Source of the DNA: Gracilimonas sp.
Lineage (GTDB): Bacteria; Bacteroidota; Rhodothermia; Balneolales; Balneolaceae
Reading direction: 5' to 3'
DNA length: 64,000 nucleotides
NCBI RefSeq assembly: GCF_040218225.1
Contig: NZ_JAVJQO010000004.1
Location: 558,001 to 622,000 of the forward strand
A program made the translations under genes and the position numbers. Positions 1-64,000 of the stretch are shown piece after piece. How positions within the stretch are numbered: the stretch's first letter is position 1; each line of letters starts with the position of its first letter. The notes under the pieces were generated by a model. It made no database searches. It was not told the origin of the DNA and was given only the letters and a program-made list of their open reading frames with translations.

Positions 1-1
1 C

Positions 2-892
2 CTTCCAATTGGAATAGGTACACTGGGGGCAGTTATTCGAATCAAGGAGCGCATTCGAAAAATGCATAAGCTGTTTGATATAGGTGCAGCGGGCCCTGTA
101 GCCGGTTTTATTGTGGCGTTGATTGTTTTATTGGTTGGCTTTGCCACATTGCCTGAGCCGGCCGAATATGTGCAAAATTTTTCAGGGCACGAAGAGCTTA
201 AAGAATATGTGGCTCAGAATGGTACTTATCCGGATTTTAAAACAGATAAGGTTGACGGACAGGGGGTTTTAACAGTTGGAAATACACTATTGTATACTGC
301 TTTGGCATCCATGTTTGAAAACGTGCCGCCAATGTGGGAGATGTATCACTATCCCTTTTTATTTGCCGGATGGCTGGGGCTGTTTTTTACAGCACTAAAC
401 CTGATGCCCGTTGGTCAGCTTGATGGGGGACATATTCTCTACTCACTTATTGGGCATAAAAAGCATAAAATTGTAGCACGGCTGTTTTTTACTATGGTTA
501 CAGCAATTGGCGGTGCTGAAATGCTTCCACTGTTGAGAGATTTAATTTCTGGTTACACTACCATGCCGCTGGCGGAATATGTGGTTTGGGGGTTTATTTT
601 ATTTATTCTGATGAACCGTGCTTTTCGCTCAGATCGATACTGGGTTTACGCAATGATGACTTTCTCTATTATCGGCTCCGTAGCTTATAATTATACAGTT
701 GGGGGAGTGGAAGCAGGGCAAGGCGACTACATATGGGTTATATGGAGTTTTTTCATCGCATTTGTAGTTGGGGTGGAGCATCCGCCGGTGGATATTGAAG
801 AAAAATTATCACCCACCCGGCGCGTGATAGGCTGGTTAAGTATGCTTATCTTATTACTCTGTATTAGTCTGAATCCAATTTATATGAATTAA
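2..892 (+). CDS. Site-2 protease family (M50) intramembrane metalloprotease, 5'-truncated by window edge
   Basis: The reading frame is open from base 2, upstream of the first ATG at 62, so the true start lies before the window. The visible part has several hydrophobic segments and the motif NLMPVGQLDGGH (about residues 119-130 counted from the ATG), which is the second metal-binding motif (LDG) of M50 proteases. The HExxH motif should lie in the missing N-terminal part. Members of this family cleave substrates within the membrane. A lipoprotein gene overlaps its stop by one base, so the two are probably co-transcribed. The substrate cannot be told from sequence. Confidence 0.85.
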   Translation, partial: LPIGIGTLGAVIRIKERIRKMHKLFDIGAAGPVAGFIVALIVLLVGFATLPEPAEYVQNFSGHEELKEYVAQNGTYPDFKTDKVDGQGVLTVGNTLLYTALASMFENVPPMWEMYHYPFLFAGWLGLFFTALNLMPVGQLDGGHILYSLIGHKKHKIVARLFFTMVTAIGGAEMLPLLRDLISGYTTMPLAEYVVWGFILFILMNRAFRSDRYWVYAMMTFSIIGSVAYNYTVGGVEAGQGDYIWVIWSFFIAFVVGVEHPPVDIEEKLSPTRRVIGWLSMLILLLCISLNPIYMN

Positions 893-1326
893 TGAAATCA
901 ATGAGAACAATACTTTTTGGTATCCTTGCAATAGGACTTTTAACTGCTTGTAATCAGCCTGAAAAGAAAGCTGAGCAAGAACAAACGCTTGATCAGCAGG
1001 TAAACAGTTTGGTGGAGGAAGCCAAGTTTGAAGATGCCATGGCTATTCTGGACGGCCGCCCAACTTCTCCGGAAGTTGTTGCTTTGAAGGAAGAAGTACA
1101 CCTGCAGCATGGAATTTACCTGATATATAATTCCGACCCTTCCCAAATGCGGGAAAATGCAAACAATGCACTGCGTGAATTTATAGCTGTGCTTGAAATC
1201 AACCCGGAGAATGAGAAAGCAATAGCAGAAACCGAACAGATTTTGGGCATTTACCGGACATTTCCAAACCGAAGCCCGGAACCAGAAATAATGGAAAAGC
1301 TAAAAGAATTAGGTTTCGAAATTTAG
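892..1326 (+). CDS. Small lipoprotein with TPR-like helices
   Basis: This 144-aa protein starts in a TAATG overlap with the protease gene upstream, which implies translational coupling. A hydrophobic N-terminus ends in the lipobox LLTAC, so it should be lipidated at Cys20 and exported. The rest is helical and acidic, and the stretch around residues 90-115 reads like a single TPR unit. An internal ATG at 901 is an alternative start. No specific function is recognised. A partner role for the membrane protease is a guess from the coupling alone. Confidence 0.7.
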   Translation: MKSMRTILFGILAIGLLTACNQPEKKAEQEQTLDQQVNSLVEEAKFEDAMAILDGRPTSPEVVALKEEVHLQHGIYLIYNSDPSQMRENANNALREFIAVLEINPENEKAIAETEQILGIYRTFPNRSPEPEIMEKLKELGFEI

Positions 1327-1328
1327 CT

Positions 1329-1414
1329 TTGTCATTCCGCACTTGATGCGGAATCTTCATAAAAAGGCAACCCAAATATGTATAAAGATTCCGGCTCAGA
1401 GGCCGGAATGACAA
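1329..1414. repeat. BIME-like paired palindromic repeat
   Basis: The 86-bp intergenic unit has outer inverted ends TTGTCATTCCG and CGGAATGACAA. Each half folds on itself: one around the loop acttgat, the other around tcaga. Two hairpins in opposite orientation inside one larger inverted repeat is the architecture of REP/BIME elements. It lies between the lipoprotein stop and smpB and could act as a transcription attenuator. A diverged copy lies at 3896-3984. Confidence 0.6.
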
Positions 1415-1429
1415 TAAGAGGGAAGTTAT

Positions 1430-1903
1430 ATGTCAGATAAGAAAACATCACCAACCATTCAAAATCGAAAGGCTCGCCACGATTATAACATCGAGGAGAC
1501 CTACGAAGCCGGTTTGGTTCTGAAAGGAACCGAGGTGAAATCGTTACGTCAGGGTAAAGCCAGCTTTGCAGATACTTTCGCATATATCCAAAATGGTGAA
1601 GTGTATTTGCGGGACATGTACATCAAGCCCTATGAACACGGCTCGTATTACAATCACGATGAAACCCGCCCCAGAAAATTACTGCTTAACAAAAGGGAAA
1701 TAAGAGAGCTTGAAAAAGCAACGGAACAAAAAGGCTATACCATTGTTCCGCTAAAGCTTTACTTCAAAAAGGGAAATGCCAAGGTGCTGATCGGTATTGC
1801 CAGAGGTAAAAAGCAGTACGATAAGAGAGATTCCATCAAAGAGAAAGATGTGAAACGCCAGATTGAGCGCAACGTGAAGGGGAATTACAAGATTAATATG
1901 TAG
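1430..1903 (+). CDS. smpB: SsrA-binding protein SmpB
   Basis: SmpB binds tmRNA and brings it to stalled ribosomes for trans-translation. The 157-aa protein is full length. It has the N-terminal NRKARHDYNIEETYEAG segment, the core GTEVKSLRQGKAS, the VPLKLYFKKGNAKV strand, and the basic tail typical of SmpB that inserts into the empty mRNA channel. The tmRNA gene itself is not visible in this window. The gene is followed directly by a convergent AT-rich insert. Confidence 0.97.
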   Translation: MSDKKTSPTIQNRKARHDYNIEETYEAGLVLKGTEVKSLRQGKASFADTFAYIQNGEVYLRDMYIKPYEHGSYYNHDETRPRKLLLNKREIRELEKATEQKGYTIVPLKLYFKKGNAKVLIGIARGKKQYDKRDSIKEKDVKRQIERNVKGNYKINM

Positions 1904-1907
1904 AAAG

Positions 1908-2090
1908 TTACTTAGTAGCTTCTTTGTTTTTTTCTTTCCACTTCTTTAATTCAGATTCTACATAATCCATGTGATTCTTAGCTAAATCTTCACCAACTTT
2001 CTTTGGGGCTTTAAAGTTCATACTACTTTTCCGTTTATATGTATCAAAATTGAAATTTTTGGAAAAGTCTATTGTTAGTAAATCTTTCAT
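1908..2090 (-). CDS. Hypothetical 60-aa basic protein, downstream partner of the Ntn-hydrolase-like gene
   Basis: This short lysine-rich ORF begins 33 bp after the stop of the Ntn-hydrolase-like gene, on the same strand, and ends 4 bp from the convergent smpB stop. It has an ATG start and no clear Shine-Dalgarno site, like most genes here. The C-terminal half is predicted helical and charged (around SELKKWKEK). It contains no recognisable domain. Position and base composition shared with the upstream gene suggest both arrived together. It could be a substrate, regulator or unrelated peptide. Confidence 0.5.
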   Translation of the reverse strand: MKDLLTIDFSKNFNFDTYKRKSSMNFKAPKKVGEDLAKNHMDYVESELKKWKEKNKEATK

Positions 2091-2123
2091 AAGACTGAAT
2101 TTAATAGAATTATTTATATCAAT

Positions 2124-3413
2124 TTAATCTTTTTTTCTGTAATAATTATTAAAAAAATGATGATTTAATTTTGGATCAAAATAATGTTTACGCTTTATCC
2201 AAATAAATCCATCACCTTTTGTTATTACAGCAACATCTACGGGGCCTCCTACCGTTTCAAGCTCATCTATTGACACTTTTCGTTTAAAGGAGGTGATATT
2301 TACTAAAGACAGTGCCATTTCAGCCAGCTCATCTAGAGGTAAATTATCAAGATTGCTTATTATAGGTTGAACAAACTTCTCATTAGTGAATTCTTCTAAG
2401 TTTTGTCTTAAGTCTTCTTTTAAGCTTTTACTGATTTTAGATATTTGCTTAGTAAGGCTTTTCTTTTTACTTGTTTCAATATCTGGTAAAGAGTCTAAAA
2501 TTTTTGAAGGGTATTCATTGATAATATCTTCTATATATTCACCAAAGAAGTTCATAAAAGCGGGGTCGATTCCTTCAATAAATCGATTAACCATTTCACT
2601 TTGAGCAAAAGGAATAATTGTGGCTAAACCCCTATTATCAGTTTCTTTAAATAATATATATTTTAGTTTTCCATCATAAAGCGCGTCAATTTTATATGAT
2701 GTAATTGATGGGAAGTACTCTTCTTCTCCAAAGCCTGCAAATACAACACCAGTGTAATTTGTCATATGCTTACAAATAACTTCAAATGTTACATGCTTAA
2801 TAAGGTCTAATTTCTTTTTTGATAGCTTAATTTTCACTTCTGCACGCTCTAAGCTCACCTCTATCAATTTGGGAATGGCCTTTTCATCCAGCAAAATATC
2901 ACTTGGTTTTAAGTCACAAATCCGGTCATTTTCTTTTAATATTTTTTTTGCTTCCTCAAAAAAGTTCATAAAAGCATCTTCAACATCACTTTGTTCGACT
3001 GTGTCACTCTCTGACTTAGAGTAAATCAACTCAAGCATATGGTTTCGAGCATTAGCGCTTAAATTAGTTGCAGTATTTATAAATGTAGTGGCTATAAAAT
3101 CAGCCCTTTCCTGTTCACTTAGAATCTGTTTCTGAATATTTCTAAGCCAGTTTAAAAAGTGCTCTGAGCAACTTTTAACTGTATCAAAGCTTTTATCACC
3201 AATATCATTACGGTAGGATTTTATTATTACCTCCCATGGTATATTCATGAATTGCGCATTATTGAAAATCATTATACCAATAGGATGGTACTTTGAAATG
3301 GTAAATAATTTATTCTCACTGCTATATATTTTACCTGAACCCCCAATAGTCACAGCGCTATCAGCAGCAAGTGCCACTGCTTTTCTGTTCATTACTGCAA
3401 TTTCCGCCGTCAT
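2124..3413 (-). CDS. Proteasome-like Ntn-hydrolase family protein, function unknown
   Basis: The 429-aa protein opens with MTAEIAVMNRKAVALAADS. This matches the mature N-terminus of 20S proteasome beta subunits: Thr directly after the initiator Met, then VALAADS, which places Asp at mature position 17, and Lys at mature position 34 (SENKLF), close to the proteasome Lys33. Removal of Met would expose Thr as an N-terminal nucleophile without a propeptide. It is twice the length of HslV or a beta subunit. The C-terminal 250 residues are helical and charged with no known domain. The gene is AT-rich relative to its neighbours and sits between smpB and rnpB with a 60-aa follower. The catalytic role is inferred from the N-terminal pattern only. 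Confidence 0.6.
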   Translation of the reverse strand: MTAEIAVMNRKAVALAADSAVTIGGSGKIYSSENKLFTISKYHPIGIMIFNNAQFMNIPWEVIIKSYRNDIGDKSFDTVKSCSEHFLNWLRNIQKQILSEQERADFIATTFINTATNLSANARNHMLELIYSKSESDTVEQSDVEDAFMNFFEEAKKILKENDRICDLKPSDILLDEKAIPKLIEVSLERAEVKIKLSKKKLDLIKHVTFEVICKHMTNYTGVVFAGFGEEEYFPSITSYKIDALYDGKLKYILFKETDNRGLATIIPFAQSEMVNRFIEGIDPAFMNFFGEYIEDIINEYPSKILDSLPDIETSKKKSLTKQISKISKSLKEDLRQNLEEFTNEKFVQPIISNLDNLPLDELAEMALSLVNITSFKRKVSIDELETVGGPVDVAVITKGDGFIWIKRKHYFDPKLNHHFFNNYYRKKD

Positions 3414-3451
3414 AATACCCTCTTTTTAGAGGTAAGTAATTGAATTAATTT

Positions 3452-3490
3452 GAAAAAACAAAACCCCGCTCTCAGCTAAGAGCGGGGTTT
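3452..3490 (-). terminator. Rho-independent terminator of rnpB
   Basis: A GC-rich stem (CCCCGCTCT pairing with AGAGCGGGG) is followed on the minus strand by a T-rich tract. It lies about 10 nt past the 3' end of RNase P RNA. Read on the plus strand it could also stop antisense transcripts. Confidence 0.85.
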
Positions 3491-3500
3491 TCATATAAAG

Positions 3501-3857
3501 TCAACAGGAAAGCCTGTAAGCCGGATTCTGTCGAGGGTAATCATTTGTCTGTCGCGTTCTACCCGATGGCGTCACGACAAGTGGCGTATACCATCTGCAT
3601 GAACTTGCACCCCGCGAGGTTTACACTGCTCCCGACCTCACGGTACGGGACGGTGAGCTCTTACCTCACCTTTTCACCCTTACCTCAAACAAGTTGAGGC
3701 GGTCTGTTTTCTGTTGCACTATCTGTCATCCCGGCATTCCTGCGGGGAAGCCTCCCCTTCGTCGGCTGAACCGAATCGGGGAGCACGGTACTTGTTGGTG
3801 TCCGGACTTTCCTCCCGGCACATAAATGTGCCAGGCGATTACCTGGCTTTCCTGTCG
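3501..3857 (-). ncRNA. rnpB: RNase P RNA, bacterial type A
   Basis: RNase P RNA is the ribozyme that matures tRNA 5' ends. On the minus strand the conserved P4 5' strand GAGGAAAGTCCGGAC, the segment ACAGAAAACAGACCGCC, the GGTAAGGGTGAAAAGGTG block and the 3' segment ending in AATCCGGCTTACAGGC are all present in order. The ends pair as P1 (GACAGGAAAGCC with GGCTTTCCTGTT). Length is about 357 nt, normal for type A. Open frames across this region on both strands are shadows of the RNA. Ends are placed from P1 and may be off by a few bases. Confidence 0.95.
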
Positions 3858-3895
3858 AATAAAGATAGGGTTTTTTAGAATAGGAATTAATAGAG

Positions 3896-3984
3896 GTCAT
3901 CTCGTGGCGAATGCCCGGGATCTGGTTGTTGAAAAGGCACGGATGGTTTTCAAAGAACCAGATTCCTGCCTGCGCAAGAATGAC
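3896..3984. repeat. Second, diverged BIME-like paired repeat
   Basis: The unit begins GTCATCTCG and ends AAGAATGAC, with an inner pair GGATCTGGTT and AACCAGATTCC. The arrangement matches the element at 1329-1414 but with more mismatches. It lies immediately upstream of the 5' end of rnpB. Confidence 0.45.
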
Positions 3985-4000
3985 AGCAACGGGTCAAAAC

Positions 4001-4031
4001 AAAAAAGGGAAGTCGACCACTTCCCTTTTTT
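4001..4031. terminator. Bidirectional-looking terminator between the coiled-coil gene and rnpB
   Basis: AAAAAAGGGAAGT and ACTTCCCTTTTTT form a perfect stem with a 5-nt loop, with A and T runs on either side. It ends the minus-strand coiled-coil/Nif3 transcript that stops at 4065. Confidence 0.85.
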
Positions 4032-4064
4032 CATAAACAATGTGCTGATCCGAAAACAATTACA

Positions 4065-4799
4065 TCAGATAGATAAGTCTTCTTTAGCTTTGTCAAAGAA
4101 AGACTGATCTACCACAATCCGCCCGCTGTTTTCATCGATGATGATCTTGTTTTTGCGGCGTACTTCAACCTGAGTTTGTGGTGGCAGCGCCATTCCCAGG
4201 GCAGCACCGCGGTCCATTGCTACAACAGCCATGCCATTATTCAAACCATCACGGAGGCGGTTATAGCTGCGCATGTAGCGGTCGTCAATCTCTTCTTCTA
4301 CCTCTTTTCTTTTCTTGAGAAGTTCTTTTTCTTCATCTTCAGTAGATTTTACAACGTCATCGAGGCTTTCGCTTTTCTCATCATATAATTTCTGAGCAGC
4401 TTCAAGTTCTTCTTTGGCCTTCTCAATTTCCGGGCCGATTTCCTCTTTACGTTTCTCTATTTCCTTAAGGCGAGACTCCGCGTTTTCGATAACCTGCTTC
4501 TGAGCTTCGATCTCTTTGGTGAGAGCATCATATTCGCGGTTATTGCGAACACTCATTTGCTGATCTTCGTACTTCTGAATTTTTTCTTCAGAGCTTTTAA
4601 GATCAAGTTGCAGGTTGTCGTACTCAACAGTAAGGTTCTGATCTTCTTCCTCAAGGTTGTTGAGCTTGGCTTCCTTGCGGGCGATGTCAGTTTCCAGATC
4701 CAGCACTTCTTCCGGAAGGTCGCCCCGAAGCTGTTTCAGCTCGTCTATGCGACTGTCAATGTATTGGAGGTTGGCTAATTTTTGTAATACTTCGTTCAT
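4065..4799 (-). CDS. Coiled-coil protein of the CT398/DUF164 family with degenerate zinc ribbon
   Basis: This protein of about 244 aa starts at the ATG at 4799 (MNEVLQKL), which sits just after the Nif3 stop; the longer frame would overlap Nif3 and is less likely. Residues 10-175 form a long charged coiled coil containing the family segment SVRNNREYDALTKEIE. The C-terminus aligns with the usual zinc-ribbon tail, but the CENCGRI-type motif reads DENSGRI, so both cysteines of this knuckle are replaced. The family is commonly found next to Nif3-like genes, as here. Its function is poorly defined. Confidence 0.8.
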   Translation of the reverse strand: MNEVLQKLANLQYIDSRIDELKQLRGDLPEEVLDLETDIARKEAKLNNLEEEDQNLTVEYDNLQLDLKSSEEKIQKYEDQQMSVRNNREYDALTKEIEAQKQVIENAESRLKEIEKRKEEIGPEIEKAKEELEAAQKLYDEKSESLDDVVKSTEDEEKELLKKRKEVEEEIDDRYMRSYNRLRDGLNNGMAVVAMDRGAALGMALPPQTQVEVRRKNKIIIDENSGRIVVDQSFFDKAKEDLSI

Positions 4800-4809
4800 G
4801 GAGTGAGTT

Positions 4810-5871
4810 TCAGCTTGGTTGAATAGTTTTCGGTTCAGGCTCCGATACATATACCTGCATCGGGTTCGTTACGGTTCGGGTTACAGATACTTCAAGTTCT
4901 TCAAATGCTTCAGAAAGTTCGTTCTTTAAAGCCTCGGCTACCGGGAATTCACTTTCATAATGGCCAACATCTACAAGTAAAAAGTTATCGGCTTCAGTGA
5001 AATAATCATGGTATTTAATATCAGCAGTTACAAAAGCCTGAGCGCCGGCGGCGATGGCTTTATCCTTCAAAAATACTCCTGCACCGCCACATACAGCCAC
5101 GCTTTTAATACGGTCAACGTTACCGGAAAATCGAATGGCCTTCACGTTCAAAGCCTTCGATACAAGGTGTAAGAATTCATTTTTGCCAATTCCTTTTTCG
5201 GGATATTCACCAATTACACCCATGCCAAAGTTTTGGGAAGTAGAGGCAAGGTCAATAACCTGGAAACTACCTTCTTTCAACATACCCTCGCTTTTGAGGG
5301 CTTTTTTAAGAACAGACACATTGTGCTGGTCAATAATAGCTTCAAAACATTTGAGCCCATCTTCGCGACTATTTACATCAAAATAGTGGGCCTCTTCTGC
5401 AGAATGGTAATTCAACAATTTCAGGACAGCATCACTGTCTTTGTGAGAAGTAATAAGACGAATCTTTCGGCTGATGGAATAATTTTTATCTAAAAACTTC
5501 AGGTTATCCAGACCCAGCATATTAGCTAATACAAAAGAAACACCATCAAGGGCAGCGTCTAAGTTCGTGTGAGCTACCAGCAAGCCTATATCATTCTTAA
5601 TAAGCTTGTAAATAATCCGGCCCTGTTCATCAGTTGGATTAATGCTTCCAATTTTACTGAAGATAAGCGGGTGATGGGCAACAATAAGTTCGCTGCCTGT
5701 TTCTATGGCTTCAGCTACAACACTGTCGGTTACATCGAGGCAGGTAAGAATAGAAGTTACCGGAGCATTTGGGTCTCCGACGAGTAATCCGACATTATCA
5801 TAATCCATTTTTACTTTGGGAGGAGCCCACTGATTAAGGAAGGTAGATATTTGCCGGATTCGGGTTGACAT
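4810..5871 (-). CDS. Nif3-like dinuclear metal centre hexameric protein
   Basis: The 353-aa protein has the NIF3 (GTP cyclohydrolase I type 2-like) hallmarks: an N-terminal DYDNVGLLVGD motif, the metal-binding VAHHPLIF, VAHTNLDAA, and the C-terminal LVDVGHYESE. The insert between the two halves (about residues 130-250) is the PII-like domain found in longer members. The start at 5871 is backed by an AAGGAG site 10 nt upstream (5881-5886). It forms an operon with the coiled-coil gene after it. The biochemical role of the family remains unclear. Confidence 0.92.
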   Translation of the reverse strand: MSTRIRQISTFLNQWAPPKVKMDYDNVGLLVGDPNAPVTSILTCLDVTDSVVAEAIETGSELIVAHHPLIFSKIGSINPTDEQGRIIYKLIKNDIGLLVAHTNLDAALDGVSFVLANMLGLDNLKFLDKNYSISRKIRLITSHKDSDAVLKLLNYHSAEEAHYFDVNSREDGLKCFEAIIDQHNVSVLKKALKSEGMLKEGSFQVIDLASTSQNFGMGVIGEYPEKGIGKNEFLHLVSKALNVKAIRFSGNVDRIKSVAVCGGAGVFLKDKAIAAGAQAFVTADIKYHDYFTEADNFLLVDVGHYESEFPVAEALKNELSEAFEELEVSVTRTVTNPMQVYVSEPEPKTIQPS

Positions 5872-6067
5872 GCTATCTATCTCCTTGCACTTTGAAACCC
5901 GACGACCTTTTGGACGGATGATGTATGAATTTGTATGCGTTCAATAAATAAGTAACCATTAATTACGATAGCCTTAGAGCTTCCAAAAATAAGGCTTATT
6001 GATGAATGATAAAAGCTTATCTTGTGGTTAATTACACAGAATCGCTAAAAAAAGAACATTTTTTGTA

Positions 6068-6772
6068 ATGAGTGACCAGGATATCGCCCAAAACCTTAAA
6101 TCAATTCAACAAAAAATTGAAAAGGCTGCTACCGAATCAGGCAGAGACCCTGACGAGATTGTCCTCGTAGCGGTAAGTAAAACCAAACCCACGGAGGATA
6201 TCCTGACGGCTATTAAAGCCGGACATTTACAGTTCGGGGAAAATCGGATGAAAGAGCTTGAAGATAAAATGGCTGAGATAGAACTGCCGGAGGTTGTTTG
6301 GCACTTTATTGGAAATCTTCAAACCAATAAAATCAAATACATTGCTGATCGGGTAGACTGGATACACTCTGTAGAAAAGGCTAAATACCTGAACGAGATT
6401 AACAAAAGAGCGGGTAACGCTGATCGGGTAATAAATGCTTTGATACAGGTGAATATTAGTGGTGAAAAGCAGAAAGGTGGCTGTGAGCCAGAAGATTTGG
6501 CTAATATTTTAAAGTCGGCACAAGATTATGAGCATGTGAGTGTTCGGGGATTAATGGGAATGGCTACTTTTGTTGATGATGCAGAAGACGTGCGTTCAGA
6601 ATTTAAACTGCTGAAACAGCTTTTTGATTCACACCAAAAATACAATGGCGGCAGCGTAAACCTGGAGCACCTTTCGATGGGCATGACCAACGACATGGAA
6701 GTGGCTATTCAGGAAGGAGCAACGATGGTGAGAATAGGTAGTGCCATCTTTGGTGAGCGCAACTATGATTAG
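6068..6772 (+). CDS. yggS: YggS/PROSC family PLP-homeostasis protein
   Basis: The 234-aa protein carries the PLP-lysine motif VAVSKTKP, the GENRMKELEDK segment, WHFIGNLQTNK, and the C-terminal LSMGMTNDMEVAI phosphate-binding loop followed by VRIGSAIFGER. Members fold like alanine racemase N-domains and buffer pyridoxal phosphate and amino-acid pools rather than catalysing a known reaction. It is divergent from nif3 with a 196-bp gap and is followed by genes for membrane/coiled-coil proteins and a DivIVA protein, a neighbourhood reminiscent of yggS-divIVA linkage in other bacteria. Confidence 0.93.
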   Translation: MSDQDIAQNLKSIQQKIEKAATESGRDPDEIVLVAVSKTKPTEDILTAIKAGHLQFGENRMKELEDKMAEIELPEVVWHFIGNLQTNKIKYIADRVDWIHSVEKAKYLNEINKRAGNADRVINALIQVNISGEKQKGGCEPEDLANILKSAQDYEHVSVRGLMGMATFVDDAEDVRSEFKLLKQLFDSHQKYNGGSVNLEHLSMGMTNDMEVAIQEGATMVRIGSAIFGERNYD

Positions 6773-6833
6773 CTTGACGCGTAGTAATTTTAAGCTATAT
6801 TTAAGAACCTTAACTAAATTCTAAGAGGGCATT

Positions 6834-7145
6834 ATGTTATTTGGATTACCATGGTATGCTGTTGTAGCATTAGCATCTGTTATAGGCGGACTTTTATATG
6901 CTTATAAAGAAAAGGAAATGGAAATGGAGGAAAAACGCCTTGGAAGCTCCCGTGAACTTAATGAAATGAGAAAGGTAGTTCACAATCTGAAATCTCGTGT
7001 GGAAAACCTGGAGGCTATTGTAACCGAAGAAAAGCGACACGCCTCTGCAAGTAATTCTGATTCACTGAGTGATATTGAAATTGAGGATGAAGTTGAAGGT
7101 CAAAATTCCGATAATATCGGTTCAAAAAGGAAAACAAGAGCTTAA
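6834..7145 (+). CDS. Small membrane-anchored coiled-coil protein (PspB-like architecture)
   Basis: The 103-aa protein has one N-terminal transmembrane helix (about residues 3-22) followed by a charged coiled coil (25-70) and an acidic tail. A purine-rich AGAGGG lies upstream of the ATG. The layout recalls PspB but no diagnostic motif is present. It precedes a second protein of the same design and then a DivIVA protein with tight spacing, suggesting one operon for envelope or division-site organisation. Confidence 0.65.
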   Translation: MLFGLPWYAVVALASVIGGLLYAYKEKEMEMEEKRLGSSRELNEMRKVVHNLKSRVENLEAIVTEEKRHASASNSDSLSDIEIEDEVEGQNSDNIGSKRKTRA

Positions 7146-7160
7146 TATACTGGAGTAACT

Positions 7161-7517
7161 ATGCCTGAAGAAATTATGATTTTATCGATTGTTGCAATCG
7201 TATTTGGAACAGGGCTGACAGCCTTGGTTTTGACCGGCATATACAATCTTATAAAAGCAAAAATCGATCAAGGGAAAAATTCTTCTGGAGATATAAACCC
7301 TCAGTTTTTCAAAGCGTTGGGCGAGTTTAAAAAGAATACAGAACGGCGTATTTCCAGTCTTGAAGAAGCGGTTGCTGATATTGAAGAAGAACGCTATCTG
7401 GTTGATGACGGAGAGAAGTCGATGCCGGAAATTGAAATAGAAGAAGAGGAAGTTCGTTCAACATCTAAAAAAGAAAAAGATGAGGATGGAAATCTCAGGA
7501 ACATGTTAAACGAATAA
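7161..7517 (+). CDS. Small membrane-anchored coiled-coil protein, second of pair
   Basis: The 118-aa protein begins with a transmembrane helix (about residues 6-30), then a helical segment around FFKALGEFKKNTERRISSLEEAVADIEEE, then an acidic, low-complexity C-terminus. It starts 15 bp after the preceding gene, whose architecture it repeats. A PspC/LiaF-type relationship cannot be shown. The function is unknown. Confidence 0.65.
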   Translation: MPEEIMILSIVAIVFGTGLTALVLTGIYNLIKAKIDQGKNSSGDINPQFFKALGEFKKNTERRISSLEEAVADIEEERYLVDDGEKSMPEIEIEEEEVRSTSKKEKDEDGNLRNMLNE

Positions 7518-7562
7518 ATGGTATTTTAATTAAGCTTTAAGGTCCACAAAAAACACTTGGTT

Positions 7563-8219
7563 ATGAAACTCACTCCGCTTGAAATAAAACAACAAACTTT
7601 TGAGAAGGGGCTTCGCGGGTATGATACAGCAGATGTACAGGCTTTTCTTACGCTGGTATCAAATGAATTTGAACACCTGATCAATAAAAATAAAGAGCTT
7701 GAGCAGCAAATTGATAAGCTGACCGAACGTGTAAAGCACTACGAGCGGGTGGAAGATGCACTGCATGAAACACTGCAAACGGCAAAAGAGTCGATGGAGC
7801 AAAAGGTTTCCGGTGCAAAACAGGAAGCAAAAAACACCCTCGAAAAAGCTGAAATGGAAGCGGATGCCATCATCAAGGAAGCAAACCACAACCGGCAGCA
7901 AATCCGCCAGAGTATTCTCCGGTTGCTGGATCGTCGGGAAGAAATTATAAACGGAATAAGCTCTTATCTCGAAAACGCTAAGAAATCGGTGGAGCAATTC
8001 GGTAAAGACGAAATGGAAGTTTTTCAGCTTCCTAAAGAAGAGAAGCTGGAAGAGTCGCTTGATAATGTGAAGCGCCCAACCAAGTTTATGCTTGATGAAG
8101 AGGGTGAGGCTGACGGTGTGAAATCAGCAAAAAAAGAAAATGAAGATGATGAGGAAGAGGACCATGCATTTCCTCCCGGAAGCGACCGGCTAGATGATAT
8201 TCTTGATGAAATAGATTAG
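7563..8219 (+). CDS. DivIVA-domain protein
   Basis: I chose the ATG at 7563 (MKLTPLEIKQQTFEKGLRGY) over an in-frame TTG at 7557. The N-terminal 60 residues match the DivIVA membrane-binding domain: TPLEI, F-K-LRGYD and DVQAFL. A long coiled coil follows to about residue 150, then an acidic tail rich in D and E. DivIVA proteins sense negative membrane curvature and scaffold division or polar growth factors. It follows the two small membrane proteins by 45 bp. Confidence 0.88.
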   Translation: MKLTPLEIKQQTFEKGLRGYDTADVQAFLTLVSNEFEHLINKNKELEQQIDKLTERVKHYERVEDALHETLQTAKESMEQKVSGAKQEAKNTLEKAEMEADAIIKEANHNRQQIRQSILRLLDRREEIINGISSYLENAKKSVEQFGKDEMEVFQLPKEEKLEESLDNVKRPTKFMLDEEGEADGVKSAKKENEDDEEEDHAFPPGSDRLDDILDEID

Positions 8220-8229
8220 CCGTTGCCGT

Positions 8230-8237
8230 ATTTTTGC
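8230..8237 (+). promoter_or_regulatory. Candidate -7 box (TATTTTTG) before purine nucleoside phosphorylase
   Basis: TATTTTTG fits the Bacteroidota-type consensus TAnnTTTG and lies 42 bp upstream of the ATG. No convincing -33 element is seen. Confidence 0.35.
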
Positions 8238-8278
8238 AGATCTGTATACAGCCAATTGACACCCATTAAAGAAACTCT

Positions 8279-9115
8279 ATGAAATACGATACGGTTGAGG
8301 AATTTCGAAATAAAAGAGATGAAGCAGTAAATTTTATCAAGGGAGAAACGGAGTTTCAGCCGGAATATCTGCTTATTCTCGGTACAGGTTTGGGGCAGCT
8401 CGCCGACGAAATAGAGGCCGAACAAGTCATAAGCTATGCTGATATTCCTCACTTCCCGGTGTCAACGGTAGAAAGCCATGCGGGAAAGCTGATTTTCGGA
8501 AGGCTTGGCGGAAAGGAAGTGGTAGCCATGCAGGGGCGTTTTCATTACTATGAGGGTTATACCATGCAGCAAATTGCTTTTCCGGTTCGTGTGGCAAAGG
8601 CTATTGGTGCTCAGTCACTATTTGTGAGTAATGCTTGTGGAGGCCTGAATCCAAACTTCAGCCGGGGTGATATTATGTTGATTAAGGACCATATCAACTT
8701 TTTGGGTGACAATCCTCTTATTGGCCCAAATGATGATGAGTTGGGACCGCGCTTTCCTGATATGAGTGAACCATATACAGAGCGATTGTTGGAGCTGGCA
8801 GAGAATGTCGCTCTTGAAAACTCTATCAAGATGCATCAGGGAGTTTACCTTGCTGTAACCGGCCCTATGCTGGAAACAAAAGCGGAATACAGATATATGC
8901 GTCAGCTTGGTGCAGATGTGGTAGGAATGAGTACTGTTCCGGAAGTAATTTCGGCCGTTCATATGGGCATGGATGTACTTGGTATTTCAGTAATTACAGA
9001 TGAGTGCTTTCCTGATGCGTTAGAACCGGTGGATATTGAAGATGTGCTGGCTGCTGCGGCTATGGCCGAGCCCAAAATGACCCAGGTAATTATTAATGTT
9101 TTAGAGCGGTTATAA
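8279..9115 (+). CDS. Purine nucleoside phosphorylase
   Basis: The 278-aa protein is a trimeric-type purine nucleoside phosphorylase, splitting (deoxy)inosine and guanosine with phosphate in purine salvage. Visible motifs are LGTGLGQLADEI (phosphate loop), HFPVSTVESHAGKL, GRFHYYEGYT, SNACGGLNP, and the C-terminal GMSTVPEVISAVHMG with the base-contacting VITDE in place of VTNMA. Length is normal. It has its own promoter region after the DivIVA gene. Confidence 0.93.
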   Translation: MKYDTVEEFRNKRDEAVNFIKGETEFQPEYLLILGTGLGQLADEIEAEQVISYADIPHFPVSTVESHAGKLIFGRLGGKEVVAMQGRFHYYEGYTMQQIAFPVRVAKAIGAQSLFVSNACGGLNPNFSRGDIMLIKDHINFLGDNPLIGPNDDELGPRFPDMSEPYTERLLELAENVALENSIKMHQGVYLAVTGPMLETKAEYRYMRQLGADVVGMSTVPEVISAVHMGMDVLGISVITDECFPDALEPVDIEDVLAAAAMAEPKMTQVIINVLERL

Positions 9116-9215
9116 ACAACTTTTTATCCACAAAAAGCGTTACTTTTCCACAAAGTATTGCATTACTACCAACAATTCCTTTTTTATAATAAACAGCAAC
9201 CAATAGCCTGCCTAT

Positions 9216-10004
9216 ATGCAACAGCATTTTGATGGATTCGATGATGAACAGTGGGACGAATTCAAGTGGGAAGCTCACTTAAACGAAGTAGAGAAAAAAA
9301 GTGAGCAGCTTAGAAAGTTTATAGCTTCCGACCCGAAAGGAAATACTCCAAGATGGCTGACTTTGCTTCAGGAAAGTCAAAATGAGGACGACGCCTTTGA
9401 AGCCTATGTAGAGGAAGAACTGTTGATGGATGAAGCCTATTTCCCGGAAGACGAAGATGATTGGGATGATGAGGATGACGACTGGGATGACGAGGATTTC
9501 CTCTTTGGCTTGAATGGAGATGGCCTGATGGATCAGTCTGAAGAAGATGAAGATTATGATGAGTTCGATGAAGGGGAAGAGTGGAAAAGCCTGAGTGACG
9601 AGTATATGTATACGGACTATGGCTCACTCGAGGATCTTGAAGCTTTCTTTGAAGCCAAGGAATTTGCTGTAGATATTCTGAAGTGGGCCGAAACGGTTCC
9701 CGCAAAACAGCAGTCTAAAGACTTTCAGGAATTTGTAGACGAAACCTTAAAGATTGGAGCCAAGCTTGCAGGCGGGCACTCATTTGGGTTTGAGCAGGAA
9801 TATATTGGTGCCAATATAGCTTACTCTAAAAAAGCTTTAGCAAGTGCAAACCATGCGCTTGAACTGCTTCAAGCTCTGAAGAAGAAATCACTCTTTGCTA
9901 AAAAAGAATACCTGGAGTTCCATTCCGTTTTGTTTGAACTGAGAAATGATATCGGAATTTATATTCAGGAACTGCGGGATCAATTTCGTTTGGGCTTAGA
10001 ATAA
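9216..10004 (+). CDS. Very acidic hypothetical protein
   Basis: This is a 262-aa protein of unknown function. Residues 70-130 are an extreme acidic low-complexity tract (repeats of D, E and W such as DDWDDEDDDWDDED). The C-terminal half (about 140-262) looks like a folded helical domain. No signal peptide is seen, so it should be cytoplasmic. The acidic stretch could mimic nucleic acid or bind basic partners or cations, but this is speculation. It has its own terminator. Confidence 0.75.
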   Translation: MQQHFDGFDDEQWDEFKWEAHLNEVEKKSEQLRKFIASDPKGNTPRWLTLLQESQNEDDAFEAYVEEELLMDEAYFPEDEDDWDDEDDDWDDEDFLFGLNGDGLMDQSEEDEDYDEFDEGEEWKSLSDEYMYTDYGSLEDLEAFFEAKEFAVDILKWAETVPAKQQSKDFQEFVDETLKIGAKLAGGHSFGFEQEYIGANIAYSKKALASANHALELLQALKKKSLFAKKEYLEFHSVLFELRNDIGIYIQELRDQFRLGLE

Positions 10005-10024
10005 TTTCAAAACTTAATAATCTG

Positions 10025-10060
10025 GTAGAGACACAAAGATTTGTGTCTCTACTTTTTTTT
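10025..10060 (+). terminator. Terminator of the acidic hypothetical gene
   Basis: GTAGAGACACAAA and its exact complement make a 13-bp inverted repeat followed by eight Ts. It separates the gene from the convergent isoaspartyl peptidase gene. Confidence 0.9.
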
Positions 10061-10064
10061 GAAA

Positions 10065-11075
10065 CTATTCCCAGATTCCTACCTCTTTATTTCCGTCAGA
10101 ATCAGTTGCAGCGCGGAACATAGATCCGGTATTTGTTTTCATAGAAATGTTGCCATATTTATCAACGGCGATAAAGCCGGCGTCACCGGGCTCAAGCACG
10201 TCATCAACCAGGTAATCCATAGATGCCTGCAGCGAGGTATTTTTAAACTCCATGTAAGCAGCCAGTGTATGTGCTGAAACGTTTAACATGATTTTCTCTC
10301 CCCATCCTGTGGCAGATACAGCAATTAAGTCGTTGGCATAGGTTCCTGACCCAATGATAGGCACATCGCCAACACGGCCATACTTCTTATTGGTCATGCC
10401 ACCCGTGGATGTGGCCGCGGCAAGGTTGCCATTTTTGTCCAGAGCAACAGCTCCAACGGTTCCGTATTTCCATTCTTTTTGTTGATTAGTTTCAATCAGA
10501 CTTGACTCCTGTTCTTCAGCCTGTGCTCTTTTCAGCGATTGAAAACGACGTTCGGTATAAAAGTATTCAGGATCTACGCGCTCCACATCTGTTTCATCAG
10601 CAAAGGTTTCAGCGCCATCAGCAGAAAAGAAAACATGCTTCGATTCAGTCATAACTTTTCTGGCTAAAGAGATCGGGTTTTTTACCGTAGTTACACCGGT
10701 AATGGCACCTGCATTCAGGGTTGAACCATCCATGATAGCTGCATCAAGTTCATTTTTTCCTTCCGAAGTAAATACAGCTCCTTTTCCTGCATTATAGAGT
10801 TCGTTGTCTTCCAGGTAGTTGACTGTTTTCTCGATTGCATCTAATGCAGAACCCCCATTTTCCAAGATTTCAGCACCAATGTTTAAGGCTTCCTCCAGAG
10901 ATTTCATATAAGCTTCTTTGCGATCTTCAGGCATGTCTTTTGAAACATAGCCGGCGCCTCCATGCAGGGCAATAGCCCATTCTTTTTGAGCGGGTTGCGA
11001 AGAGTTAGCGTCTTGGGATTGTGTGCATCCCAGAGTAAAAGTGAACAATAGAAGAGCAAAGAAAATGTTTTTCAT
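10065..11075 (-). CDS. iaaA: Isoaspartyl peptidase/L-asparaginase (plant-type Ntn hydrolase), lipoprotein
   Basis: The 336-aa precursor has a lipoprotein signal peptide (LLLFTFTLGC, Cys17). The asparaginase 2 family motifs follow: ALHGGAG, ALDAIEK, NAGKGAVFTSEG, ELDAAIMDG, and the autocleavage site YGTVGAVALD near residue 206, where Thr becomes the N-terminal nucleophile, then ATSTGGMTNK and GSGTYAND. It hydrolyses beta-aspartyl dipeptides and probably asparagine in the periplasm. It is convergent with the acidic gene upstream. Confidence 0.93.
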   Translation of the reverse strand: MKNIFFALLLFTFTLGCTQSQDANSSQPAQKEWAIALHGGAGYVSKDMPEDRKEAYMKSLEEALNIGAEILENGGSALDAIEKTVNYLEDNELYNAGKGAVFTSEGKNELDAAIMDGSTLNAGAITGVTTVKNPISLARKVMTESKHVFFSADGAETFADETDVERVDPEYFYTERRFQSLKRAQAEEQESSLIETNQQKEWKYGTVGAVALDKNGNLAAATSTGGMTNKKYGRVGDVPIIGSGTYANDLIAVSATGWGEKIMLNVSAHTLAAYMEFKNTSLQASMDYLVDDVLEPGDAGFIAVDKYGNISMKTNTGSMFRAATDSDGNKEVGIWE

Positions 11076-11228
11076 AACAGGTAGTTAGTTAGCTTTGATG
11101 GATTATAACTCTCAAAAAACCCATTTTAAAGTGTAGAGCTTTTCATTTACCTATTTTAGCAGTTAGGTTTTTAATGACTATAGAAATACTGCGTCGTGAT
11201 TAAAAAAATAGATGCTGAAATCAGGCAT

Positions 11229-11259
11229 AAAAAAAGGGCAGCCTCAGCAAAGACTGCCC
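11229..11259 (-). terminator. Terminator of the yceI gene
   Basis: On the minus strand GGGCAG and CTGCCC close a hairpin that is followed by seven Ts. It lies 27 bp after the YceI stop. Confidence 0.85.
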
Positions 11260-11285
11260 CTCTATACGTAAATTAAGAAGTGATT

Positions 11286-11825
11286 TTATGCTTCTACTGG
11301 CGCACTTTCTACTACCTGAACATTCAGGTGTAATTTCACTTGATCGGCAACTACTACACTGCCAGCTTCAGTGACGGCATTCCATTTTAGTCCAAATTCT
11401 TTACGATTTACTGAACCGTTAATTTCAAAACCAGCTTTTGTTTGACCATATGGATCATCAACAGTTCCGCCATGCTCCACATTTAGTGTTACCTCTTTTG
11501 TGATGTCGCGGATGGTAAGATTTCCGGTCAGTTCGTAATTGTCTCCGCCTTTATTTTTGAAAGAGGTAGATTCAAACTTGAGTTTAGGATATTGTTCAGC
11601 GTTAAAGAAATCGTCAGACTTTAAGTGAGTGTCTCTGTCAGCATTGTTTGTGGTGATGCTGTCAATATCTGCTTCAAATTTTACAGAAGCATTTTCAAAA
11701 GAATCACCCTCTGTAGTCAGAGAGCCATTGAAACTTTTGAAATTACCAGTTACCGTTGAAATAACCAGGTGTTTTACTTTAAACTGAATCTCTGAATGAG
11801 TAGGGTCTATATTCCAGGTTGCCAT
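11286..11825 (-). CDS. YceI family lipid/isoprenoid-binding protein, without signal peptide
   Basis: The 179-aa protein matches YceI: WNIDPTHSEIQFKVKHLVISTVTG at the N-terminus, SITTNNADRDTHLKSDDFFNAEQYP in the middle and the C-terminal FGLKWNAVTEAG strand. YceI proteins are lipocalin-like barrels that bind polyisoprenoids such as quinone precursors. Many are periplasmic, but this one starts directly at the domain, so it is probably cytoplasmic. It is a single gene with its own terminator; the 242 bp before the next gene hold no other feature I can support. Confidence 0.92.
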   Translation of the reverse strand: MATWNIDPTHSEIQFKVKHLVISTVTGNFKSFNGSLTTEGDSFENASVKFEADIDSITTNNADRDTHLKSDDFFNAEQYPKLKFESTSFKNKGGDNYELTGNLTIRDITKEVTLNVEHGGTVDDPYGQTKAGFEINGSVNRKEFGLKWNAVTEAGSVVVADQVKLHLNVQVVESAPVEA

Positions 11826-12067
11826 AATAATATAATTAGATTAGTATTAAATAATTTAATGTTGAACTAAATTACGTACTATTAACTCATCCTCACAATA
11901 GATAGTTCCTATTGGCTCAATTATTAAACTTGTCAGGATTTATGGGAGGCGTTCTGTATGGTGCTGGATGAGGTAATTGCAAAAAGAAGCTAAAACAGTT
12001 TGGGAATTAGTTTTAAAGATGAAAAATTAATTTATTAGTGCTCCAAACTAATTAAGGTTTATAGGGC

Positions 12068-14692
12068 ATGAAAAAGAAGATCAAAATAGTACAGGCAATA
12101 GTAATAGCAATCTGTGTTTTACAAAGCATGGGTATTCAGGCTCAAATGGTTTTTTGGCCTGACGCTACCTACAACCCCGAAATTACATCGCCTGAGGAGT
12201 TTCTTGGTTACGAAGCTGGAAGTTATCTTACGGATCACTTCCAGATGATTGACTACATTCACCTTTTGAAAGAGCAAGCTCCGGAGCGTGTTGAAGTTAT
12301 TAAAATAGGCAAATCTATGGAGCGCAGAGATATGTATCTGGTGGTCATTAGCTCTGAAGAAAATATGGCCAGGCTGGAAAGTATCCGAACTAAAGTTAGT
12401 AGCCTCAAGGATCCGGTAAATACTTCAAATGAGGAAGCGCGGGAGATCGCATCTAATACTCCGGTTATAACGTGGATGAACTATGCTAATGACGGAGATG
12501 AGTCGGCAGCCTTCGAAGCTGGACTTCAGGTTACGTATCATTTTGCTGCTGGTACAGATTCGGAAACGCAAGCCGTGTTGGACGAATCGGTTATTGTAAT
12601 TAACACTGCACACAACCCGGACAGCCACCAGCGGCATGTGACCTGGATGAAGGCTTCGATTGTTGGAGGCGGAACTCCGGACAGGATTGCATCAGAGCAT
12701 GCCGGGGACTGGCGAATGTCGAACAGCAATAGTCGCTATCAAATTGATATGAATCGGGATGGTTTTGCTCTTACTCAGGATGAGAGTAAAATAGTTTCTG
12801 AGAACATGCAGTATTGGAGCCCGCAAGTTTGGGTTGACTATCATGGAGAACCAGAAGAATACTTTTTTGCTCCCTATGCTATTCCTGTAAACCCTAATTA
12901 TCCGGGTACTACCAATAAATGGGCAAATGTAATTGGCGAAAATAACGCAAAGGCTTTTGATGAATTTGGTTGGACTTATTATGCCCGGGAAGTCTTTGAT
13001 TTACATTATCCTGGTTATTGGGATTCCTATCCTGCTTTCAATGGGGCTATTGGGATGACCTATGAAACCAATGGAGGAGGAGATAAAGGTTTGGTATACC
13101 GCAAACTTGATGGTACACTCTCAACCCTGAAAAAAGCCATCCACCACCATGTAGTAGCAAGTATTGCCACTGCTATCACGACGGCTCAAAACCGTGAAAA
13201 AATGTTACTGGATTATTACAGCTTTTTTAAAAGTGGAATGGATGAAGTCAAGAGCGAAACAGTTAAACAAATAGCACTGGTACCTGGAAGTCAGGAAAAT
13301 GACGTGCATGACTTGGTGAGACTATTATTGGATCATGAAATTAAAGTGTATAAAACGGGGGAGCAAAAAACCGCACAAGGAATTAATTATCTGTCTGGGA
13401 GAAATGAACGAATTACACTTCCAGCCGGAACATTTGTTGTACCAATGGCTCAACCCAATAAACGACTGGCGAAAGTGCTGCTGGAAAGAAATACGGATAT
13501 ACAACCTGAGTTTCTCGAAGAAGCGCTAAAAGCTTATGACTACAACAAATCTGTAGGAGAAAATGCTCCCAAACAATCGCTCGGATTTTATGATGTAACT
13601 GCATGGTCGTTGCCTTTGACTTACAATATTAATACTGCTGGGTTGACCCGCGAAATAAGCGGCTTGGTAGAAATCTCAGGTACGCCAGAGAGAGAGGGAG
13701 GTGTAGTTGGGAGCAAAAAAGCCAATTATGCCTACTACTTTGATTACCAGTCGAATGATGCGGCACGCCTTTTAAGCCGGCTGATTCAAGAAGAATTCAA
13801 CGTTTCTATTTCCACAAAGCAAGTAAGCTTGAATGGGAAAGACTATAAGCGAGGCGTGGTAATAGCACGTGTTCAGCGAAATCCTGCTAATCTATATGAT
13901 CGGATAAATGCTTTAGCAACAGAAATAGGAATACGAGTAGAAACGACCGACGCTGCCTGGACAGAAAAAGGCATTTTGCTTGGCTCAAGAAATGTCGTAA
14001 GTCTGCATAAACCCAAAGTTATGGTTTTGATGGAAGAGCCGGTTAGTGAAAATGGGTTTGGTGCTATCTGGTTTAACCTGGAAGAGAGATATAAGTTAGA
14101 TTTTACAGCAGTACGGTTCGAGGATTTTAACCGTGCAAATTTATATGATTTTGATGTTATCATTTTGCCACCGGGATCTTCATCAGGATACCTGAACGGT
14201 TTAGGAGAGCAGGGAATCTCCTCCTTAAAAAACTGGATTTCGAATGGTGGAACATTTATAGGAATCAAAGAGGGAGCTGTTTTTGCCGCTAACGAAAAGG
14301 TCAACCTTACCAGCTCTCGTCTTTTGGGCAGCCAGGAAGATACCTCTGTAGACTTTACTCCGGGAGCCATCTTAAAGGCGAATTTAGACCTGAATCACTT
14401 CCTCACTCTGGGATTTGAGGATGAGTTACCCGTGCATGTATTCAGTTCAAATATATTTACGCCAAGCGAAAAAGGAGCAAATGTAGCCGTTTATGACACT
14501 GAAAGCCCTAAAATGAGTGGATTTATCTTCGAAGAAAATGAACAAAATTTTAGTGGCAATCCATATCTGATACACGAACCTATGGGACGTGGTAATGTTA
14601 TCCTGTTTCCCGAAGAACCAACCTTCCGTTTATATTGGAGAGGCCCTGAAAGGCTTCTTATAAATAGTATTATTTTACCAAACAGCTTTTAA
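12068..14692 (+). CDS. M14 family peptidase-like exported protein with atypical metal site
   Basis: The 874-aa protein has a signal peptide ending near GIQAQ. Residues 35-370 form an M14 carboxypeptidase-like domain: the second zinc His in VDYHGEPEE (His259) and the catalytic Glu in MTYETNGG (Glu333) are present. The first motif, normally HxxE, reads DGDE (142-145), with Asp in place of the His ligand. The C-terminal part (about 650-760) resembles a class I amidotransferase-like or DUF4350-type fold (VIILPPGSSSGYL, NWISNGGTFIGIKEG). It could process peptides in the periplasm, or be a peptide-binding relative. DoxX follows by 16 bp. Confidence 0.85.
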   Translation: MKKKIKIVQAIVIAICVLQSMGIQAQMVFWPDATYNPEITSPEEFLGYEAGSYLTDHFQMIDYIHLLKEQAPERVEVIKIGKSMERRDMYLVVISSEENMARLESIRTKVSSLKDPVNTSNEEAREIASNTPVITWMNYANDGDESAAFEAGLQVTYHFAAGTDSETQAVLDESVIVINTAHNPDSHQRHVTWMKASIVGGGTPDRIASEHAGDWRMSNSNSRYQIDMNRDGFALTQDESKIVSENMQYWSPQVWVDYHGEPEEYFFAPYAIPVNPNYPGTTNKWANVIGENNAKAFDEFGWTYYAREVFDLHYPGYWDSYPAFNGAIGMTYETNGGGDKGLVYRKLDGTLSTLKKAIHHHVVASIATAITTAQNREKMLLDYYSFFKSGMDEVKSETVKQIALVPGSQENDVHDLVRLLLDHEIKVYKTGEQKTAQGINYLSGRNERITLPAGTFVVPMAQPNKRLAKVLLERNTDIQPEFLEEALKAYDYNKSVGENAPKQSLGFYDVTAWSLPLTYNINTAGLTREISGLVEISGTPEREGGVVGSKKANYAYYFDYQSNDAARLLSRLIQEEFNVSISTKQVSLNGKDYKRGVVIARVQRNPANLYDRINALATEIGIRVETTDAAWTEKGILLGSRNVVSLHKPKVMVLMEEPVSENGFGAIWFNLEERYKLDFTAVRFEDFNRANLYDFDVIILPPGSSSGYLNGLGEQGISSLKNWISNGGTFIGIKEGAVFAANEKVNLTSSRLLGSQEDTSVDFTPGAILKANLDLNHFLTLGFEDELPVHVFSSNIFTPSEKGANVAVYDTESPKMSGFIFEENEQNFSGNPYLIHEPMGRGNVILFPEEPTFRLYWRGPERLLINSIILPNSF

Positions 14693-14708
14693 AAAATATT
14701 AAGTAGTT

Positions 14709-15122
14709 ATGTATAAGAAGTTGCTATCTACAAATATCAATAAATTTATAAGCGCCGATTATGCCGTATTATTATTAAGAATTGGGGCCGGTCTTATTAT
14801 TTTCACTCATGGCCTTCCAAAACTGATGAAAGTTTTTGCCGGCGATTTTAGCTTTGGAGATCCCATTGGGATTGGGCCAGAGCTTTCACTTATTCTCGCG
14901 GCTTTTGCGGAAGGAATTTGCGGCTTGTTTATCACTTTGGGTCTTTGGACAAGACTATCAGCAATCATTCTTTCCATTAATATGGCAGTAGCTTTATTTT
15001 TTGCTCATGCCGGAGACCCATTCAGTGCCAAGGAAAAGTCCCTGTTATTCTTGCTAATGTTTGTTGTTATACTGTTTATGGGTGGAGGGAAATACTCGGT
15101 AGACAAGAAAATGGGTGGCTAA
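14709..15122 (+). CDS. DoxX family membrane protein
   Basis: The 137-aa protein has four hydrophobic helices and the DoxX signature: LLLRIGAGLIIFTHGLPKL, EGICGLFITLGLWTRLSA, and HAGDPFSAKEKSLLFL. DoxX-like proteins are inner-membrane proteins linked to redox and thiol homeostasis; the exact reaction is not known. It follows the M14 gene closely and may be co-transcribed. Confidence 0.9.
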   Translation: MYKKLLSTNINKFISADYAVLLLRIGAGLIIFTHGLPKLMKVFAGDFSFGDPIGIGPELSLILAAFAEGICGLFITLGLWTRLSAIILSINMAVALFFAHAGDPFSAKEKSLLFLLMFVVILFMGGGKYSVDKKMGG

Positions 15123-15215
15123 ACTCACTTAAGTTTTTATAAACAACGTAAAATCAACAGAATATCAGGGGATTCTTCAGCTTTCCTTCAAAGTTAAAAG
15201 GTATTTTGGGTTGTT

Positions 15216-15905
15216 ATGAAGTTGCTTATAGTCGAAGACAACCCTGATTTGCTCGAAAATATTCTTACCTACCTCAAAAGGGAAGGCTATATCTGTGAAA
15301 CAGCAGAAGACTATGACACTGCGTTTAACAAGATCATGTCGTATACCTATGACGTAGCCCTCATTGACATCATGATTCCCGGCGGAGATGGACTTCAGGT
15401 TTTGCAAGAGTTGAAGTCCGTTAAGCCTGAAACAGGAACGATTATTATCTCTGCAAAGAACTCTTTAGATGATAAAGTGAAAGGATTGGAACTTGGTGCA
15501 GATGATTATCTAACAAAACCTTTTCAGCTGGCTGAACTTCAGGCTCGTATTAAAGCGGTTAACCGTAGAAACAACTTGGGCGGGAAGGAGGTTCTGGAGG
15601 TCAATGAAATTTCCATCAATACAAAAACGATGGAGGTTGCAGTAAATAATACCCCTGTTGATTTGACGCCCAAGGAATATGATCTGCTGGTCTATTTTAC
15701 GTCTAATAAAAACCATGTGCTTTCCAAACAAACCATAGCGGAGCATTTGTGGGGAGATTATGTAGACCATCTTGAGAACCTGGATTTTGTATATCAGCAC
15801 ATCAAAAACCTTCGGAAAAAATTAGCTGAAGCCGGAGGCACCGACTATATAGAAAGCGTGTATAGTATTGGTTATAAGTTCAACACGAACAAAAAAGTGT
15901 CATGA
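15216..15905 (+). CDS. OmpR/PhoB-type response regulator
   Basis: The 229-aa protein has an N-terminal receiver domain (acidic pair EDN, phospho-acceptor Asp in VALIDIMIPGGDG, switch Ser in IIISAKN, Lys in LTKPF) and a C-terminal winged helix (LTPKEYDLLVYF, HVLSKQTIAEHLWGD, and the recognition region HIKNLRKKL). It overlaps the histidine kinase gene by 4 bp. It is the output of this two-component system. The downstream TonB receptor is a plausible target, by position only. Confidence 0.95.
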   Translation: MKLLIVEDNPDLLENILTYLKREGYICETAEDYDTAFNKIMSYTYDVALIDIMIPGGDGLQVLQELKSVKPETGTIIISAKNSLDDKVKGLELGADDYLTKPFQLAELQARIKAVNRRNNLGGKEVLEVNEISINTKTMEVAVNNTPVDLTPKEYDLLVYFTSNKNHVLSKQTIAEHLWGDYVDHLENLDFVYQHIKNLRKKLAEAGGTDYIESVYSIGYKFNTNKKVS

Positions 15906-17179
15906 AGCTGATAACCAAATTCCTGCTTATTTACTTATTTGTGAGTACCATCGTTTTGGGAATAGGTGGCGTTATATCCTATTACATTATAAAGGATGAA
16001 ATAGATCAAGAGCTGAAATGGGAATTTCTGGATCGGATAGATCGGGTAACGTATTTGCTGGAACAGGGCAAAACCTTTGAGGGGCTGGAAGGAGTTAATC
16101 AGGATGAGAACCTGGTCATCAGGAGTCTTCCCTATAATCTTGAAAATAATGTAGAAGTAACAGATACATTAATTTGGGATAGCCGGCTTGAGCAGGAGGA
16201 AAAAAACGTAAAAGTATCGGCCTACCGCACCATTCAGGACACTACATACTATATATCCACGTATGGAAATATGATTGAGTCGAATGATGTTCGCGAAGCC
16301 GTAATCACCATTCTTCTGTGGATCTTAGGGCTTCAGGTGGCTGGTGCCATCGGGATAGGATACTTTGTTTCTGGTCCGCTGTTCAAGCCTTTCCGAAATA
16401 CGCTTAAACGGATTCAGGGATTTCAGCTGAACGAGAGTGAGTTCCTCAAAGCTGAGAAAACAAATGTTCAGGAGTTTAAAGACCTGAATCAGTTTGTTGA
16501 AGAGATGACAAAGAAAGCGGTATCGGACTATAAAAATCTAAAAGAATTCGCGGAAAATGCTTCCCATGAACTTCAGACTCCCCTTGCAATAGCCAAAGGA
16601 AAGTTGGAGTTACTCACAGAAACACCGCTGAATGAAGAGCAATACAGGTATGTAGAAAGTCTGGAGAAAACGATCAAAAAGTTATCCAGATTAAGTGAGT
16701 CTCTGGCGTTGCTCACCAAAATCGAGAATCATGAATTCATAGATGGTGAAGTAGTAAATCTTAGCAACTTGATAACAGAGGGAATAGAGGCTTTTAAAGA
16801 ATTTGCAGAGCTCCATAACCTGACTATCAACACGGAAATTGAGAATGGGGTGTCCATTAACATGCATCCTGTGCTGGCAGAAATACTTTGGAGCAATCTG
16901 TTTCAGAATGCAATCCGTCATAATATTAAAGATGGGAGCATCAGGGTTATTCTGACACCAGAAAAACTAAAAGTATCTAATACCGGTAACAATTTAAAAG
17001 TTAAACCTGAGCAGTTATTTGAACGATTTAAGAAAGCTGATCCAAGTTCAAATAGCATTGGCCTGGGGCTGTCCATCATCAAGCGAATTGCCGATCAAAA
17101 TGATATGGATATCACTTATGTGAATGAAAATTCATGGCACCATCTGGAAATTAGTTTAAAGACTGTAAAAACAGGCTGA
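15902..17179 (+). CDS. Sensor histidine kinase
   Basis: The 425-aa kinase has an N-terminal transmembrane helix (about 5-28), a periplasmic sensor loop of about 100 residues, a second helix near 130-155, then the H-box ENASHELQTPLAIAKGKLEL, an N-box around SNLFQNAIRHN and the G-box SIGLGLSIIKRI. The ATG overlaps the regulator stop (ATGA-type), so translation is coupled. The ligand is unknown. Confidence 0.94.
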   Translation: MKLITKFLLIYLFVSTIVLGIGGVISYYIIKDEIDQELKWEFLDRIDRVTYLLEQGKTFEGLEGVNQDENLVIRSLPYNLENNVEVTDTLIWDSRLEQEEKNVKVSAYRTIQDTTYYISTYGNMIESNDVREAVITILLWILGLQVAGAIGIGYFVSGPLFKPFRNTLKRIQGFQLNESEFLKAEKTNVQEFKDLNQFVEEMTKKAVSDYKNLKEFAENASHELQTPLAIAKGKLELLTETPLNEEQYRYVESLEKTIKKLSRLSESLALLTKIENHEFIDGEVVNLSNLITEGIEAFKEFAELHNLTINTEIENGVSINMHPVLAEILWSNLFQNAIRHNIKDGSIRVILTPEKLKVSNTGNNLKVKPEQLFERFKKADPSSNSIGLGLSIIKRIADQNDMDITYVNENSWHHLEISLKTVKTG

Positions 17180-17281
17180 TCTTCAAATTTGCTTCAGGAT
17201 TGATTCAAAATTAAGGCATGATTGAGCGGTAATTTTCATTACACAGACAGACTATTCAATCAGGGCATTAATCTAATAATC

Positions 17282-19705
17282 ATGAAAAAACTCATCGTTC
17301 TTACATTTATTTCTTTCATTCAATTTGGTTTTGCCGGGTTGTTACAAGCTCAGACCACAACTGTTTCCGGAACTGTTGTAGATGATGAATCCAGTCCTTT
17401 AATTAATGCAACTGTAGCCTTATATCGACCCGCGAGTGATTCAATTGTTGAAGGAACAGCGACTTCAACCGAAGGTAATTTTATCATTGAAGCAGAACCA
17501 GGGACGTATAATCTTGAGATTAGCTTCCTTTCTTTTCAGGAATACACCCGGGAAATAGAGCTTATTGAAGGAGAAAACCTTGACTTGGAAATCATACAAT
17601 TGATGCCTGCTCAGGAAAGTTTAGGTGATCTTGAAGTTCAGGGAGAGCGGTCATACATGGAAATGAATTTCGATAGCCGAAGCTTTAACGTGCAGGACGA
17701 TGTCACCAGCCTTGGTGGTTCGGCTTTGGATGTTCTCGACAATGTGCCTTCTATCACTACCGATTTTGAAGGAAATGTAAGCCTTCGTGGAAACCAGGGA
17801 GTTCAGATTCTAATCAACGGCCGTCCGTCAAATTTGGTGCGAAATGGAACGGATGCACTGAGCAGTATTCCGTCCAGCATGATTGAGGAAGTAAAAATTA
17901 TTACAAATCCATCAGCAAGATATTCCGCTGATGGAACGGGTGGTATCATAGACATAATTTTAATTGATGATGCAAACCTTGGCTTTAATGGAAGCGTAAG
18001 AGCTGAGGCCAGTTACCCGCAGGAATATGGGATAGGTACAAACCTGAATTACCAGAGAAACAAGGTCAACTGGTTTATGAATGCCCAGGTTGAATATGGC
18101 AGTGAGCCGGAATCCGGGAGTACATTCCAAAGCTTTAGCAGCGATACCACCTATGCATATCGTGAACTGGTGGATACAGATGAGACCGAAAGAGAGGCTA
18201 ACATAAACTTTGGCGCAGATATTTATTTACCTGCTGAGCAATTATTAACTCTGTCAACACGGATAAGCCTTGAAAATCAAACCGAAGACCGGGACCTGAA
18301 CTACATTGATTATGACCCAACCAATGATCAGGTCTATCAATCCATATCGGATAACTGGGGAGTTGTGCGGCAAACAACACGGGATGTAATTGAGGAACAA
18401 CGGGAGAGCGATTTTGATATCCGGGCTCAATATGAAAAAACATTCAGTGATGAGAATGACCATAAGCTGGTAGCCGATCTGGACTTTGAATTCGGAGAAG
18501 AAGGAGAAGAAGTAGACTTTGAACAATTTATACAGCAAGGGGCAGGCAACTCTGTTCAGCAGCGGACCAATGGAGATGAAACGTATCGTGAAGCCAGGCT
18601 TGATGTTGATTATGAACGCGGTCTGGGAGATGCAGGCAAACTTGAAGCCGGACTTCGTTTCAATTACGACTGGCAGGATAATGATTATATAGTGGAGGAA
18701 CTCCAAAATGGGGAGTGGGTCCGTTCTCAAGAAAACATCGGTGCTGCTGATAACTTCCGGTATTTGGAAAATGTGAATGCAGCCTATGCCATTTTTAACG
18801 GGGAGCTGGAGCCTTTTACCTATCAGGTGGGGTTAAGGGCTGAGAATACAAGAATTGAATCGGAACTGGATCAGTCAGGCAATAAAAGCTCACAGAATTA
18901 CACGAATTTGTTTCCGAGCGTGTTTCTCTCTTATACACTTAACGAACTAAACTCCTTTCAGGCAAGTTACAGCCGCAGGATTTCGCGCCCATGGTCTGGA
19001 CAATTGCTGCCGTTTACAGAAATCCAAAATGAACGGGAGCGCGAAATTGGTAATCCAGACCTGAAGCCAGAGTTTGGGAATTCATTTGAGCTGGGCTATC
19101 TGCGATACTGGGAAACAGGGTCGGTATTGACCAGTGTTTACTACCGGTACAGAACGCAGGTAATCGAAGATATTGAGACCACGGAAATTATTAATGGGCA
19201 ACCTGTTAATGTTGAACGGCCTTTTAATCTTGCTTCGGAAGATGCCTGGGGTGTTGAGTTTTCTGCAGATCAGGATCTGTTTGAAGGACTGCAGCTTTCC
19301 GGTAGCCTGAATATTTATCAATCGAGCAGGGAAGGAGAGTTTGAAGGAATTTTATACACCAGTGAGTCAGAGTCTTTTACCAGCCGGTTGAGAATCAGGT
19401 GGCAATTTCTGGATGGGTGGAACTTCCAAAGCTATTTATCCTATCGCGGGGCCGAGCAAACTACCCAGGGCCGAAGAGCTGGCCGATCTTTTGTGGGAAC
19501 AGGATTGTCAAAGGAGCTAATGGATGGCCGGGCAAACATCTCTCTGAATGTCAGGGATGTGTTCAACTCCCGGAATAGTGACCGTGAAATTATAGAACCC
19601 AATTTATACCGTAACAGTCAGTACAGCTGGTCGAGCCGACAATTCCGCGTGAATTTCCGATACAATTTCGGAGGGAATGATGATGATAGAAGAGGCAGAA
19701 GGTGA
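17282..19705 (+). CDS. TonB-dependent outer-membrane receptor (carboxypeptidase-like domain plus OMP_b-brl barrel)
   Basis: I start at the ATG at 17282 (MKKLIVLTFISF, signal peptide ending LLQAQ), not the upstream TTG in frame at 17222. Order: signal peptide, carboxypeptidase regulatory-like domain (about 25-110, VSGTVVDDESSPLINATV), plug (about 120-230, DVLDNVPSITTDFEGNVSLRG and INGRPSN), then a large beta-barrel ending with an aromatic C-terminal strand (RVNFRYNF) and a short basic tail. It would import a substrate across the outer membrane with TonB energy. No SusD partner is present. It follows the two-component system by about 100 bp. Confidence 0.93.
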   Translation: MKKLIVLTFISFIQFGFAGLLQAQTTTVSGTVVDDESSPLINATVALYRPASDSIVEGTATSTEGNFIIEAEPGTYNLEISFLSFQEYTREIELIEGENLDLEIIQLMPAQESLGDLEVQGERSYMEMNFDSRSFNVQDDVTSLGGSALDVLDNVPSITTDFEGNVSLRGNQGVQILINGRPSNLVRNGTDALSSIPSSMIEEVKIITNPSARYSADGTGGIIDIILIDDANLGFNGSVRAEASYPQEYGIGTNLNYQRNKVNWFMNAQVEYGSEPESGSTFQSFSSDTTYAYRELVDTDETEREANINFGADIYLPAEQLLTLSTRISLENQTEDRDLNYIDYDPTNDQVYQSISDNWGVVRQTTRDVIEEQRESDFDIRAQYEKTFSDENDHKLVADLDFEFGEEGEEVDFEQFIQQGAGNSVQQRTNGDETYREARLDVDYERGLGDAGKLEAGLRFNYDWQDNDYIVEELQNGEWVRSQENIGAADNFRYLENVNAAYAIFNGELEPFTYQVGLRAENTRIESELDQSGNKSSQNYTNLFPSVFLSYTLNELNSFQASYSRRISRPWSGQLLPFTEIQNEREREIGNPDLKPEFGNSFELGYLRYWETGSVLTSVYYRYRTQVIEDIETTEIINGQPVNVERPFNLASEDAWGVEFSADQDLFEGLQLSGSLNIYQSSREGEFEGILYTSESESFTSRLRIRWQFLDGWNFQSYLSYRGAEQTTQGRRAGRSFVGTGLSKELMDGRANISLNVRDVFNSRNSDREIIEPNLYRNSQYSWSSRQFRVNFRYNFGGNDDDRRGRR

Positions 19706-19741
19706 AGGCTTAATGAACGTGTTTAACCCTTTTCTGTAGCT

Positions 19742-19777
19742 AAAAGAAAAAGCCGAAAGCTTTGAGGCAATCGGCTT
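19742..19777 (-). terminator. Terminator next to a tRNA-Arg 3' remnant (probably the original tRNA terminator)
   Basis: AAGCCGA and TCGGCTT form a stem followed on the minus strand by a T-rich run. It directly abuts a 19-bp copy of the tRNA-Arg 3' end (19776-19794), in the order and orientation expected for the original end of the tRNA transcription unit. It can also end the convergent TonB receptor transcript. Confidence 0.7.
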
Positions 19778-19794
19778 AAAAGTACGCCCGGAAG
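19776..19794 (-). repeat. tRNA-Arg 3'-end fragment (outermost att remnant)
   Basis: These 19 bp are identical to 30790-30808, which cover the 3' acceptor strand and downstream Ts of tRNA-Arg. The match breaks after GGAAG. It is the shortest of three tRNA 3' copies and marks the distal boundary of the island. Confidence 0.75.
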
Positions 19795-19972
19795 AAAGTA
19801 AAAGTGTTCATTTTATTACACTTAAATGCGCTTTAATGATACCTTGAGGCCGGTTTGGTTTTCTGTTTAAGTGGGCAAAGGGTAGGTAAATGAAAGATTT
19901 GTTTGCCGGAAATTTGGAATAAATATCATCCCATCTTTCCAACAAACCAACTTAATCTACTTAATTTTCATG

Positions 19973-20869
19973 TTACTTTATAAACGAAGGCATTGGTATT
20001 GAGTAAATGATATTGTCTGATTTTGAACTACTATTTCTCAATTTACTCGGAACCTGTAACACCTTGTGTGTTTTAAACCTGTGAGCTGATTTAGGATCGT
20101 GTGAAGGTAGATATATGACTGGACCTTGTTCTGCCAATCTCAAAATCTTCTTTTGCGTATTAACCGCTTGTTTTGTGTCTGGACTTACGCCATCCGGTTG
20201 AAGTTTTAATAAAAGCTCCTCTGTATAACTGGTATCTCCAGCCAGGAATATTTTCTCATTTCCGGTATCGACAACCACTGAAACGTGACCAGGAGTATGC
20301 CCCGGGGTTGGAACAATCATAATGCTTCCATCTTTGGTTACAGGAAATGATCGTGTAAATGGACCAAATTCCTGATCTCGAAATTCGACCTCATTTGGCT
20401 GAAACCAGTTCTCCCAATGTTGAGGTAAGTATCCTCTCAATTTACCTAACGTACCTTTAGCATTCTGATATTCTGTTTTTGGCACCAGAATATTACTGTT
20501 TGAAAAATGATACAGCCCCCCTGCATGATCTGTGTGAAAATGGGTGAGTATTACTGTATCTACTTCTTTAGGATCTACATCAAAACGGGCTAATTGATGG
20601 TCAATCTCCTCTTCTCTCGTTACATCCATTTTAACCGCATATCGGTAATAGGGATGCCATTTGGGAAAATATCCGGCACGCGAGGTCTTAGATGTTTCTC
20701 CGGTATCGATCACAAATGTTCCTTCAGGATGTTTGATCAACCAGGCATAAATTGGTAACCAAATAGTCCATTCATCGGAAGCGATTACACGAAGCATTCC
20801 TCCCTTTTCACGTGATTTCTGAGCTCTTTTTACCTTAACAGATCCTGTTTGTAGTGGATAAATTTCCAT
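19973..20869 (-). CDS. MBL-fold metallohydrolase, N-acyl-homoserine-lactonase-like
   Basis: The 298-aa protein has the metallo-beta-lactamase metal motifs THFHTDHAGG (HxHxDH), TPGHTPGH, AGDTSY and LPSHDP. The overall shape, with WLIKHPEGTFVIDTGE at the N-terminus, resembles quorum-quenching lactonases of the AiiA/AttM type, but the substrate is not provable here. It follows an AraC regulator gene by 46 bp on the same strand and is likely controlled by it. Both lie between two tRNA-Arg 3' remnants, so they are probably island cargo. Confidence 0.85.
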   Translation of the reverse strand: MEIYPLQTGSVKVKRAQKSREKGGMLRVIASDEWTIWLPIYAWLIKHPEGTFVIDTGETSKTSRAGYFPKWHPYYRYAVKMDVTREEEIDHQLARFDVDPKEVDTVILTHFHTDHAGGLYHFSNSNILVPKTEYQNAKGTLGKLRGYLPQHWENWFQPNEVEFRDQEFGPFTRSFPVTKDGSIMIVPTPGHTPGHVSVVVDTGNEKIFLAGDTSYTEELLLKLQPDGVSPDTKQAVNTQKKILRLAEQGPVIYLPSHDPKSAHRFKTHKVLQVPSKLRNSSSKSDNIIYSIPMPSFIK

Positions 20870-20915
20870 AATTACTCCTATAACTAGTTAAGTGTTCAGT
20901 TATAGGATATACAGG

Positions 20916-21713
20916 TCAGCAGCCAATCACTTGTATGAACCTGCTGTTCTTAAATATTTTTGAAGGAGTAATGCCATAATTTGATTTAAATGCCCTGTTC
21001 ATATGTGGGGAATCCGTGAAACCCGCGGAGTATGCAGCCTCGGTAATTGATTCCCCATTAGCGAGCTTGAGAAGTGCGTGCCGCAGTCGCTGCCATAAAA
21101 TATATTTCCGAATCGGAATACCTATCTGCTCAGAGAATAAATGCATCAATCTACTTGGACTTATATAAACAGTTTCAGCTAATTGTTCTACCGTAATAGT
21201 TTGATCGCTTAAATGCTCTTTAATCCAGTTAATACTTTCAGTGATCCGGTCGTCTAATTTATCCATTGAATCTGCTGCAGGCCAGCCTGTAATTAGTTCC
21301 CGAATTTGATGGGCTGTATCACAATTCAATGTTTGCTCTGTAAATGGTTTCAAATTAGATTCAAGATCTCCTAAAGAGGTCTTTATGACCTGTGAATCAG
21401 GCATTGACCTTTTGATTGAAAATTCCGGATCCAGCCATACCATAAGCACCTTCTCTGAACCGTCTAACTCAACCTGATGAGGTATGTCACCAGGTACAAT
21501 AAAGGAATTTACATGTTTTGAGTTAAACCATTCTTTGGAACTGAGTTTAAAAGAATCAGATTTACTCAGGCCATATTGAACATAGTGATGAGCATGCATT
21601 TCAGATCTGCCATGTCGCCCCTGAAAGATCAGACAATCATCTAATATACAGTAGATATTTTGTGTTGTTTTTCCGAAAACGTCTTCGGGTTTTATTTTAC
21701 TATTAATAATCAC
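20916..21713 (-). CDS. AraC family transcriptional regulator
   Basis: The 265-aa protein has an N-terminal cupin-like sensing region (HAHHYVQYGLS around 40-50, FIVPGDIPHQVELDG) and a C-terminal pair of helix-turn-helix motifs (TVEQLAETVYISPSRLMHLFSEQIGIP, then SITEAAYSAGFTDSPHMNRAFKSNYGITP), the classical AraC/XylS DNA-binding domain. It lies upstream of the MBL hydrolase gene. Two copies of AGCTCACTG (21768, 21802) upstream of its start are candidate operator half-sites. Confidence 0.93.
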   Translation of the reverse strand: MIINSKIKPEDVFGKTTQNIYCILDDCLIFQGRHGRSEMHAHHYVQYGLSKSDSFKLSSKEWFNSKHVNSFIVPGDIPHQVELDGSEKVLMVWLDPEFSIKRSMPDSQVIKTSLGDLESNLKPFTEQTLNCDTAHQIRELITGWPAADSMDKLDDRITESINWIKEHLSDQTITVEQLAETVYISPSRLMHLFSEQIGIPIRKYILWQRLRHALLKLANGESITEAAYSAGFTDSPHMNRAFKSNYGITPSKIFKNSRFIQVIGC

Positions 21714-21969
21714 TCAATGATCAACTACTGAGAATATATATAAAATCCCTAATTAAGTAGGATGAAGAGCTCACTGAATACGAGAATTTTTAAGAGCCCT
21801 CAGCTCACTGTATCAAAAAATACCTACTTATTCTTGAGACGCTTAAATTCAAGAGTTGGAGTCCAAATCTCTTGTATAGTTCCATTTTAATTGATATTCG
21901 TTGGTAAAAAAATCTAAGTAGCAATAAAGTGCATTTAAGTGAAAATGTTTGCCATATGTTGGCCAAGCT
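21714..21969. other. Non-coding upstream region of araC-like gene inside the outer island
   Basis: No gene is visible. It holds two direct repeats AGCTCACTG at 21768-21776 and 21802-21810, spaced 34 bp, which may be binding sites of the adjacent AraC protein. The rest is AT-rich sequence up to the terminator at 21971. Confidence 0.35.
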
Positions 21970-21970
21970 A

Positions 21971-22018
21971 AAAATAAAACAGGCCGTTAAGTATTGTAAA
22001 TTAGCAACTTAACGGCCT
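21971..22018 (-). terminator. Terminator attached to the middle tRNA-Arg 3' copy
   Basis: AGGCCGTTAAGT and its complement form a 12-bp stem followed by a T-rich run on the minus strand. It sits 5 bp from the tRNA 3' copy at 22024. Its sequence differs from the terminators beside the other two copies. Confidence 0.85.
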
Positions 22019-22023
22019 ATAAT

Positions 22024-22046
22024 AAGTACGCCCGGAAGGATTCGAA
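22024..22046 (-). repeat. Left attachment site (tRNA-Arg 3' end copy)
   Basis: These 23 bp are identical to 30794-30816, which include the last 20 nt of tRNA-Arg up to the T-loop. It is the direct repeat expected at the far end of an element that integrated into the tRNA 3' end. Confidence 0.9.
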
Positions 22047-22153
22047 AATTAATCATGACTAAACGTCGCTTATCTATTAATGACGTTTAAAAGGTTGATA
22101 AGGCTATTTTAGCCTTTAATGAACAAAGTTTGTTTTGCTTATTTCAGTAATTT

Positions 22154-22173
22154 GTTATACCTATGTTATACCT
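22154..22173 (+). promoter_or_regulatory. Tandem GTTATACCT pair near left att (candidate integrase arm sites)
   Basis: GTTATACCT occurs at 22154 and 22165, 11 bp apart. A similar pair with the same 11-bp spacing lies near the right att (30730 and 30741). The position about 110 bp inside the left end suits arm-type integrase or excisionase sites. Confidence 0.45.
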
Positions 22174-22191
22174 AATAATCAAAGACATATT

Positions 22192-22662
22192 ATGACAATT
22201 GAAAGTTTTTTGGCGACAATTCTAGTAGCTCTAATTCCCAGCACTTTTTCTGTATATATAAATTGGAAAAAGACAGAGAATGAAGTCAAAAATATTAAAC
22301 GAGAATACGAAAAAAGCTATCTACTAAAATTGGTTGAATCACGATTCGAGGTGTATCCTAGAGCTCTTAAGGGTTTGTCAAAATTATTAAACTATGAAAG
22401 TTACATAGATGATGGCCATAACTTAATGGTTGGTGACCTTGAGTCGGATGCTGACATAGTTAATCTATGGTATATGACAGTTGGCTCAACATATATGAGC
22501 GATGAAAGTATCTCAGCTTATCAGCAATTCTCATTTGAGATCGACCTATTACGAGCAGGAGGAGAAGGTTTATTAACACCTAAGGATGCTAAATTAGTAA
22601 CAACTACAGCTAAGAAGTTATTTGATCATCTAAGAAATGATTTAAAACCAAATAAGATTTAA
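22192..22662 (+). CDS. Hypothetical membrane-anchored protein, first gene of the element
   Basis: I start at the ATG at 22192 (MTIESFLATILVALIP); the frame is open further upstream, but that part covers the GTTATACCT repeats. The product is 156 aa with one N-terminal transmembrane helix, a short basic linker (NWKKTENEVKNIKREYEK), and a mostly helical cytoplasmic domain. It ends 11 bp before the integrase gene. The function is unknown. Confidence 0.6.
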   Translation: MTIESFLATILVALIPSTFSVYINWKKTENEVKNIKREYEKSYLLKLVESRFEVYPRALKGLSKLLNYESYIDDGHNLMVGDLESDADIVNLWYMTVGSTYMSDESISAYQQFSFEIDLLRAGGEGLLTPKDAKLVTTTAKKLFDHLRNDLKPNKI

Positions 22663-22673
22663 TAGCCTCTAAG

Positions 22674-23900
22674 ATGAACGCAACAATAAACTTCGAACTA
22701 CGAGATCAGAAAGCAGATGCCAACGGTGAAGCCCCTCTTTACCTGCGAATAACCTATGACCGGAAACCGGCTTGGATGAGTTTAGGGATTAGCCTCAAAC
22801 CGAAAGACTGGAACCGAAATAAACAAAAGGTAAGTCGTTCTCATCGAAGGTGGGATGTACTCAATGAAGAACTGTTAAGAATCAGCGGTCAGGCTCATGA
22901 TGCTATTCTGGAACTCAAAGAACAAGACCGTCTCAATGCAAAACGAGTTATTCAGCTTCTGAAAGGGCAAGACCGAAAAGATTTCTATACCTATGCCGAT
23001 AAATACATTAAAGACTTATTCGCTATGGGTTCGGTACGAAGGGCAAAGAATGCGAAAGTCATCCTGAATCAGATAAAAGCATTTAAGAAAGACGAATCTT
23101 TTCCGATTCAGGAAATCGACCACCAGTTTATCGATGACTTCTCGACCTACCTGAAAACTGAGCAGTCGAATGCTTCCAATACCATTCGGAAGAAGTTCCA
23201 ACGGTTATCACATATGCTGAAACGGGCGAAACGGGATGGGATTCTCACGGTGAATCCATTTGATGAATACAAACTCCCTGCCTATCAGAAACCGAAAAAG
23301 GAAGCGCTAAGTATCGGGCAAATCCGAAAGATAGAGAAACTTGATCTGCCGAAAGGTTCTTCGATTTGGCATACGAGAAACTACTTCCTGTTTTCGTTCT
23401 ATAATGCCGGAATCCGTTTCGGGGATTTATGCCTTCTTAAACGGAAAAATATCGTAGATGGCCGTTTAAAATACGTGATGAGTAAAACCACCTCAAATGC
23501 CGAACCGAAATACAAGAATATCAAGCTTCGGGATGATTCCTATGAAATACTGGAACGGTATAATTACGGTCAGATGGAAGATGAGTCGTATTTATTCCCG
23601 ATACTCGATACGGGGAAAAACGTGAATGACCCGTTAATCTTTGATCGGGAAAAGCAGAGTAAAAATGCGATAGCAAATAAGGATTTAAAAAAGATCGCCA
23701 AGAAAGCAGAGATTGATTTAACGCTCAGCACGCATATTGCACGGCATTCCTTTGCTAACTATGCCTTAAAAAGTGGAATGGGTGTGTATGCGATTTCCAA
23801 AGCATTGGCTCATTACGATTTGGCCACGACTGAATCGTATTTAAAGTCGTTTGATGAAGAGCTACTGGATTCGGAAATGGATGCTTTATTTAATGAATAG
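22674..23900 (+). CDS. int: Tyrosine site-specific recombinase (integrase)
   Basis: The 408-aa protein has an Arm-like DNA-binding region (about 1-90, FELRDQKADANGEAPLYLRITYD), a SAM-like core-binding domain (about 100-200), and the catalytic domain with Arg248 (GIRFGDL), His354-x-x-Arg357 (HIARHSF), a His in LAHYDL, and the nucleophile Tyr389 (TTESYLKSF). This is the Bacteroidota-type integrase architecture. It should drive integration at the tRNA-Arg sites flanking the element. The downstream small gene starts 2 bp after its stop. Confidence 0.95.
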   Translation: MNATINFELRDQKADANGEAPLYLRITYDRKPAWMSLGISLKPKDWNRNKQKVSRSHRRWDVLNEELLRISGQAHDAILELKEQDRLNAKRVIQLLKGQDRKDFYTYADKYIKDLFAMGSVRRAKNAKVILNQIKAFKKDESFPIQEIDHQFIDDFSTYLKTEQSNASNTIRKKFQRLSHMLKRAKRDGILTVNPFDEYKLPAYQKPKKEALSIGQIRKIEKLDLPKGSSIWHTRNYFLFSFYNAGIRFGDLCLLKRKNIVDGRLKYVMSKTTSNAEPKYKNIKLRDDSYEILERYNYGQMEDESYLFPILDTGKNVNDPLIFDREKQSKNAIANKDLKKIAKKAEIDLTLSTHIARHSFANYALKSGMGVYAISKALAHYDLATTESYLKSFDEELLDSEMDALFNE

Positions 23901-23902
23901 TT

Positions 23903-24172
23903 ATGTCTGAATTAATCTTATCACTTGTAAAGCACGTATTATCATCGATCTTTATGGGGTTCATCCTTTGGTATCACTTAGAACGAGGCGTAGTATTTAT
24001 GCCTTTCGTAGGATGGGTAACAAAAGATGAAAAGCCGGTCTATTTTCAATTAACCATTAATTTTGGTTATGCTGTACTATTTGTACTACTAGTTAGCAGT
24101 GTATTAACAGTAACTCATTTCATGGACATCACGGAAGTAGGTGGGTTTTTTGATACCGGTTTTAATGAATAA
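23903..24172 (+). CDS. Small two-helix membrane protein A (89 aa)
   Basis: Two hydrophobic segments (about 5-23 and 52-68) flank a short hydrophilic loop with WVTKDEKPVYF. It shares its layout and several positions with the next ORF, so the two look like ancient paralogues. It begins 2 bp after the integrase stop and ends in FNE, as does the integrase, because a TAATGAAT word overlaps both stop regions. No known family is recognised; a holin-like, inhibitor or membrane-anchor role is possible but unproven. Confidence 0.6.
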   Translation: MSELILSLVKHVLSSIFMGFILWYHLERGVVFMPFVGWVTKDEKPVYFQLTINFGYAVLFVLLVSSVLTVTHFMDITEVGGFFDTGFNE

Positions 24173-24175
24173 TTT

Positions 24176-24430
24176 ATGCCAGAATCAATTCTTAACGTAT
24201 TACTAATCGGACTGTTCATAGTTGTTTTGGCGGTATTTATTACCTACCAATTACGAAATGAAGTGGTGATCACTCTTAATGGGAAATTTAAGAAGAAAGA
24301 TTCACCGGCTTTATTCTATTGGGTGATTGTTGTGAATGTGGCTTTACTTTTAATCTTAATATTACTGCTCACAGATCATATTGGAATAACAGCTATTGAA
24401 CCCTATATACAGAGCCTCTTTAATGATTAA
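24176..24430 (+). CDS. Small two-helix membrane protein B (84 aa)
   Basis: This is a second protein with two transmembrane helices (about 6-26 and 47-66), starting 3 bp after its paralogue. The loop NGKFKKKDSPALFYWVI corresponds to WVTKDEKPVYFQLTI in the first, and both end LF/GF-N-(D/E). The function is unknown. The tight spacing int-A-B implies one transcript. Confidence 0.6.
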   Translation: MPESILNVLLIGLFIVVLAVFITYQLRNEVVITLNGKFKKKDSPALFYWVIVVNVALLLILILLLTDHIGITAIEPYIQSLFND

Positions 24431-24504
24431 CATATAGTTGAATCATTAGCTACCCGTAAATATAAGCCAGTTACCGAATCTTAAAGGAAAAAGCTTAAAA
24501 TGGT

Positions 24505-24713
24505 TAATGAATTAATTCATTAGAAACCGATGCTAAATGAATTAAGCGCAAATTCATTTCTTTAAGCATTATTCATTAAAATTGATCGGGGAATTCATTA
24601 ATTCGATGATAACTCATTAACGGGATTCAGAAAGTTAAGTCAGAATTGGTTTCTTAAAGGAATTAATGAATAAAATAGAAAATGAAATTCACCAGAAGTA
24701 AGCTGTAATGAAT
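24505..24713. repeat. Iteron-like array of TAATGAAT/ATTCATTA words
   Basis: This non-coding stretch (24431-24707) is dense in one 8-bp word in both orientations. It includes an 18-bp perfect palindrome TAATGAATTAATTCATTA at 24505-24522 and exact copies at 24571, 24593, 24664 and 24706, plus one-mismatch variants at 24535, 24552 and 24613. The last copy contains the ATG of the next gene. Further exact copies lie at 23891, 24163, 24875, 24922 and 25122. This may be a replication origin or an autoregulatory operator. Confidence 0.6.
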
Positions 24714-25646
24714 AAAAAAGATAATGAAGGGTTTAAAGCTAATATTCCTTTCTACCCTAAAGTGAGCAAGAAAGCATTTTCCATTAATCCAGATGGTTAT
24801 TCATCAAAAGGGGATGAATTAATCTTTGGAATGTATTCGGACTCGGTAAAAAAGAACGGGTTCACAGCCACGTTTAATGAATTAAAAAAATTCATCAAAG
24901 AAACTGCCAAGGAACGGGAAGATTCATTAGAGAAGATCATCCACCATGAAAAGTGGTTTAAGAATGGGATTGAGTTTATAAAAGAATTCCAGCCATATCG
25001 GGAAAAAGATGATAAGGATGAGCAAAAAGTTAATGAACTCAATAAATCCTATCCCCGAATAAACTTCGAAGACTTTTTAGAACAGTATGAGAGTTGGTCT
25101 TCTTTTCAGTTGGCAAGCCTAATTCATTACGTCGATGAAAATATGGACTACTTTAAACAGGTAACGTTCGCAAAGTTAGAGAGAGACGGTAAGGATTTAA
25201 GAGAGGCCATCATTCATTTTGATAAGATCAATTATTTGAATGAACGTACAAAAGACCTAACAGAGCTGATACTTCAAGAGGGGTTAGATAAAAAGATTGA
25301 AGAAGATCGGTTTGTTCAAAAAGAAGTTCAGATAAAACAAGAAGAGCAGGAAAGAAAAGAACAGCAGGAGCAAGTTGATAAAGGGGGAAGACCTGAAAAA
25401 GTAAGCGATGAATACATAGAGTCATTTATTGTTGATTGGGTGCAGAAAGCCAAAGAAGGCCACGATGATTACAAGCGGTTAATATGGAACTCACCTAAAA
25501 AGAAAGGAAAAATTAAATACGCTCGAATTGTCCAGCTACTTATCAATTCATCAGAAGTTGAAAAAATTAATAAGGACACCTACAAAGATGATACGGTGTT
25601 GGCTCGAAAGGTAAGTTCATTACTTGAAAAAAATGATTTAACCTAA
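24708..25646 (+). CDS. Hypothetical charged protein behind the iteron-like array
   Basis: The 312-aa protein is very rich in Lys and Glu. It has a coiled-coil stretch at about 185-225 (VQKEVQIKQEEQERKEQQEQ is part of it), followed by GGRPEKVSDEYIESFIVDWV and a C-terminal helical region (about 225-312) that could be DNA-binding. I do not recognise a family. Its start codon lies inside one copy of the TAATGAAT word, so it may bind these repeats and control its own expression or replication, by analogy with iteron-binding proteins. Confidence 0.65.
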   Translation: MNKKDNEGFKANIPFYPKVSKKAFSINPDGYSSKGDELIFGMYSDSVKKNGFTATFNELKKFIKETAKEREDSLEKIIHHEKWFKNGIEFIKEFQPYREKDDKDEQKVNELNKSYPRINFEDFLEQYESWSSFQLASLIHYVDENMDYFKQVTFAKLERDGKDLREAIIHFDKINYLNERTKDLTELILQEGLDKKIEEDRFVQKEVQIKQEEQERKEQQEQVDKGGRPEKVSDEYIESFIVDWVQKAKEGHDDYKRLIWNSPKKKGKIKYARIVQLLINSSEVEKINKDTYKDDTVLARKVSSLLEKNDLT

Positions 25647-25666
25647 GTAGAATCTGATTTAAGTAA

Positions 25667-25683
25667 GTTAAGTCATGTTAAGT
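25667..25683 (+). promoter_or_regulatory. GTTAAGT direct repeats before the excisionase gene
   Basis: GTTAAGT occurs at 25667 and 25677, exactly 10 bp apart, in the 110-bp gap before the excisionase-like gene. It is a candidate operator for xis-rep. Confidence 0.35.
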
Positions 25684-25722
25684 TACTGTGTTTCTTACGT
25701 TTGTTGATTAATGGTGTTAGCT

Positions 25723-25751
25723 TCTCCTTCGAACTTAAAATTAGAAGGAGA
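25723..25751 (+). promoter_or_regulatory. Hairpin that would sequester the excisionase Shine-Dalgarno site
   Basis: TCTCCTTC at 25723-25730 is the perfect complement of GAAGGAGA at 25744-25751, which is the Shine-Dalgarno site 5 bp before the ATG at 25757. The loop is 13 nt. Formation of this 8-bp stem in the mRNA would block ribosome binding. Confidence 0.55.
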
Positions 25752-25756
25752 CCATT

Positions 25757-26047
25757 ATGAACTTTGATTCATTTATAGACGACCTGTTACAGCGAATCGA
25801 GACGATAGTAGAACGGGTACTCTTAAACGTATTCGAGAGTAAACTTCCTGCGGTTATTCGCAAGACCAACCGAAAGGAATTCATCACAACAGAAGAACTA
25901 GAAGAGCTTACCGACTGGTCAAGAGGCAAGATATACTACCTGAGAAAAGAACAAGGTCTGCCATATATCAAAGAAGGTCGAAGCGTACTGTTCAAAATGG
26001 AAGACATTGAGCAGTACCTGGAAGAAAATAAAATCCGGATTGATTAA
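25757..26047 (+). CDS. Excisionase-like helix-turn-helix protein
   Basis: The 96-aa protein has a MerR/Xis-type winged helix in its C-terminal half: FITTEELEELTDWSRGKIYYLRK, then GLPYIKEGRSVLFKMEDIEQYLEENK. This helix-turn-helix_17 pattern is typical of excisionases and element regulators in Bacteroidota. The start is fixed by a strong GAAGGAGA site, uncommon in this genome. It ends 11 bp before the Rep gene. It may act as recombination directionality factor or as regulator of Rep. Confidence 0.85.
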   Translation: MNFDSFIDDLLQRIETIVERVLLNVFESKLPAVIRKTNRKEFITTEELEELTDWSRGKIYYLRKEQGLPYIKEGRSVLFKMEDIEQYLEENKIRID

Positions 26048-26058
26048 GGCCATTTGTT

Positions 26059-27156
26059 ATGAGTCAATCAGTCATAGATGATTTTGATTTTCAACTCGAA
26101 AGTCCAGAAATACAATCGTTAATAAGAAAGGATATAAAACGGTATCAGAAACAGTTTTACTGCGTCAGTGAGGAACAGCGCAGGCAGTTTGAACTGCTAA
26201 ATACTTTTAAACGTCCGTATTATGAAGCCAAGCATAACGATTACCATTCGAAGGGGTTAATTGAGGTTCACGGGAATAGCTGTAAGATTACATTAGACCC
26301 GTTAACAGATATTCAGAAGTTTGGAAAACTGCGGGATGAGCTCCAACGACAAGAAAGACCAAGTGAGCGAATAACGGATAACGTTAATTTTAATCATCAA
26401 TACAAAAAGACAGGTAAAGCATTCTTTAAGCGTGTAGATGATGACTATGCTAACGAACCACCTAAAAGAAGAAAAGGGGATATCAAAGGGCTAACAAAGA
26501 ATTCAAGAAGGCGGTTATTGATTCGGGTTAACCAGTGTAATCCCGATGACATCACTAAATTCTTTCATGTAGTGCTTACCTACCCGTCCAGATATCCTGC
26601 AGACGGAAAAGAACACAAAGCAGATTTAGACGCATTTTTGAAGCGTTGCAAAAGAAAGTACAGTGAAGAGATAGAGTATCTTTGGCGGTTAGAGTTTCAA
26701 GGACGTGGAGCACCTCACTATCATTTAATGATGTACTTACCTGAAGATCAAAATATAGTAGATGTTCGAAAGTGGATTTTGCAAAACTGGTATGAGGTTG
26801 CTCAACGATTTTGGGATACTAAACTAATAGATCATTCAAAAGTTGGGACATCAGTTGACCGAATGTTTAGTCTAAAAGGTGGAAGATATTTAACGAAATA
26901 CATTGCAAAGAGTGACGATGATATTCCCGAAAATCAGGGAAGATTGTGGGGGTGTTCAAGGAATTGGGGAGATGTAGTTTTAAAGCAAGTAGAGCTAACC
27001 AAAAAACAGCTTATTCATTTTAGAAGGTTAGTTAAGCGATTTTTAAAAGGTCAGAAAAGAATGCAGAAAATGGCTACTCAGCCAATGAACTTAGTGGTAT
27101 TTGGCCACTGGAGCTTTTTCACTCATGCCATCGATTGGGTGAAAGACGTGTACTGA
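26059..27156 (+). CDS. HUH rolling-circle replication initiator (G2P/ORF2-like Rep)
   Basis: The 365-aa protein carries the three HUH motifs in order. Motif I is FHVVLTYPSRYP (about 167-178), motif II is the metal-binding GRGAPHYHLMMY (about 214-225), and motif III is GGRYLTKYIAKS (near 273-284), with Tyr as the likely nicking nucleophile and Lys downstream. This is the layout of the replication-associated proteins of small plasmids, microviruses and filamentous phages. It would nick a double-strand origin and start rolling-circle replication of the excised circle. A strong terminator follows. Confidence 0.88.
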   Translation: MSQSVIDDFDFQLESPEIQSLIRKDIKRYQKQFYCVSEEQRRQFELLNTFKRPYYEAKHNDYHSKGLIEVHGNSCKITLDPLTDIQKFGKLRDELQRQERPSERITDNVNFNHQYKKTGKAFFKRVDDDYANEPPKRRKGDIKGLTKNSRRRLLIRVNQCNPDDITKFFHVVLTYPSRYPADGKEHKADLDAFLKRCKRKYSEEIEYLWRLEFQGRGAPHYHLMMYLPEDQNIVDVRKWILQNWYEVAQRFWDTKLIDHSKVGTSVDRMFSLKGGRYLTKYIAKSDDDIPENQGRLWGCSRNWGDVVLKQVELTKKQLIHFRRLVKRFLKGQKRMQKMATQPMNLVVFGHWSFFTHAIDWVKDVY

Positions 27157-27190
27157 TGTAAGTTGCTTACCATAGAACTATCAAAGCTTT

Positions 27191-27220
27191 AAAGGCGTGC
27201 ACACCGTTGCACGCCTTTTG
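27191..27220 (+). terminator. Terminator of the rep transcript
   Basis: AAAGGCGTGCA and TGCACGCCTTT form an 11-bp stem ending in a short T run, 34 bp after the rep stop. Confidence 0.85.
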
Positions 27221-27231
27221 TGCATTAATGA

Positions 27232-27257
27232 TTATAGTAAATGGACGTTTTACTATA
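27232..27257. other. 26-bp inverted repeat between rep and cargo
   Basis: TTATAGTAAA and TTTACTATAA are exact complements around a 6-bp spacer TGGACG. It is not followed by a T tract, so it is not an obvious terminator. Candidate roles are the Rep nick-site hairpin (double-strand origin) or an operator. Confidence 0.4.
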
Positions 27258-27272
27258 AGTAATCACAGATAC

Positions 27273-27294
27273 AAAAAATGCCCGATTAAGGGCA
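27273..27294 (-). terminator. Short terminator of the minus-strand 131-aa/424-aa operon
   Basis: On the minus strand TGCCC-TTAATC-GGGCA is followed by TTTTTT. It lies 58 bp past the stop of the 424-aa gene. The 27295-27351 stretch between them is oddly GC-rich and unexplained. Confidence 0.6.
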
Positions 27295-27351
27295 CGAAAA
27301 GGTGGTGAAGCAGCGAGCGGGCTTGTTTATAGTCCCATATTTCGCCAACAC

Positions 27352-28626
27352 CTATTCTTCAATCATAAAATGTGACATAAGTGTGTCTTCGATCTTGGGA
27401 TCTCTAATACCTGGCTTTTTCTCAATCTTCCTTTCTATATGTATCTTATATAAATCCCTGAAGTTCAATCTCACTATTGAATCTTCAATCCTATTGTCAA
27501 AATAACCGCTAAACAATTCGTTTTTAGTTGACTCGAAGTTAAAGTGGCCAGTATTACAATTTAAGGCTGTAAATCTACCATTTACATCGAATTGATCACT
27601 ATCTGTAAATGAGAGATCTGTAATTTTATTTTTTGCTCTATCTGCCCTTAGAAGACTGAAATTGGATTTATAATGTGTTCCTGTTTGTGGCTTCAACCAA
27701 CCTATGTCTAGTTTTAAATCACGTTTAATTATTTCATCTAAAAAATCGATGTAGGATGAGATAGAATAGTCGCTAAGGATTTGAAATACCTCAATGTTAT
27801 TCTCTTTAGAAATACTTTCATTAAATAGCATAAAGATTTTTTCTGCTATTGCTTCGGTAGTTGATGACTTGTCAAAAAATGAAGGCTGTGAAAATTTTGG
27901 TCTTAAGAATATACTATATGAAGCAGCCGCATTATGGAATACCTCTGTTTTTGCAAACTGAATTACTTCTCTATGCTTATCGGTTTTGGAAGATATTTTA
28001 CCTCTATTCTTTCCTAGATAAGTATCATAAGCTATTTCTCTATAAACCTTGTCAAATTCAGTAATTGCAACTCCTAACAGGTCTGTATCTATTGTACCAT
28101 ACTTAACCCCTTCACCTGCTAATAAATGAAGGTTGAAGGTCTCAGAGTTTGATTCATAACTAACGGCTTTATGGATGTAGTCATTTATATTAGTACTACT
28201 AAGCTTTTCACGGTTGAATTCTTTTAATATTTTTTCGTAATCAACAATATTTTCTCGATCTGCATAAACATCATATCTTGGCAAATAATCGTCTGGGAAT
28301 TCAGTCTTATTAGCAATTACAACTTTATCCTCTTCCCCTCCATTATCTACAAAGAAGCCAAAACCATCTACCGGATTGAGCATAAGCTGACGATGACTTA
28401 TCTCTCCATTTATAAAGTTCAACAATAGGTAGTTATTCGTTTTAAAGAAGTAATACCTATCTGTTTTGCCGTCATCGCTACAATCTAACCACTCCCTTAC
28501 AATAGGAAAGCCATCTTTTGATTTATAAACAACTGTTGAGGGGAATTCTTCAAACAATAAAGTTCCTACCCTTACTAGTTCACTATAAGGTAATACCTCA
28601 ACCGTTAAGGCTTTTATTTCTTGCAT
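27352..28626 (-). CDS. Hypothetical cargo protein, 424 aa (DUF6575-like N-terminus possible)
   Basis: No signal peptide or transmembrane helix is seen. The N-terminal 100 residues (GTLLFEEFPSTVVYKSKDG, then VREWLDCSDDGKTDRYYFFK) read as a small beta-rich domain that reminds me of DUF6575; this assignment is weak. The middle and C-terminal parts have no motif I recognise. Its start lies 1 bp after the stop of the 131-aa gene, so translation is coupled. It is AT-rich and carried by the integrative element opposite to the replication genes, which is where such elements often carry accessory or defence genes. Confidence 0.6.
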   Translation of the reverse strand: MQEIKALTVEVLPYSELVRVGTLLFEEFPSTVVYKSKDGFPIVREWLDCSDDGKTDRYYFFKTNNYLLLNFINGEISHRQLMLNPVDGFGFFVDNGGEEDKVVIANKTEFPDDYLPRYDVYADRENIVDYEKILKEFNREKLSSTNINDYIHKAVSYESNSETFNLHLLAGEGVKYGTIDTDLLGVAITEFDKVYREIAYDTYLGKNRGKISSKTDKHREVIQFAKTEVFHNAAASYSIFLRPKFSQPSFFDKSSTTEAIAEKIFMLFNESISKENNIEVFQILSDYSISSYIDFLDEIIKRDLKLDIGWLKPQTGTHYKSNFSLLRADRAKNKITDLSFTDSDQFDVNGRFTALNCNTGHFNFESTKNELFSGYFDNRIEDSIVRLNFRDLYKIHIERKIEKKPGIRDPKIEDTLMSHFMIEE

Positions 28627-28627
28627 T

Positions 28628-29023
28628 TTAAATTAATGAGTCAACAATGGCGAATTTACTACTTAAATCAACTCCAACATACTCATGAAGGTCAAAATGT
28701 CCTTGTTCATTAGAGTCACATGAAATGCCATCATCCACACTTAAGTTGCCGTTAGCTACATTTTGACCCAACTTCTTATATAGATACGTTTTGTCTTTTG
28801 TAATTTCTTTAAACCGGCTTTTTGCTTGTTCAATTGTATCAAAAAAAGATACCGCCCAAAGCCCACAGTCCCGCTTATCTCTTTCTGGAGTAATTTTAAT
28901 GGGAGGAAGAAAATTATTCGGATGGTTTATATCATCAAAAACCCATCTAAATGCCTCACGATCTTTTGGTGAATAGTCATCCAAATTACAGTGGTCAACT
29001 TCCTGCTCGTACTTTAACTCCAT
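28628..29023 (-). CDS. Hypothetical cargo protein, 131 aa, coupled to the 424-aa gene
   Basis: This soluble, acidic protein has no recognised domain. The central part reads like a small alpha/beta fold (WAVSFFDTIEQAKSRFKEI). It is the first gene of a two-gene operon with a 120-bp upstream region. The 1-bp spacing to the following gene suggests a complex or toxin-antidote-like stoichiometry, but nothing in either sequence proves this. Confidence 0.6.
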   Translation of the reverse strand: MELKYEQEVDHCNLDDYSPKDREAFRWVFDDINHPNNFLPPIKITPERDKRDCGLWAVSFFDTIEQAKSRFKEITKDKTYLYKKLGQNVANGNLSVDDGISCDSNEQGHFDLHEYVGVDLSSKFAIVDSLI

Positions 29024-29145
29024 TCGCTAGTATAAATTATTTTATCTAATGATCCTATATGGTTCCTAAGATGTAATAGATAGTTGTCATCTATATCAAA
29101 TTATTAGATTTCAACGATTAAAAAAACATCTAAAATCCAATATTT

Positions 29146-29196
29146 GTTATACCTATATAACAATAAAACCCTGTAAATCAATGATTTACAGGGTTT
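29146..29196. repeat. Internal copy of the element's right-end sequence with terminator
   Basis: The stretch has GTTATACCTAT, then a 31-bp perfect inverted repeat (arms AAACCCTGTAAATCA). The same order with minor changes occurs at 30730-30791 next to the tRNA. The hairpin terminates the minus-strand STAS gene ending at 29218. Together the two copies bracket the GHKL/STAS/Cys-rich cassette. Confidence 0.7.
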
Positions 29197-29217
29197 ATAA
29201 TCTAGTTTAGTAAATTT

Positions 29218-29550
29218 TTAAACAGTCATTAAATCTGCTTCTGATTTTTTTTGTTTAAAATCTTCTCTAACAATTTCACTTTTATTAGATACTAATTTAT
29301 CCATTTTTGAAACTTGATGATTCATATTCATCTTATGAATATTACTAAACCTTTTTTCAGCTAATAAAGAATTTAGTTCATCTAAAAAAGACCTAGAAGC
29401 AAATTCAATATCTTTAAAATCAATGACTACATTAGGATAAAGAGTCTTTTTAATCTCTTTATTATATAAAGTGCGTGCTGTCGCTCTATTACTCAAAACG
29501 CTTACATTAAGCTTCTTACTAAGATCGATATGTTTAGCGAATATATTCAT
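29218..29550 (-). CDS. STAS-like (DUF4325) protein
   Basis: The 110-aa protein fits the DUF4325 pattern: an N-terminal region LSNRATARTLYNKEI, then NVVIDFKDIEFASRSFLDEL, the STAS-like beta strand plus conserved SRSFxDEL motif, and a C-terminal IHKMNMNHQVSKM. STAS folds serve as switchable protein partners, as in SpoIIAA-like anti-anti-sigma factors. It overlaps the GHKL ATPase gene by 17 bp, so the two almost certainly act together, the ATPase perhaps phosphorylating or binding the STAS protein. Confidence 0.75.
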   Translation of the reverse strand: MNIFAKHIDLSKKLNVSVLSNRATARTLYNKEIKKTLYPNVVIDFKDIEFASRSFLDELNSLLAEKRFSNIHKMNMNHQVSKMDKLVSNKSEIVREDFKQKKSEADLMTV

Positions 29551-30403
29551 AGATATCTAGTTTTTGTGCGGGTTTAGTAAAACCCATGTTTACAATAGTA
29601 CCATTCCAATCAAGATTTTGCAAATTCAGGAAGGTTTTTCGGCCTTGGCTATCTACATAATAACCTGCTGTACCACTTATAACGCAAAAATACCCGTTTA
29701 GTTCATTATTTGATAAAAGATTTATTGCGTTTCTAATACCTGTACCCCTTTTGGTCGAGCCAAATTCATCTTTTGCAGATAGAAATTCTTCTATTACTTT
29801 TTGCATAGCATCAATTTCAGATTCAACATTTCTCCCAGCATTTAATAAAGACTCATACATACCTATACCATTATCAGCTAAACAAATCTCACAAGAATCA
29901 TTTCCCGGCCAATACTGTGAAAATATAATACTAGTTGATGCTTCTGAGTGTTCAAATATATTATCAATCATTTCTGTAATTAATAAAGCTGATACATCTT
30001 TCCCTATTCTTTGGAGAAATTGTTTATCTGTAATTATATTTCTTTCTAAAAGGGAAATATAAATATCAGATAGTGATCTTAACTTCTGTTCTTTGCCCTC
30101 ATAGTCCAAATTTGTTAAATCAGCTCTTGTAAGAGGTAAATAGGTTCCGTTATTATCAGTATAATATTCTACCTCTTGTCCGCTAGGAAACCCAATAGTG
30201 CCTAAATATCCAGGAATGTCAGAAAAAGATAAATTCTTCGAAAGACCCATTATTGATAGAGGAACAATTGAAATTGGCCGAGCAAAACCGCAAGAATTAA
30301 AAGTAACCTCAGCGCCATCTGGTAATACTGATAACGCCCGCATATTATTTATGGATTCCTTCACTCTTTCGAAAGCATCCCAACTATTACCAATGTCAAT
30401 CAT
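29534..30403 (-). CDS. GHKL-family ATP-binding protein (histidine-kinase-like ATPase)
   Basis: The 289-aa protein has a C-terminal HATPase domain with N-box LITEMIDNIFEHSEAS (about 137-152), G1 box LADNGIGM (about 174-181) and G2 box STKRGTGI (about 213-220). The N-terminal 130 residues have no transmembrane helix and no H-box, so it is not a classical sensor kinase; it resembles SpoIIAB/RsbW-type or MORC-like ATPases in layout. The gene overlaps the STAS-like gene and is carried by the integrative element. Sensing of phage or stress is an inference from context. Confidence 0.82.
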   Translation of the reverse strand: MIDIGNSWDAFERVKESINNMRALSVLPDGAEVTFNSCGFARPISIVPLSIMGLSKNLSFSDIPGYLGTIGFPSGQEVEYYTDNNGTYLPLTRADLTNLDYEGKEQKLRSLSDIYISLLERNIITDKQFLQRIGKDVSALLITEMIDNIFEHSEASTSIIFSQYWPGNDSCEICLADNGIGMYESLLNAGRNVESEIDAMQKVIEEFLSAKDEFGSTKRGTGIRNAINLLSNNELNGYFCVISGTAGYYVDSQGRKTFLNLQNLDWNGTIVNMGFTKPAQKLDIYEYIR

Positions 30404-30459
30404 CTAAAATATTTTTTGACAAAGGTAACGATTATTTAAGGTTTTACTTACTACTTAAA

Positions 30460-30666
30460 TTAAGTTGTGTGACAGGGCTTAGAACACGTTTCACACCCGT
30501 TTGATTGGGGATAAACTTTTTTTGCTTCTTTTACTGCACTTGCACAACTATCATGCGAACCCAAGCTGGTATAGCTTTTAATTTTGGGAAACCAAATACA
30601 CGAAGTTTTATGAACTTCATGGTCTCCATTATTCTGAGCATTGTCATTAACTACATAATTTGGCAT
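30460..30666 (-). CDS. Small Cys-rich conserved hypothetical protein
   Basis: The 68-aa protein has the pattern NYVVNDNAQNNGDHEVHK, then SC, a mid-region with CASAVKEAKKVYP, and a C-terminal NGCETCSKPCHTT. This matches a widespread short family I have seen annotated only as hypothetical. The Cys and His residues suggest one bound metal ion. It is upstream of the GHKL gene on the same strand (56-bp gap) and inside the same repeat-bounded cassette. Confidence 0.75.
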   Translation of the reverse strand: MPNYVVNDNAQNNGDHEVHKTSCIWFPKIKSYTSLGSHDSCASAVKEAKKVYPQSNGCETCSKPCHTT

Positions 30667-30729
30667 AATATCCCCGAATTTTATTAAAGGTTAATAGTAA
30701 GAGCGAGTTCAGAACAATTCCTTACAAAT

Positions 30730-30790
30730 GTTATACCTATATTATACCCATAAAACAACAAAACCCTGCAAATCAATGACTTACAGGGTT
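30730..30790 (-). repeat. Right-end sequence: GTTATACCT-type pair plus tRNA terminator
   Basis: GTTATACCT at 30730 and ATTATACCC at 30741 (11 bp apart) are followed by the hairpin AACCCTG...CAGGGTT (30762-30790) with a T-rich run on the minus strand. It terminates tRNA-Arg and matches the internal copy at 29146. Confidence 0.7.
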
Positions 30791-30793
30791 TAA

Positions 30794-30816
30794 AAGTACG
30801 CCCGGAAGGATTCGAA
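30794..30816 (-). repeat. Right attachment site inside tRNA-Arg
   Basis: These 23 bp are identical to 22024-22046. They cover the tRNA 3' end from the T-loop through the discriminator base plus 3 bp downstream, so the integrating element rebuilt the gene. Confidence 0.9.
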
Positions 30817-30870
30817 CCCTCAGCCTTCTGATCCGAAGTCAGACGCTCTATCCGGTTGAGCTACGGGCGC
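30797..30870 (-). tRNA. tRNA-Arg (anticodon UCG)
   Basis: The 74-nt cloverleaf has acceptor stem GCGCCCG/CGGGCGT (first pair G-U), D-arm GCTC/GAGC, anticodon stem TCTGA/TCAGA with loop CTTCGGA, and T-arm GAGGG-TTCGAAT-CCTTC. The anticodon is TCG in the loop, decoding CGA/CGN arginine codons. CCA is not encoded. The 3' end serves as the integration target of the island on its left, and the terminator now used comes from the element. Confidence 0.96.
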
Positions 30871-30895
30871 AGATGTTTTGAATATCGAACACTGA

Positions 30896-30913
30896 ACATT
30901 CAATATTGAATGT
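30896..30913. promoter_or_regulatory. 18-bp perfect palindrome upstream of tRNA-Arg
   Basis: ACATTCAATATTGAATGT is its own reverse complement and lies 26-43 bp before the tRNA 5' end, in the promoter region of this minus-strand gene. It could be an operator or a member of an intergenic repeat family. Confidence 0.35.
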
Positions 30914-30994
30914 CGAAGTATTCTTTCAGCATTTCAAAAGGGCATCAAATATAAGAAGAGTTGTACTCAGAAACATCTAAAATCAGCTTCTGAT

Positions 30995-31996
30995 TTATAA
31001 TATCAGCATGGCATCACCGAAAGAGTAGAACCTGTATTCTTCATTAATGGCATGTTCATAAACCCGTTTCATTTCATCGAATCCCATAAAAGCGGCAACC
31101 AGCATAAGGAGGGTGCTTTTGGGAAGGTGAAAGTTGGTAATCAAAGCATCAACTGCTTTAAAGGAATAGCCCGGAGTGATGAAAATGTCGGTTTCCCTGC
31201 TTTCCGGGGTGAATTCTCGTTCTGAGTTAGAGGCGGTCTCCAAAACGCGGATACTGGTTGTGCCAACGGCCGTTATATGTTTGGCTGAATTCAATTCTTT
31301 ACATGTGGATTCTGTAAGCTGAAACCATTCGCTGTGCATGTTGTGTTCGTCCAGGTTTTCCGTTTTAACCGGGGCAAAGGTGCCCAGTCCCACATGCAGG
31401 GTGACTTCCGTTTTCTTTATCCCTACATCTTTCAGTTTAGCAAGCAATTCATCCGTGAAATGAAGACCGGCCGTAGGAGCGGCCTTACTTCCCAAATCCT
31501 TCGCATAAACGGTTTGATACTCATCGGAAAGAGATTCATCCTGCTCGATGTAAGGAGGAAAGGGGGTGTATTTATACGGTTCCAGCTTTGGGTCGTCCAT
31601 ATCACAGGACAGCACCAGGGTTCGTAATCCGTCTTCGGCAATATTGATTACTCTCGCGGAGATGTCTTCAGCCAATTGAAGCTTTTTGCCCTGCTTAAAC
31701 TTCTTGCCGGGACGCACCATTGCTTCAATGGTGTTGTTGTTGCTGACGGAGGTTACAAATAGCTCTTTCTTTCCGTCATCAAACAGCAGCCGGCACTTCT
31801 CAACTTTGCTGTTATTAACCACCATAGTGGTATCATCCGGCAGGTAGTTGCCGATATTGTAGAAATAGTCATCGGTTATGCTTTTGTCTTCCCGGTTATA
31901 AATCAGCAGGCGTGCATGATCTCGGGGATGGGCCGGGGACTGGGCGATGAGCTTTTCGGGAAGATTGTAGTCAAAATCAGAAAGGGTAAATTTCAT
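30995..31996 (-). CDS. queA: S-adenosylmethionine:tRNA ribosyltransferase-isomerase QueA
   Basis: QueA transfers and isomerises the ribosyl part of SAM onto preQ1-modified tRNA to make epoxyqueuosine. The 333-aa protein has the typical start FDYNLPEKLIAQSPAHPRDHARLL, the segment AAPTAGLHFTDELL, VTLHVGLGTFAPV and the end NFHLPKSTLLMLVAAF followed by YRFYSFGDAMLI. Length is normal. It is the first recognisable core gene beyond the tRNA and is preceded by a lipoprotein pair on the same strand. Confidence 0.97.
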   Translation of the reverse strand: MKFTLSDFDYNLPEKLIAQSPAHPRDHARLLIYNREDKSITDDYFYNIGNYLPDDTTMVVNNSKVEKCRLLFDDGKKELFVTSVSNNNTIEAMVRPGKKFKQGKKLQLAEDISARVINIAEDGLRTLVLSCDMDDPKLEPYKYTPFPPYIEQDESLSDEYQTVYAKDLGSKAAPTAGLHFTDELLAKLKDVGIKKTEVTLHVGLGTFAPVKTENLDEHNMHSEWFQLTESTCKELNSAKHITAVGTTSIRVLETASNSEREFTPESRETDIFITPGYSFKAVDALITNFHLPKSTLLMLVAAFMGFDEMKRVYEHAINEEYRFYSFGDAMLIL

Positions 31997-32022
31997 TCTT
32001 AACTAATTGTTGCTATGCAATT

Positions 32023-32922
32023 TTACCAAATGGTGCTTTCTGCAAGTTGATACTTTTCTTGACCATGGTCTAAATGTCCCCAACTGTAATTGTATGACAC
32101 AATTCCCTTACCATTTAGAATCATAATATAAGGATAGTAGGGACCTGCGCCTGTCGCTGCATACAAAGTATCACCGTGAGTATGGCTTAATGGGTAAGAG
32201 GAATACAGTTTGTAGGAAAAATCTCCCTGGTCTGAAAGCCAGTTTTTTAAACCAAAAAAAGGTGATAATTCTGATTCAACAATCAGTCGGTTATCAGGTT
32301 TTTTTCTTATAGTAGATGAAAAGGAATTTTCTGTGAAGGTAGTATCCTGAACACGGACGACTTCCTGGTTTTCATTAAACCGATCTTCATCAAGGTAAGA
32401 AGTGAAAGTCGTTGTTGTTACAAAGGTAAATAGCGTATCCTGCCCTTCGGTATTAACGGCAGTAATTTCTACAATCCTGGTTCCTTCGTGTTCGTTTTCA
32501 TATCTGTCAGTGTGCACATAGCCTGTATAAGTATACTTCCACTTATTGTTTAAGGCCATAGGAAAGAAAACTCCATAGATGGGTTCGATGGTTTCATTCC
32601 AAACAATTGGAGTGCGACTTTCTTGAACAACAATCTCTACTTCCTTTGATTGGTGCAGCGAAGATTTCAATTGAAGGGTGTGGCGGCCTTCGGGCAGTTT
32701 AAATGAGTATTCTTCTTCTTTTGATATAGCTAATAAAGAATCTCCTTTATAAATACCAACACCTAAAGCCACGGTAGTATCAATGTTCGAGACTTCTGTT
32801 AAAGATGGAATAATCTCGTATTCGATTATCTCAGGGTCTTCCCCCGATACGGAATTAGATTCACATGATAGTACTGTGAAAAAGAGTAGTGCAATGTAAA
32901 GCAGAGGAATAAAGCGATTCAT
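32023..32922 (-). CDS. Hypothetical lipoprotein, 299 aa
   Basis: The signal peptide ends in a lipobox (FFTVLSCESNS, Cys20). The mature part is beta-rich; the first 80 residues look like a PEGA or carboxypeptidase-like small beta domain (EGRHTLQLKSSLHQSKEVEI), followed by a region starting FFPMALNNKWKYTYTGYV, which is common in secreted Bacteroidota-type proteins of unknown function. It lies 13 bp after the neighbouring lipoprotein gene and 26 bp before queA. Confidence 0.75.
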   Translation of the reverse strand: MNRFIPLLYIALLFFTVLSCESNSVSGEDPEIIEYEIIPSLTEVSNIDTTVALGVGIYKGDSLLAISKEEEYSFKLPEGRHTLQLKSSLHQSKEVEIVVQESRTPIVWNETIEPIYGVFFPMALNNKWKYTYTGYVHTDRYENEHEGTRIVEITAVNTEGQDTLFTFVTTTTFTSYLDEDRFNENQEVVRVQDTTFTENSFSSTIRKKPDNRLIVESELSPFFGLKNWLSDQGDFSYKLYSSYPLSHTHGDTLYAATGAGPYYPYIMILNGKGIVSYNYSWGHLDHGQEKYQLAESTIW

Positions 32923-32935
32923 ACCTCAATCTATA

Positions 32936-33592
32936 TTAATCCAAAACAATCTCAAAGAAATTACTCTTGTTGGGTTTAACCTCAACAGTGCGTTTAGCCT
33001 GAATACTGCTATCCTGAACAACATATATTTGGAGACTATCCGTAACTTCAAAAAAGCCATCTATGGACCTGAATCCAAGTCCCAAAGCAAGGTAGTTTTG
33101 ATTTAAAGTGAATTCACCTAAAGCATTTGTGGTAGTAAATGGAAATGATCCGGGTAAGAGACTGTCAGGTTTATTTACCAAAAACAGATTCCTGGTTACC
33201 AGATCCTGATTGGTTTCTATTTCATAGCCCAGAATACCATTTGTAAGTAAAGAATCCGGGATTATTATCTCTTGATTGCCAGGTGCAAGAGTGTCATCAA
33301 AAAAAGTATAGAATATACTGTCCGCTCCGTGTCTGAATAAAGAAATGGTATAAACAGCTTCAGATTGGATGGTGAAATTAATAGTGTATTCTTCGGCGGC
33401 ATTTTCCTGTGAAAACCCTCCTGGGTTAAAATGGTTGCGAATATGAATATCTGCGTTCGAAACAGCTTGCCCATTTTCTAACACTACTCCTTCAACTTCT
33501 TCGTAGACAGGGATGTCTTTATCATTTATACAGCTGGTAAAAAACAGAATAAAACCTGATAGAACCAGTAAGTGGATGTGTTTCAACTTCAA
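32936..33592 (-). CDS. Hypothetical lipoprotein, 218 aa
   Basis: The N-terminus has a signal with lipobox FFTSCIND (Cys21). The start of the mature protein (VEGVVLENGQAVSNADIHIRN) resembles a carboxypeptidase regulatory-like Ig fold. The gene overlaps the dxs stop by 4 bp, so it is read through from dxs. A surface or cell-envelope role is likely; nothing more specific is visible. Confidence 0.72.
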   Translation of the reverse strand: MKLKHIHLLVLSGFILFFTSCINDKDIPVYEEVEGVVLENGQAVSNADIHIRNHFNPGGFSQENAAEEYTINFTIQSEAVYTISLFRHGADSIFYTFFDDTLAPGNQEIIIPDSLLTNGILGYEIETNQDLVTRNLFLVNKPDSLLPGSFPFTTTNALGEFTLNQNYLALGLGFRSIDGFFEVTDSLQIYVVQDSSIQAKRTVEVKPNKSNFFEIVLD

Positions 33593-35505
33593 ACCTTTAC
33601 GTGTACTTTTTGCTTTACGGTTTCAATGATACCGGCAACACCAATTCCTATTTCATCGTGGAGTTCTCGCTGGGTGCCGTGTTCTACTATACGATCGGGA
33701 ATACCCATTATTTTTAACGTCGGTCTTTCTTCCTTCTCAGCGATATATTCAGCTACCGCACTTCCGAATCCACCCATTTTTGCACCATCTTCAAGGGTGA
33801 TAATGTGATTATACTCTTGACATACCTGGTCAATCAAATCTGTATCCAGAGGTTTTGCATAGCGCATATCGAAATGCCCGATCTCGATACCCTCTTTTGA
33901 GAGGGTCTCAGCGGCTTCGGTTACATATTTTCCAATAGGGCCAAAGCTGAGTATCGCGATATCATCGCCATCTCTCAGTTTGACACCTTTACCAATTTCC
34001 ATAGGCTCGAATCCTTCCCGAACCTTCATTCCCGTAGCTCTGCCCCGTGGATACCGTATAGCCCATGCTGCATCATCATACTTTGAAGCGGTATACATCA
34101 TATCCCGTAAATCCTGCTCATTGAGCGGGGAAGAAATGATCATGTTAGGAATCGCTCGCATATATGCGGTGTCGTAAGCACCATGGTGAGTAGGGCCATC
34201 AGCACCTACCAGTCCGGCGCGATCAATACAAAAAACAACCGGTAGGTTTTGAATGGCCACATCATGTACCAGCTGGTCATAACCACGCTGCAGGAATGAT
34301 GAATAAATCGCACAAAAAGCTTTTTTCCCTTCGGTGGCTAAACCGGCGGCAAAAGTAACGGCATGTTGTTCTGCGATGCCAACATCAAAAGCTCGTTCCG
34401 GGAAGGTGTTCATCATAGGCCACAGGCTTGAGCCACTTGGCATAGCCGGTGTCATGCTCACAATGCGTTCGTCTTTTTCAGCAAGTTCAACCAAAGCATC
34501 GCCAAATACATCCTGGTATTTTGGGATGGGATTTGGCTTTGAAGGAGCGGAAAGGGATTTCCCGGTTATTTTATCAAATGGGCTGCTGGACGCGTGCCAT
34601 TTTGTTTGTTCACGCTCGGCCGGTGCAAATCCTTTACCTTTAACAGTAACGATATGAAGTAATTTAGGGCCTTTCACATCTCTGAGGTCTTCGAGCATTT
34701 TCCGGAGACCATCTACATCATGTCCATCCGTTGGGCCGTAATATTTAAATCCTAAAGAACGGAAAAGTGAACCAGGAGTAAGAGCGGCGGTCATCGCCTT
34801 TTCAAGCCGTGAGGCAACCTTGCGCATTTTCTCACCGGCCGATTTAAAGTGTCCGAGCATATCGTACACTTCATCCCTCATCTTATTGAAGGTTTTACTG
34901 GTTGTAATGTCAGCCAAATATTCTTTGAGAGCTCCAACATTCGGGTCAATCGACATATTATTGTCGTTTAGAATTACCAGAATGTCGCTGTTCATTGCAC
35001 CGGCGTTATTCATTGCTTCAAAAGCGAGACCGGCAGTCATGGCGCCATCACCAATTACCGCTACTACTTTTTTGTCAGATTGATCTAAATCACGGGCAAC
35101 AGCCATGCCCAGCGCAGCAGAAATAGAAGTACTTGAATGGCCAACGCCAAAGGTGTCGTATTCACTTTCAGAACGTTTTGGGAAACCAGAAAGCCCGCCA
35201 TATAGCCTGTTTGTATGAAATTCATCTCTTCTGCCGGTTAAGATTTTATGTCCATATGCCTGGTGGCCAACATCCCAGACAAGAAGATCTTTTGGGGTGT
35301 CATATACATAGTGAAGGGCAGTTGTTAATTCTACAACTCCAAGGCTGGCTCCAAAGTGCCCGCCATGAACGGACACCATATCTATGATATACTGGCGCAA
35401 CTCATCACATACTTCCTGAAGCTGATCTTCCTCAAGCTTCTTTAGGTCGGAAGGGGAGTTTATCTGAGCAAGTAATTTTCCAGGTGTTGGCTGTTTCTGG
35501 TCCAT
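33589..35505 (-). CDS. dxs: 1-deoxy-D-xylulose-5-phosphate synthase
   Basis: Dxs condenses pyruvate and glyceraldehyde 3-phosphate using thiamine diphosphate, the first step of the MEP isoprenoid pathway. The 638-aa protein shows VWDVGHQAYGHKILTGRR, the ThDP motif GDGAMTAGLAFEAMNNAG...NDN, the pyrimidine-domain VGIAEQHAVTFAAGLA, and DRAGLVGADGPTHHGAYD. It lies 11 bp after xseB, an arrangement seen in many bacteria. Confidence 0.98.
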   Translation of the reverse strand: MDQKQPTPGKLLAQINSPSDLKKLEEDQLQEVCDELRQYIIDMVSVHGGHFGASLGVVELTTALHYVYDTPKDLLVWDVGHQAYGHKILTGRRDEFHTNRLYGGLSGFPKRSESEYDTFGVGHSSTSISAALGMAVARDLDQSDKKVVAVIGDGAMTAGLAFEAMNNAGAMNSDILVILNDNNMSIDPNVGALKEYLADITTSKTFNKMRDEVYDMLGHFKSAGEKMRKVASRLEKAMTAALTPGSLFRSLGFKYYGPTDGHDVDGLRKMLEDLRDVKGPKLLHIVTVKGKGFAPAEREQTKWHASSSPFDKITGKSLSAPSKPNPIPKYQDVFGDALVELAEKDERIVSMTPAMPSGSSLWPMMNTFPERAFDVGIAEQHAVTFAAGLATEGKKAFCAIYSSFLQRGYDQLVHDVAIQNLPVVFCIDRAGLVGADGPTHHGAYDTAYMRAIPNMIISSPLNEQDLRDMMYTASKYDDAAWAIRYPRGRATGMKVREGFEPMEIGKGVKLRDGDDIAILSFGPIGKYVTEAAETLSKEGIEIGHFDMRYAKPLDTDLIDQVCQEYNHIITLEDGAKMGGFGSAVAEYIAEKEERPTLKIMGIPDRIVEHGTQRELHDEIGIGVAGIIETVKQKVHVKV

Positions 35506-35516
35506 AGGATAAAAAT

Positions 35517-35720
35517 TTACTGGGTATTGGCTTCGTTTACTTGTTCTATACGAAGTTCAGCTTGTTCCAGAATTTCGGTACAAAACTTAGACATTTTCAC
35601 GCCTTCCTCATATAGCTTTACAGAATCTTCCAGTGTAATCTCTTCATCCTCAAGTTGTTCCACTATTGATTCCAATTTCTTTAAAGCCTCTTCGAAGCTA
35701 AGTCGTTCCTTTTCTGCCAT
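35517..35720 (-). CDS. xseB: Exodeoxyribonuclease VII small subunit
   Basis: The 67-aa protein matches XseB: LSFEEALKKLESIVEQLEDEEITLEDSVKLYEEGVKM, then FCTEILEQAELRIEQV. It forms the stalk of the ExoVII nuclease with XseA, whose gene is not in this window. It lies between comEC and dxs on the same strand. Confidence 0.95.
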   Translation of the reverse strand: MAEKERLSFEEALKKLESIVEQLEDEEITLEDSVKLYEEGVKMSKFCTEILEQAELRIEQVNEANTQ

Positions 35721-35806
35721 TAAGATTTTTGGTCAGGTAATATTGAATAATGTTTAGCCCTGAAGGATACCGGTTTTTTATCAAAAAGGCATCTTTTGAT
35801 ACGGTG

Positions 35807-38209
35807 TCACCAATGGATTCGATGAATAGATTTTCCATCAGATTCAAAAACGAGGGCTTTTTCCAAACTTGTAAATAACATTTGGGCATCAGTTCGGTGC
35901 AGTCGGGCCAAGGCTTCACGGTGTGGGTGACGGAAACGATTCCGTTCTGCCAGCGATACTACGGCTATTTCAGGAGTAACAGAATTCAGGAAAGTGGTTC
36001 CTGAACTTGTTCTGCTACCGTGATGCCCCACCTTTAACAGGTCAGTATCCAACAGGTTTTGGTAAGCATGAACCAACCTTTCTTCCTGGTCTTCTCCGGC
36101 ATCTCCGGTAAACAGGAACTCAGATTCACCATAAATTACATTTACTATCAGGGAGTGTTCATTGGGATCAGAGTTGTAGATATTTCCATCTGGCCCAAGG
36201 ATCAAAAACAACATGGATGGATCCAGCCCAAGTGTGTCTCCTGAAACCAATGATTTTATAGGTATCGACTTTTCCTCAGCCAGGCTTAGATAAGATTGAT
36301 AGAGGTTGGAATCGTATTCATATCCTGAGTTGTAAATAATACCAATAGAAATATTATCTATTAAATCGAGGATGCCGCCAATATGATCGGCATGAGGGTG
36401 GCTCAGGATAACGGCATCAAGGTGTTTGATCCCGGATGCTTTTAAATGAGGAAGAATAACAGATCTGCCACTGTTATATCCCGGCGACCATACACCAGCA
36501 TCAATAAGGATGTTTTTGTTATTTGGGGTTTGTAGAAGGGCGGCATCTCCCTGACCGACATCAAAAAAAGTGACACGCAATTTGGCTGGCAGGAGTCTAT
36601 TTGCTGTATTGAGTGAGAACATCAGGCAGGCGGTTGCTAAAAAGCCGGCGACTAGCTTCCATCGCAATGCGGCCGTTTGCCACGCTGAAATGCCAAGAAT
36701 TAAAAACAGCCAAAGGATAAAAATCAGGCTGCTATTCAGCGAAGCTGTAGTCCAGGCCCAGTCCCACCCGGCAGCTATATTTACGAAACTACTCATCCAT
36801 TCAAGGAAAATATAGGAGGGGTAATTCAGTACAAATCCTGCTATCGGAATAAATACTGTAAGGAATAGAGCTATTAAAGAAAGAGGAACTACAACTCCAA
36901 GAAAAGGGACAAACAGAGCATTGGCTATAGGGCTAACCAGAGAAATCTCTCCAAAGTAGTAAACCTGTAATGGATATAGCCCGAATTGTACAACTAAAGA
37001 AACAATGATTACCATCAGCGGTTTTCCATACCACCGGATACGAACCCAGTATGGAAGCAGGTTTTGAATAACAGGCAGAATGAGAAGTATAATTAGTACG
37101 GCTGAGAACGAAAGTTGAAACCCGATATCAAAAAGCTGAGAAGGGTTAATAACCAAAAGAACAATAGCTGCAGCAGCTGTAAGGTTGATGGAGTCGTTTA
37201 CTTTGTGAAAGAGCTTTCCATAGGTTAGAAAACCAGCCATCACAGATGCCCTCATTACAGAGGGAGAAAAACCGGTGATTCCGGCATAGCCTAATAAAAT
37301 AAGGATAAGAAGAATGAGCCCGATTTTACTGCCATGCTTTTTTGTCCAGAAGTAGGGAATAATGATCCAGAATGGGGCGATAATAAAACCAACATGCAAA
37401 CCTGAGACAGCCATAATGTGTGATAGCCCGGCACGAGCAAACGCAGTTTTAGATTCCCAATCCAAATCCTGTTTATAACCAACCAATAATGCTTTGGCAA
37501 TAGGGGCTGTCTGGTCATCGAAGTTTTTATCAACTAACTCCAGGGCTCTTTCGCGCCACCAAACCCACTCAGAGAGGTTCTTGTTTGGGGTGATTGTAAA
37601 ACTACTATTCAGTTTTATTTGGGCAGAAAAACCCTGGGACCTCAAATATGCCTGGTAGTCAAAATCATGAGGATTTCGCTTTTCTGAAATGGGAATGATG
37701 GTTCCTGTAAACTTAACCCGATCTCCCAAAGTAGCCTTTCCGGCAGCTTCATCTGCCAGTATCCGTGCCCGGAAATCATCACCGGAAACTAAGTTTCCGA
37801 AATAAATACTATCAACCTGAAAATCCCACCGTTCTTTCCCCGCAGAGGAAACAGATATAGACTGAATAGAGCCAACTACAGTCACATCTTCCCATTCAGA
37901 AACTCTGATGAGCTGTTCTGTTGCTGAGTCTGATTTTTCGGATTGAACCGCCATTCTGAAAATTCCGAATGATGTGATCAACAAAAGAAAAATGAAGATG
38001 CATATGTTTGATATTAAAGAGCTGACTGAATTTCGGTTCAACCATTCGATGCTTCCAAAAATGATTGCCAGAGAGGAAAAGAGCACGGCACTTAGCAGGA
38101 AAGAGGGAGTGAAAAAGCGGTAAATAAGAATCCCCAAAATCATCAGGAGCACAATTCTAACAGCCGGATACCGGCTAAAAGGAAATCGATATGTGCTTCT
38201 TTGCTCCAT
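35807..38209 (-). CDS. comEC: ComEC/Rec2 DNA-uptake channel protein
   Basis: The 800-aa protein has N-terminal transmembrane helices, an OB-like DUF4131 region (about 95-205), the competence multi-helix domain (AGLSHIMAVSGLHVGFI near 265-280, then GYAGITGFSPSVMRASVMA), and a C-terminal MBL-fold domain with FFDVGQGDAALLQ, the metal motif SHPHADHIGG, FTGDAGED and VGHHGSRTSS. It would move single-stranded DNA across the inner membrane in natural transformation. Natural competence is suggested, but other com genes are not in view. Confidence 0.95.
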   Translation of the reverse strand: MEQRSTYRFPFSRYPAVRIVLLMILGILIYRFFTPSFLLSAVLFSSLAIIFGSIEWLNRNSVSSLISNICIFIFLLLITSFGIFRMAVQSEKSDSATEQLIRVSEWEDVTVVGSIQSISVSSAGKERWDFQVDSIYFGNLVSGDDFRARILADEAAGKATLGDRVKFTGTIIPISEKRNPHDFDYQAYLRSQGFSAQIKLNSSFTITPNKNLSEWVWWRERALELVDKNFDDQTAPIAKALLVGYKQDLDWESKTAFARAGLSHIMAVSGLHVGFIIAPFWIIIPYFWTKKHGSKIGLILLILILLGYAGITGFSPSVMRASVMAGFLTYGKLFHKVNDSINLTAAAAIVLLVINPSQLFDIGFQLSFSAVLIILLILPVIQNLLPYWVRIRWYGKPLMVIIVSLVVQFGLYPLQVYYFGEISLVSPIANALFVPFLGVVVPLSLIALFLTVFIPIAGFVLNYPSYIFLEWMSSFVNIAAGWDWAWTTASLNSSLIFILWLFLILGISAWQTAALRWKLVAGFLATACLMFSLNTANRLLPAKLRVTFFDVGQGDAALLQTPNNKNILIDAGVWSPGYNSGRSVILPHLKASGIKHLDAVILSHPHADHIGGILDLIDNISIGIIYNSGYEYDSNLYQSYLSLAEEKSIPIKSLVSGDTLGLDPSMLFLILGPDGNIYNSDPNEHSLIVNVIYGESEFLFTGDAGEDQEERLVHAYQNLLDTDLLKVGHHGSRTSSGTTFLNSVTPEIAVVSLAERNRFRHPHREALARLHRTDAQMLFTSLEKALVFESDGKSIHRIHW

Positions 38210-38290
38210 GTAGGTAAGAGCACTAAAAAATCAATTCCTTACAAAAAAATTGTTCACCGGGGCTGAATGTTGCTCAGAATTTTCAAACAA

Positions 38291-38322
38291 ACAAAAAAGG
38301 CCTGATCAGTTAGACCAGGCCT
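38291..38322 (-). terminator. Terminator of the sugar dehydrogenase transcript
   Basis: AGGCCTG and CAGGCCT form a stem, followed on the minus strand by six Ts. It lies between the dehydrogenase stop at 38345 and the comEC start. Confidence 0.85.
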
Positions 38323-38344
38323 GTAAAGTCCAGAATTATAAAAA

Positions 38345-39481
38345 TCAGTTATTTGAAGGCATGAGCCGGTAAATTCCATCCCCTTCAGCGGAAAAGTAAA
38401 TATATCCGTCAGGTCCCTGTTCAATAGCTCGGATTCTTCCGGTTCCTTCTACCAGTTTTTGTTCATTAACTATTTCATCGCCTTCTAAATCCAGATGAGC
38501 AATATAGGCGAACTTTAATGATCCAACCAGAAGGTCTCCTTTCCAGCCTGGATATTTATCGCTTGTTATGAAGGCCATTCCAGAAGGAGCAATTGAAGGA
38601 TCCCAATAAGTTACGGGCTGTTCCATGCCATCGCGTGCTGTGTCTTCCGCGAACTCCGTTCCGTCATAATTAATGCCATAGCTTATAACAGGCCAGCCAT
38701 AATTTTTGGCAGGTTCAATAATATTGACTTCGTCTCCACCGCGCGGGCCATGTTCGTGTGCCCAAACCAATCCACTTTCAGGATGAACGGCCATACCTTG
38801 TGGATTTCTGTGTCCGTATGAATACATGGCATCAAGGCCCTCTTTTCCAACGAAAGGGTTATCTGAAGGGATAGTGCCGTCAGCATTAAGACGGTAAATT
38901 TTACCACCGTCACGATTTAGGTCTTGAGGGTTAACGCTCCTGTTGCCCCGGTCACCAATGGAGAAAAACAGGTGTCCATTCTCGTCAAAAACAACTCTGC
39001 TGCCATAGTGCTGGCCACGGTTTGAATTAGGTTCACCTTTATAAATTTCCTCTATAGAGGTAAGGCTGTTTCCATCTAACTTAGCACGAATAATTTTTGT
39101 GTTACTGCCGGATCCTTCACCAGCACTGGATGAATAAGAAAAGTAAATCCAGCCATTTTCTTCATAGTCCGGATGGGGTTTCACGTCCAGAAACCCGCCC
39201 TGTCCGTTTACATCAAGGTCTGAAGGAATACCATCTGTTATTTCAGCAATAATTTCACCGTTGTTAATACGATAAAGCACGCCACTTTTCTCGGTTACCA
39301 GCATTTCACCATTTGGAAGGAAGGCAATGCCCCACCCAATTCGGATACCTTCAACCACCAGCTCAGCTTCTACGTTAAGGTTACTTTTAACATCACTGGT
39401 CTGGCTGTTGCATCCGGTTGTGAGCAAGAGTAAGGTTAAAAACGGCAAGAAGTTCTTTGTCAGTTTTTTTAAAGTCATCAT
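38345..39481 (-). CDS. PQQ-dependent sugar dehydrogenase (glucose/sorbosone dehydrogenase family), lipoprotein
   Basis: The 378-aa precursor has a lipobox LLTTGC (Cys24). The six-bladed propeller of the GSDH family is seen in GWGIAFLPNGEMLVTEKSG, GGFLDVKPHPDYEENGWIYFSYS, GQHYGSRVVFDENGHLFFSIGDRG, YSYGHRNPQGMAVHPESG and EHGPRGGDEVNIIEPAKNYGWP. It oxidises a sugar aldose in the periplasm with PQQ. Genes for PQQ synthesis are not visible here. A thioredoxin-like gene lies 21 bp upstream in the same operon. Confidence 0.93.
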   Translation of the reverse strand: MMTLKKLTKNFLPFLTLLLLTTGCNSQTSDVKSNLNVEAELVVEGIRIGWGIAFLPNGEMLVTEKSGVLYRINNGEIIAEITDGIPSDLDVNGQGGFLDVKPHPDYEENGWIYFSYSSSAGEGSGSNTKIIRAKLDGNSLTSIEEIYKGEPNSNRGQHYGSRVVFDENGHLFFSIGDRGNRSVNPQDLNRDGGKIYRLNADGTIPSDNPFVGKEGLDAMYSYGHRNPQGMAVHPESGLVWAHEHGPRGGDEVNIIEPAKNYGWPVISYGINYDGTEFAEDTARDGMEQPVTYWDPSIAPSGMAFITSDKYPGWKGDLLVGSLKFAYIAHLDLEGDEIVNEQKLVEGTGRIRAIEQGPDGYIYFSAEGDGIYRLMPSNN

Positions 39482-39502
39482 AAAATTTATTGTTAATGCT
39501 GA

Positions 39503-39961
39503 TTATTGATATAGGAATTGGCGGAACTCATCTACGCCCATATAACCTGTTTTCTTCTTGATAACGTTTCCTTGTGCATCTAAAATCAGTGACGTTGGGA
39601 AAACATAAGCACCTTTGCTTTGAGCCAACTCTTTAGATGGAATCAGCTGCCCGTTGAATTTTACAGGTTCTGTAGAATTCCCATCAAGACGAACGGGGAT
39701 ATAATTAGCATACATAACCTGCTGAACGGTAGAATCAGGGAATACCTCTCGGTCCATTGCCCGGCAGTATTTACACCCAATTTCATAGACATCAACAAAA
39801 ATAAGTTTGTCTGAAGAGGCTGCAACAGATTGCGCTTCAGCAAGGGTATACCATTTTACACTTTCTTTCAGGTCGTCATTGGAAATTTGATCCAAAGACC
39901 GCACAAGAAAAAACCCTAAAAAAATCAGTGCAAAAACAACAAAAAGGTACCGTTTATTCAT
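39503..39961 (-). CDS. Membrane-anchored thioredoxin-fold protein
   Basis: The 152-aa protein has one N-terminal signal anchor (YLFVVFALIFLGFFLV), then a thioredoxin fold with the redox motif GCKYC (FVDVYEIGCKYCRAMDREVF) and the cis-proline region AYVFPTSLIL. It is the SoxW/DUF255-like type that reduces or oxidises exported proteins or carries electrons to cytochrome maturation. It probably forms an operon with the sugar dehydrogenase. Confidence 0.88.
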   Translation of the reverse strand: MNKRYLFVVFALIFLGFFLVRSLDQISNDDLKESVKWYTLAEAQSVAASSDKLIFVDVYEIGCKYCRAMDREVFPDSTVQQVMYANYIPVRLDGNSTEPVKFNGQLIPSKELAQSKGAYVFPTSLILDAQGNVIKKKTGYMGVDEFRQFLYQ

Positions 39962-40050
39962 CTTTTGGAAATTAACATTTTAAGTAAGAATTTAGGATGG
40001 CAATCAACGTTTACTTCAAGAGTAAATTAAAATAACAAATTTATATAGAA

Positions 40051-40533
40051 ATGACGTACATCAATAGCTCATATTTCTTGACATTAAGTATTGTTTTGTT
40101 TGTAGCAGCCGGCTGCGCATCAATGAATGAAGCTCGTAAAGAGCGGTACGAAAGAAACTATTTGGGTGATATCAGCAATGTAGCTGATCAAGCTTCGCTG
40201 GCTTTTTTACAGTCTGGAATTAACGTTGAAAGTTCTGGCTGGGATGAATCCAAGAGTACCTATGAAATTCTGGGTTATATTCAGATGCCGGCTTCCAATG
40301 CCCGGAATCTTGTTGGTAATAAAGAAGGGACTATCAATGTTGCTAAGGTTGTGATGAGGATTACAAAAGTTGGAGACGAAGTTGTACATACTAATATTGA
40401 TACCAGTACGCAGGGAACTCATGCTATGGCGTCAAGTGCTGATGGCAACATAACCGTAGGAAATCCTGAGGAAGATATTTACAACATTCTTGATAAAAAG
40501 TTTAAAAGACAAGGTAAAGAGGTAGCAAACTAG
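40051..40533 (+). CDS. Hypothetical lipoprotein, 160 aa
   Basis: The signal peptide ends in a lipobox (FVAAGCASM, Cys22). The mature domain is a small alpha/beta protein without known motifs (region QASLAFLQSGINVESSGWDES onward) and ends in a basic helix. The gene is divergent from the thioredoxin-like gene and 11 bp before a short second ORF. Function unknown. Confidence 0.75.
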   Translation: MTYINSSYFLTLSIVLFVAAGCASMNEARKERYERNYLGDISNVADQASLAFLQSGINVESSGWDESKSTYEILGYIQMPASNARNLVGNKEGTINVAKVVMRITKVGDEVVHTNIDTSTQGTHAMASSADGNITVGNPEEDIYNILDKKFKRQGKEVAN

Positions 40534-40544
40534 GGCGTGATTCA

Positions 40545-40760
40545 TTGAAGAATACGGTAGTGCAAACATATCGACTGGGAGAAGTAGAGGTAAAAGTCAC
40601 CGAAACGGATAAAGAAAATAAGCTAAAAGTAGAGTGCTTTGACGGGGAATACCGGTCTGAGTTTACGGTAAGTGAATATGAGTTTAAAAATTACCGGCGA
40701 CTGATGAATCAGCGTATAACCCAGGCTTACAAAAATATTGATGAAGAAGAGGGAGATTAA
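40545..40760 (+). CDS. Hypothetical 71-aa protein with TTG start
   Basis: The ORF starts at TTG because no suitable ATG exists. It codes for a small beta-strand-rich protein (TYRLGEVEVKVTETDKENKLKVECFDGEYRSEF) with a helical C-terminus. The composition looks coding, and it lies 11 bp after the lipoprotein gene. It overlaps the convergent PycTM-like gene by 4 bp at the 3' end. Function unknown. Confidence 0.55.
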   Translation: MKNTVVQTYRLGEVEVKVTETDKENKLKVECFDGEYRSEFTVSEYEFKNYRRLMNQRITQAYKNIDEEEGD

Positions 40761-41356
40761 AAGCCAGCACCACCAGACACAAGCAGGTAAACCAGAATAA
40801 AACTGCTTACGGAAAGCACGAGCCCTACCATAAATACATTATAAGCGATTCTGATTAGTCTGTACTTTTCTGAAAGTACTGATCCCAAGCCATATAAATC
40901 GCGGGCCATAGTATCGTAAAGTCGTTCGCTGTTGGTCATTAGCTCTTCCATGCCCGTTACGTAATCTTCTCTGTTCAGCTTATTAAAATTCCCGAAAAAT
41001 AGAATATTAGAGCGGTTTGAACGCACATCTTCCAGTGTGACGTCTTCTTTACTTACCCTTGGGCGGGCAGCGAGAACAGAATACACAAGGGCAATCATAC
41101 AGGTTACCAGCAGGATAGAAGTGGGAATCAGCAGCCATGGATTCGAATCTATCTTAGGAGATATAGAAGCAATAATAATGGATATGATTATGCCATTAAT
41201 GCTAATCATGATATTGGATTTGTTATCCGCAATGGCACTTAATTCGATATGGGTTCGGTAAGAAGTCCGAAACATATCTGAAACTCCCCGTTTGCGTGAG
41301 CCGAGATCTTTTTTTTCTTCTTCCGCCTGAGGGGCTTCCTGTTGTGTGTCTGACAT
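40757..41356 (-). CDS. Pycsar-effector-like (PycTM, DUF5706) membrane protein
   Basis: The 199-aa protein matches the PycTM/DUF5706 pattern: FRTSYRTHIELSAIADNKSNIMISINGIII at the start of the first membrane helix, a second helix in PWLLIPTSILLVTCMIALVYSVLAA, then NFNKLNREDYVTGMEELM, and a C-terminal helix pair ending FILVYLLVSGG. In Pycsar systems such proteins form membrane effectors opened by cyclic pyrimidine nucleotides. This one has no cyclic-nucleotide domain of its own. It lies 48 bp downstream of a class III cyclase gene on the same strand. PycTM-like proteins also occur outside Pycsar systems, so a defence role is not proven. Confidence 0.78.
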   Translation of the reverse strand: MSDTQQEAPQAEEEKKDLGSRKRGVSDMFRTSYRTHIELSAIADNKSNIMISINGIIISIIIASISPKIDSNPWLLIPTSILLVTCMIALVYSVLAARPRVSKEDVTLEDVRSNRSNILFFGNFNKLNREDYVTGMEELMTNSERLYDTMARDLYGLGSVLSEKYRLIRIAYNVFMVGLVLSVSSFILVYLLVSGGAGF

Positions 41357-41404
41357 AGTTAATTCCCGAATTGTGAGTATTTAAGATACGAAAAAACCAA
41401 TGAA

Positions 41405-43372
41405 TTAATGAGCTTTAAGGTGGGCTTTAGATTCTTTGGGCAGCCCAATTTTATCTACTAGCTCATCAAAGCGCGGGTCATCTTGAAGGTTTCGTATTAC
41501 CGGAAGAGTCTTTATCAGGAGCAGTGAACCGAGCCTGTTTTTTAATGCCTTATTCAGGTATTTGAAAGCCAGGTCTTTATCTCCCAGGGCAGCATAAACC
41601 ATAGCAAAATCCAGTGTGAGGTTTTGATTAGGCTGATCTTGTGCACGTTTCTTAATTAACTCAATGCTTTCTTCTGTTCGTTTTTTATCACCCATTAAAG
41701 CATAGATGCAAGCCAGCTGGGAACCACCTTTGTGCTTGGAATCAATAAGGTCAATATATTTTTTAGCTGCCCTAAGTGCTTTATCATACTTTTTCTGACT
41801 CATGTAAACGAGTGCTTTTCCTTCGAGCGCAGCTCTGAACACAGGGTCTAAATCGAGGGCCTCGTTGAAGGAATTAAGGGCTTTTTCATAATTCCCTACC
41901 ACCCAGTGTGCACGTCCTAGCTCAAGCAACGCAGGGAGGGAAAGGGGGTCAATTTTTGCAGCCGCCTCAGCTTGTTGAAGCATTTTATCAAAACGGCCAA
42001 CAATACGATTATAAAAAGAGAGAGCCTGCCGGGCTTCACTGCTATTTGGTTCCATTGTGATGGCCTTCCGCAGGTTCGATTCGGCCGTATAAAAATCCCA
42101 CTTGAAAAACAGGTTTACAAAGCCAAGAGCAATGTAAGAGTCGGCTCTGGAATTATTAATCTCAATAGCTTTGAGGGCATTCTTCTCTGCTTTGGTAAAA
42201 GCTTTTTCACCTGACATGTGACCTATAGTTCCCAGATAGGTATAGCAGTTGGCAAGGTATGAGTAAGCATTGGTGTACGTGTTGCACTCGTCGATGGCTT
42301 TTTCGAAGAAGGTAATTGCTTTTCGGACGGTTTCAGGAGATCGTTTGTTCCAATAAAAAAGTCCCTGCAGGTAGTAGTTGTAGGCATCGATATTTTGAGT
42401 TGGTGATTCGTAAAGCCTTCCTTTATCCTGTTCTGTGAAGCTGTCTTCCAGCCGCCCTACAATTTTACGGGCAATTTCGTCCTGAACGGTAAAAATATCT
42501 TTTAATTCCCCTTCAAAATTTTCCGACCAAATGTGGAAGCCGTCATCTGCATTTATTAACTGTGCTGTCACCCTGATTCGATTTCCAGCTTTTCGAACGC
42601 TTCCCTCTAATATGGCAGCAACATTTAATTCTTTACCGATATCCCGGATGTCTTTGGTTACTTTTTTATAGGCAAAAACGGATGTTCGGGAAGCTACACG
42701 CAAATCTTTCACTCGTGTAAGTGTATTGATAATCTCTTCTGTTATACCATCACTAAAATACTCGTTATCAGGTTCTGAGCTGAAATTAGAAAAGGGCAGC
42801 ACAGCTATGCTCTTTTGGGTACTGCCTGTAAGTTCTTCGATATAACTTTGTTTGGGAATTTCGAGACCTCGATCGGCAAGTGCATAAATACTTATTGGGA
42901 TGTAAATATTTTTCAGCTCGTGTTCACCAAAAGCTTCTACTCTTATACCCGGGTGGTTTTTGACTTCATCAAAAACCTTTCCTGAAATCATAACAGAACC
43001 TGTTATACCCAAAGACTGAACCCTTGCTGCAACATTAACGGCATCTCCGTAAATGCCCTCATCATCATAAACAACATCCCCTATATGTATACCTATTCGT
43101 AAAGGAACCTTTGGTTCTTTTCTGAGCTCAGCCTGAATTTCTTTGGCGCAATTTACGGCGTCAAGAGCGCTGCCAAACATAATGAGTGTGCCATCCCCAT
43201 AGTACTGCATCACCTGGCCATGATACTTTAGCAGGTATTCCTCGATTACAGAGCGCTGATGGTCTCTGACTGCTTTCGCACTTTCTTCATCTTCTTGCAT
43301 CATTTTTGAGTAGCCGACAATATCGGCGAACATGATGGCGGCGAGCAATCGTATGTTATTAGTCTGGGCCAT
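41405..43372 (-). CDS. Class III nucleotidyl cyclase with TolB-like and TPR domains
   Basis: The 655-aa protein has a cyclase domain (1-170) with both metal aspartates (Asp17 in MFADIVGYSKMM, Asp60 in YYGDGTLIMF) and the transition-state pair Asn113/Arg117 (DAVNVAARVQ). The purine-specifying residues are missing: the Lys position is Gln56 and the Asp position is Gly106. A TolB/FlgO-like domain (about 190-310, SIAVLPFSNFSSEPDNEYFSDG) and TPR repeats (about 330-640) follow. No transmembrane helix is seen. It lies just upstream of a PycTM-like gene, giving a Pycsar-like arrangement. TPR-bearing cyclases of this kind are common signalling proteins, so both readings stay open. Confidence 0.88.
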   Translation of the reverse strand: MAQTNNIRLLAAIMFADIVGYSKMMQEDEESAKAVRDHQRSVIEEYLLKYHGQVMQYYGDGTLIMFGSALDAVNCAKEIQAELRKEPKVPLRIGIHIGDVVYDDEGIYGDAVNVAARVQSLGITGSVMISGKVFDEVKNHPGIRVEAFGEHELKNIYIPISIYALADRGLEIPKQSYIEELTGSTQKSIAVLPFSNFSSEPDNEYFSDGITEEIINTLTRVKDLRVASRTSVFAYKKVTKDIRDIGKELNVAAILEGSVRKAGNRIRVTAQLINADDGFHIWSENFEGELKDIFTVQDEIARKIVGRLEDSFTEQDKGRLYESPTQNIDAYNYYLQGLFYWNKRSPETVRKAITFFEKAIDECNTYTNAYSYLANCYTYLGTIGHMSGEKAFTKAEKNALKAIEINNSRADSYIALGFVNLFFKWDFYTAESNLRKAITMEPNSSEARQALSFYNRIVGRFDKMLQQAEAAAKIDPLSLPALLELGRAHWVVGNYEKALNSFNEALDLDPVFRAALEGKALVYMSQKKYDKALRAAKKYIDLIDSKHKGGSQLACIYALMGDKKRTEESIELIKKRAQDQPNQNLTLDFAMVYAALGDKDLAFKYLNKALKNRLGSLLLIKTLPVIRNLQDDPRFDELVDKIGLPKESKAHLKAH

Positions 43373-43457
43373 TTAATATGGCATTGTGATTTGGTGATTT
43401 AGGAAGGTTCGACCTGATCAAATATAATCAATAAAAGAGCCCGAAAGTATATGAGTG

Positions 43458-46400
43458 CTAGAATAAAAATCCGGCTTTAACTGAGAACAAGGTTCCTTCT
43501 TTCGAGACACCAATACTCGAATTGATTAAAAAAGATTCAAAGATATTGAACCATAGTCCGCCTCCATAACCGGAATGCCAAACCGATGAGCCTTCTCCAT
43601 CAAACCAAACACGCCCAACATCAAAAAAGCTGCTTATTCCAACTTTTCCGCCTAACAGGTAATTATAGAAGTCAAATAATTCAAGCCGGAGTTCAGTGTT
43701 GTTGAAGAAGCTGGTTCGACCAGAGAAACGTCTTCCGTTAAATCCCCTCAGGTTTGTAGTACCTCCAAGTGTATTGGCTTCATAAAAAGGGAAGTCTCCA
43801 ATATTGTGGGCTGAACCAACTCTGTTGGCCAGTGTAATTTGAGGATTGAGTCGGGGAGAGAAATATAATTCAAGTTCAGATTCCAGTCGGGTAAAAGTTT
43901 CTCCTGTACTAATAATGCCAAGGTTATAATCACCAATGAAACTAAGCCGGTACCCTTGCCGGGGATTGAGTCCATTATCTAAATCAACAAACCGCAACGA
44001 ACTAGCGAGTCCGGTAAAGTACTGTTCATCCAGTTCACCGTTTGGAATTCCGTTAACAGGATCGGTTACAATGTTGTTGGGGTCTTTTTCCACATTCGTC
44101 CCACGAAAATGGATGCCAGCGTAGAATTCCAGAATATTCTTCTTCAAACTCAGGCCCGGCTCAAGAGCAAACTGATACAAGCGAGCCCGGTAATAATTAA
44201 GAGATCGGCCCTCTAGTGTAGTTTCATTTCCAAAGCCGAAAAAGTTTTTATAACTCTTTGGGAGCAGAAACTCTCCATCCAGCTTTGCATCCCACTTTTG
44301 AATTAGATTATACCAAGTGCCATTATACCGTACATTTGAAGCTCCGGTAAGGGGGGCGTAATTGGCTCGGGGATAATGAACAGAGGCGGGTTGCTTTCTG
44401 AATCCATTTTGAACGATTTGTGGCCCGCCCCCAAGAAAAAGCCCATCATCATTATTGTATTCAAAAAAGAGCTTGGCCCGAACGGTATTCCAGCGGAAGT
44501 CTTTGCTGTAATTGTAATGAATGTTTTCAGCTTTGTCAGACAGGTTAACATCCGTATTCGCTCCGGTGTTTATGGAGTTGCCATTCTTTGTATCATAGAT
44601 TTCAACTTGCCGGGTGAGTCCTTTTCGATTGGTTGAATCGGAGTACACGTCTTTCCCGGAGCCTCCGATAATCCGAATTTTTGTGTTGTTCTTCGTGTCA
44701 CCATTCAGCTTGAAAATATCGTCATCTCCCATTCCGTACAGTCGCAATTCATGGGTCTCATCCTTGAAAAAAGCTCGCTTAAAATATTGTTCTCTCAGGT
44801 CCCCTTTGCCTGAAAGTTTGAACACTTTGACGATGATCTCATCTTCACTGATCACCTGCACTTCAAAGAGTTCCCGCTTGTTACTTCCCTGAATGGAAAC
44901 TACACCAGAGATCAGGTCATAGTATTCTTCAGCCACTGCAACAATTTGGTTTCTGCGAATTTTGAATGTCCGGATCGTTTCTTCTCCATATTTTTCAAAA
45001 ACCCGGTCGGGATAGTTTCGAACGGCTTGCTCTATCACTTCATCCGTTAAAGAGTTTTTGATGTCTTCCGCAATATTCAGCCATTCCTGTTTGGTGAGCT
45101 GATTTGTGAACCGGCGCGTCATGGCGAGGGAGTTATTATTCAGGCCTTTCAGGTACCCATAGTCTTCCGAGAAGTTTTGATACTGAGCGAAAGGTCCCAG
45201 CACTTTTGCCAGCGAAGGAATGACTCCGGTCATGTTCATCAGGGCGATGTCCCGATCTCGGGGGATGGGTTTGTAGATTTTACCCTTTTCATCCTCAGGT
45301 TCAAAAGAAGCCCATCGCCATTGGTCTTCATGGCGATCCCAATCTGCAAGCAACATATCAAAAAGGCGATTTTTGGCGAATGTGTGCTGATCTACCCTGT
45401 GGTCTATATCATTATCCAGCTCTCTGATGAGTTCTGTACTGCTGAGTACTTCTTCGGTGAAACCAACACTGGCAACATCACTCATGTCGCCATTCGGGCG
45501 CTCTTCAAAAAGGGCAAGTTGTCCGCCTATTTCCTCTGCATAAACGCCGAGTTTAGGGTCTTTTGGCACGTAATAGATTTTTGGGTTGGTGTGATAGGTG
45601 CCAATAGCATCAGCGAGTGTTGGAATAATAAGGGCAGAGAAGGGGTTGATAATGGAAAACTGATCCTGAGCAAGATCTCTGGCAATGGTTTTCTTAAGGT
45701 TTTCATCCCAGATTCGGCCAGCCTCTTTGTCAACGGAACGAAGAACGAAATCCCGACCATCTTCACGCTCCAGGTGAATAGTTGTAGATTGTCCTTTTCC
45801 TCCGGTTCGAACGGGAGTCAACCCGCCTTCCACTTCAGTTACATCAAAAACTGGAAACTCATTTTCTATTGACCAGTATTTTCGATTATGGGACCCAATA
45901 AAAAATTCGAAAAGGCCACCTTTCCCATCATACTCAGGATTGGCTGCAACCACTTTAGTACTGTCGGTGTAGTCAATATCCGGGATGTCTTCTGTAGATT
46001 CCTGGTCAGGAAAGGCTTCTTCAAATGGAGGTTTAAGCTGATTTCGATACAGCATTTTACCGGTTGATCCGTCACCTTCGGGCACCCATGCTTCCATCCA
46101 AACAGAACCATCAGCATAATATTGAACCGTCATAAAGCCATTTCCGGAGTGGATAAATTCGGCCCCTCTCCCTGATGCCACATAATTTTCCTTGGTTCCG
46201 GAGCCGCTTATCAGGTAGTGGTGATTGATGCGTGTACCCTCTTCCCGGTGATACTGAAGGCTATGGGCATGGCCGGAGGCATAAATCAAATCTTCAAGTT
46301 CATAAGCATGGAATAACTCTTCCAGAGCACCCACCATCTTAGCATATTGGTGATGATGCACATCCTGCGGAAACCCAAAAGCCCTGCGATAAAGCGTATA

Positions 46401-47198
46401 TAAGCTTCCAAAAACGGGTGGTTTCAGATGCGTTGACGGGGGAAGATAACCTCCATGGTTGCCATTGGTCCTTAATGGGTGATGAGCAGCTACCAGCAGA
46501 TAGTCTTTTCGCTGTTTTTTTAGAATATCATCCAGTTCAATAAGAATATCACCGGCATCAAAAAGTTCGTACTCCCCGGTATCACCGTAAGGTTTATCGT
46601 ATTTATGAAGCCACCACTGTGTATCTAAAACAATAAGCCGGATGTCTTCGCGCAGCCTTGGGTCATCGTTATCATCCAGAAGCTTAACGGAGATTGGGCC
46701 AGGAAATCCGTTATCAGGTAAGAACGTGTTTCCGCGGTTCAGATAGGTTTCCACAAATTGCTCTTGTCGATTTACAGCTTCCAATCCATCCGGGCCACCA
46801 TCATCCCAGTCGTGGTTTCCGGGCAGAAAAACTATTCGGCCTTCAAAATGCTCAACTGTTTTGAGTTGCTCAATTAACCGTTGTTCATAAAACATACGGC
46901 GCGAATGGGTGGAGTCAGGCAGCCCATTCATATAGATGTTATCGCCTAAGAAAATAGCGGCACTCCGACTCCCTGCATTTTCCAGTTGACTTTGAAACAG
47001 TTTTAAAACGGGTTCTTGTGTATCTAAAGAGGGTGCTCCAACATCCCCAATCAAAAAGACACGATAGATTAAATCTTTGTTGTCGGGAGGAGCAAGAGAC
47101 AGGGGGTTACCATCTTCCTGATTGATATACGTTTGGCTGGTAGAACAAGAGGATAGAATGAGTAGTAGTAAGAGCGCGTAAAACTTATTTATCATCAA
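43458..47198 (-). CDS. Metallophosphoesterase fused to a BamA/TamA-like outer-membrane barrel
   Basis: The 1246-aa lipoprotein precursor has a lipobox LLILSSCSTS. Residues 45-370 are a calcineurin-like phosphoesterase (FLIGDVGAPS, FLGDNIYMNG, LPGNHDWDDGG, VAAHHPLRTNG, YASGHAHSLQ). Residues 470-900 are a mixed domain with DRDIALMNMTGV and an RTX-like beta segment (NGDTKNNTKIRIIGGSGKDVYSD). Residues 930-1246 form a surface-antigen-type barrel ending in a strand with FLF. A phosphatase tethered to its own outer-membrane pore would be surface- or periplasm-acting; the substrate is unknown. Confidence 0.85.
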   Translation of the reverse strand: MMINKFYALLLLLILSSCSTSQTYINQEDGNPLSLAPPDNKDLIYRVFLIGDVGAPSLDTQEPVLKLFQSQLENAGSRSAAIFLGDNIYMNGLPDSTHSRRMFYEQRLIEQLKTVEHFEGRIVFLPGNHDWDDGGPDGLEAVNRQEQFVETYLNRGNTFLPDNGFPGPISVKLLDDNDDPRLREDIRLIVLDTQWWLHKYDKPYGDTGEYELFDAGDILIELDDILKKQRKDYLLVAAHHPLRTNGNHGGYLPPSTHLKPPVFGSLYTLYRRAFGFPQDVHHHQYAKMVGALEELFHAYELEDLIYASGHAHSLQYHREEGTRINHHYLISGSGTKENYVASGRGAEFIHSGNGFMTVQYYADGSVWMEAWVPEGDGSTGKMLYRNQLKPPFEEAFPDQESTEDIPDIDYTDSTKVVAANPEYDGKGGLFEFFIGSHNRKYWSIENEFPVFDVTEVEGGLTPVRTGGKGQSTTIHLEREDGRDFVLRSVDKEAGRIWDENLKKTIARDLAQDQFSIINPFSALIIPTLADAIGTYHTNPKIYYVPKDPKLGVYAEEIGGQLALFEERPNGDMSDVASVGFTEEVLSSTELIRELDNDIDHRVDQHTFAKNRLFDMLLADWDRHEDQWRWASFEPEDEKGKIYKPIPRDRDIALMNMTGVIPSLAKVLGPFAQYQNFSEDYGYLKGLNNNSLAMTRRFTNQLTKQEWLNIAEDIKNSLTDEVIEQAVRNYPDRVFEKYGEETIRTFKIRRNQIVAVAEEYYDLISGVVSIQGSNKRELFEVQVISEDEIIVKVFKLSGKGDLREQYFKRAFFKDETHELRLYGMGDDDIFKLNGDTKNNTKIRIIGGSGKDVYSDSTNRKGLTRQVEIYDTKNGNSINTGANTDVNLSDKAENIHYNYSKDFRWNTVRAKLFFEYNNDDGLFLGGGPQIVQNGFRKQPASVHYPRANYAPLTGASNVRYNGTWYNLIQKWDAKLDGEFLLPKSYKNFFGFGNETTLEGRSLNYYRARLYQFALEPGLSLKKNILEFYAGIHFRGTNVEKDPNNIVTDPVNGIPNGELDEQYFTGLASSLRFVDLDNGLNPRQGYRLSFIGDYNLGIISTGETFTRLESELELYFSPRLNPQITLANRVGSAHNIGDFPFYEANTLGGTTNLRGFNGRRFSGRTSFFNNTELRLELFDFYNYLLGGKVGISSFFDVGRVWFDGEGSSVWHSGYGGGLWFNIFESFLINSSIGVSKEGTLFSVKAGFLF

Positions 47199-47287
47199 GA
47201 TAAATTAGGGAACCATGAACTAACAAAAAACATGGAATGAAAAGTAGATTATTCGTTTTGGAAGGGTAAATAAGGAAAGAGAAAGGC

Positions 47288-47366
47288 ATAAAAAATCCCG
47301 CTCAGTGTTTACCTGCCGGGCTTGTTTTTTGAATAACTGCTTCCAATATACGGCGGAACCGGTGCC
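47288..47366 (-). ncRNA. Candidate small RNA with orphan promoter and terminator
   Basis: In the 274-bp gap between two divergent genes, a -7-like box TAGATTTG (minus strand, 47379 to 47372) is followed about 45-90 bp later by a hairpin with CCCG/CGGG and CAG/CTG pairs and T runs on both sides (47291-47330). No gene lies between. An 80-nt transcript is possible; I do not recognise an RNA family. Confidence 0.3.
47291..47330. terminator. Orphan bidirectional-looking terminator
   Basis: AAAAAATCCCG and CGGGCTTGTTTTTT frame an imperfect stem. No annotated gene ends near it, since both neighbours start away from this gap. Confidence 0.5.
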
Positions 47367-47472
47367 TCGACCAAATCTAATTTCTTTCCAATAACTAATA
47401 GTAAGTAATAATAAATTATTTGTAGTTTATAGTATATAAACAGTAATCAAAAATTGATAATTAAGAAGTGAA

Positions 47473-47886
47473 ATGCCTAAGACTGTAGGAGATTTAACGC
47501 TGTATTCGGTGGATGATCTGCATGAGCAGCTTGGAATCTCAAAGATGACGTTACGGACGTACCTCAGAGAGGGCCGGATTCGCGGTCGTAAATTGGGAGT
47601 GAGTTGGTACGTGACCGAAGAAGCCATTCGCGAGTATTTTGACGAACCTCAGGAATCATCACCACAATCAACCAAAAAGAAAAGTAAAAAGCAGTACCGA
47701 TATATTGTGCAGGGGATTAACGATCTTGTGAGTGAAACCGAAGAATGTGAAACTATTGACGAAGTTATATCCACCCTGAAGGAACAGGCGATTATCAGCT
47801 TATTTCAGGTTCGGATTGTGGATAAGGAAACCGATGAAATCACCGAAATTATTAAAGCCAGAGAATTTTTAGAACGCCATGCTTAA
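47473..47886 (+). CDS. MerR/excisionase-type HTH protein
   Basis: The 137-aa protein begins with a helix-turn-helix_17 domain (LYSVDDLHEQLGISKMTLRTYLREGRIRGRKLGVSWYVTEEAIREYF), then a basic linker (KKKSKKQYRY) and a small C-terminal alpha/beta part (ETIDEVISTLKEQAIISLFQVRI). It overlaps the next gene by 8 bp. It is probably a DNA-binding regulator; the target is unknown. There is no mobile element around it, so an excisionase role is unlikely. Confidence 0.78.
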   Translation: MPKTVGDLTLYSVDDLHEQLGISKMTLRTYLREGRIRGRKLGVSWYVTEEAIREYFDEPQESSPQSTKKKSKKQYRYIVQGINDLVSETEECETIDEVISTLKEQAIISLFQVRIVDKETDEITEIIKAREFLERHA

Positions 47887-48166
47887 ACTGAAAGAAACCG
47901 GATTAGAAGAATTTTCATTTGGAGACGGTCCTGATGATCAATTCTATATTTTAGTAAACAAGAAAGTAAGCCCGGAAGGTATTGACGTGGATAAACTAAG
48001 TAAAACAGATCCGCGCAAATTTGATCAGGTGCTAACGGATATGGGATGTGTCTTAATGCTTAATGGAGTCGAAGTAACCGAGCTTTGCATGCGTGGAGAA
48101 TTGGATAACGAAAACCTGCATGAAAGCATGTACGAGTTGGCGAAGGAAGAGGGGATTATTAAATAG
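47879..48166 (+). CDS. Hypothetical 95-aa protein coupled to the HTH gene
   Basis: This small acidic soluble protein has no recognised domain. Its start overlaps the end of the HTH gene by 8 bp, which indicates translational coupling and perhaps a complex with that regulator. It ends directly against the convergent NUDIX gene without a visible terminator. Confidence 0.65.
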   Translation: MLKLKETGLEEFSFGDGPDDQFYILVNKKVSPEGIDVDKLSKTDPRKFDQVLTDMGCVLMLNGVEVTELCMRGELDNENLHESMYELAKEEGIIK

Positions 48167-48736
48167 TTAATCAATCCTGAATGGCGCATTTTGCTGCCAC
48201 CACTCCCATGCACGGAGCAGGCAAATAACAGTTTTTCCGTCATTAATCTCGCCAGAGTGAACCATGTTTACAGCTTCTTTGAAAGGGATGCGCTCACGGG
48301 TCACAAATTCATCATCATCAACTTTTTGAGGAACAGATTTCAGGTTCCATGCAACGTAAATGTGAATGATTTCATCGGAATAACCGATGCCCGGGTAAAA
48401 ATGTCCGACATAAGCGAAATCATTCGTTGCAACACCAGCTTCTTCCTGAAGTTCACGAAGGGCAGTATTGTCTTGAGTTTCTCCGGCATCAATTTTACCG
48501 GCAGGGACTTCCCAAAAAACCTGTTTCATGGGATAGCGGAACTGTCGGATCATCATCAGATCGCCGTTTTCAAAAACCGGAACCACAGCACAGGCGCCGG
48601 GGTGTTTAATCCATTCCCTGGAGGAAGTTGAGCCATCGGGTAATTCAGCTTCATCATAAAAAACATGTAATAACTTCCCGTTAAAAATTTCCTTTGAAGT
48701 CCGGGTTTTTTCGACCAGTAATTTATGCTCGTTCAT
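48167..48736 (-). CDS. NUDIX hydrolase, ADP-ribose pyrophosphatase type
   Basis: I start at the ATG at 48736 (MNEHKLLVEKTRTSKE), since the longer frame would run through the promoter of the divergent gene. The 189-aa protein has the Nudix box GKIDAGETQDNTALRELQEEAG (G-x5-E-x7-REx2EExG pattern) and the upstream GACAVVPVFENGDLMMIRQFRYP typical of ADP-ribose or nucleoside diphosphate sugar hydrolases. It likely clears ADP-ribose. Confidence 0.92.
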   Translation of the reverse strand: MNEHKLLVEKTRTSKEIFNGKLLHVFYDEAELPDGSTSSREWIKHPGACAVVPVFENGDLMMIRQFRYPMKQVFWEVPAGKIDAGETQDNTALRELQEEAGVATNDFAYVGHFYPGIGYSDEIIHIYVAWNLKSVPQKVDDDEFVTRERIPFKEAVNMVHSGEINDGKTVICLLRAWEWWQQNAPFRID

Positions 48737-48800
48737 GGGTGGTTTTAGAGACTTAATGACTGTAAATTTGGACAGGTAATATCGCAAATAAAAACAAGGT

Positions 48801-49394
48801 TTGGCTGCAGCAATAAGAAATATAGACGGTAAGAAAGTAGAAGTAACCGGACAGGTTTTCACCTGGTCTAATACAATCTCTTTTTCCAGAATACTGGTGG
48901 CCTTCCCTGTAGTATATTTGCACTACCTGAATGATTTTCAGGTAAATACCGCTATTATTGTATTGATTCTATATGGAGTGATCTCTGATTACCTGGATGG
49001 GTTTATAGCGCGCAAAACGGATACTATTTCAGAGCTGGGCAAGATGATAGACCCCGTAGCTGATAAATTATGTGCGCTTGTTTTGTTTGTATATACCGTT
49101 TGGATTGGCTGGATTCCTCTTTGGTTCCTGATATTTGCCATGATTCGCGACAGTATGATTATGCTGGGATCGTACTATATAAAGAAGAAATATGATAAAG
49201 TAGCTATGGCTATTATGTCGGGCAAAATTTCTGTAAATGTATTAGCTCTTTACTGGATTGCCGTATTCTTTTTTCCCGAAGCAGGAAGCACGCATATGTT
49301 CTTAATGGCCTGCTCAGTAACATTAATGGTTATTTCCTGGATTGATTACTTTAATCGCTACCGTCTTATTATGAGCGGAGCAGAATTCAACTAG
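48801..49394 (+). CDS. CDP-alcohol phosphatidyltransferase (PgsA-like)
   Basis: The protein has the CDP-alcohol signature DYLDGFIARKTDTISELGKMIDPVADK (DGx2ARx8Gx3Dx3D) and several transmembrane helices. It would join a CDP-activated lipid with an alcohol, probably glycerol 3-phosphate, in phospholipid synthesis. No ATG exists upstream of the motif, so the start is set at the TTG at 48801, which is uncertain. It precedes ftsY by 12 bp. Confidence 0.88.
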   Translation: MAAAIRNIDGKKVEVTGQVFTWSNTISFSRILVAFPVVYLHYLNDFQVNTAIIVLILYGVISDYLDGFIARKTDTISELGKMIDPVADKLCALVLFVYTVWIGWIPLWFLIFAMIRDSMIMLGSYYIKKKYDKVAMAIMSGKISVNVLALYWIAVFFFPEAGSTHMFLMACSVTLMVISWIDYFNRYRLIMSGAEFN

Positions 49395-49406
49395 TTTATT
49401 ATTTAT

Positions 49407-50360
49407 ATGGGATTTCTTGAAAAATTAGGACTAAAGAAAAAAGAGACGCTTGATAAAGGTGTCGAGAAAAGCCGTGATGGTTTACTCAATAAAATTGGAA
49501 AAGCTTTTGTTGGCAAAGACAGGGTTGACGATGCTATTCTGGATGATCTTGAGGAAATCCTGATTACTTCCGATGTGGGCGTTAATACTACTATCGAAAT
49601 TATAAAACGGATTGAAGCTCGCGTTGCCAAAGACAAGTATGTGACTAAAGATGAGCTACAGGTTATGCTTCGGGAAGAGATTGTAAACCTGCTGGAAGAT
49701 AACGCGCCCGACAAACCCGCCGAATTCGAGGCTGAATTTCCAATCAATCCACACGTCATCTTAGTAGTTGGGGTAAATGGAGTAGGTAAAACCACAACGA
49801 TTGGGAAACTTGCTCATCTCTATAAAAAAGCAGGAAAGAAAGTGATATTAGGAGCGGCCGATACCTTTCGGGCTGCAGCGGTAAATCAGCTTAAAATATG
49901 GAGTGAACGAGCGGATGTTCCTATCATTCAACAGGGGCAGAACGCGGATCCGGCGTCGGTTGCCTATGATACGGTTGCAGCTGCAAAAGCCCGCGGCAGT
50001 GATATAGCTTTGATTGACACAGCGGGTCGGCTTCACAACAAAAAAGCTCTGATGGAAGAGTTGGCTAAAATTAAGCGCGTGATGGGGAAAGTGGTGGATG
50101 GAGCTCCTCACGAAGTGATTTTAGTTCTGGACGCCTCCACCGGACAAAATGCTATGCAGCAGGCTAAGGCTTTCACTGAAACTGTGGATATAACCGGTTT
50201 GGCACTCACAAAATTAGATGGAACTGCTAAAGGGGGGATCGTGATCGGAGTATCGCATGAACTAAGTGTTCCTGTAAAATACATCGGGCTGGGAGAGAAA
50301 ATTGAAGATCTTCAGGTATTTGACCGGGCCGATTTTGTGAATGCTTTATTTGGAGAATAA
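49407..50360 (+). CDS. ftsY: Signal recognition particle receptor FtsY
   Basis: FtsY is the GTPase receptor that docks SRP-ribosome complexes at the membrane. The 317-aa protein has a short N-terminal region (MGFLEKLGLKKKETLDKG), the N domain, and the G domain with GVNGVGKTTTIGKLAHLYK, DTFRAAAVNQL, DTAGRLHNK, TKLDGTAKGG and GLGEKIEDLQVFD. The long acidic A domain of E. coli is absent, as is common outside Proteobacteria. Confidence 0.97.
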   Translation: MGFLEKLGLKKKETLDKGVEKSRDGLLNKIGKAFVGKDRVDDAILDDLEEILITSDVGVNTTIEIIKRIEARVAKDKYVTKDELQVMLREEIVNLLEDNAPDKPAEFEAEFPINPHVILVVGVNGVGKTTTIGKLAHLYKKAGKKVILGAADTFRAAAVNQLKIWSERADVPIIQQGQNADPASVAYDTVAAAKARGSDIALIDTAGRLHNKKALMEELAKIKRVMGKVVDGAPHEVILVLDASTGQNAMQQAKAFTETVDITGLALTKLDGTAKGGIVIGVSHELSVPVKYIGLGEKIEDLQVFDRADFVNALFGE

Positions 50361-50390
50361 AAAAGCCCGGAAGGCTTGGAACCCCGGGCT
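50359..50390 (-). terminator. Terminator of the 45-aa minus-strand gene
   Basis: AGCCCGG and CCGGGCT form the stem. The T run follows only on the minus strand, so it ends a minus-strand transcript, not ftsY. It lies 19 bp after the stop of the 45-aa ORF and supports that ORF being expressed. Confidence 0.75.
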
Positions 50391-50408
50391 GAAGTAGAGT
50401 TAATTTTT

Positions 50409-50549
50409 TTACCCACCAATTGGGGTGCCTCCTGTTTTCCCTCCGTCATCATCATCGTCATTATCTGTTTTGTCATCTCCATCCGGAGCTTTATATGTAA
50501 TGTTAAGCTTCAACGTATCTTTCATTCTTTTCAATTTGTTCTTGTTCAT
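50409..50549 (-). CDS. Small acidic peptide gene (46-aa class) ending in GG
   Basis: The frame codes for 46 residues or one fewer, depending on the count of the initiator region: start MNKNKLKRMKDTLKLN, then ITYKAPDGDDKTDNDDDDGG and KTGGTPIGG at the end. A minus-strand terminator follows directly. The basic start with a LKLN element, the acidic middle and the Gly-rich tail recall a leader/core peptide such as a RiPP precursor, but no maturation enzyme is nearby. It is divergent from the TPR-CHAT protease gene with only 42 bp between starts. Confidence 0.5.
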   Translation of the reverse strand: MNKNKLKRMKDTLKLNITYKAPDGDDKTDNDDDDDGGKTGGTPIGG

Positions 50550-50591
50550 CGAAAAAAAACAATATATTGCCATTAATTGCAATAACAGAGG

Positions 50592-53522
50592 ATGTTCATG
50601 AAGACGTTTTGTACGACTGCTTTATTGATTTTTGCAGGCTTTCTTTCCGGTTTAAAGGCGCAAAATGTGTCTTCTGATTCGTTGTATAATCTGGCACATG
50701 ATTTATACCGTCAGGGGGAGTACGGACAGGCAGCGGACATATTTAAAGAGGCGGCGGAAAGCTATCTGGCGATGGGTGATTCAGTGGAGTGGGCAGGTGC
50801 AATTTTAAGGCAGGGAGACGCTTTATTGAATCAGGGAGAAGTACGGAAAGGAGAAGAGTTATTTCTTTTTGTACATACTAATGAGCCCCAAAATGCGGAA
50901 GCTTCATTAAAAGCCAATCTATATAAAAACCTGGGAAGGGTGTACCGGGAGTTAGAGCAATATGAAAAATCAACTCACTATTACAGGAAAAGTATAGAAT
51001 TTGCCGCGACTACCGGAGACTCCGTACTTATTGGGCAATTAACCAATAATATTTCATACCCTTATTTATACTCTGGAGATTATGAACGCGCCTTTTCCAA
51101 TCAGAAAAAAGCTAAAGAAATTTATGAATCACTCGGGGAAGACTATCGCCTTTCCTTTGTCTTGAATGGAATGTTTTTGACGCTCAGGGATTTAGGGCTT
51201 TATGCACAGGCGAACCAATATATACGGCAGAGCATGTCGCTGAGAGAAGATATTGGAAACCCCAACCTCCTGGATGTAGCCTATCACAATATGGCAGCTA
51301 GCCACAATGACCTGGGCAGACCCGATAGTGCTATTATTTATTATGGCAAATCGCTGGAACTATCTCGTATGCTGGAAAACCCATACGATATTACGCAGAC
51401 GCTCATTAATATTGGGATGTTGTATGAGCGTTCCGGAGATTACGACAATGCCTTGTCTTATTATAACGAAGCACTCGAAACCAATTATCAAACCGAGCGC
51501 CCGGTTTCTATTGCCAATAATCTGAAACGACTTGCTGAAGTTGCAGTTCAAAACGATGATTTTAGCAACGCCGAAAACTTTTACAGCGAAGCATTGACCT
51601 GGATGAAAAAGGCGGATGCTCCTCAGGAATTAGCGGGCCTTTATCTGGATATTGCGGAGCTGAAATTAGACCAAGAGGAGTTTGAGGATGCCAGAAAATA
51701 TGTAGCAGAGGCAAAAAACACCTTTGAAGAAAGTTATATGCCCTTGGCATATCAGGCGCATAATGTGCTTGGGGAAATCTATAATGCAGAGGGCAAACTC
51801 AGAGAGAGCTTGGGGGAATACCGCCGGGTATACAATTTATATTCTAATCAGGGAATCGTTTCAAAAATAAAGCCGGCTATGAACCTGGCAAGAGCCTATA
51901 GCAGGGTCGGGTCAGACAGTGCCTTTGTTTTAGCCAGTGAATCATTCACTCTTATTGATTCTATTCGCACCAATGTATCAGGCCTAACTTTCAGAGCTGG
52001 GTTTTTCCGTGATTACGCCGGGTTTTATAATGAAGTGGCATCCTGGTATATCACCCAGAAAAATAACCCGGTGAAGGCTTTTGAACTGGTTGAGGCAGCA
52101 AAAGCACGGGTATTAATGGATGAGTTAGCTGAAGCCCGTGAAAAAGTATACGAAACGCTGGATGAAGCAACACTCATCAGAAAACAACAGAAAGCCAAGC
52201 AAATAGACCGGCTTTATACCCAACTTGAACAGGCTGATTCTAAACAGGAAGCAACGTCGATCAGGAGAGAGCTCAAGGACCTTGAATTTGAATACCAATC
52301 CTTTCTGAATGAACTTCATGAAAATAGCCGGGAGTTAAAAAGCTTTGATTACCCAAAGCCAGTTACACTCAACGAAGTGCAAGACTGGTTGAATGAAGAA
52401 ACGGCTGTTATAGAATATGCCTTTACAAGTTCAGGGATGATCAGAATTGTGACCACGCATGATGATATTTCAGCCACATATACAGACTCGGTACAATCAT
52501 TGAATGCCCGAACCTTTTTCACCGAGACCGTCAGGGGATTCCGCGAATCCATAACGGGTGAAAAAGAAAAGGGTGTTATCTTTGAACAAGGATCTAACTT
52601 GTATGATTTTTTGATTCCTTCAATTGAAGAAATGGGTGGCACTAGAATTTCTAATCTGGTGGTTATTCCCGATGGACCTTTGAGCTTTCTGCCCTTTGAA
52701 GCCTTAAGCAGGAACTCCCGCTTTTTGATTGAGGACTTTCATGTTAAATATTTGCCTTCTGCATCCATTTATTCTTTTATACAAGCTCCTCATAGAGATT
52801 CGGAGTTTGATTTATTGGCTTTGGCGGGGTCCGGTTTTGAAAGCGAACAAAGTAGTGCTTATCCAGCCCGTTCACAGGCTTCTTTTGCCTCTCTTCCTTC
52901 TACTTTACTGGAAGTGGATTCTATTTCCGTGAATTTCAGCAAAGTCAAAATTCTAAAGAACGATGATGTGACCGAGGCTACGCTGAAGTCTCATGATTTA
53001 AGCTCGTATCGTTTTCTTCATTTCGCCACACATGCCAATGTTGATGAAAGCAACCCATTCCGAAGCGGTCTTATACTTTCGAAGAAAACAGATGTCGAAT
53101 CCCTTTTTGGGGAAGATGGGCACTTGAACAGCCGAGAAATTTCAAACCTGAAATTGAATGCCGACCTGGTCACTCTTAGCGCCTGCAACACAGGTATGGG
53201 GAAGCAGGTAACCGGAGAAGGTTTGATTGGTTTACAGCGTTCTTTTCTCTCAGCAGGTGCTTCTTCGGTGATGGTAAGTCTTTGGTCAGTTTTTGACCGA
53301 AGTACGTCGGTGTTTATGTCTAACTTTTACCGCAGCATGCTGTCTCATCAGCGGGAAGATTATGGAATGTGGAACCAAACCCTGAACTGGTTTGGAATGT
53401 ATGAGCACCCCATGATTGATTATAAAGCCAAAGCTATTCGTGATGCCAAGCTGGCGATGATCGATCACCCTTATTATAACCACCCGGTGTACTGGGCTCC
53501 GTTCATTCTGATAGGTAAATAA
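50592..53522 (+). CDS. TPR-CHAT caspase-like protein
   Basis: The 976-aa protein has a signal peptide-like start (ALLIFAGFLSGLKAQ), TPR repeats from about 30 to 470, a coiled-coil helix (about 510-580), and a C-terminal CHAT domain with the catalytic His in FLHFATHANVDESNPFRSGL and the catalytic Cys in VTLSACNTGMGKQVTGEGL. CHAT proteases belong to the caspase clan. Export to the periplasm is indicated by the signal. A 45-aa peptide gene is divergent to it, and a sigma factor gene lies 2.6 kb downstream, a pairing seen in other genomes. Confidence 0.92.
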   Translation: MFMKTFCTTALLIFAGFLSGLKAQNVSSDSLYNLAHDLYRQGEYGQAADIFKEAAESYLAMGDSVEWAGAILRQGDALLNQGEVRKGEELFLFVHTNEPQNAEASLKANLYKNLGRVYRELEQYEKSTHYYRKSIEFAATTGDSVLIGQLTNNISYPYLYSGDYERAFSNQKKAKEIYESLGEDYRLSFVLNGMFLTLRDLGLYAQANQYIRQSMSLREDIGNPNLLDVAYHNMAASHNDLGRPDSAIIYYGKSLELSRMLENPYDITQTLINIGMLYERSGDYDNALSYYNEALETNYQTERPVSIANNLKRLAEVAVQNDDFSNAENFYSEALTWMKKADAPQELAGLYLDIAELKLDQEEFEDARKYVAEAKNTFEESYMPLAYQAHNVLGEIYNAEGKLRESLGEYRRVYNLYSNQGIVSKIKPAMNLARAYSRVGSDSAFVLASESFTLIDSIRTNVSGLTFRAGFFRDYAGFYNEVASWYITQKNNPVKAFELVEAAKARVLMDELAEAREKVYETLDEATLIRKQQKAKQIDRLYTQLEQADSKQEATSIRRELKDLEFEYQSFLNELHENSRELKSFDYPKPVTLNEVQDWLNEETAVIEYAFTSSGMIRIVTTHDDISATYTDSVQSLNARTFFTETVRGFRESITGEKEKGVIFEQGSNLYDFLIPSIEEMGGTRISNLVVIPDGPLSFLPFEALSRNSRFLIEDFHVKYLPSASIYSFIQAPHRDSEFDLLALAGSGFESEQSSAYPARSQASFASLPSTLLEVDSISVNFSKVKILKNDDVTEATLKSHDLSSYRFLHFATHANVDESNPFRSGLILSKKTDVESLFGEDGHLNSREISNLKLNADLVTLSACNTGMGKQVTGEGLIGLQRSFLSAGASSVMVSLWSVFDRSTSVFMSNFYRSMLSHQREDYGMWNQTLNWFGMYEHPMIDYKAKAIRDAKLAMIDHPYYNHPVYWAPFILIGK

Positions 53523-53558
53523 AAAACGCTCCGCACGCTCTGCGTCGGAGCGTTTTTT
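53521..53558. terminator. Bidirectional terminator after the CHAT gene
   Basis: AAAAAACGCTCCG and CGGAGCGTTTTTT form the stem around CACGCTCTGCGT. A related GC-rich sequence (CGCTCTGCGTCGGGGC) recurs at about 53623. Confidence 0.88.
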
Positions 53559-53676
53559 AAAACCCGATATCTAACTCTGAACAAAGAGGGCTCAAGTTAG
53601 AAGTTCTCTTACCTTGCTCCGATCGCTCTGCGTCGGGGCAGAAGAGATCAAAGTTTGGCGTTGGATGTTCTTTGTT

Positions 53677-55308
53677 CTACCGAGGATCAACCTGTGTCTT
53701 TTCGATGAACTCCTGATTATCTACTTGAGGGCGTTCAGGGGAATTGGCTAATAATGCTGTTAGGTTATACACTAAATGGGTTCTCTTCAGATAAGGCTCA
53801 AAGGTTATTTTTTCGATGTGATCCTGCGGGCGGTGATAATCTTCGTGCGTTCCATTAAAGAAAAACACAAAAGGCACACCAAGTCGCCCAAAGTTCCAGT
53901 GGTCACTTCTTCGGTAAAACTGGTTTGGATCTTCAAGGTCGTTATATCGATCGCTGAGAACTAAGTTTGGTCCCATTACATTGGCCATTTTAGTAAGGCT
54001 GTCCATCTGAGAGGAAATAATTTTTCCACCAATGATATAAACATAGCTGCTGTCTGCACCCTGATGTTCAGGATCTACGCGACCAATCATGTCGATGTTA
54101 ATATTAGCTACCGTATTATCAATGGAAAAAATGGGGTGGTCTGAATAATAACGAGAACCCAGAAGTCCCTTTTCCTCTCCTGAAACACTTAAAAATAAGA
54201 CACTCCTTTTTGGTCCAACACCGGCAGCTTTTGCTTCAGCCATGGCTTGCGCAGTATGCAGGGTTGCTACGGTTCCACTTCCATCGTCATCGGCACCATT
54301 GTAAATGTTGTCGCCGGTTGAGTCTGGCTGGCCAACTCCAACATGATCATAATGTGCACTTAGAACCACAATTTCATCTTTAAGCTCTGGGTCGCTGCCT
54401 TCCAGTAAGGCCACTACGTTTTTGGTGTGAACCGTATTCTGATTAACAACTGGATGATGATGCAGGGTTTGTCCATCTAATAATTTTGCCTGGAAGGATG
54501 CAGGCTCTGCTAAAATTTTGCTTTGGGTTTCAGCTAAAGCTTCCAGGCTTTTTAATCCCAGCATCTGAGCGCCTAATTCTGGGTGGACTCGATTAAATGC
54601 TGGTGATGTGCTTCCGTCATCTTCCTGTAAATATTTGAGGTTTAATCCCTGTCCGCGCCCAAAATAGTTTTGGCGGGTTTTGGATTCCTGAATGTAGTCT
54701 GTAGTGTCAGTTCCAACAACCAGAATAGTACCAATAGCGCCGCCAGAAGTTAATGCTCTTTGCAAATACTGCATATTGGTACTGGACTGATTATATAGTA
54801 CAAAAAGCCACTTTCCTGAAAGGTCTTCCGGGTAATGATTGATGCCTTCAGCTTCGTTGAACATTCCGGCTCCAGCAAAAACAATGGGGCCATTTACGCT
54901 ATCACTTCCGGCAAAAAGGGTAACAAAATTCCCTATTTGCTGAGTGTTATGAATAGAGTTGTCAACAACTTCGTCACCCTTTGTTAGTCGATAGGTGATT
55001 TGATCAACGGCGGGTTGGGTAAGTTCGTAATGCTGGAAATAAGAATTATCATCACCAACAGGTTTTAAGCCGATTTCAGCATATCGTTTGGACAAATATC
55101 GTGCAGCTTTTTCCTCGCCAATGGTTCCGGTTTCTCGTCCCTGGAGGGAGTCATGTGCTAGCACAGCTAAGTCGCTATAGAGCCTGTCCTTGGTAATTTC
55201 ATTAGAAAACGAATAGATGGTTGGAGGAGGAGTTTCAGGCCCTGTTTTGAAGATGCTGCAAGCAGAAAAAGTGAGGGCTAGTAAAAAGAGAAGTGCTTTA
55301 TTGGTCAT
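53677..55308 (-). CDS. M28 family zinc aminopeptidase, lipoprotein
   Basis: I start at the ATG at 55308 (MTNKALLFLLALTFSACS), where a lipobox follows at once; the longer frame overlaps scpA. The 543-aa protein has a PA-type insert (about 130-230) and the M28 metal ligands: VVLSAHYDHVGVG, NGADDDGSGTVATL, SVSGEEKGLLGSRYY, NIDMIGRVD, and the distal His in NGTHEDYHRPQDHIEKI. It would trim peptides in the periplasm. It lies 13 bp after scpA. Confidence 0.93.
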   Translation of the reverse strand: MTNKALLFLLALTFSACSIFKTGPETPPPTIYSFSNEITKDRLYSDLAVLAHDSLQGRETGTIGEEKAARYLSKRYAEIGLKPVGDDNSYFQHYELTQPAVDQITYRLTKGDEVVDNSIHNTQQIGNFVTLFAGSDSVNGPIVFAGAGMFNEAEGINHYPEDLSGKWLFVLYNQSSTNMQYLQRALTSGGAIGTILVVGTDTTDYIQESKTRQNYFGRGQGLNLKYLQEDDGSTSPAFNRVHPELGAQMLGLKSLEALAETQSKILAEPASFQAKLLDGQTLHHHPVVNQNTVHTKNVVALLEGSDPELKDEIVVLSAHYDHVGVGQPDSTGDNIYNGADDDGSGTVATLHTAQAMAEAKAAGVGPKRSVLFLSVSGEEKGLLGSRYYSDHPIFSIDNTVANINIDMIGRVDPEHQGADSSYVYIIGGKIISSQMDSLTKMANVMGPNLVLSDRYNDLEDPNQFYRRSDHWNFGRLGVPFVFFFNGTHEDYHRPQDHIEKITFEPYLKRTHLVYNLTALLANSPERPQVDNQEFIEKTQVDPR

Positions 55309-55321
55309 TGAAGTATTTAGG

Positions 55322-56065
55322 TTAGTTAGCGCCAATGATTTCATCCACCGGCTTAAGGTCTATGTAAAATTTGGTTGGGTCTTCTTCGAGAAACAAGTTG
55401 ATTTGTTGCTCTTTAATCATCTCTAAAACAGCAAGAAAAGTAACGACCACATAAATTTTGTTTTTCAGGGATGAGCAGACTTCCATAAAGGTTTGCCGGC
55501 CGTGTTCCTGCAAGCGATTAAGTACAAATTCTGCCTGCTCTTCAACAGTTGTACTTACTTTTTCTACATGGTGTACAATGTTTTTGCGTTCAATATCCTG
55601 CAGTACTTTTTTGAAGGCGGCAATCAGGTCAAACATAGTCACATCCTGCAGGGCTTCACCGGTAGCTTGCTGTTCTACATCATCTGCTTCAGGATAACCC
55701 CGCATGTATTGCTTTCGGACTTCTTCGTCCATATCGGCCATTTTTTCCGACATTTCCTTATACCGTTTGTATTCCAGAAGTCGCTGCACAAGCTCATAAC
55801 GGGGATCTGATTCATCCATCTCCTCATCATCAGCATCTTCCCGTGGGAGCATCATTTTGGCTTTGATCGACATTAACATACTGGCCATCAAAATAAACTC
55901 ACTGGCTACATCCAAATCCAGTTCTTCGAGCATATGGATGTAATCCAGAAATTGTTTGGTGATGTAAGAAATGGGGATGTTATAAATATCCAGCTCGTCT
56001 TTTTTTATAAAGAAGAGAAGCAGGTCAAGCGGGCCTTCAAAATTATTTAGCTGTACGCGATACAT
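55322..56065 (-). CDS. scpA: Segregation and condensation protein A
   Basis: ScpA is the kleisin that bridges SMC heads with ScpB. The 247-aa protein has the characteristic start YRVQLNNFEGPLDLLLFFIKKDELDIYNIPISYIT, then LDVASEFILMASMLMSIKAKMMLP, and the C-terminal winged helix (VVVTFLAVLEMIKEQQINL). scpB is not visible here. The M28 peptidase gene follows in the same direction. Confidence 0.96.
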   Translation of the reverse strand: MYRVQLNNFEGPLDLLLFFIKKDELDIYNIPISYITKQFLDYIHMLEELDLDVASEFILMASMLMSIKAKMMLPREDADDEEMDESDPRYELVQRLLEYKRYKEMSEKMADMDEEVRKQYMRGYPEADDVEQQATGEALQDVTMFDLIAAFKKVLQDIERKNIVHHVEKVSTTVEEQAEFVLNRLQEHGRQTFMEVCSSLKNKIYVVVTFLAVLEMIKEQQINLFLEEDPTKFYIDLKPVDEIIGAN

Positions 56066-56162
56066 AGCTTAAAACTACAGTGTTAGAAACTAAATTTCTT
56101 TATTTTCTTTTCTTTGGCGAATGTTATTTTAGATTTCATTTAATTTAGGCAAAATTAAGGGC

Positions 56163-56708
56163 ATGGATTATTCAAAATTTGTAGATGCCGTATTGGATCG
56201 TGATGAAGCAACAATCACTGAGCAGGTGAATGTTATCACTCCTGTGCTTATCAAATTCTTAACGGTCAGGCTGGATGCTTCAATCCATAACGCCCAGGAT
56301 TGCGCACAAAATACACTCCTGATTGCGGTAGAAAAAATCAGAGAGGACAAGATAACCAACCCGGATGCCGTAATAAACTACCTGTTTACCACTGCAAAAC
56401 ACGAATATTTTAAACAGCTTTCCAAAGACCGTGAGATCAACTATGAGGAGCTCCCGGAGCACCATTCTGATAAGGCTGATCAGCTAAATCGACTGCTTGA
56501 TAATGAGAAAATGAACATATTAAAACGCTGTATGGAGGCGTTAAAGGCTGATTACAGAAAATACATCGAATATTGGTTCCAGAACCCAGACTTTGAAACT
56601 TCGGTTGTCGCAGATCACTTTAATATTTCTGTAAGCAATGCCTGGACAAAGAAACATCGGGTTATAAATGCACTGAAAGAGTGCTTCGAAAAAAAAATTA
56701 AACTTTAA
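56163..56708 (+). CDS. RNA polymerase sigma factor, sigma-70 (ECF-like)
   Basis: The 181-aa protein has a region-2 segment (NAQDCAQNTLLIAVEKI, then VINYLFTTAKHEYFK) and a C-terminal region-4 helix-turn-helix (ETSVVADHFNISVSNAWTKKHRVINALKECF). Sequence is diverged from classical ECF factors. The following gene for a membrane-bound TPR protein, 74 bp downstream, is the probable anti-sigma or partner protein. Its targets are unknown. Confidence 0.85.
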   Translation: MDYSKFVDAVLDRDEATITEQVNVITPVLIKFLTVRLDASIHNAQDCAQNTLLIAVEKIREDKITNPDAVINYLFTTAKHEYFKQLSKDREINYEELPEHHSDKADQLNRLLDNEKMNILKRCMEALKADYRKYIEYWFQNPDFETSVVADHFNISVSNAWTKKHRVINALKECFEKKIKL

Positions 56709-56782
56709 CTGTAAGGAATTGTCTTTTCATCGCTCTAACTATATGAGATCAGAATGTATTTATAGAATACATTCTGTAATAA

Positions 56783-57604
56783 ATGAAAAGCTTTAGTATG
56801 GAAAACTCGAGAGAACTAGAAATCAGACAACAAATAGATGCCTATTTAAAGGGCCGGCTTTCGGAGGAAGAGATTCAGGCTCTGTGGAATGAGTTCGCCA
56901 AGAACCCTGAACTGCTGAATGTTCTTGAAATTGAAGTAAATGTAAAAGAACTGATTGAAAGAGAAGCCCTTAATTCAAAAGGTAGCTCAGGCAAGGCAAC
57001 GATCAACAGGCTTCCATCCTGGACTTGGCATGCAGCAGCAGCTGCTGTTCTGGCATTTATCGCCCTGGTACAGATATTCAGAATAGAAACACCCACACAG
57101 ATGGATCAGTTTGTGGTGCAGCGTATTGGCCCTGATCAGGTTGAAACATCAGACGGAGTTCGTGCCAAGGATATGAGGATTACGACGGCCGACTCTTTAC
57201 TGAATTTAGGTTTTGAAGCTATAGTGTCCGGAAATGAAGATCGTGCCATAGAATTGTTTGATGAAGTAATCAACAGGTTTGATGAAGAGCCTTATGGATC
57301 GAAAGCATTTTTGAATAAGGGGATAATTCTCTATAACGAATCTGATTATGAGGCGGCTATAGAGTCATTCAGGGAGGCCACAGAACGTGTTCAGGATAGC
57401 CGCATGATTTTAGAAAAAGCCTACTGGTATCTTGGAAATGCTCTCGTTAACGTGGGCGAACTCGAAGAAGCGCAAAAAGCTGTATTTGAGGCTTATCAGT
57501 TGGAAGGAGTATTTCGAAATCCCGCTTTCCGTTTGTTGAAAAAACTAAGTGATGATCTGGGAAGTTCAGACTACGAAGGATTTGATGCTCAGCAGTTAGA
57601 ATAA
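56783..57604 (+). CDS. Membrane-anchored TPR protein, probable sigma-factor partner
   Basis: The 273-aa protein has an N-terminal cytoplasmic helical part (about 1-60, EIRQQIDAYLKGRLSEEEIQALWNEF, like anti-sigma zinc-finger-less domains), one transmembrane helix (about 77-97, WTWHAAAAAVLAFIALVQIF), and periplasmic TPR repeats (about 140-250, ending AVFEAYQLEG). ATG at 56798 is an alternative start. The topology suits an anti-sigma factor that senses periplasmic signals through TPRs. Confidence 0.75.
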   Translation: MKSFSMENSRELEIRQQIDAYLKGRLSEEEIQALWNEFAKNPELLNVLEIEVNVKELIEREALNSKGSSGKATINRLPSWTWHAAAAAVLAFIALVQIFRIETPTQMDQFVVQRIGPDQVETSDGVRAKDMRITTADSLLNLGFEAIVSGNEDRAIELFDEVINRFDEEPYGSKAFLNKGIILYNESDYEAAIESFREATERVQDSRMILEKAYWYLGNALVNVGELEEAQKAVFEAYQLEGVFRNPAFRLLKKLSDDLGSSDYEGFDAQQLE

Positions 57605-57612
57605 AATCTTTA

Positions 57613-59868
57613 TTAGTCACGGTGTACCTTGGGTATTGGCTCTGAGCCTTCTTTCATATGATTCATTAAAAAGTCATGAGCACTCAGCTTTGAGTCTCCT
57701 TTTTCCTTCTGAGCTCGCTGGTAGGTACCGTCTTCAAGTAAAAGCCACCGCTGTTTATTGTCATTGAAATAGATATTGATGACAAACTGAAGGTATTTTT
57801 TTAGCTCAGTCTTTTCTATAGGTGTGATGGCCTCAACCCGTGCATCAAGATTGCGGTGCATCCAGTCAGCCGACCCAATGAAGTATTTGTGCTCACCGCC
57901 ATGATGAAAGTAATAGATGCGGGAATGTTCAAGATAGCGACCAATAATAGAATGTACGGTGATGTTTTCACTTAGATCTTTTTTGCCAGGAATAAGCCGG
58001 CAAACACCACGAACAATCAGGTCAATTTTAACCCCAACCTGAGAGGCTTCATACAACTTTTGGATAATCAAGGGATCTTCCAGGCTGTTCATTTTTGCTA
58101 TGATGCGGGCTGGATTTCCTTTTTGAGCTTCCTTGACTTCTTTTTCAATCAGCACATTCATCTGCTTGCGCATATGGTTCGGCGCCACCAATAATTTCTC
58201 AAAAGTTTGGTCAGGAGCATATCCGGTAAGCAAATTGAAAATGTCGGTTACGTCTGAAGTAATCTTTTCATCACAGGTGAAAAGAGCCAGATCCTCATAA
58301 AGTTGAGCTGTATCAGGATGGTAATTTCCGGTTCCAATGTGACAATAGGTTTTAAGTCCATCGCTTTCTTCACGGACTACCATGGTAAGCTTGGTGTGAA
58401 TTTTAAGGCCTGGAATTCCATAGGCCACGTGAACACCAAAGTTTTCCAGCTTCTGCGCCCAGTTAATATTTCGCTCTTCGTCAAAACGCGCTTTAATCTC
58501 AACCAGAACAACCACCTGTTTGCCTTCTTCAGCAGCATTCATAAGAGAATGCATTAATGGGGAGTCTTTGGAAGTACGGTATAAAGTCTGTTTGATTGCA
58601 AGCACTTTGGGGTCCCGGGCAGCCTCCTCAACAAACCGCTGAGTCGAAAGCTCAAAACTGTGGTATGGATGATGAACCATGAAGTCGCCTTTCTTAATGA
58701 CTTCAAAAATACTGGGTATTTCCTCTTCCGGATTATGCTTGAGTGAAGGGTGCAAAACCGGGTTCCAAACGCGCTCTTTAAGTCGATTAAATCCGCTGAG
58801 TTTGGCAATTTCCATGGAGTCTGCCAATCCGATGGTGCCTTTCATCTCATATACATCCTGCCAGTTGATGTTCAGGTTTTTGATGAGATATTTCTTGAGA
58901 TGTTTAGGCATTTCAGCGTCAATCTCTAATCTCACAATTTCAGCAAACTTTCGTTCCCGCAGTTCATCTTCAATTGTTTCCAGCAGATCTTCTGCCTCTT
59001 CTTCATTTCGATCTACGGAGGCGTTTCGGGTGACCCGGAACATATGAGCGGAAAGCACTTTCATGCCCGGAAAAAAGTGATCCATTTTCTCCCGGATTAT
59101 ATCTTCAATAGGGACAAGAATTACCTTGTTTCCTTTTCTGTGAACCTGTACAAAACGGTTTCGGTTTGCCGGAATCTTAAGCCGTGCAAAAGATTTTTCT
59201 TTCGTTCTGGGATTGACCAATTCAATAGCAAAAGAAAGGCTTTTGTTAGAGATAAAAGGGAAGGGATGAGATTCATCAACCGCGAGAGGGGTTACAATTG
59301 GATAAACCTGCTTCTGGAAATAACGGTCACTCACACTTTTTTGATAATCTGTAAGATCGTTATAAGACTTTATGTGAATGCCCTTATCAGAAAGCTTGGG
59401 TACCAAATCTTCGAAGAAGCAGCCTCGGTAGGCTTCAATCATATTGTGCACTTCATGCCGTACGGATTTGAGCTGATCAGATGGAGTCATTCCATCAACA
59501 GAAAGTTCTTTAACCCCCGCAAGAAGCTGACGCTTCAACCCGCCTACACGCTTCTGGAAAAACTCATCCAGGTTTGAACAAACGATCGACAAAAACTTAA
59601 CACGCTCAAGAACTTTGTTTTTCTCATTCTGAGCTTCAGCCAACACACGCTCATTGAATTTCAGCCAACTCATTTCGTAGTTGAAAAAATAATCACTCCC
59701 AAAGATTTTCAGATTGCTGGATCTCAAGTCTTTATGCATACCCTTTTGTTTGAGGATTTCATTCTTTTTGGGATTGGCTCTTTTCTTGGCAATCTTCGAT
59801 TTTTCTTTCACCGATGGGTCAAAGTTTACTTCATCGGGCGATAACGAGGTCTTTTTCATAGAAAGCAT
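57613..59868 (-). CDS. ppk1: Polyphosphate kinase 1
   Basis: PPK1 makes polyphosphate from ATP. The 751-aa protein has a 40-residue basic extension, then the N domain (YFFNYEMSWLKFNERVLAEA), the head, and the C domains with the phosphohistidine region GIPGLKIHTKLTMVVR and CHIGTGNYHPDTAQLYEDL, then VRGVCRLIPG, HSRIYYFHHGG and SADWMHRNLDARVE. The start may also be the ATG at 59859. It is convergent with the TPR partner gene. Confidence 0.97.
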   Translation of the reverse strand: MLSMKKTSLSPDEVNFDPSVKEKSKIAKKRANPKKNEILKQKGMHKDLRSSNLKIFGSDYFFNYEMSWLKFNERVLAEAQNEKNKVLERVKFLSIVCSNLDEFFQKRVGGLKRQLLAGVKELSVDGMTPSDQLKSVRHEVHNMIEAYRGCFFEDLVPKLSDKGIHIKSYNDLTDYQKSVSDRYFQKQVYPIVTPLAVDESHPFPFISNKSLSFAIELVNPRTKEKSFARLKIPANRNRFVQVHRKGNKVILVPIEDIIREKMDHFFPGMKVLSAHMFRVTRNASVDRNEEEAEDLLETIEDELRERKFAEIVRLEIDAEMPKHLKKYLIKNLNINWQDVYEMKGTIGLADSMEIAKLSGFNRLKERVWNPVLHPSLKHNPEEEIPSIFEVIKKGDFMVHHPYHSFELSTQRFVEEAARDPKVLAIKQTLYRTSKDSPLMHSLMNAAEEGKQVVVLVEIKARFDEERNINWAQKLENFGVHVAYGIPGLKIHTKLTMVVREESDGLKTYCHIGTGNYHPDTAQLYEDLALFTCDEKITSDVTDIFNLLTGYAPDQTFEKLLVAPNHMRKQMNVLIEKEVKEAQKGNPARIIAKMNSLEDPLIIQKLYEASQVGVKIDLIVRGVCRLIPGKKDLSENITVHSIIGRYLEHSRIYYFHHGGEHKYFIGSADWMHRNLDARVEAITPIEKTELKKYLQFVINIYFNDNKQRWLLLEDGTYQRAQKEKGDSKLSAHDFLMNHMKEGSEPIPKVHRD

Positions 59869-59951
59869 TCATTAATTAGCATGCGCATTTCGCATTAAAA
59901 CTAAGTATAATTCTGTAAACTTAGCGTTAACAATTAGACTAATCTTACAAC

Positions 59952-60968
59952 GTGAATAATCCGCTATTAAATCCTGAAGAAAAAGAAGAAGCATTTGAAC
60001 AGACGGTGCGCCCGGGTTCGCTTCAGGAATTTATAGGTCAGCAAAAGGCGATTTCTAACTTGTCAGTTTTTATTAAAGCTGCCAAACAGCGGGGCGATGC
60101 CCTTGATCATGTGATTCTTTCCGGACCTCCCGGATTGGGGAAAACCACATTATCCTACATTATTGCAAATGAGATGGGTGTGAAGATTCGTCCAACAACA
60201 GGGCCAGTGCTTGAAAAACCCGGTGACCTGGCGGGTATGCTGACCAATCTGGAAGAAGGAGATGTTCTTTTTATTGATGAGATTCACCGGCTGAATCCGG
60301 TAATTGAGGAATATCTGTATTCAGCAATGGAAGATTATAAACTCGATATTGTGATCGATTCTGGTCCGAATGCTAGAAGTATTCAGATCGAGTTGAATCA
60401 TTTTACTCTTGTTGGGGCCACAACGCGAAAGGGGCTATTGACCGCTCCACTTCGTGCCCGTTTCGGGATTGATATGCGGCTGGACTATTATGATGTAGAG
60501 CTACTCCAGCGAATTGCCCTCAGAACAGCGGACATTATGGGAATGGGAATCACCGAATCGGGGGCTCATGAAATTGCCCGAAGAAGTCGCGGAACCCCAC
60601 GAATCGTGAATAAGCTGCTTCGGCGAACGCGCGACTTTGCCCAGGTAGAAAATCTTGACACCATCGACAACAAAATAGCCGACAAAGCCTTGAATGCTTT
60701 GGATGTAGATAACAACGGCCTGGATGAAATGGATATTCGAATCCTCAAAGCAATTATCGAAAATTATGATGGAGGTCCGGTAGGACTTAGCACTTTGGGA
60801 GTAGCTGTGGGAGAAGATAAAGGCACCATTGAAGAAGTTTATGAACCTTTCCTGATTAAAGAGGGTTTTCTGCAGCGAACACCAAAAGGGCGTATTTGTA
60901 CGAAAAAGGCATATCAATATCTGAATGTAGATCCTTCTAAGACGGATAAGGATTTGTTTAATTCATAG
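59952..60968 (+). CDS. ruvB: Holliday junction branch-migration helicase RuvB
   Basis: RuvB is the hexameric AAA+ motor for Holliday junction migration with RuvA. The 338-aa protein starts with GTG and shows RPGSLQEFIGQQKAISNL, Walker A GPPGLGKTT, Walker B VLFIDEIHRLNP, sensor VGATTRKGLLTAPLRARFG, arginine finger region and the C-terminal winged helix. metK follows in the same direction after a regulated-looking leader. Confidence 0.97.
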   Translation: MNNPLLNPEEKEEAFEQTVRPGSLQEFIGQQKAISNLSVFIKAAKQRGDALDHVILSGPPGLGKTTLSYIIANEMGVKIRPTTGPVLEKPGDLAGMLTNLEEGDVLFIDEIHRLNPVIEEYLYSAMEDYKLDIVIDSGPNARSIQIELNHFTLVGATTRKGLLTAPLRARFGIDMRLDYYDVELLQRIALRTADIMGMGITESGAHEIARRSRGTPRIVNKLLRRTRDFAQVENLDTIDNKIADKALNALDVDNNGLDEMDIRILKAIIENYDGGPVGLSTLGVAVGEDKGTIEEVYEPFLIKEGFLQRTPKGRICTKKAYQYLNVDPSKTDKDLFNS

Positions 60969-60990
60969 CTTTTTTCTCATCAAATCTTTT

Positions 60991-61080
60991 TAACTTTGCA
61001 GCCTTTGTGAGGCGGGTAAAATCCCAGAGTCACATTTCCTAACCGAAAGCACCTTATTATTTCTAAGAATTTATTTAAGC
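60991..61080 (+). promoter_or_regulatory. metK promoter (TAACTTTG) and structured leader, candidate riboswitch
   Basis: TAACTTTG at 60991-60998 fits the TAnnTTTG -7 consensus. The predicted leader of about 75 nt begins with the nested pairs TGTGA/TCACA and GGG/CCC, with a competing GCC/GGC pair, and a downstream CCG that could pair with CGG in the hairpin as a pseudoknot. A SAM-sensing RNA would make sense before metK. I cannot assign it to a known class. Confidence 0.4.
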
Positions 61081-62205
61081 ATGAAAAATCTTTTTACTTC
61101 TGAGTCTGTATCCGAAGGCCATCCGGATAAAGTAGCTGATCAAATTTCAGATGCTATTTTAGATGCCCTCCTAACCGATGATGCCGAGTCCCGTGTAGCT
61201 GTTGAAACTCTTGTGACTACTGGTTTGGCTGTTGTTTCGGGTGAGGTTACTACCGAATCGTACATTGATGTTCAGGAGATTGTCAGGGATGTCATTCGGG
61301 AAATTGGTTATACCAAAGCAACATATCGATTTGACTCAGAAAGCTGCGGAGTGCTTTCCACCATTCATAGCCAAAGCCCTGATATTGCACAAGGAGTTGA
61401 CCGGGATGGTGCCGGTGATCAGGGAATGATGTTTGGATATGCGACTAAGGAGACCCCTGAGTTTATGCCGATGCCCCTTCAATATTCTCACAACTTGTTA
61501 AAAGAGCTGGCCAGAATAAGAAAGAAAACGGATAAGATGGAATACCTGGGACCTGATAGTAAAAGTCAGGTAACTATTGAGTATGGCGACGATGGGAAAC
61601 CGGCGCGTATTCACACGATTGTTCTTTCAACCCAGCATGATGAAGGCGTCGAACAGGCTCAGATTCAAACCGATATTAAAAAACATTTGATTGGAAATGT
61701 AATCCCAGCTGAGCTGGTAGACGATGAGACGATTTACCACGTAAATCCAACGGGCAAGTTTGTAGTGGGTGGTCCGCACGGTGATACCGGGCTTACAGGA
61801 CGTAAAATTATAGTGGATACCTATGGTGGCCGTGGTGCTCATGGCGGCGGTGCATTTTCAGGAAAAGATCCTTCCAAAGTAGATCGAAGTGCGGCTTATG
61901 CTTCCCGGCATATTGCCAAGAATATTGTTGCAGCCGGTCTGGCAGAAGAATGTCTGGTTCAGCTTGCCTATGCTATTGGCGTGGTTGAGCCGGTTTCCAT
62001 TAATGTTCACACGTATGGAACCGGGAAAATGACCGATGTGGAACTGGCTGACAAAGTAGCCAAGACCTTTGATTGCACCCCTCAGGGCATCATTAAGCGG
62101 TTCAACCTAAAAAGCCCGATTTATCGCAAAACAGCCGCCTACGGACACTTCGGAAGAGAGGAATTCCCATGGGAGAAGCTGGATTATGTGGATAAGCTGG
62201 GGTAA
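61081..62205 (+). CDS. metK: S-adenosylmethionine synthase
   Basis: MetK makes SAM from methionine and ATP. The 374-aa protein shows [83 protein letters not shown] and [11 protein letters not shown] at the end. Length is normal. It is preceded by its own promoter and leader and is convergent with the Wzi-like gene. Confidence 0.98.
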
Positions 62206-62210
62206 GGGTA

Positions 62211-63803
62211 TTAGTTCTTAAAGTTGTATCGCAAGGTGATATTTGAGTGATAATTAACCCATACGGTTTCATCTTGGAATAGATAATTATCACGTACTGC
62301 AATAAACGCCCCAATGTTGTAATCTAGTTTTTTGAATTCACTCTGAAAGCGTAATCCAAGTTGGTGTTCTATATCCTGGGGAGTGGGGCCATTAATATTT
62401 GTGAAGGTAGTATAGAAGTAGTCATCATTATATCGGGCGCGCTGGTACTCAAATGTGATTACATTCTTATCCCATACATAGGCCACATTCAGCATATCAG
62501 CTTGTGCTCCCGGGCCAACAAAAGCTCCTAGAACTTGGCCATTATTGGTGTGCCCCTGTATATTGACTCCATGTGAGTATAGTGGCCAAAAAAAACCAAA
62601 ACTGTCTCTATGCCAGTTAGCTAATGATACATGTTCGTAGTTAAAGCGTATAAAGCTATCTGTGGCTATATAAAAGTTGTTAGCTACACCATACATATAT
62701 GCACTTTGTCGTTCGTATTGTTCAACCAAGGCAACAAAACCACCAGCAAAATCAGCCCTTAGCCATTCCGCATATATGTTGAAGTCTGAATTATCATCTT
62801 TCCAATCGAAGGTTATAGAAATGTTTTGGTCATAATAATCATTGGTTAATTTACCGTTGACGAGTCGGTCGTTACTTTCGCTAAAGAATTGTGAAAAAGT
62901 AATAAAACCATCATAAAAGAAATCTTGGGCATACTGGGTTTGTGTATAAAAAGTTCTATGTATACCGATTGTCATTTCTTCCCAAAAACTTGGCCGATAC
63001 CCTATGTTTATTGCTGAGAAGTATCTTCTATTATCATCAGGGTCATTATTGAAATAACCTGATTCTTCCAATAATCCCCAATAAATGTTCGCAGTTAATT
63101 TACCTATTGAAGTTTCTAAAGGCTCTGAAGTTCCCACTTTTAGGTGTGGTATGCCTGGCGCATTCATGCTTAGGATAATTGGATTATAGATTCCAGGACC
63201 CCAAATCATATTTTGAGTAGATAAAGCTACTTCTATTGGCTTTAAATCTAAGCTAATTTCACTTTGACCGGGAAAAAGCCTGAAATAGGGCTCGTCCCCA
63301 TATCGAATTACATAGTCAATAAAGTTTCCAAAATATGGATATTGATATTCTGGGCTGTTTGTAAGGTCTGCACCAGTATAAAAGTCTTTGTTTTGTGCAT
63401 ACTGAACCATGGGGTTGATCACATAGGTTAGTCGACCAATTTTCCCTGAAAAACCGAATCCAATCGTAGTATTTAGGCCTCTTCCCTGCCAAGCGGGTCC
63501 ATCATTGATGGCTTTGGCATATTTGGTATTATGAACTGTGTTCATATATATAGGCTGTAAGTTAAAAGTTCTTTCAATATCCTTTTTGCAACGAATTGAA
63601 GGGAAGACATTGAGATACTCGTCCATACAATCCAATGAACGTGCTTCTATAATATCTTGCTGATCATAGACAATGTATTGTGCTTTTGCATATCCACTGG
63701 AAAAAGCTACAATAAATAAAAAAGCAAGCAACCTGCTGAGAGGACTAAAGCTAAGATAAGTAAAGAATGAACTACTAAATGAAAGAGGAAATTGTCTTGA
63801 CAT
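62211..63803 (-). CDS. Wzi-like capsule-assembly/outer-membrane barrel protein
   Basis: The 530-aa precursor has a long signal peptide ending GYAKAQ. The mature part matches the Wzi-type barrel: NDGPAWQGRGLNTTIGFGF, the strand NMIWGPGIYNPIILSMNAPGIPHL, and many aromatic-rich beta strands up to the C-terminal LRYNFKN. Wzi-family proteins hold capsular polysaccharide at the outer membrane. There are no other capsule genes in the window; they may lie beyond its right edge. Confidence 0.82.
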   Translation of the reverse strand: MSRQFPLSFSSSFFTYLSFSPLSRLLAFLFIVAFSSGYAKAQYIVYDQQDIIEARSLDCMDEYLNVFPSIRCKKDIERTFNLQPIYMNTVHNTKYAKAINDGPAWQGRGLNTTIGFGFSGKIGRLTYVINPMVQYAQNKDFYTGADLTNSPEYQYPYFGNFIDYVIRYGDEPYFRLFPGQSEISLDLKPIEVALSTQNMIWGPGIYNPIILSMNAPGIPHLKVGTSEPLETSIGKLTANIYWGLLEESGYFNNDPDDNRRYFSAINIGYRPSFWEEMTIGIHRTFYTQTQYAQDFFYDGFITFSQFFSESNDRLVNGKLTNDYYDQNISITFDWKDDNSDFNIYAEWLRADFAGGFVALVEQYERQSAYMYGVANNFYIATDSFIRFNYEHVSLANWHRDSFGFFWPLYSHGVNIQGHTNNGQVLGAFVGPGAQADMLNVAYVWDKNVITFEYQRARYNDDYFYTTFTNINGPTPQDIEHQLGLRFQSEFKKLDYNIGAFIAVRDNYLFQDETVWVNYHSNITLRYNFKN

Positions 63804-64000
63804 GTCAGGTCTATAAGTCGATTCTTAAATTTGTACCAATTGTATTTAGGGGTCTTTGACGTAAAAGAGCTGCCTTTTAAATATGAGATCTGTGAAATAA
63901 TCCAGTTTGCTCCCTCAAAATTTTTAGCTGCAAAATGTATTGAACATGGAGTCGTCTTAGTAATGCTGTTAAAGATACGATCATTTTTAATGCTATAATC
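63707..64000 (-). CDS. Possible 3' end of an upstream gene, cut by the window edge
   Basis: On the minus strand a frame is open from the window edge for 97 codons to a TAG at 63707. The first 60 residues look protein-like (HFAAKNFEGANWIISQISYL), but the last 32 codons overlap the signal-peptide region of the Wzi-like gene in another frame, a long overlap for two real genes. No start is visible. No homology is recognised. Confidence 0.3.
   Translation of the reverse strand, partial: DYSIKNDRIFNSITKTTPCSIHFAAKNFEGANWIISQISYLKGSSFTSKTPKYNWYKFKNRLIDLTCQDNFLFHLVVHSLLILALVLSAGCLLFYLL

Follow-up and report, generated by a model that had tools for sequence, protein, structure and literature searches.

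A mobile proteasome-beta-like hydrolase and its small basic follower in a variable slot between smpB and rnpB of Gracilimonas

Introduction

What does a proteasome-like enzyme of 429 amino acids do between smpB and rnpB, with a 60-aa protein encoded directly behind it? The question is raised by a 64,000-nt stretch of a Gracilimonas sp. genome (hereafter the window; positions count from its first letter). A preliminary description, made from the letters of the window, had taken the pair for a new self-activating hydrolase with a small protein as possible substrate or inhibitor. Proteasome homologues with long insertions have been described by Fuchs, Alva and Lupas (2021; PMC8665760), who reported no informative gene context for them. 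One of their families is PMI-4 (Proteasome homolog with Multiple Insertions 4), and our search of open-access papers found no functional study of it or of a phage-borne proteasome homologue.

Table 1. Features of the smpB-rnpB region in the window and segments of the hydrolase
Feature	Position	Strand	Remarks
smpB, 157-aa ORF	1430..1903	+	Flank, outside the module
Follower, 60-aa basic protein	1908..2090	-	Net charge +5; 33 nt past the hydrolase stop codon
Proteasome-beta-like Ntn hydrolase, 429-aa ORF	2124..3413	-	phrog_5990, probably PMI-4
Hydrolase, first core half	residues 1-92		Contains Thr2, Asp18 and Lys35
Hydrolase, helical insertion 1	residues 93-217		Boundaries approximate
Hydrolase, core	residues 218-282
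Hydrolase, helical insertion 2	residues 283-356		Boundaries approximate
Hydrolase, core	residues 357-429		Contains ETVGGPVDVAVITKGDGFIWIKRKHYF
Intrinsic terminator of rnpB	3460..3491	-	Also at the rnpB end in related genomes without the pair
rnpB, RNase P RNA class A	3501..3854	-	RF00010, E 7.9e-71; flank, outside the module

Results

Both ORFs were recovered on the minus strand between smpB and rnpB (Table 1). The pair is AT-rich, as described before, with 31% GC in a region of about 42% (28-35% over the pair vs 40-45% outside). The start of the hydrolase gene, which has the orientation of rnpB, is 47 nt past the rnpB terminator; on the other side, the follower and the convergent smpB ORF end 4 nt apart. 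Related genomes without the pair have the terminator too, which therefore bounds a variable interval on the rnpB side. Comparison of related genomes showed that the contents of this interval differ among species of the same genus: a dioxygenase-like gene (G001), a 424-aa membrane protein (G002 and G009), a short segment containing a single small ORF (G005) or an AT-rich two-gene insert (G007) whose ORFs encode 137 aa and at least 281 aa, the longer one histidine-kinase-like in appearance. At the same site, a second genus, represented by a Balneola MAG (G035), carries an enzyme of 59% identity and a follower of its own. The interval (window 1904-3500 and loci L114, L115, L118, L120, L122 and L124) is a variable slot, and the hydrolase-follower pair is cargo in it. 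No att-like repeats were found around the pair.

The flanking rnpB gene itself varies in two related species (L115 286-400 and L118 793-897), where about 100 extra nt occur at one place (query 159-172). They fall where the rnpB of the window has a short GTCATCCCGGCATTCCTGCGGG element, and a similar element is seen at window 1331-1415.

Matches to the enzyme were found in the phage protein families of PHROGs v4, where phrog_5990 aligns from end to end (residues 1-424 of 429 with 1-427 of 427, E 1.6e-115). This library entry, of unknown function, gives neither a function nor a fold. Pfam, NCBIfam and PADLOC returned nothing significant for either window protein, and neither matched the defence models of PADLOC 2.0. 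We collected 100 relatives from phages, plasmids, genomes and IMG/VR, of which 62 representatives remain at a pairwise identity below 80%. The viral loci were gathered with C-terminal patterns and the remaining relatives by whole-protein search, so that the viral scan does not build in N-terminal conservation.

The proteasome-type Thr/Asp/Lys set that had been read from the single protein is kept throughout these 62 representatives. The nucleophile follows directly after the start (Thr2 in 61, Ser in one), and Asp18 and Lys35, the equivalents of Asp17 and Lys33, are present in all of them. At the position of the oxyanion Gly47, alignments read Gly in the family consensus and Asn51 in the window protein, and Asn, Asp and Ser also occur. 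A profile of 49 sequences gave the Thermoplasma acidophilum proteasome beta subunit as first PDB match (whole-sequence E 0.0035). Two collinear stretches carry this match, each weak alone: one runs from Thr1 to Lys33 and the other is a GGxIDVAVI..DG segment, in which GGMIDVAVITRKDG aligns with VGGPIDVAVISKGDG. The pN/pS of the enzyme is 0.20.

Autocleavage, which the preliminary description implied by calling the enzyme self-activating, is unlikely. The ORF begins MTAEIAVMNRKAVALAADS, and the open frame extends just four codons above the ATG, leaving no room for a propeptide. No in-frame upstream start exists in 46 of the 62 representatives, so that in most relatives removal of Met alone would give Thr1 directly. 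In one relative (L135, G562:C53:109-1365) a single TGA interrupts a frame of otherwise full length, a case of either a pseudogene or recoding.

The fold is predicted to be that of a proteasome beta subunit. The AlphaFold model (pLDDT 88.4, pTM 0.85) consists of a beta core with two helical insertions. Along the chain, strands and H1/H2 come first, followed by the large helical insertion 1 (about residues 93-217), more core strands and H3, then by insertion 2 (about 283-356), and finally by H4 and the closing strands. Helices of the insertions lie at residues 100-215, after H60-91, and at 314-355, between H284-307 and H360-380. All 50 matches listed by Foldseek against the PDB were 20S proteasome or Anbu chains (best E 1.7e-4), with a TM-score to the target of 0.44-0.57 and a high rmsd because of the insertions; the best viral match was a phage "proteasome beta type-2 subunit". 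The model thus has the beta-sandwich core flanked by H1-H4, and together with the conserved Thr2, Asp18 and Lys35 it bears out the assignment as a proteasome-like Ntn hydrolase. The lack of an ATPase partner adjacent to the hydrolase in the window likewise holds.

Compared with HslV, Anbu and BPH, the enzyme has the same Thr1-Asp17-Lys33 type of site and a beta-type fold, but it is about twice as long, has two large helical insertions, lacks a propeptide and an adjacent ATPase, and is borne on mobile genetic elements (MGEs). Its own genome encodes an ordinary HslV, which gave no match in a profile comparison with the hydrolase family. The statement that it is longer than all bacterial proteasome relatives is correct for HslV, Anbu and BPH but is not news, as homologues with long insertions are described in PMC8665760. 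Among these, it is most likely PMI-4, judged by architecture and distribution rather than by sequence-to-sequence comparison. Both have a proteasome-like core with one insertion after H1/H2, at the pore loop, and another between H3 and H4, neither has a propeptide or a known AAA+ partner, and both occur in phages, Bacteroidetes, Firmicutes, Proteobacteria and PVC; in Table 1 of PMC8665760, PMI-4 is the only family of the multiple-insertion group among those with phage members. The enzyme thus belongs to a family that is known but uncharacterised (phrog_5990, most likely PMI-4) rather than to the new class of hydrolase it was taken for. To the published description of PMI-4 our data add that the gene is mobile, that a small follower accompanies it and that core and insertions diverge to different degrees.

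Connectase is also a proteasome homologue outside the barrel proteases and has an insertion, but the insertion lies elsewhere and Connectase is archaeal. We know of no small follower of Connectase.

The follower is a genuine companion of the enzyme. An ATG/GTG ORF of 30-90 codons lies behind or overlaps the hydrolase gene in all 56 testable representatives (at least 300 nt downstream; follower start from -90 to +60 nt relative to the hydrolase stop codon), compared with 81 of 244 (33%) other long ORFs of the same loci under the same rule. With a stricter start rule (-8 to +60) the counts were 51 of 56 vs 34.5% of controls and 25% after shuffling. The typical follower has about 54 aa, and the median net charge is +4. 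A pN/pS of 0.36 (18 disjoint pairs) indicates that the followers are coding and under purifying selection. They split into several families, e.g. ..ELREWQKxFNPS.. and ..SQPKSVKDFF..NFF.., and had weak matches or none in PHROGs. The follower seems undescribed and looks universal, and the conserved two-gene arrangement seems to be the new part of this system. A motif common to followers outside the two largest groups was sought by an EM search, which scored barely above shuffled sequences and gave unconvincing sites, and we claim no common fold. No convincing fusions of enzyme and follower genes were found.

Homology between followers is detectable only where the cores of the two representatives share at least 57% identity (median 79%). 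Within the enzyme, mean identity between representatives is 14% in the insertions and 53% in the core. Two hypervariable elements that diverge together beside a conserved core suggest that insertions and follower may meet.

The pair is mobile, residing mostly in prophages and their satellites and also on plasmids and in defence islands. An alignment-based scan of IMG/VR identified 165 relatives, where a first viral scan with the single protein had given none. Streptococcus prophages and satellites carry relatives, in the latter at the satellite end. Prophage immunity and lysis regions with repressor, Q, holin and endolysin genes are usual sites of cargo, and PHROG scans of 142 neighbours at the IMG/VR loci most often gave CI-type repressors, Q-like antiterminators, endolysins and holins. 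The relative in a Providencia phage (H9) lies between Q and holin, that of Javan85 behind the endolysin and that of H12 between head and tail genes. A stretch of 2.36 kb that includes the pair is common to two genera, G003 and G054, at 94% identity, and within it the hydrolase genes agree in 98.6% of their nucleotides; the SmpB proteins of these genera have 86% and 66% identity, respectively, to the window's SmpB. The pair stands alone in the window, in the Balneola MAG and in G1119. Full-length matches occurred in 5 of 394 genomes of the phylum and in 3 of 398 and 6 of 294 genomes of two other phyla, which is about 1-2% of the genomes sampled, the genome of the window and the seed genomes included.

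The survey of defence islands that had been proposed found defence neighbours for several relatives but too few loci for a statistical claim. Loci outside prophages neighbor AbiEi/AbiEii with a type IIG enzyme (G003), a STAND NTPase (PDC-S60) with a PIN protein (G054) or a complete type I R-M operon (G445). In a dense island of G1214 (L142 784-7674), the hydrolase follows PDC-S05, HsdS-like, SIR2-like and HerA-like proteins, the last two named by reading their sequences. Defence neighbours were seen at four of six non-prophage loci and in one of six control regions of the same genomes, a trend that is no more than suggestive and not significant; the sole control region with defence genes shares its contig with one of the test loci.

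Discussion

We favor, tentatively and at somewhat less than even chance, the explanation that the pair is a mobile two-gene module serving MGE-borne defence or exclusion, in which the follower controls the enzyme or is acted on by it. Its basis, as read from sequence, is the Thr/Asp/Lys set, the beta-type core, the two hypervariable insertions, the follower in every testable relative and the mobility; prophage cargo can have many other roles. Methionine aminopeptidase would expose Thr1. The insertions would keep the enzyme out of degradative rings, because they sit where Fuchs et al. (PMC8665760) expect clashes, and may serve as a recognition surface, with proteolysis that would be specific rather than bulk. 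The small partner may bind this surface and either keep the enzyme latent or be the piece acted on. A phage-derived trigger would then alter the control by the partner. By cutting or transpeptidating a specific target through Thr1, the enzyme would shield the resident prophage or the host from other phages, as exclusion or abortive defence. It may be, at a somewhat lower probability again, that mobile elements widely carry an undescribed two-gene system of immunity or exclusion, with the proteasome-beta-type protease as effector and the hypervariable insertions plus the mini-protein as sensor or lock.

A fixed order of two genes, a small, basic and fast-evolving partner and a distribution on MGEs are also what a toxin-antitoxin or addiction module would have, in which the hydrolase cleaves an essential host protein, a short-lived follower neutralises it and a prophage, satellite or plasmid is stabilised. 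Hypervariable partner and insertions that diverge together fit this as well. However, type II systems usually place the antitoxin first, no TA model matched and no DNA-binding domain was recognised in the follower, and we regard addiction as unlikely, with perhaps a chance of one in several. Slightly less probable still is an enzyme in the service of the phage, which would process or remove a phage or host protein in lysogeny or lysis (repressor turnover, counter-defence and lysis timing are candidate roles) with the follower as substrate or adaptor. The CI-type repressor, Q, holin and endolysin neighbours in many prophages (Providencia H9, Javan85), and the H12 site between head and tail genes, agree with such a role, but the pair is also found on plasmids, in chromosomal islands without phage structural genes and as the lone insert described here. 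Being kept outside prophages, it seems useful without a phage.

The architecture invites comparison with Connectase, a non-ring proteasome homologue whose insertion sets specificity (PMC8665760), and the enzyme might be a protein ligase that forms a covalent intermediate at Thr1 and passes a peptide on to a target, with the follower as a possible donor; rhizobial relatives adjoin two different multiubiquitin/ThiF operons. We consider this improbable, given that the Connectase insertion is at S3/S4 and those found here follow H1/H2 and H3, that the motif search found no conserved recognition motif in the followers and that the ubiquitin linkage was seen only in rhizobia. A role in the general, stand-alone breakdown of damaged proteins, which has been proposed for BPH and the uncapped 20S, would suit an intact catalytic set with no ATPase partner adjacent. 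It is very improbable for an enzyme that is present in about 1-2% of sampled genomes, mobile and hypervariable outside its core, has insertions at ring contacts and coexists with an ordinary HslV.

If the defence or exclusion module is the right explanation, it could add proteasome-type proteolysis to the tools of phage-phage and phage-host conflict. With a constant partner, and with core and recognition parts that diverge at different rates on mobile elements, an orphan enzyme family becomes a testable two-component system, and the partner gives a first handle on the role of the enzyme.

On Rhizobium plasmids (L028, L029 and L031) and a Mesorhizobium plasmid (L024), relatives adjoin operons of multiubiquitin and ThiF proteins. 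A search for the Multi_ubiq family in the genome of the window, run without a positive control, gave no match. The rhizobial operons have two different layouts, whose Ub proteins share only about 33-38% identity, and the Rhizobium loci also carry DUF6527 and a ClpP-like protease. A proteasome-like enzyme beside a bacterial ubiquitin-like system merits a study of its own.
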